DNA from: an archaeon
GTDB taxonomy: Archaea; Nanobdellota; Nanobdellia; SCGC-AAA011-G17; GW2011-AR17
NCBI GenBank assembly: GCA_023245975.1
Contig: JAHFJF010000003.1
Span: 1-21,344, forward strand
DNA length: 21,344 nucleotides
Direction of reading: 5' to 3'
Positions 1 to 21,344 of this stretch are shown here, piece after piece. Each line of letters begins with the position of its first letter. Positions within the stretch are counted from its first letter, which is position 1. The position numbers and the translations under genes were made by a program. The notes beneath the pieces are model-generated. The model searched no databases. It was not told where the DNA came from and saw only the letters and a list, made by a program, of their open reading frames with translations.

Positions 1-157
1 TGAACAGATTCCTATAAACCAAGGTAGTTTCATTTAAGGCTATAAAGATATTGCTAGATATAAAAACTTTTTGTTTAATTTATTTAATAATGACGTTTTT
101 TATTGCGCAATTTATAAGAGTAATCTTTATATACAATATCAATTTCTTTCTGCTCTT
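1..157 (+). promoter_or_regulatory. Upstream region and TATA-type promoter of aspS
   Basis: The octamer TTTATATA at 126-133 lies 25-32 nt before the ATG at 158, the spacing expected for an archaeal TATA box driving a leaderless transcript. A second TATA-like run sits near 57-66. A 23-codon hydrophobic ORF (90-161) follows it and its stop overlaps the aspS ATG as ATGA; I do not call it a gene. The in-frame extension of aspS back to a TTG at 71 is rejected because it is not AspRS-like. I see no other gene or RNA here. Confidence 0.6.
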
Positions 158-1930
158 ATGAAACGAAGCCATAACTGTGGTGAATTAACCAAGAAAGAGA
201 ACGGCAAGACAGTTACGTTAGATGGCTGGTCTCATTCTAGAAGAGATCATGGCGGAGTTATTTTCATAGACCTAAGAGACAGGTATGGTTTAACTCAGGT
301 AGTTTTCGATCCAAAGCATCAAGAAAAATCACACAAGGCAGCAGAGCATATTTCTAGGGAAGATGTATTGAGGGTAAAGGGCAAGGTTCGGCCAAGAAAA
401 GAAGGGATGGTAAATCCAAATCTTCCTACGGGGGAGATTGAAGTAATCGTTGATGAATTAGAGATTTTAAACAAATCTGAGACTCCTCCGATAGAAATAG
501 ATGATAGGAAATTGGCCTCAGAAGAGTTAAGGATGAAGTACAGGTATCTTGACTTGAGAAGGCCTGCAATGATTAAAAATTTAGTAGTAAGGCACAATGC
601 AGCACAGGCAGCAAGAAAATATTTATCTTCACAGAATTTCTTGGAGATAGAAACTCCATTATTGGTAAGGACAACACCTGGTGGGGCAAGAGTCTACAAG
701 GTTCCTGCAAGAGTCAGCCCTGGCAAATTCTATTCATTGCCAGAAAGCCCGCAATTGTACAAGCAAATCTTGATGGTATCAGGCGTCGACAGGTATTTTC
801 AATTAGCTAGGTGCTTAAGGGATGAGGATTTAAGGGCAGACCGGCAGCCGGAATTCACGCAAATAGATATGGAGATGTCTTTTATTGACGAGGAAGACAT
901 ACAGGCGGTAGTTGAAGGCATGTTAAAAGTCATGTTTAAGGAAGCAATTGGCGTTGAAGTTAAAACCCCGTTCCTAAGAATTACTTACGAGGAAGCTATG
1001 TCAAAATATGGAAGCGACAAGCCAGATATAAGGTTTGGATTGGAGCTTTGCAATGTAACTTCTGAATTAAAAGGGACAAAATTCGCTGTATTCAAGTCAG
1101 TAGTAGACAAGGGCGGTTCTGTTCTCTGCCTTAATGCAAAAGGGTGTGCTAAATTCTCAAGGAACGAGATTGATGAATTAATCAATGTTGCAAAGACATA
1201 CAAGCTGTCAGGCCTGGCATGGGCAAAAGTTACAAATGAAGGGAAGTTAGAGAGTTCTATAACGAAATACTTCACAGAAGCTGAATTGTCGAAATTAGCA
1301 AAGGCGGCTCAGGCAAAGCCGAATGATATGCTTTTATTTGCTGCTGAAGAATTTGAGACAGCAGCCAATGCATTGGGTTTTGTTAGGCTGCATTTGGGAA
1401 AGAAATTAAACTTATTTAAAGATAATGATTACAAATTCCTGTGGGTTACTGAATTTCCATTATTTGAAAAAACAGAAGATGGAAATAGCTGGCAGGCAAA
1501 GCACCATATATTCACAATGCCAAGGCCAGAATCAATGGCTTTTCTAGAGAAGAATCCAGAAAAAGTAAAAGGCAAGCTTTACGATGTTGTTCTTAATGGC
1601 ATAGAGATTGGCGGAGGCTCAATAAGGATTCACCGGAAAGATATACAGGAAAGGGTTTTGAATGTAATTGGAATAAATTATGAAGATGCCACAAAAAAAT
1701 TTGATTTCCTTTTGGAAGCTTTCAGGTATGGTGCTCCCCCTCATGGAGGAATTGCTTTAGGCTTAGACAGGGTTGTTGCCCTGATGTGCGGAAATAACGA
1801 TATCAGGGAAGTAATAGCATTCCCGAAAACTAAAGCTGGGGAATGCCTTATGGATGGCTCTCCGCAAGATTGGACAAATGATTTCTTGAAAGAATTGAAG
1901 TTAAAGCTGGACATAGTCCAGAAAAAATAA
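158..1930 (+). CDS. aspS: Aspartyl-tRNA synthetase, bacterial type (probably non-discriminating Asp/Asn)
   Basis: Charges tRNA-Asp with aspartate in the cytoplasm. From the ATG at 158 the product is 590 residues, the size of bacterial AspRS and much longer than the roughly 430-residue archaeal form. Seen in order: an N-terminal OB-fold anticodon-binding domain (about 1-105), class II motif 2 with RDEDLRADRQPEFTQID (about 221-237), a GAD-type insertion (about 271-411) found only in the bacterial type, and motif 3 GIALGLDR (531-538). His31 in RRDHGG and a Gly in the RKEG turn (residue 83) match positions reported as His31 and Gly82 in the non-discriminating Pseudomonas enzyme, where E. coli has Leu and Lys. 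That suggests it also makes Asp-tRNA-Asn for an amidotransferase (inference). The stop codon directly abuts the stop of the convergent next gene. The bacterial form in an archaeal context suggests old transfer. Confidence 0.95.
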   Translation: MKRSHNCGELTKKENGKTVTLDGWSHSRRDHGGVIFIDLRDRYGLTQVVFDPKHQEKSHKAAEHISREDVLRVKGKVRPRKEGMVNPNLPTGEIEVIVDELEILNKSETPPIEIDDRKLASEELRMKYRYLDLRRPAMIKNLVVRHNAAQAARKYLSSQNFLEIETPLLVRTTPGGARVYKVPARVSPGKFYSLPESPQLYKQILMVSGVDRYFQLARCLRDEDLRADRQPEFTQIDMEMSFIDEEDIQAVVEGMLKVMFKEAIGVEVKTPFLRITYEEAMSKYGSDKPDIRFGLELCNVTSELKGTKFAVFKSVVDKGGSVLCLNAKGCAKFSRNEIDELINVAKTYKLSGLAWAKVTNEGKLESSITKYFTEAELSKLAKAAQAKPNDMLLFAAEEFETAANALGFVRLHLGKKLNLFKDNDYKFLWVTEFPLFEKTEDGNSWQAKHHIFTMPRPESMAFLEKNPEKVKGKLYDVVLNGIEIGGGSIRIHRKDIQERVLNVIGINYEDATKKFDFLLEAFRYGAPPHGGIALGLDRVVALMCGNNDIREVIAFPKTKAGECLMDGSPQDWTNDFLKELKLKLDIVQKK

Positions 1931-3373
1931 TTATTCAGCCGCCCTTTCTGTCACTCCGGCCATTAATGCAACTGCCCCAGTAACATATTTTCTTAATATT
2001 GGCAGATTGTCTATGTTTGTTATTTTTCTAGCTATTACTTTCGGCCTGAAATAAAATGACCTTAATGCATATTTCTGCAAATTCTTTAATTCATTGGATG
2101 TCCTCCCTTGCGGAACAAATACAAGGCTGTGGTCTGAGAAGCCGCCCCAGGTCTGGTAGTTGTCCCATTCAGTGGATTTCATCTCCCCAGTTTCTATTGC
2201 CTGTCTGAACATTTCTGTTCCAGGATATGGAGTGCATATTGTGAACTGCGCCCAGTCTGGGTCAAGTGATTTCGCAAATTCTATCGTTTCCAAGCTCTCT
2301 TCCCGTGTCTCTGTTGGCAATCCAATCATCATAAAAGCCCTTGTTTCTATCCCGGCTTCCCTCGTCCATTTGAAAGCATTTCTTATCTGTTCTACTGTAA
2401 CATCTTTCTTCATCAAATCCAGCAATCTTTGGTTTCCTGATTCAACTCCGAAATGTATCCCCCAGCACCCGGCTTTCTTCATTAGCTTCAGCAGGTCCAA
2501 TGTTACTAGATTAACCCTAGTCATGCAGGACCATCTTATTTTCTCGTGCAGGCCTTCATCTATTATTTTTTTGCATACTTCTTCTGTCCAGCTTCTTTTC
2601 ATTGTGAATGTGTCATCTCTGAATACAATCTCTTTTGCGCCGAAATTTTCAACTAAGTCTTTCATTTCAGCGATTACCCTTTCCGGGGAATTATACCTGT
2701 AAGTCTTCTCGAATACCTTTGAGCAGAATGTGCAGCGATAAGGGCAGCCGCGTGATGTCAATACTATGTAAGCTGGCAGCTTTTTGTAATATGATACAGA
2801 TGGTCTGTAAAGATGCATTCTCAATAAGTTTCTGTCAGGTATTGGTATGCTGTCCAAATCTTGGATCATTTCACGTTCAGGCGTCATTACAGCTTCACCT
2901 TTTTCATTGCGGTAAGCGATTCCCTTGATGTCTGCAAAGCTTTTCTTGTCTTCAACAGCCCTTACTAAGTCCATGAAAGTGAATTCAGCCTCGCCAATGA
3001 CTGCGATGTCAATTTCTGGTACTTCTTTGATTATTTGCATTGCATTGGTAGATGGGTGGGGGCCGCCAACAACAACATTTGTGTTAGGATTAATCCTTTT
3101 CACTAATTTAGCAAGTTCTAGCGTCTGTGTGTACATAACGGTCAGCATCGCAATGCCCACCATCTCAAAATTGCCTTCCTTTAGATGCTGTTCAACATCT
3201 TGAAGAGAGAGGCCTTCGGACTCACAATCCAATATGCTGGCATTATGACCATAATGGTTTAAAGTTGAAGCTATGTATACCAAAGACATAGGTTCTGATC
3301 TTGGTCCCACCTTTTTTCCAAGTTTTTTCCAGTAGCCATTATCCATTGATGGCATTATGAATAATATTTTCAT
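1931..3373 (-). CDS. B12-binding-domain radical SAM protein, paralogue 1
   Basis: 480 residues. The N-terminal part (about 1-145) has the Rossmann-like pattern of a cobalamin-binding domain, with VVGGPHPS at 102-109 and VIGEAE at 125-130, but no DxHxxG motif, as in many class B enzymes. The radical SAM core follows, with the cluster-binding motif C210-x3-C214-x2-C217 (RGCPYRCTFC). Family members use a 4Fe-4S cluster, S-adenosylmethionine and often cobalamin for methylation or rearrangement; the substrate cannot be read here. The C-terminus carries FYFRPKVI, also found in the paralogue at 4758-6170 (FYFRPSKI), so the two share a C-terminal extension as well as the core. The start is supported by a minus-strand TATA-like box at 3399-3406. 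It ends immediately beside the aspS stop with no intervening base. Confidence 0.85.
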   Translation of the reverse strand: MKILFIMPSMDNGYWKKLGKKVGPRSEPMSLVYIASTLNHYGHNASILDCESEGLSLQDVEQHLKEGNFEMVGIAMLTVMYTQTLELAKLVKRINPNTNVVVGGPHPSTNAMQIIKEVPEIDIAVIGEAEFTFMDLVRAVEDKKSFADIKGIAYRNEKGEAVMTPEREMIQDLDSIPIPDRNLLRMHLYRPSVSYYKKLPAYIVLTSRGCPYRCTFCSKVFEKTYRYNSPERVIAEMKDLVENFGAKEIVFRDDTFTMKRSWTEEVCKKIIDEGLHEKIRWSCMTRVNLVTLDLLKLMKKAGCWGIHFGVESGNQRLLDLMKKDVTVEQIRNAFKWTREAGIETRAFMMIGLPTETREESLETIEFAKSLDPDWAQFTICTPYPGTEMFRQAIETGEMKSTEWDNYQTWGGFSDHSLVFVPQGRTSNELKNLQKYALRSFYFRPKVIARKITNIDNLPILRKYVTGAVALMAGVTERAAE

Positions 3374-3398
3374 ATTTATAGAAAATCATGAGGGAGCC

Positions 3399-3450
3399 TA
3401 TTTAAATCTTATGATATAATTTCAAAAAAAGCAAGCAAAAAACTTAATAA
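3399..3450. promoter_or_regulatory. Divergent TATA boxes for the radical SAM gene and the GDT1-type gene
   Basis: Minus strand: TTTAAATA (plus positions 3399-3406), 26-33 nt before the start at 3373. Plus strand: CTTAATAA at 3443-3450, 20-27 nt before the ATG at 3470. Both spacings fit leaderless archaeal transcripts. The 96-base gap holds nothing else that I can see. Confidence 0.5.
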
Positions 3451-3469
3451 TGGGTAAGCCCCTATTTTT

Positions 3470-4054
3470 ATGATGCTTGATGCATTCCTTACTTCATTGT
3501 TCTTAATATTCCTTTCTGAGATAGCTGACAAGACGCAGTTGGTTATATTTGCTTTGTCTCTGCATTACAAGAGTCCATGGCAAGTATTTGCCGGTGCATT
3601 GACTGCGCATGCATTCATGGATGGGATTGCAATATTGATAGGGGCTTACACTGCAATAACAATTCCTGCTAGTACATTGAATTTAGCAATTGGTATTTCA
3701 TTCCTGCTTTTAGGATTGTGGGGTTTTGCAAAGTTTTATTTCTACAAGAAACCGAAGGCAAAAAAGGACAAGAAATTTACTGACATGCCGATTGGTGCAA
3801 TGCTTGCTTCTTTCATGCTTGTAACAATAAGTGAGATGGGTGACAAGTCCCAGATAGCTTCTGGTATTCTTTCAGCAAGTTTCCGTGAGCCTTTATTTGT
3901 ATTTTTAGGTTCTGTCTTCGCATTAGCGTTTGCGATTGGTTTAAACATATTTGTCGGAAGCAGCCTGGCAGAAAAGCTTCCAAGAAGGACTATAAAGATA
4001 TTCACCAGCATCCTTTTCATAATCTTTGGTGTTGTTACGCTGCTGTTTAGGTAA
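3470..4054 (+). CDS. GDT1/TMEM165 family (UPF0016) membrane cation transporter
   Basis: 194 residues, six predicted membrane segments in two homologous halves. Each half has the family signature E-x-G/A-D-K-T/S: E17-I-A-D20-K21-T22 in the first and E122-M-G-D125-K126-S127 in the second. A lysine-rich cytoplasmic loop (about 93-103) separates the halves. Characterised relatives (yeast Gdt1, human TMEM165, bacterial MneA-type and cyanobacterial Mnx proteins) move Mn2+ or Ca2+ out of the cytosol, usually against protons; the ion here is not determined by sequence. A second in-frame ATG follows at 3473. The gene overlaps the convergent ribA by 8 bp at its 3' end and is divergent from the radical SAM gene to its left. 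Confidence 0.9.
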   Translation: MMLDAFLTSLFLIFLSEIADKTQLVIFALSLHYKSPWQVFAGALTAHAFMDGIAILIGAYTAITIPASTLNLAIGISFLLLGLWGFAKFYFYKKPKAKKDKKFTDMPIGAMLASFMLVTISEMGDKSQIASGILSASFREPLFVFLGSVFALAFAIGLNIFVGSSLAEKLPRRTIKIFTSILFIIFGVVTLLFR

Positions 4055-4649
4055 TTAAATGGCCCAGTTTATTTCTTTTGGTATCAAGATATTTTTTATT
4101 GTGGTTATTTGGTTTTACAGTTACTTTTATTCTCTTTATTATCTCTACCCCATTTTTCTTAAGATCATTTAATTTTTCAGGATTATCTGTCATTAATTGT
4201 ATGGATTTTATTTTTAATGATCGTATAATCTCGGCAGCTGCCTTGTACTCCCTTAAATCAGCTTCATAGCCAAGTTTTTTGTTAGCTTCAACAGTATCAA
4301 AGCCTAAATCCTGTAGCGAGTATGCTTTTATTTTGTTAATCAGCCCAATGCCTCTTCCTTCCTGCCGCAGATAGATTAATGCGCCATGTTCTCGTTTTCC
4401 AATGTACTCCAATGCATTTATTAGTTGCTCCCTGCAATCGCATTTTAATGAGCCTAATACATCTCCAGTGAGGCATTCTGAGTGCAGCCTTACCGGCACA
4501 TTAGATTTTCCATTTACATCTCCTTTTATTATTGCCAGGTGTTCTTTTCCTTCTTTTTTATCATAAAACGCAGATATTTTGAAATTACCGAATTTTGAGG
4601 GTAGGTTTGCAGTTGCTACTAATTCTATCTCTTCTAGTGATTTTTTCAC
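4047..4649 (-). CDS. ribA: GTP cyclohydrolase II
   Basis: Opens GTP to 2,5-diamino-6-ribosylamino-4(3H)-pyrimidinone 5'-phosphate, the first step of bacterial-type riboflavin synthesis. 200 residues, a stand-alone RibA without the RibB half. Zinc ligands C59, C70 and C72 lie in SECLTGDVLGSLKCDC; YLRQEGRGIGL (93-103), the VEANKKLGYEADLR stretch (120-133), TDNP (154-157) and the C-terminal YLDTKRNKLGH are all typical. The start is GTG at 4649-4647: an ATG 4 bases upstream is out of frame. A minus-strand TATA-like box at 4673-4680 supports a leaderless or nearly leaderless start. Most archaea use the unrelated type III cyclohydrolase, so the bacterial enzyme again hints at transfer. No other riboflavin gene is visible in the window. 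Confidence 0.93.
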   Translation of the reverse strand: MKKSLEEIELVATANLPSKFGNFKISAFYDKKEGKEHLAIIKGDVNGKSNVPVRLHSECLTGDVLGSLKCDCREQLINALEYIGKREHGALIYLRQEGRGIGLINKIKAYSLQDLGFDTVEANKKLGYEADLREYKAAAEIIRSLKIKSIQLMTDNPEKLNDLKKNGVEIIKRIKVTVKPNNHNKKYLDTKRNKLGHLIT

Positions 4650-4672
4650 GCATTAAAAATAAGTTGATAACT

Positions 4673-4734
4673 TTATATAATTTAAGAACCATTAAGGGAT
4701 TGGTGCTTGTTTACAAAGGCATAAGGTTTAAATA
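4673..4734. promoter_or_regulatory. Divergent TATA boxes for ribA and the second radical SAM gene
   Basis: TTATATAA at 4673-4680 lies 24-31 nt before the ribA GTG on the minus strand. TTTAAATA at 4727-4734 lies 24-31 nt before the ATG at 4758 on the plus strand. Both are AT-rich octamers at the archaeal distance. I see no FMN-riboswitch-like fold between them. Confidence 0.5.
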
Positions 4735-4757
4735 TCGACAATAAAGAAGAATTAAAA

Positions 4758-6170
4758 ATGATTAAGAGTGCATTATTTGTAAATCCATTCCCAAGGCTGG
4801 CCAAGGTGATAATGGAGGCATCCCAGCTTCCTCCGATTGGTTTGGCATATACTGCAGCATTCTTGGAATCTAAAGGAATAAAATGCTGGATTATTGATGC
4901 AAACCTGCTCAAGCTTGATGAGGGAAAAGTATTAGATAAGATAAGGGAATACAAGCCAGATTTAGTTGGGGTCAGTTTCAATATAGCTACAGTAAAGGAA
5001 GCAATATATATCGCTTCAGAATCAAAAAAACTAGGCAAGAGAGTGATAATGGGCGGCCCTTCTTCAAAAGGAGAGCTTAAATCTATTTTAGAAAAATCAG
5101 GCTCAGACTGCATAGTCCGTGGAGAGGGTGAGATAGTAACCTGGAATTTGATAGAAAAGGACTTTGATCTGCCTAATGTAAAGGGCATAGCATATTTAGA
5201 AAATGGCAGTGTTACTTCAACTCCTGAAGAGGAAAAAATAAAGGATGTTGATGCATTGCCATTTCCAGCATACCATCTTTTGCCAGCTTTAGACAAGTAC
5301 CATAATCGATCAAGAAGGCATCCAATAGCGCCCATGGTGACAAGTCGTGGCTGCCCATATGGATGCTCATTTTGCGGCAGCGCCTACACAGGATGGCGTG
5401 CAAGGTCTCCTGAAAATGTTGTAGCAGAGATAGAATACCTGATGAAGAATTTCGGTGTCAGGCAGGTTGACATCCTTGATGATAATTTCACTTTAAAATT
5501 AGATAGGGCAGAGCAAATCTGCGATTTGATAATCGCCAAAAAACTAGATATTTTGATAACTTTTCCAAATGGATTAAGGGCAGACAGGCTGACAGAAAAT
5601 CTAGTGCAAAAGCTTGCTAAGGCAGGCGTGTACAGGACGGGCGTCGGCATAGAGTCTGGCGAGCAGAAAATAGTGGATAATATTAACAAATCATTAAAAT
5701 TAGAGCAGGTAAAATTAGCTCTCGGCTGGCTTAGGAAATACAACATTGTGGCTTTCGGCTATTTTCAGTTTGGATTGCCTGGAGAAACTAAGGAATCAAT
5801 GCAGAAGACAATTGATTTCGCTAAGGAAGCAAATCCGCATTGGGCGAACTTTGGGATAACTACGCCTTTGCCTGGAACTCCGTTGTACAAGGAGCTTCAG
5901 AAACAGGGAAAAGTTAATGTTGCAGAGGATGAAGGGATAGATTCAGGATTTTATTCTGTAAAGTCTGGACATTTCGATACTGGTGATGTCACAATGCAGG
6001 AAGTTATGAGCTTCCAGAAGATGGCATGGAGAAAATTCTATTTCAGGCCAAGCAAGATACTTGATTTGCTAGGAACAATAAAATCTTACCGTGAATTGGA
6101 ATGGACAGTTTCTTTGACATTGCCAATCCTCAAAGGCGTAATTTTTAAGAAGAGCAAAGCTGCAAGCTAA
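4758..6170 (+). CDS. B12-binding-domain radical SAM protein, paralogue 2
   Basis: 470 residues, same layout as the gene at 1931-3373. The N-terminal cobalamin-binding-like domain (about 1-145) has QLPPIGLAYTAAFLES (23-38), VGVSFN (70-75) and MGGPSSKGE (98-106) but no DxHxxG. The radical SAM motif is C199-x3-C203-x2-C206 (RGCPYGCSFC). A conserved GVGIESG segment sits in the core and FYFRPSKI near the C-terminus. The paralogue sits only 1.4 kb away in the opposite orientation, with the GDT1 gene and ribA between. The chemistry is probably SAM/cobalamin-dependent methylation or a ring or C-C rearrangement, but the substrate is unknown. The start is supported by a TATA-like box about 27 nt upstream. 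Confidence 0.85.
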   Translation: MIKSALFVNPFPRLAKVIMEASQLPPIGLAYTAAFLESKGIKCWIIDANLLKLDEGKVLDKIREYKPDLVGVSFNIATVKEAIYIASESKKLGKRVIMGGPSSKGELKSILEKSGSDCIVRGEGEIVTWNLIEKDFDLPNVKGIAYLENGSVTSTPEEEKIKDVDALPFPAYHLLPALDKYHNRSRRHPIAPMVTSRGCPYGCSFCGSAYTGWRARSPENVVAEIEYLMKNFGVRQVDILDDNFTLKLDRAEQICDLIIAKKLDILITFPNGLRADRLTENLVQKLAKAGVYRTGVGIESGEQKIVDNINKSLKLEQVKLALGWLRKYNIVAFGYFQFGLPGETKESMQKTIDFAKEANPHWANFGITTPLPGTPLYKELQKQGKVNVAEDEGIDSGFYSVKSGHFDTGDVTMQEVMSFQKMAWRKFYFRPSKILDLLGTIKSYRELEWTVSLTLPILKGVIFKKSKAAS

Positions 6171-6195
6171 AGTTTTTAAGTTATAAGAATAATGC

Positions 6196-7170
6196 ATGGC
6201 TATGAGTTATGACGCAAGGAAGCCTTATACTAAAGATATAATTGATATGATTTCTTCAACTTGGAAAAACCAATATTGCCGTGTTTCAATGAGTTCTGAT
6301 TATCCTGTTGTTGAAGATTTAGTATTCAGGAAAAAAATCCATACTGATGGTATTGGCACAAAAGGCAAGCTGCATTGGAAAAAGAGGACTTTCAAAGATG
6401 CTGTACAGGATGCCATGGCAATGAACTTGAATGACATGCTGGCATATAAGTCCATTCCATACATGATGAATTGCCATGTTTCAATGCCGCACGATGATAA
6501 CGAGGCGCTTTTTGTGATTGTCAAAGAGCTTGTTAAAGAATGCGAGAAAAGGCATATTGCTTATGTTGGCGGTGAGACGTCTATAATGAATAATTTAGAA
6601 GGTGTTGAAATTAGCATCACAATGGCAGGATATTCTGTTGAGCAAAGAGAGAATAAGGCAAATGTTGGGGACTATATTGTGGGTTTCGAGAGTTCAGGAA
6701 TACATTGCAACGGGTTGACATTGGCAAGATTGGTCTTGGGTGAATTCTATGAAGACCTAACGATTCCCACGACAATTTATTTTGATGATTTATGGTATGA
6801 GATCTACAATGCCAATGCAGTGATTAATGTTACAGGAGGTGCTTTTACAAGGCTTAAGTCTTTATTGGCTAATGACATAGACATCAATATTCCTTATTGG
6901 CATATGCTTGAGCCACAGCAAGTATTCCGTGAGATGGTATATTATGGCAGAGATGAAGTTAGGGTTGATTCTTATCGTATGTATTCTACATTTAATTGCG
7001 GTATTGGATTATTGGCTTTTATGCCTAAAGAGAGAGCTATAGATTTGGTAAGCAAAAAATTGCCATTTAAGGCAGCAATAATAGGGGCAGTTACAGAAGG
7101 TAATGGCAAGGCAATAATCGAATCAAAGTTTACTGGATCTACTATTATAATAGCTACAGCTTTTCCTTAG
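6196..7170 (+). CDS. purM: PurM-like phosphoribosylformylglycinamidine cyclo-ligase (AIR synthase)
   Basis: 324 residues, slightly shorter than the usual 345. AIR synthase closes FGAM to aminoimidazole ribotide with ATP in purine synthesis. Seen: HTDGIGTKG (49-57), a DAMAMNLNDMLA helix (72-83, MAVND in canonical PurM), GGETS (125-129), SSGIHCNG (166-173) and the late STFNCGIG segment, the PurM pattern in the right order. SelD, ThiL and HypE share the fold, but the HTDGIGTKG and GGET blocks favour PurM. No other purine gene is in the window. The start is ATG at 6196 or ATG at 6202; an ATG at 6192 is out of frame. The 3' end overlaps the convergent glycosylase gene by 48 bp, so the last 15 residues of each protein are encoded on opposite strands of the same DNA. 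Confidence 0.85.
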   Translation: MAMSYDARKPYTKDIIDMISSTWKNQYCRVSMSSDYPVVEDLVFRKKIHTDGIGTKGKLHWKKRTFKDAVQDAMAMNLNDMLAYKSIPYMMNCHVSMPHDDNEALFVIVKELVKECEKRHIAYVGGETSIMNNLEGVEISITMAGYSVEQRENKANVGDYIVGFESSGIHCNGLTLARLVLGEFYEDLTIPTTIYFDDLWYEIYNANAVINVTGGAFTRLKSLLANDIDINIPYWHMLEPQQVFREMVYYGRDEVRVDSYRMYSTFNCGIGLLAFMPKERAIDLVSKKLPFKAAIIGAVTEGNGKAIIESKFTGSTIIIATAFP

Positions 7171-7821
7171 CATACATTTTTCACATTTTGGGGCTTTGTT
7201 GCAATATCTTTTAGCATGCTCCACAATTAATGCGTGGTATTCGTTGAATAATTTTGTGTCTTTCTCCAGGTTTTTTTCAAAGAATTCTTTCCAAGAATCA
7301 TAATTACCAAAATCTTTTTCAAATATTCTTAAGAATATTCGCCGAGTGTATGCATCTATTACGAAAGATGGCTTTTCAGCCGCATATAATATTATTGAGT
7401 CGGCAGTTTCAGGGCCTATTCCGTTAATTGCCAATAATTCTTTTCTTAAAACCTCCTTTTCTTTATTTAAGAATTCAGGATTTTTCAGGTAATATTGTGC
7501 AATGAATTTCAATCGTTTTGCTTTTTGGTTGAAATAGCCGGCAGGTCTTATCAATTCCCCGATTTTAGATTCTTTTGCGGCAGCCATTTTTTTGGGTCCT
7601 ATCAAATTTTCTTTGTTAAGGTTATAAATTGCTTTTTCTACATTATTCCATGCGGTATTTTGAGTCAAGATAGCCCCAATAATAATCTCAAACCTATCTT
7701 TTTCATCTTCTGGAGATCCATTATGGTGCTTAGTTTCTAGATTTCCCTTGGATAAAGGCCACCACCCTTGCGGTCCATAAGATTTGTTTAATATATTGAA
7801 AATTTCTTTTAGATAGGTCAT
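7123..7821 (-). CDS. Endonuclease III-related HhH-GPD DNA glycosylase (COG2231/MagIII-like)
   Basis: 232 residues. Removes damaged bases from DNA. The helix-hairpin-helix is LLAINGIGPETADSIILY (129-146) with the catalytic Asp at D156 in VIDAYTRR. Endonuclease III has a Lys after the hairpin glycine (GRKTA), used for the lyase step; here the position is P-E, so a monofunctional glycosylase such as the MagIII 3-methyladenine type is more likely (inference). The early block ILTQNTAWNNVEKA (51-64) and IRPAGYFNQKAKRLK (91-105) are typical of this subfamily. A 4Fe-4S loop closes the protein: C207-x5-C213-x2-C216-x5-C222, with the first spacing one residue shorter than in E. coli Nth. The 3' end overlaps purM by 48 bp. 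Confidence 0.85.
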   Translation of the reverse strand: MTYLKEIFNILNKSYGPQGWWPLSKGNLETKHHNGSPEDEKDRFEIIIGAILTQNTAWNNVEKAIYNLNKENLIGPKKMAAAKESKIGELIRPAGYFNQKAKRLKFIAQYYLKNPEFLNKEKEVLRKELLAINGIGPETADSIILYAAEKPSFVIDAYTRRIFLRIFEKDFGNYDSWKEFFEKNLEKDTKLFNEYHALIVEHAKRYCNKAPKCEKCMLRKSCSYYNSRSSKL

Positions 7822-7854
7822 AATCTAAGAAATAATGAGTATTGTTTATAATGC

Positions 7855-8121
7855 TTATTCTAACATCTCTTCTATTTCTTTTAGCTTTTCTATATTAAGC
7901 TGGTAAGCATCACCATGCTTTGTCCGACCGTATTTCATTACAATTCTTTCTTTTATTAGTTCATCAATTACATCCTTGACAAATCCTATTAAATGTGGTG
8001 GTATTCCAGACTGCAATCGTTCATAAAGTAGATGTCCTTTGCTGAATGCCCTTTTAGTATATAGTTTTCTTATTATCGTTTTCTTTATATTAAGATAATC
8101 CTGCTCATCGATATTTGGCAT
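7855..8121 (-). CDS. Small uncharacterised protein, possible winged-helix fold
   Basis: 88 residues, basic, no Cys and no membrane segment. Helices up to about residue 62 are followed by MKYGRTKHGDAYQL (62-75), which looks like the beta wing of a winged helix, then an acidic C-terminal helix. A similar 'alpha-alpha-alpha-wing' protein would bind DNA, but I do not recognise the family. It is divergent from another HTH gene at 8274, and the intergenic gap between them holds a perfect inverted repeat. A minus-strand TATA-like box at 8143-8150 supports the ATG at 8121 as a leaderless start. Confidence 0.65.
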   Translation of the reverse strand: MPNIDEQDYLNIKKTIIRKLYTKRAFSKGHLLYERLQSGIPPHLIGFVKDVIDELIKERIVMKYGRTKHGDAYQLNIEKLKEIEEMLE

Positions 8122-8273
8122 TGCTTTAATCTTATTATTGCCATTTATATTGGTTGTTAGCGATTCTCGTAAGAATTACGAGATTGTCGGAAATAATTAA
8201 CCAAGTGTCCAATTATGGCTCTTAAGGGCTATTCATAGCAACATTTATAAACAACAGAATATTGCTAAGTGTT
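8122..8273. promoter_or_regulatory. Divergent promoter region with a perfect inverted repeat
   Basis: The minus-strand TATA (ATATAAAT, plus 8143-8150) and plus-strand TATA (TTTATAAA, 8244-8251) each sit about 25 nt before their start codons. Between them, TCTCGTAA (8165-8172) and TTACGAGA (8176-8183) form a perfect 8-bp inverted repeat around GAA. It lies 15 bp upstream of the minus-strand TATA. Its position between two genes for putative DNA-binding proteins suggests an operator (inference); a short RNA hairpin is less likely since it is upstream of both predicted starts. Confidence 0.5.
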
Positions 8274-8609
8274 ATGGCAGAAAGACGATCAACATTCCTG
8301 AGATTATTTGGTGATACCCCAATCCTGCGGGTAATGGATTTCTTTATAGTGCATGAAGAATTTGATTATAGCATGACAGACTTGGCAGAATTGTCCGGCG
8401 TTGGCTATTCTACTTTGAAATTATTTTGGCCCAACTTAGAGCAAAGTAGGCTTGTTATGATGACTAGAGAAGTTGGAAAGGCAAAGATGTACAGGCTTAA
8501 TCTAAGCAATCCTGCAATCCAGAGCTTTAAGGATTTTTATTGGGCAACTACAAAATTGAATACTAGACAGGTTTTAGCTAAAAAATCAATTCAGTTTGTT
8601 AAATCTTAA
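8274..8609 (+). CDS. Archaeal winged helix-turn-helix regulator
   Basis: 111 residues from the ATG at 8274. A TTG four codons upstream (8262) is in frame but would lie ahead of the predicted transcription start. The opening LFGDTPILRVMDFFI is a common archaeal wHTH signature, followed by MTDLAELSGVGYSTLKLFWPNL as the HTH and a wing ending in GKAKMYRLN. It is expected to bind DNA as a local repressor or activator. The inverted repeat at 8165-8183 is a candidate site. The 3' end overlaps the convergent next gene by 4 bp. Confidence 0.75.
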   Translation: MAERRSTFLRLFGDTPILRVMDFFIVHEEFDYSMTDLAELSGVGYSTLKLFWPNLEQSRLVMMTREVGKAKMYRLNLSNPAIQSFKDFYWATTKLNTRQVLAKKSIQFVKS

Positions 8610-8968
8610 TATTTTTTCCCAGAATAAATCTTTGACATCATGTCTGTCATGTCTTCGAATGGAACAATCCTGCCGCCGCCTGCAGTCCTCCCTTCTTTAG
8701 AAGTTTCTGGCTTTTTTGCAGTCTGCACAGGCTGCTCATATGATGGTGCGCTTACAGCCTGGAACTGGCCTTGTATTGAAGGTGCATGCATATTAGATTC
8801 TTGAACAGGAGCAAATTGTGTCGGGTTATAATTAGCTTCGTTAATAACTTCTGATGTTAAAGGTAATTTTCCTTCCCTTCTATAAATGATTGTCTGAAGA
8901 ACGGCACAGAGTTTTTTCAAATCAGCCAATTCCTCTTTGTCCGTGTCAAAGCCGACCTGTATCTGCAT
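8606..8968 (-). CDS. Uncharacterised small protein with low-complexity middle
   Basis: 120 residues, not recognised. A helical N-terminus (about 10-33, ADLKKLCAVLQTIIYRREG) is followed by a disordered Gln/Pro/Ser/Ala-rich stretch (about 48-90) and a short conserved-looking tail, GGGRIVPFEDMTDMMSKIY. That layout of a helix, a flexible linker and a C-terminal peptide suggests an adaptor or tether rather than an enzyme (inference). No signal peptide or membrane segment. A minus-strand AT-rich box near 8990-8999 is at the right distance for the ATG at 8968. Confidence 0.6.
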   Translation of the reverse strand: MQIQVGFDTDKEELADLKKLCAVLQTIIYRREGKLPLTSEVINEANYNPTQFAPVQESNMHAPSIQGQFQAVSAPSYEQPVQTAKKPETSKEGRTAGGGRIVPFEDMTDMMSKIYSGKKY

Positions 8969-9012
8969 GGTTTTTTACAGGTATTACTCCTTAAAAAGCT
9001 TTACGCTCAGTT

Positions 9013-9648
9013 TTAACGCAATAAATAGAGCTGCCTTTCATAGTCTAAAGAATATTCAGTAGGATATCTTGACAGCATTCTTGCAATTTCTTTTGCATAT
9101 CTTTTTTCTATCACACCTTTCTTTGGATAGTATGGCTGGAAATTCATAACTACAAGCCTGGAATTATCCCCTACCTGATGTTTCACTAAATAATAATCGC
9201 ATTCAAAGACATATTGCTTTGTTGGCTTTAAGAGATTTTCTTTTAATTTTTTAGTTGCACTTGCATCTAGTTTTTCAAGCCTAATTTTTAGATCCTTTTT
9301 AGTGAATGGGTTAAGTTGTAAATATGTATCATTTGTTTGTAAAATATCTCGGTTTGTATATAGCCATACGAAGCCTTTCATGCCACCTGGGTTTGATGTG
9401 CCGTTATAGACTTCATGGAAGATATCATACATGCTTGATGACAAAACCATTTCTTCGAATTCTCTTGGCTTTTGCTTTCTAAAGTTAAATGAAGCTGCCG
9501 AGAACACAATCAAGTCATCAAGGTTTATCAATGGATAAATCTCATTTAATGGAGTTTCGTATAGGCAGTGATGAACAGAGCTGATTAGCTTGGAATCGTT
9601 TCCGCACAGTTCCGTCAGCAAATTTTTAGTTGGTTTTGGTCTTTCCAT
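9013..9648 (-). CDS. Uncharacterised cytoplasmic protein
   Basis: 211 residues, not recognised. Soluble, mixed alpha/beta, with a basic C-terminal half (KKDLKIRLEKLDASATKKLKE, roughly 117-137). Cys residues at 15, 28 and 149 do not form a motif. Seen from context only: it is the downstream neighbour of the HAD phosphatase on the same strand, 40 bp away, but has its own TATA-like box at 9673-9680, 25-32 nt before the ATG at 9648, so it is probably transcribed alone. Confidence 0.6.
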   Translation of the reverse strand: MERPKPTKNLLTELCGNDSKLISSVHHCLYETPLNEIYPLINLDDLIVFSAASFNFRKQKPREFEEMVLSSSMYDIFHEVYNGTSNPGGMKGFVWLYTNRDILQTNDTYLQLNPFTKKDLKIRLEKLDASATKKLKENLLKPTKQYVFECDYYLVKHQVGDNSRLVVMNFQPYYPKKGVIEKRYAKEIARMLSRYPTEYSLDYERQLYLLR

Positions 9649-9688
9649 GATAAAATTTTTACTTCAAAATAGTTTATATAATTTTTGG

Positions 9689-10480
9689 TTATAAGAAATA
9701 GAACCTTTGCCTGGAATCTTTTACCAAAGTTTCAGTAACTTGGTCTAATGTATGCTCTTTTGCTATAACCTTTATTGTTGAATAATAAAGCATTGGAATG
9801 TCATTTGCGCTATCTCCAATTGCAAGAATTGGCCTGATTTTTGGATTAACATATCTTTTAATACAAAGTACTTTGCCTTCTCTTACTGGGATAGGGGGGA
9901 TTACTTTGTCAGTAAATGTTTCATTATTTACAACCGTCCTTACCCCAATCCACTTTCCGAATTTTAATCCAAGGCTTTGCATTGCATATTCAATAACTTG
10001 CCAAGGTGAAGCGCTAATAATGGAAGTATTGGTATAATTTTCTCTTAGGAAATTCAATAGCTCTGCAGTATCCTCTTTTACTCTTATTCCTCTCTGTATT
10101 GGTAGGCCATATAACTTTTCGCTTCTGAATTCAGTCCCTTCTTCGAGGATTGTTTTATTGACAATTTCCTCAACTTCAGAGAATGTAAGTCCTGCGAGGA
10201 TTTTTGCAGAGAATTCATATGCCTTATGGAATTCTTGCTCTTTCTTGTATTGGTGATAAGTATGGAAAACCGCCTCGTGGTAATCTACAGGATTTATTCC
10301 TTGGACCAGATTCGGGTTTTTTAGAAGATTATGCCTGCAGAGATATGCCAATACTGCTTCCCCAATATCATTATGAATGCATGTATTATCGAAATCAAAT
10401 ACGGCATTTCTGTAACGTGGCACATGCTTTTTTTCTTCCTTTACTAATTTATATATCTCTTGAAGTGTTTGGCTTGGCAT
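9689..10480 (-). CDS. HAD-superfamily phosphatase, phosphoserine-phosphatase-like
   Basis: 263 residues. Motif I is FDFDNTC with nucleophile D29 and general acid D31; motif II is S156 within ISASPWQ; motif IV is GDSANDIPM with G222, D223, N226 and D227. The cap inserted between motifs I and II (about 40-140) is helical, as in the C1-cap group that includes SerB and the phosphocholine/pyridoxal phosphatases. The SAS form of motif II and the GDSxND motif make a small-molecule phosphatase most likely; the substrate cannot be given. A strong AT-rich TATA box (10503-10512) lies about 27 nt before the ATG. Confidence 0.8.
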   Translation of the reverse strand: MPSQTLQEIYKLVKEEKKHVPRYRNAVFDFDNTCIHNDIGEAVLAYLCRHNLLKNPNLVQGINPVDYHEAVFHTYHQYKKEQEFHKAYEFSAKILAGLTFSEVEEIVNKTILEEGTEFRSEKLYGLPIQRGIRVKEDTAELLNFLRENYTNTSIISASPWQVIEYAMQSLGLKFGKWIGVRTVVNNETFTDKVIPPIPVREGKVLCIKRYVNPKIRPILAIGDSANDIPMLYYSTIKVIAKEHTLDQVTETLVKDSRQRFYFL

Positions 10481-10516
10481 GGAAATCGGATAAAAACAGC
10501 CACTATATATAATTTG

Positions 10517-11158
10517 CTAGATGAGCCTTAATGATTTCGCCTTTCTGAACAGTGCTTCATGGCTCAATCCAATTGCTTTTGCAGTCTTTGCAAGCTTATT
10601 CCCATTGTCTTTAAGGGCAACCGAGATGTATTCCCTCTCGAATTCCTTTTCGGCATCTTTCAGCGGTATGAAAGAGAACTTTATTTCTCGGACAATGTCT
10701 TCTGATATCTTGGATGTGCTTTCATATGCTTCATGGATTTTGGATGGATGCAATACCATCTCATAATTCTTAAAAATCCCAGTTATTGCATTGCTCAAGG
10801 CTTCCTCTTTTATGTAATCTTCAGTTGCCAATGCTGTCCTGCATTCATTGATGTTTATCCTTAATTCAGCAATCATCCTATGTATGGTTTTCCTGTCTAC
10901 CTGCAATATCCTTGATGTTGCGCTTATATCCCCAAAATTGCACTTCAGGACTTTCTCGATATATCCTTTCCTGAAAGCTTTTTTAGCTGATTTCAATGAA
11001 ACATTAGTATTGATATTAAATTCCAATAAAGGATTTTTTTTAAGCTTTAATGTTATGTCTTCATTGAGCTCTTTTATTGTGATACCTATTGCTTTCTGCA
11101 CGGCCTTTTCTACTATCGGTCCTGCATCATTTTTGATTACCGCATCTAGGCTTTCCAT
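10517..11158 (-). CDS. Protein with two Fis-type helix-turn-helix motifs
   Basis: 213 residues. Two copies of the Fis/NtrC C-terminal HTH: SLKSAKKAFRKGYIEKVL ... DRKTIHRMIAELRI (54-101) and PLKDAEKEFEREYISVAL ... SHEALFRKAKSLRL (165-212). The second copy is close to the DNA-binding end of bacterial sigma-54 activators, but there is no AAA+ or receiver domain. The linker between copies (about 102-160) is helical. Archaea lack sigma-54, so this is probably a stand-alone DNA-binding protein whose two motifs could let a monomer bind like a Fis dimer (inference). A TATA-like box at 11183-11190 supports the ATG at 11158. Confidence 0.75.
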   Translation of the reverse strand: MESLDAVIKNDAGPIVEKAVQKAIGITIKELNEDITLKLKKNPLLEFNINTNVSLKSAKKAFRKGYIEKVLKCNFGDISATSRILQVDRKTIHRMIAELRININECRTALATEDYIKEEALSNAITGIFKNYEMVLHPSKIHEAYESTSKISEDIVREIKFSFIPLKDAEKEFEREYISVALKDNGNKLAKTAKAIGLSHEALFRKAKSLRLI

Positions 11159-11199
11159 GGCTCAATTAATCATACTAAGAGATTATTTAAGAATTGTGA

Positions 11200-12657
11200 T
11201 TAAACTGGCGTAAAGAACTTGTTAGTTTTTTTGAATATGTCATATAGCAGCCAGGCATTGAACTGCGCAGCCTGTTTCGCCTTGGCTTTTTCATTTTCGT
11301 CGTCTTTCAATGACTGCCTTGAAGGTCCCATGAAAAGCCCCTTGGGCGGAGTAGCAAATGAAAATAATTCTTTCAAGCCAGAGCCCATGGCCATGAATGG
11401 CTCTATCATTGATTCTTTTTTTGGCTTAGGCACTGCTATTTCATCTTCTTTGAATTTTTCCCCGGCCTCCTTTAGGTATTTTTTCAGGTCATCTTTAAGC
11501 TCATTCATTGTCATGTCAATTGAGGCGAGCAAATCTATGTCTTCTCCGTCTTTTTGTGACATGTAGGCATCAATCTGGTCCTGCGTAGCAATGTATGGCT
11601 CTATCTCAAGCTCTAGCCTTCCGGAATGCAGCGGCTGCTTTTGCCCTTGTGGCGTGTAGCTTAATTCTGGCCTTGTTACATAATTGAACCTTACTAGCAA
11701 CACTGGAAAATAACTCTTGAATCCAGACTTCTTTCTCGCAAGAAGCTCAAGGTATATTTTGCTGGTCTCAAATGCATTTACCAAGTCAGCATCGTTATAG
11801 TTTCCCTTCATCTGCAATTGCTGCACTGATTGCAAATAAGGCCTTACCCAGTTCATGTAAAGTTTTATTGAATTGTAATGCTGCCTCAAATATTTTAGCC
11901 TGAAATTCCATGTATGCTGCATTTCATTGTATGTTTTTTCTTTCCAGTTATAATATGAGAAAAGTTTCTTGGCAACTACGTCTATGACCTTCACGGGCAC
12001 TGAAGCTTCTTTTCGCATTGACTTTATTGCTTCATCAACTCCCTTGAGACCATTCTTTGAGTTTATTCTGAAGAACAAATCAGGTAATGTAAGGTATCCA
12101 ACCTTATTTGCCAAGGCATAGACAGAATTTGGGTTCTGCATGCCCTGTTCTACAACTTCAATCCATATTGATTTAAGTGCAATCTCTGCATTCTCATCTC
12201 CTTCGAGACTTCTCTTGTAATAGTCAAGCCTTTCATTCATTACCCTTATTTCCCTTACTATTGGAAACAGTGTCTTCAGCATCCCGCCGATTGTAGCTAG
12301 TTGTTGTTGCGCCTGCTGCTGCATTGCAGATATCTTTGTTCCGACATGGCCATGAAAGCTGCTTGTAACAGAAGCATCGAACAAATCCCTTACTTTTTGC
12401 ACATCATCAAAGCCCATGCCATGGTGTTTTGGCTCCCTTAATGCCCTTAAAACCTGGAAATAGTATTTTTCAAGCCCGGAAGTCATGCTTTCAATAATTA
12501 CAAGATGTTTTTTAATGCCCTTGTCAGGATCAAGGCTTTTGCGCTCGATTAATGGGTTGTCTTTCTTTGCTTTTTCTAAGAGTTCCTCTTTTGAAGGCTT
12601 CTCTGGCTCGCCGAACAGGCCGAAAAGCTTCTTTTTTTTCTTTTCCCCTTCTGCCAT
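11200..12657 (-). CDS. Large helical uncharacterised protein
   Basis: 485 residues, not recognised. The N-terminus is a Lys patch followed by LFGLFGEPEKP, an amphipathic stretch that could touch membrane. The centre (about 90-300) is nearly all helix, with a Gln-rich run near 110-118 and many aromatic residues around 250-290. The C-terminal third is charged and then ends in a Gly/Phe-rich part. No catalytic motif, Cys pair or membrane span is visible. A scaffold or DPANN-specific structural protein is possible but unproved. It follows lspA on the same strand by 27 bp, and its own AT-rich box (12682-12689) overlaps the end of lspA, so both operonic and independent transcription are possible. 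Confidence 0.65.
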   Translation of the reverse strand: MAEGEKKKKKLFGLFGEPEKPSKEELLEKAKKDNPLIERKSLDPDKGIKKHLVIIESMTSGLEKYYFQVLRALREPKHHGMGFDDVQKVRDLFDASVTSSFHGHVGTKISAMQQQAQQQLATIGGMLKTLFPIVREIRVMNERLDYYKRSLEGDENAEIALKSIWIEVVEQGMQNPNSVYALANKVGYLTLPDLFFRINSKNGLKGVDEAIKSMRKEASVPVKVIDVVAKKLFSYYNWKEKTYNEMQHTWNFRLKYLRQHYNSIKLYMNWVRPYLQSVQQLQMKGNYNDADLVNAFETSKIYLELLARKKSGFKSYFPVLLVRFNYVTRPELSYTPQGQKQPLHSGRLELEIEPYIATQDQIDAYMSQKDGEDIDLLASIDMTMNELKDDLKKYLKEAGEKFKEDEIAVPKPKKESMIEPFMAMGSGLKELFSFATPPKGLFMGPSRQSLKDDENEKAKAKQAAQFNAWLLYDIFKKTNKFFTPV

Positions 12658-12684
12658 ACGATATAAACCAATGCAAGAATCTAT

Positions 12685-13101
12685 TTAAGGTTTTTTATGC
12701 TTTAATTCGATAAATAGTATGATTAATATTCCCAATACATTGTATGCATCTGCAATGTTGAAGTTAGGCCACCAGTATATTACAATGAAATCCCTTACAT
12801 ATCCAAATATTATCCTATCAAGAAGATTCCCTATAGTACCCGAAAGCAGCAGGATTAATCCTATTCTTTCATAATTCTTTGCTTTCCTATAATAATAAAA
12901 GATGAATGCTATGGCTAAAAGTGAAACGATGGCGAGAATGATATTGCTTCCCTTTAAAATCCCAAAGGCAGCGCCGGTGTTTGTTGTGTATTCTATCCCT
13001 ATCCCATCAAGCATATATATTTTATTTTGGAATAGATACTTCGTTAATTGGTCTAATATAACCAATAATGAAACAATTGAAATTAGCTTTCCGGTTTTCA
13101 T
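12685..13101 (-). CDS. lspA: Signal peptidase II (prolipoprotein signal peptidase)
   Basis: 138 residues with four membrane segments. Cuts the signal peptide before the lipid-modified Cys of lipoproteins, on the outer face of the membrane. Signature residues: LDQLTKY with D17, NTGAAFG (41-47), GNLLDR (91-96), and the aspartic dyad D104 in YVRDFI and D118 in FNIADAYN. All match bacterial LspA. The ATG overlaps the stop of the upstream 186-residue gene (ATGA, 13098-13101), so translation is probably coupled. Lgt lies 6 kb away on the other strand, and a lipobox protein is at 15161. Bacterial LspA is unusual in archaea. Confidence 0.95.
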   Translation of the reverse strand: MKTGKLISIVSLLVILDQLTKYLFQNKIYMLDGIGIEYTTNTGAAFGILKGSNIILAIVSLLAIAFIFYYYRKAKNYERIGLILLLSGTIGNLLDRIIFGYVRDFIVIYWWPNFNIADAYNVLGILIILFIELKHKKP

Positions 13102-13658
13102 GAGTACAATTGCAAGAATGCCTTGATCTCGTCAAAAAGCCTTTGCGATTCGCCGAAGAAGAATCCTTTGTAATAATCAACTTGGTTTTTAATTATTACC
13201 TTGTCATATATAGCCATGATAAATTTTCCGAAGCTTCCTTTTAGTAGAAATCTCTTTTTTGCTTCAGGTGAATCTTCTTTTGGAGAGAATGCTTCAACAT
13301 TTCTTTTTAATTTGCCCTCAAACCGGAATTCGATGCTGCCCTTGTTCATTTTTTTCTTTATGCCGTCAACATTTACTTCTACTTCTGTTACAAAGGCCTG
13401 CCAATGCATTGAGAGGTAATACGTTAGGTATTCGCTGCCTTTTTTTTCACATTCCCATTTAATCTCTATCTGGCTTAAACCATTAGGCATCTCTGCTACA
13501 CGGTATTTGGTTTCTCTCCAAGAATATCCACCGAACTCAAACCATCTTACCATCTCTGTATACAATTCTTCCAGGTCAAATATTCCTCCTGACTTTATCT
13601 TGTAGCCGTCTGGTATTAATGGAATCTCTTCAGGAAGGCTTAAGTTTATCAAGGCCAT
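13098..13658 (-). CDS. Uncharacterised protein encoded upstream of and coupled to lspA
   Basis: 186 residues, not recognised; soluble, no signal peptide. It starts with a hydrophobic beta-like stretch and contains several aromatic segments (EMVRWFEFGGYSWRETKYRV at about 35-54, YLTYYLSMHWQAF near 77-89) and a beta-rich middle, then a helical end with DYYKGFFFGES. The pattern of paired beta strands with aromatic residues resembles ligand-binding or lipid-binding folds such as START/SRPBCC only loosely, and I do not claim it. Its stop overlaps the lspA start, so it may be functionally tied to lipoprotein processing (inference). A palindrome and TATA box sit before it. Confidence 0.6.
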   Translation of the reverse strand: MALINLSLPEEIPLIPDGYKIKSGGIFDLEELYTEMVRWFEFGGYSWRETKYRVAEMPNGLSQIEIKWECEKKGSEYLTYYLSMHWQAFVTEVEVNVDGIKKKMNKGSIEFRFEGKLKRNVEAFSPKEDSPEAKKRFLLKGSFGKFIMAIYDKVIIKNQVDYYKGFFFGESQRLFDEIKAFLQLYS

Positions 13659-13670
13659 GTTTCAAAAGAT

Positions 13671-13689
13671 AGGTTATAACCTTATATAG
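13671..13689 (-). promoter_or_regulatory. TATA box fused to a perfect 12-bp palindrome
   Basis: AGGTTATAACCT (13671-13682) is a perfect palindrome, and the minus-strand TATA-like octamer CTATATAA (plus 13682-13689) abuts it. The TATA lies 24-31 nt before the ATG at 13658, so the palindrome would sit between TATA and the predicted transcription start, a good place for a repressor (inference). Confidence 0.45.
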
Positions 13690-13952
13690 CTTTTGTCTGA
13701 TTTTTTAAGATTATTTTTATTAATTAGATTCCATTAAAAGATATTATCAAAAATTACTTGAAAGGAATTGTTTTAACTGCCTAAAATAATGGAGAGAATG
13801 TAATTAGCCTATTGAATCATAACAAAGCTATATTTAGCCATTGTGAACGCAAAGGAGCTTATTTAAGCTTTTTTGAACGTTGTAAAGTATTATTTCTACT
13901 ATCGTTTAGCAGGTTAGAATTATATAAAAGGCTAGTTTACTTAATGTGCAAG
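13690..13952 (+). promoter_or_regulatory. AT-rich intergenic region with TATA box for the 13953 gene
   Basis: An open frame exists back to 13812 in phase with the next gene, but its translation is not protein-like and the TATATAAA at 13921-13928, 25-32 nt before the ATG at 13953, argues against it being coding. A short inverted repeat AGCTTA-TT-TAAGCT lies at 13856-13869. I see no tRNA or other known RNA fold in it. Confidence 0.5.
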
Positions 13953-14198
13953 ATGAATAAAATGATCGGCACGTATCTAATGATTGTCGGTACTATTGTT
14001 GCAGTGAGTGGGTTGGTATTTACAATCTTGCCCCATTCTGCGCATTATGCAATTACCAAGCTATTAGCAATAGGAAATTATGAGATTAGCCATGAGCAGC
14101 ACCAAATCATTGGCGAGACATTAGTCTTTGTTGGTATTGCCTTAAGCTTTATTGGGGGAGCATCAAAAAAATATAACGATGGGAGAGCAAAAGCTTAA
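13953..14198 (+). CDS. Small two-span membrane protein
   Basis: 81 residues from the ATG at 13953; an ATG at 13944 is also possible. Two hydrophobic segments (about 5-26 and 54-71) flank an extracytoplasmic or cytoplasmic loop rich in His (PHSAHYAITK ... SHEQHQ). No Cys. Not recognised. It directly precedes the thiol operon: its stop lies within the palindromic promoter element at 14191-14212, so it could be a first gene of the same transcript or a separate unit. The His-rich loop could bind metal, but that is a guess. Confidence 0.55.
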   Translation: MNKMIGTYLMIVGTIVAVSGLVFTILPHSAHYAITKLLAIGNYEISHEQHQIIGETLVFVGIALSFIGGASKKYNDGRAKA

Positions 14199-14230
14199 AT
14201 AATAAGCTTATTTGCCAATAGTCACGGAGG
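14191..14230 (+). promoter_or_regulatory. Promoter, palindrome and SD of the GGC/thiol operon
   Basis: GCTTAAAT (14193-14200) is TATA-like and lies about 37-45 nt before the ATG at 14238, giving a short leader that carries a strong GGAGG (14226-14230). AAGCTTA (14191-14197) and TAAGCTT (14203-14209) form an inverted repeat with a 5-nt spacer, and AATAAGCTTATT (14201-14212) is itself a palindrome. The element overlaps the stop codon of the upstream gene. Confidence 0.45.
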
Positions 14231-14237
14231 AAAAAAG

Positions 14238-14939
14238 ATGCACGATTCGAAATTGATGGTTTTTGCGGTTGTCTTGGTAGCAGGCTTAATGGCCTTTAAC
14301 CAATTTCAGATAAATTCTATTTCAGGCCATTTTACAACTTCGACTGGCAGTTCGTCTTCAAGCCTGAATTTGTTTTCAGGCTCTTCTGATGATATTAATG
14401 ATGTAGATGTTACGAAGATAGGTTCTACTGCTAATGCAGTGCAATTATTATTCCCATTAAAGGATGCAAAATCTGCTGATGAGGTTATGCAAATAATGTT
14501 CCCTACAGGAACGCCAGAATATGGGGCAGATATGGGGGTTTCATTTGATGACCCTATTACATCATTATCATTATTGGCAGGAGCATATCCTGCATTAAAA
14601 AAAGAAGTAAAAGAGAATCATCCTGATATTTGGGCTAGATACATTAAATTGGCAGCTGCTCCAAGGGGGATTTCTTGCGAGTTCTGCTGCGGTGTAGGTG
14701 CTCAGGGCATTTCAGAGAATGGTGAATTAAGGTGCGGCTGCAGCCACAGCCCAGCAGTTCAGACAGTTACCATGTGGCTAATGCTCAACAGGCCGGAATA
14801 TTCAGATGCTGAAGTGTTGAGGGAAGTAATGAGATGGAAGACATTATTCTTCCCAAAGAACATGATTGAATTAGGGCTTCAAGTTTCAGGCAAGAGTGCA
14901 TCAGATTTGCAGTTGCCTGGAATGGTGGGCGGATGCTAA
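14238..14939 (+). CDS. Membrane-anchored Cys-cluster protein ending in Gly-Gly-Cys
   Basis: 233 residues. One N-terminal membrane anchor (about 6-23), a Ser/Thr-rich linker (31-50), then a soluble domain placed outside the cell if the anchor is N-in. A Cys cluster C147-x2-C150-C151-x14-C166-x-C168-S-H170 looks suited to metal or disulfide chemistry; a similar cluster may recur in other DPANN hypothetical proteins, but I cannot confirm that here. The C-terminus reads LQLPGMVGGC, so the very last residue is Cys. The next gene ends LQDLPKMVGGC and the third ends GNGGGC. SD GGAGG at 14226-14230. First of a run of genes with 0-2 or few-base gaps. Function unknown; a redox- or metal-active exported protein whose tail is handled by the neighbours is my inference. 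Confidence 0.8.
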   Translation: MHDSKLMVFAVVLVAGLMAFNQFQINSISGHFTTSTGSSSSSLNLFSGSSDDINDVDVTKIGSTANAVQLLFPLKDAKSADEVMQIMFPTGTPEYGADMGVSFDDPITSLSLLAGAYPALKKEVKENHPDIWARYIKLAAAPRGISCEFCCGVGAQGISENGELRCGCSHSPAVQTVTMWLMLNRPEYSDAEVLREVMRWKTLFFPKNMIELGLQVSGKSASDLQLPGMVGGC

Positions 14940-14952
14940 ACGGAGGTTAAAA

Positions 14953-15159
14953 ATGAAAAATTTATTATTGGCGCTTGTTTTGGCGGTGTTAGTTATTGTC
15001 GCAGTCGTCCAGGCTGTCCAGTTGAACAGCTTGAAAGAGAAAGTTCAGGAAGGGGTTGCATTGAAGCCATCATCATCTTCAAAGCCGTCTTCAAGCAGCA
15101 GTACTGGCAGTACGCCAAAGAGCTTGCAGGACCTTCCGAAAATGGTAGGAGGATGTTAA
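14953..15159 (+). CDS. Short membrane-anchored peptide ending in MVGGC
   Basis: 68 residues from the ATG at 14953, with SD GGAGG at 14942-14946. A longer in-frame reading from 14896 overlaps the previous gene and is rejected. A single hydrophobic helix (about 3-24) is followed by a short helix, a Ser/Lys/Pro linker (39-54) with repeated Ser runs, and a tail SLQDLPKMVGGC that closely copies the tail of the gene before it. Only one Cys, at the very end. It looks like the minimal version of the neighbour: anchor, spacer, GGC tail. No family recognised. Confidence 0.75.
   Translation: MKNLLLALVLAVLVIVAVVQAVQLNSLKEKVQEGVALKPSSSSKPSSSSSTGSTPKSLQDLPKMVGGC
15147..15152 (+). promoter_or_regulatory. 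SD site coded inside the Gly-Gly codons of the previous gene
   Basis: AGGAGG lies 8 nt before the ATG at 15161 and covers most of the GTA-GGA-GGA codons of the preceding MVGGC tail. Protein tail and ribosome site therefore share the same bases here, which must be weighed before calling this particular tail conserved. Confidence 0.75.
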
Positions 15160-15160
15160 A

Positions 15161-15352
15161 ATGAAATTTAAAGCATTGATTATAGTTTTATTGGCTATTG
15201 GATTGCTATTTGTTTCGGCATGCACTACAGGCCAGTCTTATAATGTCCCACAGCAATATGGCGGCGGTGGATGTGGTGCATCATCAAATCCAGTCAGCGT
15301 TGTTAAGAATACATTGGCAGCTGCAGTGGAAGGCAATGGTGGAGGCTGCTGA
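15161..15352 (+). CDS. Small lipoprotein with bacterial lipobox and Gly-Gly-Cys end
   Basis: 63 residues. Signal peptide: K2/K4, a hydrophobic core (about 5-17) and the lipobox V18-S-A-C21, a textbook substrate for Lgt and LspA, both present in this window. The mature form would start at C21 and be only 43 residues, with a GGGGC (34-38) and a final GNGGGC (58-63). The protein thus has three Cys: lipidated C21, C38 and terminal C63. The sequence contains no known fold. It is placed between the GGC-tailed proteins and the thioredoxin genes, and it starts 1 base after the previous stop. Confidence 0.8.
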   Translation: MKFKALIIVLLAIGLLFVSACTTGQSYNVPQQYGGGGCGASSNPVSVVKNTLAAAVEGNGGGC

Positions 15353-15370
15353 TTTTTAAATTTTTTAATA

Positions 15371-15376
15371 AGGTGA
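15371..15376 (+). promoter_or_regulatory. SD that selects the TTG start of the next gene
   Basis: AGGTGA lies 5 nt before TTG at 15382. A nearer ATG at 15378 opens only a 14-codon ORF in another frame, and an in-frame stop sits immediately before the TTG. The protein has no internal Met, so TTG is the only possible start. Confidence 0.65.
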
Positions 15377-15381
15377 TATGA

Positions 15382-15879
15382 TTGGATTTATCAAAAAAAG
15401 AAAGGCAGCAGTTAAGGCTTGAAAAATTAAGGGAAGAAAGCCTTGAAGCCCAGAAAGAGCATGATGCAGACCAGCAGCAGCATGAAAATAGGCAGAATGA
15501 ACTGCATTCTTCAAGAACAAGAAAATTGGTTATTGCAGGAGTTGTTGGTTTAGTGCTAGTGATAGGAATCGTTTCATTTTCTTTACTTTCATCTGCTTCT
15601 GAAGGGCAGTTTGATAGTTTTGCAAAATGCTTGTCCGAAAAGGGTGCCATTGTATATGGAAATGATTTTTGCTCATACACGCAAAAGCAGTTAAGCTGGT
15701 TTGGTAAATCAAGAAAATATCTTAATTATGTAAAATGTGCAGAAAATAAGGAGCTATGCAATAGCAAAGGGGTAAAAGTGACTCCAACATGGGAGATTAA
15801 TGGTCAGACATACGGAGAAGTTCAGACATTTGAGAAGCTATCTGCTGTTAGCGGATGCTCTATATTCATTAAACAATGA
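15382..15879 (+). CDS. Membrane-anchored thioredoxin-fold protein with a single active-site Cys
   Basis: 165 residues from a TTG start. A highly charged, Gln-rich helix faces the cytoplasm (about 5-45, probably coiled coil), then one membrane segment (49-70), then an outside thioredoxin-like domain. The domain matches the VKOR C-terminal/DsbA-like type: FAKCLSEKGAIVYG, active-site region NDFCSYTQKQ, then VKCAENKELC and the cis-Pro loop VTPTWEINGQTY. The usual CxxC is C97-S-Y-T100, so the second Cys is lost; C119 and C126 may form a second pair and C159 is near the end. A monothiol enzyme could reduce or isomerise mixed disulfides, or be resolved by its neighbours. Lies between the GGC proteins and the triple thioredoxin-like gene, spaced by a few bases. 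Confidence 0.8.
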   Translation: MDLSKKERQQLRLEKLREESLEAQKEHDADQQQHENRQNELHSSRTRKLVIAGVVGLVLVIGIVSFSLLSSASEGQFDSFAKCLSEKGAIVYGNDFCSYTQKQLSWFGKSRKYLNYVKCAENKELCNSKGVKVTPTWEINGQTYGEVQTFEKLSAVSGCSIFIKQ

Positions 15880-15891
15880 GGAGATGAAGAA

Positions 15892-16992
15892 ATGGAAATG
15901 TTGAAGAAATATGCAAACAGTTTTGTCAGCATTGGATTAGTTATACTAACTGTGATAGTCTTGCTAAATAGCTATTCAATATTGAAGCTTTCAAAGGATT
16001 TAGATTCTGTATTGCAAAAGGAAAAAGAATCATTAAAGCCTGTAGCTATAAGCATTGTTTCATTGGAATGTTCTGGCAAGGATTGCGTCAGCTTGAATAA
16101 GGAATTAGCAGCATTAAAATCAGGCAATGTCAAGGTAAATGATGAATCTACTGCTTCTGGCAGAGATGCTTCCCAATTAATATCAAAATATGGAATAAAG
16201 CGCCTTCCTGCATTGGTTGTTACTGGCGAAGTTGAAAGTCTTAATCTTGCAGGATACATAGAATCAGGTGATGCATTAGTCTTAGAATCTAAATCAACTC
16301 CATACCAGGATGCAGTTACTGGAAAAGTTAATGGTTTAGTAAGGGCAACATTAATTGAGGAAAAATCTTGTACCGATTGCGCTGATTTGAATATATTGCT
16401 GCAAGGATTGGAAGAGTCCGGTGTTGTATTATCAGAAAAGAAGGAATTATCTACAAATGATGCAACAGAATTATTCTCAAAATACAACATAACAAAGCTT
16501 CCGGCATTGATCTTGTCAGAAGATTTCAGTGCTTATGAGCTTTCATCTGCATGGGACAGGCTTGGCCATGTTGCCGAAGATGGGAGTTATGTGCTGGATC
16601 TTCCTTCACCGCCATACTACGACATTAAAACAAAAACAGTTCATGGCCTTGTAAAATTCACAGGAATAACTGATTCATCATGTACAGAATGCTACAATGT
16701 AACTCAAATCCATGTAAGCATACTACAAAGGATGGGCTTGTTCCTTAAAGATAGGAAGGTTGTTGATTCCTCGAGTGCAGAAGGCAAGCAGCTTATAGAG
16801 AAGTACGGGATAAAATCCTTGCCTACAATGATACTGTCTAAGGAAGCATCAGATTACGCAGGCTTTGTAAGGGCATGGAATGATGTAGGCACAATAGAAT
16901 CTGACGGCAGCTTTGTGTTCAGGGACAACAGTGTGCTTGAGCTTACATACAAGGATTTGGTTTCTGGCAAGGTAATCAAGCCGGAACCTTAA
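15892..16992 (+). CDS. Membrane protein with three tandem thioredoxin-like domains
   Basis: 366 residues. One N-terminal membrane anchor (about 12-32), then three repeats of about 100 residues. Each has a beta strand leading to a Cys pair and later a K-Y-x-I-x-x-L-P loop, where the Pro is the cis-Pro of thioredoxins: C60-x4-C65 with LP105-106; C160-T-D-C163 with LP203-204; C264-T-E-C267 with LP310-311. The first pair has a wider CSGKDC spacing; the others are true CxxC. Each repeat ends in a similar Y-x-D-x-x-x-x-x-V-x-G-L/K segment (PYQDAVTGKVNGLV, PYYDIKTKTVHGLV, TYKDLVSGKVIKP). A three-site electron relay or a triple thiol oxidoreductase outside the cell is the natural reading. SD GAGGAG at 15878-15883 overlaps the previous stop; the ATG at 15898 is an alternative start. 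Confidence 0.8.
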   Translation: MEMLKKYANSFVSIGLVILTVIVLLNSYSILKLSKDLDSVLQKEKESLKPVAISIVSLECSGKDCVSLNKELAALKSGNVKVNDESTASGRDASQLISKYGIKRLPALVVTGEVESLNLAGYIESGDALVLESKSTPYQDAVTGKVNGLVRATLIEEKSCTDCADLNILLQGLEESGVVLSEKKELSTNDATELFSKYNITKLPALILSEDFSAYELSSAWDRLGHVAEDGSYVLDLPSPPYYDIKTKTVHGLVKFTGITDSSCTECYNVTQIHVSILQRMGLFLKDRKVVDSSSAEGKQLIEKYGIKSLPTMILSKEASDYAGFVRAWNDVGTIESDGSFVFRDNSVLELTYKDLVSGKVIKPEP

Positions 16993-17052
16993 GCAATGGT
17001 AATGCGTAAAGCTTTTTAGGCTTTAGATGCTTAGAATACAAGGAGATAAAAA
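16993..17052 (+). promoter_or_regulatory. Operon gap with weak hairpin and SD
   Basis: TAAAGC (17007-17012) and GCTTTA (17020-17025) can pair around a T-rich 7-nt loop. AAGGAGA (17040-17046) is the SD of the next gene. This is the largest gap inside the cluster (60 nt), so an internal promoter or attenuation site is possible. Confidence 0.3.
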
Positions 17053-17553
17053 ATGGACTCTAAAAAAATAGGGATAACCTTGATGGTGTTAGCGGTAATG
17101 CTTTTCGGGATGGTTTATGCATTTCTGGATAATGCATCAAAGGCAAGCACACAGAATAACTGCAACCCGACAAAGGAATGCCAGAAAGCTGCATCCTTGA
17201 TAGGCTGGTCAAATATTGCTTTTGGTATAATATTCTCTATATTGAGCCTTGGATTTTATATCTTGTTCTTTAACAATGATACTCACGTATTGGAGAGGAT
17301 AGAAAAGGAGACCAAGGAAAAGGCACTGAGTGAGAAGTTTTCAATTGCATTAAGCATGCTTGATCCAGCAGAGCAGAAGGTGATTAGCGCTATTAGGGAA
17401 CAGGAAGGAATAACACAGTCAACATTGCGTATAAGGACAGATATGTCAAAAGCTAAGTTGAGCATGGTCTTGTCTGATTTTGAGAAAAGAGACATAATCC
17501 GCCGTGTCCCCAAAGGAAAGACTCTCGCTATTTACCTCAAAGAGAAATATTAG
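17053..17553 (+). CDS. Membrane-bound winged-helix regulator with an extracytoplasmic Cys pair
   Basis: 166 residues. Two membrane segments (about 6-25 and 51-73) enclose a loop of about 25 residues with C37-x5-C43 (NCNPTKEC). After a charged helix comes a winged-helix domain (about 95-166): a first helix at FSIALSMLDPAEQKVISAI, a recognition region TQSTLRIRTDMSKAKLSMVLSD and a wing RRVPKGKTLAIYL, typical of archaeal MarR-like membrane-tethered HTH proteins. With both termini inside, the loop faces outside. It could sense disulfide state or a metal through the Cys pair and signal to DNA (inference). Placed inside the thiol operon, between the triple thioredoxin-like gene and ccdA. Confidence 0.8.
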   Translation: MDSKKIGITLMVLAVMLFGMVYAFLDNASKASTQNNCNPTKECQKAASLIGWSNIAFGIIFSILSLGFYILFFNNDTHVLERIEKETKEKALSEKFSIALSMLDPAEQKVISAIREQEGITQSTLRIRTDMSKAKLSMVLSDFEKRDIIRRVPKGKTLAIYLKEKY

Positions 17554-17562
17554 GGTGCGTAA

Positions 17563-18525
17563 ATGAAAAAATTCTTGATATTTATAATATTTGTAGTTTT
17601 AGCTGTTAACGTTTTGGCTGCCGTTGATTCCCAATTGCCAATAGGTCTGCAAAAGATTGCGGCATATAATCAGTCACAGGCTGCACTGTTTGTAGAAAAG
17701 ATAACGATTTTTGTTGCATTCTTGGCTGGTCTGCTGAGTTTTTTGGCGCCTTGCACTCTGGCGATAGTTCCGGCATATTTCGCTGCGACATTCAGGGAGA
17801 GGAAAAAGGCATTGCCCATGACTCTGGCTTTTTTCTTAGGTTTTTCTACTACTTTCATTGGTCTTGGCTTGGTTGCATCGGCTATAGGGCAGACATTCGC
17901 AACCTTGCAGCTGAAGTATAGTTACCTTGTTATAATTGCTGGCATTGCTCTTATTGTCTTAGGCTTTATGTCTATATTCAACAGAGGATTCACGTTCATT
18001 AAGCCAAGCATGAAGATCTCTAAATCATTTGCAGGCGTATTTCTTACTGGCATTTTCTTTGCATTTGGCTGGTCAGCATGTGTTGGTCCTATACTTTCAG
18101 GCGTGCTTCTAATAGCTTCTCTGGTAAGCTACAGCAAAGCAGCCCTATTGATGTTTTTCTATGCATTAGGGAATTTTGTTCCGTTTATAGTATTGTCATC
18201 TTTGATAGACAAGTACAATATTCTTGGCAGCAAATGGATATCTGGCAAGGAGTTTAAATTGAATTTATTAGGAAAGGAGCACTCGTTCCATACCACTACT
18301 TTGATTTCAGGGCTAATACTGGTTGCATTAGGGCTGCTTTTTTTAATTTTTGGGAATACTAGCATAATCAATCTTTTTGATCCATTTAATATAAAGTTTT
18401 CAGAGGAAGGCTGGCAGAGGGGGCTTCTTAGTTCGAGCCATGCATTGGCGATAGCTTTATTAGTAATAATATTAGCCTCGGTTATTGTATGGTACTCGTT
18501 AAGAGGGAAGAATGAGAAGGTTTAA
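17563..18525 (+). CDS. ccdA: CcdA/DsbD-type transmembrane thiol transporter
   Basis: 320 residues. Moves electrons across the membrane by relaying a disulfide, usually from cytoplasmic thioredoxin to extracytoplasmic thiol proteins. Seen: an N-terminal hydrophobic signal-like segment (about 3-20), then six or more spans containing the two catalytic Cys, C64 in FLAPCTLAIVPAY and C173 in FGWSACVGPILSG, the core CcdA motifs. An insertion near 212-235 (DKYNILGSKWISGKEF) lies between later spans, and the C-terminal part adds further hydrophobic segments (about 241-262 and 292-312). SD GGTG just upstream (about 17553-17558). The 3' end overlaps the next gene by 14 bp, so the two are translationally coupled. 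Confidence 0.93.
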   Translation: MKKFLIFIIFVVLAVNVLAAVDSQLPIGLQKIAAYNQSQAALFVEKITIFVAFLAGLLSFLAPCTLAIVPAYFAATFRERKKALPMTLAFFLGFSTTFIGLGLVASAIGQTFATLQLKYSYLVIIAGIALIVLGFMSIFNRGFTFIKPSMKISKSFAGVFLTGIFFAFGWSACVGPILSGVLLIASLVSYSKAALLMFFYALGNFVPFIVLSSLIDKYNILGSKWISGKEFKLNLLGKEHSFHTTTLISGLILVALGLLFLIFGNTSIINLFDPFNIKFSEEGWQRGLLSSSHALAIALLVIILASVIVWYSLRGKNEKV

Positions 18526-19165
18526 TGTTGTATTGTCAGTATTTTTTGCATTTGTCCTATTATTAGTTCCATTCGCTTATTATGCATTATCTAATTCATA
18601 TCACGAAAAAGTATTATTCCGGCTTGGCGTATTGCAATCTCAAGAGAATGATGTTGCCTTAGACAATGTAGCGTCTTATTTGGATGGTAGCTCAGAATTG
18701 GATCAGAACATTTTTTCTGAAAGGGAGATATTACATATGGCAGATGTGAAGCTGCTACTGGACATATTGAGGTATCTTTTGATGCTTGTACTGACCATAT
18801 TCATTGTCTTGACAGTATTTGAGGCGATGTCAGTAAATATATTAAGCATAGCTTGGACAGCTTTGGTTGGTGCTGGCGTGGCATTTGTGGCGTCATTGCT
18901 TAAGCTGCTCTTCTGGGGATTGGCTTTCAGACCTTTGTTTGTATTGTTTCATAAGATATTCTTCATGAACGACTTTTGGGTTCTTGGTGGAACTTCTAAG
19001 TTAATCTCGTTGTTCCCTGAACAATTCTTCAAGAGTATTGTGATTTCTTCAATACTTACAACAATCTTGTTATCTTTGTTTGTTGCAGCAATATCTGGCG
19101 CGTTCCTTTATAATTCACATATTCAAGATAAGAAATCTTGGGGTAAATTGTGGAGAGTTTATTAG
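18512..19165 (+). CDS. lit: DUF1461 membrane protein, Lit-like lipoprotein transacylase candidate
   Basis: 217 residues, about four to five membrane spans. Matches the DUF1461/TIGR01906 family by its late segment LFHKIFFMNDFWVL (145-158) followed by LISLFPEQFF (164-173), and by an extracytoplasmic EILHMADVK (72-80) before the second span. From memory, the Firmicute enzyme Lit (lipoprotein intramolecular transacylase), which moves an acyl chain from the glyceryl group to the N-terminal Cys to make lyso-form lipoproteins, belongs to this family; the conserved His residues H75 and H147 are candidates for catalysis. Here the gene begins inside ccdA (14-bp overlap) and lgt begins right after its stop, so its placement with Lgt is direct support for a lipoprotein role. 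Archaeal lipids are ether-linked, so the reaction may differ (inference). Confidence 0.75.
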   Translation: MRRFNVVLSVFFAFVLLLVPFAYYALSNSYHEKVLFRLGVLQSQENDVALDNVASYLDGSSELDQNIFSEREILHMADVKLLLDILRYLLMLVLTIFIVLTVFEAMSVNILSIAWTALVGAGVAFVASLLKLLFWGLAFRPLFVLFHKIFFMNDFWVLGGTSKLISLFPEQFFKSIVISSILTTILLSLFVAAISGAFLYNSHIQDKKSWGKLWRVY

Positions 19166-19930
19166 ATGTATGTGCATAATCTTACACCGATACTGTTAAA
19201 GCTCGGCCCTTTGGAAATAAGATATTATGGGCTGATGTATGTCCTTGGCTTTCTCTTTGTTTATTTCGTATTAAATTATTTCTCTAAGAAAAAGTTATTT
19301 CCATTGTCTAAAGAGGATATAGCAGATTTAATGTCTTATCTTATTGTTGGCATAATAGTATTTGCAAGGTTATTTTATGTTTTTGTTTACAATTTTAGTT
19401 ATTACTTTTCTGAGCCGTTAAAGATATTTGCAATTTGGGAAGGCGGATTGTCTTTCCATGGCGGATTAATAGGCGCGGTCTTGGCTGCATTATACTATTG
19501 TAAGAAGAAGAATCTTAATTTTTACGATTTAGCAGATTTTGTTGTGATACCTCTTGGTGTAGCTTTGTTTTTTGGGAGGATAGGTAATTTCATTAATGGC
19601 GAATTGTATGGAAGGATAACTAATGTTCCATGGGCAGTAAAGTTTCCAGGCGCTGAGGGCTTTAGGCACCCTTCACAGCTTTATGAGGCAGGAAAGAATT
19701 TAATTATATTTGCAGTGCAGTGGCCATTAAAGGATAAATCATTGCCTAAAGGGTTTAGGTTCTGGCTGTTTGTTTTGATGTATTCTTCAATGAGATTTGC
19801 CGTAGAATTCTTTAGAGAGCCTGATACTCAGATAGGTTTTATTTTTGGATTTACATTGGGGCAGTGGATTAATGTTGTTATGTTCGCTATTGGATTAGTG
19901 TTTTTTGTGAGGGTTAATAGAAAGAAGTAA
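19166..19930 (+). CDS. lgt: Prolipoprotein diacylglyceryl transferase-like enzyme
   Basis: 254 residues, about seven spans. Transfers a lipid group from a membrane phospholipid to the thiol of the lipobox Cys. The signature G137-R-I-G-N-F-I-N-G-E-L-Y-G149 is complete, with R138, N141 and E146; SFHGGLIG contains the conserved His (H98), and RFAVEFFREPD (210-220) is the usual C-terminal block. All key residues of E. coli Lgt seem to be present. Starts directly after the DUF1461 stop (0 bp). In an archaeon the donor would be an archaeol-type ether lipid, so the product may be an archaeol-modified Cys (inference). No lnt-like gene is seen, which fits the Lit route. Confidence 0.95.
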   Translation: MYVHNLTPILLKLGPLEIRYYGLMYVLGFLFVYFVLNYFSKKKLFPLSKEDIADLMSYLIVGIIVFARLFYVFVYNFSYYFSEPLKIFAIWEGGLSFHGGLIGAVLAALYYCKKKNLNFYDLADFVVIPLGVALFFGRIGNFINGELYGRITNVPWAVKFPGAEGFRHPSQLYEAGKNLIIFAVQWPLKDKSLPKGFRFWLFVLMYSSMRFAVEFFREPDTQIGFIFGFTLGQWINVVMFAIGLVFFVRVNRKK

Positions 19931-19963
19931 AGACCGCCTTTTAAAAATCATTAATCCGAAACA

Positions 19964-19997
19964 TATTTATACCAATTATCCAGTTTAAAGTGAGGAG
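19964..19997 (+). promoter_or_regulatory. TATA box and SD of the glutaredoxin gene
   Basis: TATTTATA at 19964-19971 lies about 39 nt before the ATG at 20007, giving a short leader, and GAGGAG at 19992-19997 is a good SD 9 nt before the start. So this gene is separate from the lgt operon, which ends at 19930. Confidence 0.5.
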
Positions 19998-20006
19998 TCA
20001 ATTACC

Positions 20007-20243
20007 ATGTCAAAAGTCACCATATACAGTACACCAACATGCCCATATTGCGATATGGCAAAGAGATATTTGAAAGAGAATAAAGTAGAATACAAGGAAA
20101 TAGACGTCTCTAAAGATACAAAGGCAGCTACTGAGATGGTAGAGAAATCAGGCCAGATGGGTGTACCTGTTCTTGATATCAATGGCGATATAATTGTAGG
20201 CTTCGATAGGGACGCAATAAAGCGAGCTTTGAAGCTAAAGTAA
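20007..20243 (+). CDS. Glutaredoxin-like protein (CPYC)
   Basis: 78 residues, cytoplasmic. Active site C12-P-Y-C15 in YSTPTCPYC, cis-Pro at P54 in GVPVLDING and GFDRDAIKRAL at the end: the glutaredoxin/NrdH-type mini-thioredoxin. It would reduce small disulfides or ribonucleotide reductase, or feed electrons to CcdA (inference). It stands next to the extracytoplasmic thiol operon but has its own promoter. Confidence 0.92.
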   Translation: MSKVTIYSTPTCPYCDMAKRYLKENKVEYKEIDVSKDTKAATEMVEKSGQMGVPVLDINGDIIVGFDRDAIKRALKLK

Positions 20244-20307
20244 CTGCCTAAATGCGAATGTTTTTATATATATTCTTCCATTTAAATCACTAAGAGGTGA
20301 TGTTTTT

Positions 20308-20565
20308 ATGGCAAAAAAGATGGAAAAAAAGGAAGGTTCTGAGCAAACTTGGGCTCATGGTTGCTCATGGCGGGAAGTTCTCTATTGTGCAGGTGCTATA
20401 TTTTTTGGTGCATTAGGATTTGCTTTGGTTGTGGAAGGCTTATTCGGCCAGTTCAATCTAGGCTTTAGGGCTGGATTCGTCTCATACCTTTTAGGATTCT
20501 TGTTCCTGGGTGTTGCCAAGCATTGCAAATGGGCTGCATGGTGCAGGATGTACAAATGCAATTAG
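20308..20565 (+). CDS. Small Cys-rich two-span membrane protein
   Basis: 85 residues. A Lys-rich N-terminus, then two membrane segments (about 25-45 and 54-70). Five Cys sit at the membrane boundaries: C19 and C27 before the first span, and C73, C79 and C84 after the second. Both sets are on the same (probably cytoplasmic) side, so they could form a metal site or disulfides together. TTTATATA at 20263-20270 and GAGGTGA at 20294-20300 support the ATG at 20308. Not recognised. It overlaps the convergent methyltransferase gene by 4 bp and lies beside the glutaredoxin and YHS genes. Confidence 0.7.
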   Translation: MAKKMEKKEGSEQTWAHGCSWREVLYCAGAIFFGALGFALVVEGLFGQFNLGFRAGFVSYLLGFLFLGVAKHCKWAAWCRMYKCN

Positions 20566-21161
20566 CTTTTCTTATTTTTTATTCTTTTTTCTTTGAAAAC
20601 GTCATTCATCCAGACATTTTTTACTGAGCCAGGTTTTAGTCCAGCTTTTTTAATGTAAGCTAATGTGTCTCTATCAGGATTGCACCCAAAGTATTTGTTA
20701 AATATGGGTTTTATTCTTGTTTGCCATTTTGCGATAATTGGATTTGAGCTTCTTACATGCTCTAGAAGTATTATTTGGCCATTATTTTTGCATATGCGTT
20801 TCATCTCTTTAAGTGCTTTAACTGGGTCATCAACAGAGCATAATACAAGCGTGGCGACAACATAATCAAAGGTATTATCCTTGAATTTAAGTTTTTCAGC
20901 AATCATGACTTTGAAATCAGCCCTGATATTTAGTTTACATGCTCTACCTTTTGCAATATCTAGCATTTCTTTGCTGATGTCAGTTAGTGTAAGATTGGGG
21001 TTCTTGTGATAATAGGGTAAATTTCTGCCAGTCCCAGCACCAATCTCCAATACCTTTCCCTTCGCAAGAGTAATTATTGAACTCCTTAGTTTTTTTAGCC
21101 TTAGAATTTCCAGTGGCCATTCAAATAAATCATAATATCTTGACAGGGATTCTTTTTTCAT
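20562..21161 (-). CDS. Class I SAM-dependent methyltransferase (METTL7/UbiE-like)
   Basis: 199 residues. Motif I is VLEIGAGTGRN (37-47), the acidic end of strand 2 is LTDISKEML (59-67), and VVATLVLCSVDDPVKALKEMKR (101-122) is motif post-I/II. The tail FGCNPDRDTLAYIKKAGL (158-175) is the GCxxxRDT signature shared with the METTL7 (TMT1) thiol methyltransferases and relatives. That makes a small thiol or lipid substrate plausible, but UbiE-type methyltransferases are similar. Its stop overlaps the previous convergent gene; it is divergent from the YHS gene. Confidence 0.85.
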   Translation of the reverse strand: MKKESLSRYYDLFEWPLEILRLKKLRSSIITLAKGKVLEIGAGTGRNLPYYHKNPNLTLTDISKEMLDIAKGRACKLNIRADFKVMIAEKLKFKDNTFDYVVATLVLCSVDDPVKALKEMKRICKNNGQIILLEHVRSSNPIIAKWQTRIKPIFNKYFGCNPDRDTLAYIKKAGLKPGSVKNVWMNDVFKEKRIKNKKS

Positions 21162-21186
21162 TGTTTCATATATTTATTAATATGCA

Positions 21187-21197
21187 AAGCTTAAATA
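21187..21197. promoter_or_regulatory. TATA-like element between the methyltransferase and YHS genes
   Basis: CTTAAATA (21190-21197) is 23-30 nt before the ATG at 21220 on the plus strand. Read on the other strand it is TATTTAAG and lies about 29-36 nt before the methyltransferase start at 21161, so one box might serve both directions. Other AT-rich runs (21170-21180) could also serve the minus strand. Confidence 0.35.
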
Positions 21198-21219
21198 GGT
21201 AATTGTTTAGAATAATGCT

Positions 21220-21344
21220 ATGGTTAAAGATCCGGTCTGTGGCATGGAAGTTGATGAAAAAAAGTCTAAATTCATCTCTTCAAAAGATGGCAAGAAGTAT
21301 TATTTCTGTTCCAAAAATTGCATGGATAATTTCAATGGAAGGGA
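21220..21344 (+). CDS. YHS-domain protein, N-terminal part (runs off the window)
   Basis: The first 41 codons to the window end. VKDPVCGMEVDEKKSKF ... YYFCSKNCMDNFNG is a YHS metal-binding domain, with Cys in DPVCGM and the CSKNC pair. YHS domains occur alone and at the N-terminus of copper-translocating P-type ATPases; what follows is outside the window. A TATA-like box about 27 nt upstream supports a leaderless start. Partial at the 3' end. Confidence 0.85.
   Translation, partial: MVKDPVCGMEVDEKKSKFISSKDGKKYYFCSKNCMDNFNGR

What the first reader, a model, noticed from the sequence alone, without database searches (positions are those of the whole stretch)
14238..15352. Three consecutive membrane-anchored proteins share a C-terminal Gly-Gly-Cys tail
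Seen directly: three adjacent genes end in MVGGC, MVGGC and GGGC as the very last residues; the first two share LPxMVGGC. Codons differ (GTG-GGC-GGA-TGC, GTA-GGA-GGA-TGT, GGA-GGC-TGC), so it is not a simple recent duplication. All three have an N-terminal hydrophobic segment, so the Cys tail would be outside the cell. The genes next door handle thiols (CcdA, thioredoxin-fold) and lipidate Cys (Lgt). Inference: the terminal Cys is a handle, either redox-active, metal-binding, lipidated or cross-linked. Caution: for the second gene the SD of the next gene overlaps the codons. I know of no described C-terminal sorting signal that is exactly GGC at the extreme end.
Basis: partly seen in the sequence, partly recalled or inferred. 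Interest (0 to 1): 0.85.

Follow-up and report, generated by a model that had tools for sequence, protein, structure and literature searches.

The report
Shared MVGGC-Cys tail in DPANN proteins
Tiny archaea of the DPANN group carry an undescribed protein that comes with a five-letter tail ending in cysteine, on itself or on a small membrane-tethered neighbour; the tail is strongly conserved and probably presents one reactive sulfur outside the cell for redox or copper chemistry.

Summary
Genes A and B end LPxMVGGC; C, a lipoprotein-like gene, ends GNGGGC. MVGGC-stop occurs in 99 of 371 phylum genomes (reversed control 3). A profile of A finds 102 of 371: all 99, two with QVGGC, one ending IVGEC. 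None of the 269 genomes without A has MVGGC-stop. The tail persists behind unconserved linkers and in mixed codons. In 3 loci A and B changed M to Q together; none is mixed (95 M/M, 3 Q/Q). Of 146 closed A copies, 17 lack their own MVGGC; all 17 have a separate MVGGC gene nearby. Tailed A bodies hold five Cys, the tail adds one (105 of 105). A matched no Pfam or NCBIfam family and no PDB sequence. Neighbours are thiol-redox genes and, in a sister group, copper genes. Best reading: a C-terminal thiol arm, from A in cis or B in trans, docks on A and completes a redox or copper site. Selection on the tail is near certain; docking and chemistry are inferred. Shine-Dalgarno overlap is refuted as the general cause; lipidation is unsupported.

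The parts
14238..14939 (+). Gene A, 233 aa: N-terminal membrane helix, helical Cys-rich body, C-terminal LPGMVGGC
   Evidence: 634 homologues, best 120 listed all end PGMVGGC; AF2 mean pLDDT 90; no PDB sequence hit (29), no good PDB fold match (42, 43)
14676..14747 (+). A residues 147-170: CxxCC ... CGCxH cluster (C147, C150, C151, C166, C168, H170)
   Evidence: invariant in the 65-sequence alignment
14922..14936 (+). MVGGC tail of A
14953..15159 (+). Gene B, 68 aa from ATG: one membrane helix, Ser-rich linker, LPKMVGGC
   Evidence: 116 B-type proteins compared (a few may be A fragments), 114 with a helix-like segment, 0 with Cys between helix and tail
15142..15156 (+). MVGGC tail of B; its GGAGG also sits where a Shine-Dalgarno for C would lie
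15161..15352 (+). Gene C, 63 aa: small lipoprotein-like protein ending GNGGGC
   Evidence: 11 homologues (self included), all with FVSAC and a GGC end
15212..15223 (+). lipobox-like VSAC of C
   Evidence: read from sequence; conserved in 11 of 11
15341..15349 (+). GGC end of C
15382..15879 (+). Gene D, hydrophobic segment near the N-terminus, weak thioredoxin-like
   Evidence: PF13462 18.8 bits, below its cut-off of 23.2; cluster in 25 of 113 loci
15892..16992 (+). Gene E, N-terminal membrane helix, three thioredoxin-like repeats, each with two near-invariant Cys and a Pro
   Evidence: PF13192 37.6 bits; conservation; cluster in 74 of 113 loci
17053..17553 (+). membrane winged-helix regulator (DUF7343; MarR-like below cut-off)
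   Evidence: cluster in 47 of 113 loci
17563..18525 (+). CcdA/DsbD-like transmembrane thiol-electron carrier
   Evidence: PF02683 37.7 bits; cluster in 58 of 113 loci

Best explanation
MVGGC is a selected C-terminal thiol arm of an undescribed DPANN membrane module. SHOWN: (1) the tail is tied to the A body genome by genome; (2) the terminal Cys is the only Cys past the helix in B, and it adds a sixth to the five Cys of the A body; (3) the tails of A and B change together at the Met/Gln position; (4) in the loci held, A copies without their own MVGGC have a separate tailed protein encoded nearby. INFERRED: the tail docks in a pocket of the A body, in cis from A or in trans from the tethered B, so that its thiol joins A's five-Cys/one-His site outside the cell. 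That thiol then passes electrons (disulfide exchange) or a soft metal such as Cu(I). Where E and CcdA are encoded, they would keep the thiols reduced; in the sister group DUF411 and other copper genes sit nearby. I take a thiol relay in copper handling as the likeliest chemistry.
For: A and tail coincide: 40 of 99 relatives have A; 37 of these have MVGGC-stop, two have QVGGC, one (G085) is cut by its contig end; 0 of 59 without A have the MVGGC pattern. In the phylum 102 of 371 have A: 99 MVGGC, 2 QVGGC, 1 IVGEC; MVGGC without A: 0 of 269. M/Q concordance: 95 M/M, 3 Q/Q, 0 mixed of 98 loci with both (one Q/Q sorted by hand, its A being cut at the contig edge); 1 in C(98,3) = 6.6e-6. The two Q sequences in the tree lie apart among M tips. 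In two of the three Q/Q genomes the A and B codons were seen and differ, against copying between the genes. 17 of 17 A copies without their own MVGGC have a tailed gene nearby. Five Cys in the A body of 105 of 105 tailed A. AF2 gives the ten residues ending in MV a mean pLDDT of 92 in A, and GQSSSGGMVG of a second subfamily 86, more than I would expect of free linkers. A is N-in/C-out by positive charges in 89 of 105 (5 opposite, 11 ties). Neighbour clusters labelled CopA 26, DUF411 25, cupredoxin 27 of 113 loci (Pfam run on single members).
Against: No coordinates could be inspected, so docking rests on pLDDT alone; the last three residues of A score 67 and the last two of the second model 65, and the alignments given to AF2 contain the tail. 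Only locus neighbours and a few families were compared, so a reader encoded elsewhere is not excluded. B's orientation is not settled by charges (41 N-in, 45 N-out, 28 ties). E is absent from 39 of 113 loci (16 of these mostly contig ends), so E is not the universal partner. CuA-type cupredoxins are not significantly enriched in genomes with A (13 of 40 against 13 of 59, p 0.26), and DsbD-type proteins only modestly (31 of 40 against 32 of 59). Copper genes are a minority near group I loci (CopA 8, DUF411 12, cupredoxin 12 of 74). One locus, L073, has a tailed A and no B in the 3.4 kb held. No residue of A or E clearly follows the M/Q switch. There is no biochemistry.
Confidence: 0.45

Rival explanations
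1. The tail is a docking peptide for a thioredoxin-fold protein (E, DUF411 or D): the terminal Cys forms a mixed disulfide in the groove, and A and B are its substrates.
For: E follows A/B in many loci and is in 74 of 113; strong E hits in 18 of 40 genomes with A and 1 of 59 without; E has three conserved Cys pairs.
Against: 39 of 113 loci lack E (16 of them mostly contig ends), and 22 of 40 genomes with A lack a strong hit, yet the tail is the same. No single E position clearly follows the M/Q switch (only three Q sequences).
Confidence: 0.2
2. The tail is chiefly a Cu(I) ligand or hand-off site like the HCH end of human CTR1, and A/B are a copper chaperone pair.
For: Copper genes near part of the loci, most in the sister group: CopA 13, DUF411 9, cupredoxin 11 of 23; some B variants carry Met/His-rich stretches such as MMARMHP.
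Against: Met is Gln in three loci, so Met is not an essential ligand; near group I loci copper genes are a minority (CopA 8 of 74); CuA proteins are not significantly linked to A genome-wide.
Confidence: 0.2
3. The tail is a covalent processing signal: the terminal Cys is lipidated or linked to the surface by an unknown enzyme.
For: Strict end position and sequence; VGGC resembles a lipobox; Lgt, LspA and a Lit-family gene lie in this window.
Against: Lgt is in 91 of 99 relatives, tailed or not, and missing from three tailed ones, perhaps through incompleteness. No hydrophobic stretch before the tail; A and B already have membrane helices; no gene cluster beyond A and B was near tails throughout both locus groups.
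Confidence: 0.12
4. The tail is a by-product of Shine-Dalgarno overlap or of translation-level regulation at the stop codon.
For: GGAGG overlaps a plausible Shine-Dalgarno for C in the window.
Against: Codons mixed; GGAGG in 95 of 222; next gene more than 20 nt away, or none seen, in 112 of 222; three stop codons used; the M-to-Q change is at protein level.
Confidence: 0.01

Closest known systems
Selenoproteins K and S
   Same: One N-terminal membrane helix, unstructured Gly-rich region, and a reactive residue near the extreme C-terminus (passages of PMC10650576).
   Different: Sec is second or third from the end and the tail is cytosolic; sequences were not compared here; no partner body with the same tail is known to me.
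PacL metallochaperones (DUF6110-like)
   Same: Small single-helix proteins encoded beside metal ATPases, with a conserved C-terminal metal motif (passages of PMC13043812).
   Different: PacL1 has an Asp/His motif, and PacL proteins have Ala/Glu repeats and face the cytoplasm; no sequence relation was tested.
Human CTR1 C-terminal HCH tail
   Same: A C-terminal Cys-containing tail that binds Cu(I) and hands it to a partner (passages of PMC12731240).
   Different: The tail is cytosolic and on a copper transporter; in the DPANN proteins the Met is replaceable by Gln.
CcdA/DsbD thiol-electron export with thioredoxin-like partners
   Same: The neighbourhood encodes a CcdA-like carrier and thioredoxin-like proteins.
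   Different: A, B and the shared tail are not part of any such system known to me; E has three thioredoxin-like repeats.
DsrC-type and thioredoxin-reductase C-terminal Cys/Sec arms (recalled, no call)
   Same: Flexible C-terminal arm with a reactive Cys or Sec.
   Different: The arm belongs to one protein; here the same pentapeptide sits on two or three different proteins.

Membership tests
Any Pfam or NCBIfam family (protein A) | profile match over the curated cut-off | tested here: not met
   Pfam: best for A SoxE_N 15.4 bits against cut-off 27; 65 members scanned, three families with one weak member each. NCBIfam: none at E 0.1 for two A proteins.
Proteins of known structure (protein A) | sequence or fold similarity to a solved structure | tested here: inconclusive
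Thioredoxin-like superfamily (protein E) | Thioredoxin_3 profile over cut-off with paired Cys | tested here: met
   PF13192 37.6 bits against 24.8; Cys pairs and Pro conserved in three repeats.
CcdA/DsbD_TM (17563-18525) | DsbD_TM profile over cut-off | tested here: met
   PF02683 37.7 bits against 27.1.
Bacterial-type lipoproteins (protein C) | hydrophobic signal followed by a lipobox Cys (recalled) | tested here: inconclusive
   FVSAC in 11 of 11 homologues; Lgt and LspA in the window; lipidation itself not testable.
Lipobox / Lgt substrate (the MVGGC tail) | hydrophobic segment directly before the lipobox (recalled) | tested here: not met
   Stretches before the tail are linkers rich in Ser, Gly, Ala and Thr in B and likewise not hydrophobic in A.
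C-terminal sorting signals (LPXTG, PGF-CTERM and kin) | motif followed by a hydrophobic helix and a basic end (recalled) | tested here: not met
   The protein ends at the Cys in the tails listed.
Cu(I) chaperones | Cu(I) binding | not testable with these tools
   Only neighbourhood evidence.
PacL / DUF6110-like | AE repeats and Asp/His metal motif | not tested
   No PacL sequence was compared directly; the window's B matched no Pfam family over its cut-off.

The most novel reading that the evidence does not exclude
A DPANN extracellular machine in which one pentapeptide, [MQ]VGGC ending in a free Cys carboxylate, is an interchangeable arm: it occupies the same pocket of the A body in cis from A or in trans from one or two membrane-tethered arm proteins, completing a six-thiol centre for electron or copper transfer. 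Arm and pocket evolve as a lock and key.
Probability: 0.35. Interest if true: 0.9.

Novelty: categorically new. Interest (0 to 1): 0.78.

Why it matters
A conserved, widespread, unnamed protein family with a strict C-terminal thiol tag gives a handle on the envelope chemistry of DPANN archaea, which are small-celled and mostly uncultured (recalled). It is a case of one short motif shared between a body and free tethered arms, with natural losses and a natural M-to-Q switch as built-in controls. If the copper reading holds, it would show how cells with small genomes handle copper or thiol stress at their surface. No Pfam or NCBIfam model matched the domain here, so it is worth naming for annotation alone.

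Tried and rejected
Rejected: Shine-Dalgarno overlap. Recent duplication or gene conversion: codons differ between A and B tails in the window and in two of the three Q/Q genomes; those of L132 were not looked at. Lgt-mediated lipidation of the tail as the default (no hydrophobic stretch). CuA-protein maturation as the specific role: CuA-motif cupredoxins are near A in 14 of 113 loci, but genome-wide 13 of 40 with A against 13 of 59 without.

Led nowhere: a residue of E or A body that follows M/Q (only three Q sequences); PDB fold searches; literature. The string MVGGC gave 6 papers, judged from the listing only, none read; searches on GGC motif, DPANN thiol/copper and DPANN sorting signals showed no description of this tail in their listings. 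That is only as wide as those searches. Of six genomes with the QVGGC-stop pattern, G005 and G076 are real; G271, G295, G362 and G381 look like chance frames. Two LVGGC hits in L158 were dropped as frames that do not look like genes.

Limits and biases: many loci behind the 147 A copies were fetched because they contain the tail pattern. The least biased counts are; even there the A1 profile includes the tail columns, and the pattern ([IMV]SCE[FY]CCG) favours typical A. Match lists were capped; per-genome counts were not. One search uses genome lists copied by hand. Gene calls are longest-ORF calls, and cluster names (CopA, YHS and others) were given from representative sequences, Pfam being run on single members only. 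In one search, 2 of 7 'no tail' rows are artefacts (L101 cut by the contig end, L201 a broken frame), and its table of label changes is uninformative because unlabelled rows are not counted. One search counts Cys from 60 residues before the CxxCC motif; over whole A proteins 84 of 112 have six Cys, the rest 5 or 7-11. C-tail conservation rests on 11 proteins including the query. G162's A ends IVGEC and L111's A ends MVGAC: terminal Cys kept, motif drifted. Fisher values treat related genomes as independent.

Full report
What is in the window. Genes A (14238-14939), B (14953-15159) and C (15161-15352) end in LPGMVGGC, LPKMVGGC and GNGGGC. They are followed by D (weak thioredoxin-like), E (three thioredoxin-like repeats), a membrane winged-helix regulator, a CcdA/DsbD-like carrier, a Lit-family gene, Lgt and glutaredoxin. 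A and B start with a membrane helix; C has a lipobox-like VSAC and is probably a lipoprotein.

The tail is real and selected. Of 634 homologues of A the best 120 were listed (query included), and all 120 end in PGMVGGC. MVGGC-stop is found in 37 of 99 relatives with 0 hits for the reversed pattern, and in 99 of 371 phylum genomes, with reversed-pattern hits in 3. In 113 non-redundant loci there are 222 [MQ]VGGC tails, two per locus in 89 of 113; what precedes them is mostly unconserved, Ser/Gly-rich linker, while the pentapeptide is constant. Codons are mixed (Val GTT 79, GTA 75, GTC 36, GTG 32; both Gly codons all four; TGT 145, TGC 77), GGAGG occurs in 95 of 222, and the next called gene is more than 20 nt away, or none is seen, in 112 of 222. 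Among 1911 other ORFs in the same loci only one ends in GGC, the window's own C. C's 11 homologues, itself included, all keep FVSAC and a GGC end.

The tail goes with the A body. In 99 relatives A is found in 40. The MVGGC pattern is in 37 of these, QVGGC in two (G005, G076), and G085 is cut by its contig end; 0 of 59 genomes without A have the MVGGC pattern. In 371 phylum genomes A is found in 102: 99 with MVGGC, two with QVGGC, and G162, whose A ends IVGEC. Of 269 genomes without A none has the MVGGC pattern. Two of those 269 (G295, G381) have a single QVGGC-stop hit, as do two genomes that have A (G271, G362); all four look like chance frames. Relatives reach records labelled Woesearchaeota, Aenigmatarchaeota, Diapherotrites, Micrarchaeota, Pacearchaeota, Altiarchaeota and Nanoanaerosalina (217 encode a relative, 80 kept); three of the 80 carry bacterial labels and may be binning errors.

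Tails of different genes change together. Of 98 loci with tails on both A and B, 95 are M/M, 3 are Q/Q (G005, G076 and Candidatus Micrarchaeum DR5_63_9) and 0 are mixed (with G076's contig-cut A assigned by hand; chance 6.6e-6 if loci are independent). A further 14 loci show only one of the two. The two Q sequences long enough for the tree lie apart among M tips; G055 and G095, of the same genus as the third, have M. The A and B codons of G005 and G076 differ, so gene conversion is unlikely. Something reads the tail, and reads both.

Natural losses. Of 147 distinct A copies, 146 are closed: 121 have their own tail and a separate tailed gene near; 17 have no own MVGGC and a separate tailed gene near; 7 have their own tail with the held sequence ending too soon; 1 (L073) has its own tail and no other in 3.4 kb. 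In one of the 17 (L111) the A tail reads MVGAC, so the terminal Cys is kept. Many of these loci were fetched by the tail pattern, so the 17 of 17 is not a random sample. Among the A-driven loci the real cases are five: L089, L090, L096, L098 and the second A of L190. A can thus lack its arm where B has one. The one A seen without any MVGGC or QVGGC tail around it is that of G162, which ends IVGEC; no second tail was seen in the 6 kb fetched, of which only the + strand was printed.

Anatomy. In 105 of 105 tailed A the body, counted from 60 residues before the CxxCC motif, holds exactly five Cys (C147, C150, C151, C166, C168 in the window), so the tail adds a sixth. Over whole proteins 84 of 112 A have six Cys; others have more or fewer. 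The five Cys, H170, R134, G91, P93, G167 and P206 are invariant in 65 sequences. In 116 B-type proteins (a few may be A fragments) none has a Cys between helix and tail. Positive charges put the body of A outside in 89 of 105 (5 opposite, 11 ties); B is undecided, 41 against 45 with 28 ties. AlphaFold2 gives A mean pLDDT 90; the block ASDLQLPGMV has 92 and the last three residues 67. In a second subfamily (L095) the block GQSSSGGMVG has 86 and the last two residues 65. That fits a docked tail, but no coordinates could be inspected. No solved structure resembles A by sequence or clearly by fold search (a missing match is not proof of a new fold), and no Pfam or NCBIfam family matched it over its cut-off.

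Neighbourhoods. Of 113 loci, 74 have E near A. Of the others, 23 have the subfamily with an end like NYxNLxSNxYRGIE, where copper genes are common (CopA 13 of 23, DUF411 9, cupredoxin 11, YHS 8; in the 74: 8, 12, 12 and 2), and 16 are mostly contig ends. Pfam on single members supports HMA, an E1-E2 ATPase with HMA, DUF411, cupredoxin and a PadR protein with a sub-threshold TRASH match; YHS is a label by eye. CcdA-like genes are in 58 of 113 loci. Strong E hits follow A (18 of 40 against 1 of 59). Lgt does not discriminate (91 of 99); DsbD_TM is in 31 of 40 against 32 of 59. CuA-motif cupredoxins occur near A in 14 of 113 loci but are not significantly enriched genome-wide (13 of 40 against 13 of 59). 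Such CuA proteins have been reported in DPANN from oxygen-deficient waters as nosZ-like genes (passages of PMC10936187).

Interpretation. Of the families compared, the A body itself is the only one present wherever the tail is; the arm can come from A or from B, and arms co-vary. The simplest reader is therefore A, though whole gene contents were not compared and a reader encoded elsewhere is possible. I infer that the arm's thiol completes A's Cys/His site and takes part in disulfide or Cu(I) transfer, with E/CcdA or the copper genes as partners. E as reader, a pure Cu(I) hand-off tail, and covalent modification remain possible. What it works like: C-terminal reactive arms (selenoproteins K/S, passages), tethered metal-binding tails (PacL), the CTR1 HCH tail. 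It was not shown to belong to any of these families.

Verdict. I rate the module categorically new because its body, its arm protein and the shared arm matched no named family or described signal in the searches made here.

Noticed in passing
window 19166-19930 and relatives: Bacterial-type Lgt is nearly universal in these archaea: 91 of 99 relatives; LspA is on the minus strand at 12685-13101.
   Followed up: partly
   Followed up: partly
L090 9492-10811, L096 2191-3456: A bodies fused behind a multi-helix membrane domain with a CPxCQ motif; these A lack their own tail and are followed by a tailed B.
   Followed up: partly
L240, L243, L244 (and L241): B variants with a Cys-containing N-terminal end, one helix, an ETYxxMMxRMHPxQ stretch and MVGGC, next to A bodies without a tail (L241 seen in 65 and 67 only).
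   Followed up: partly
16 of 113 loci, clusters 15 and 16: A BlaI-like regulator and a membrane protein that looks like the M56/BlaR1 type (both by eye) lie on the strand opposite to A, suggesting a sensed stress.
   Followed up: no
L255 (G162) 2296 onward; L111: Drifted A tails IVGEC and MVGAC keep the terminal Cys and part of the motif.
   Followed up: partly
14 of 113 loci, e.g. L190 13058-13477: Stand-alone CuA-motif cupredoxins (C-x3-C-x3-H-x2-M; COX2 profile 31.7 bits in L190) in DPANN, near A in some loci but not significantly enriched with A across genomes.
   Followed up: yes
window 1931-3373 (-) and 4758-6170 (+): Two B12-binding radical SAM proteins flank a GTP cyclohydrolase II and a GDT1-type cation antiporter gene; no link to the tails was seen.
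   Followed up: no
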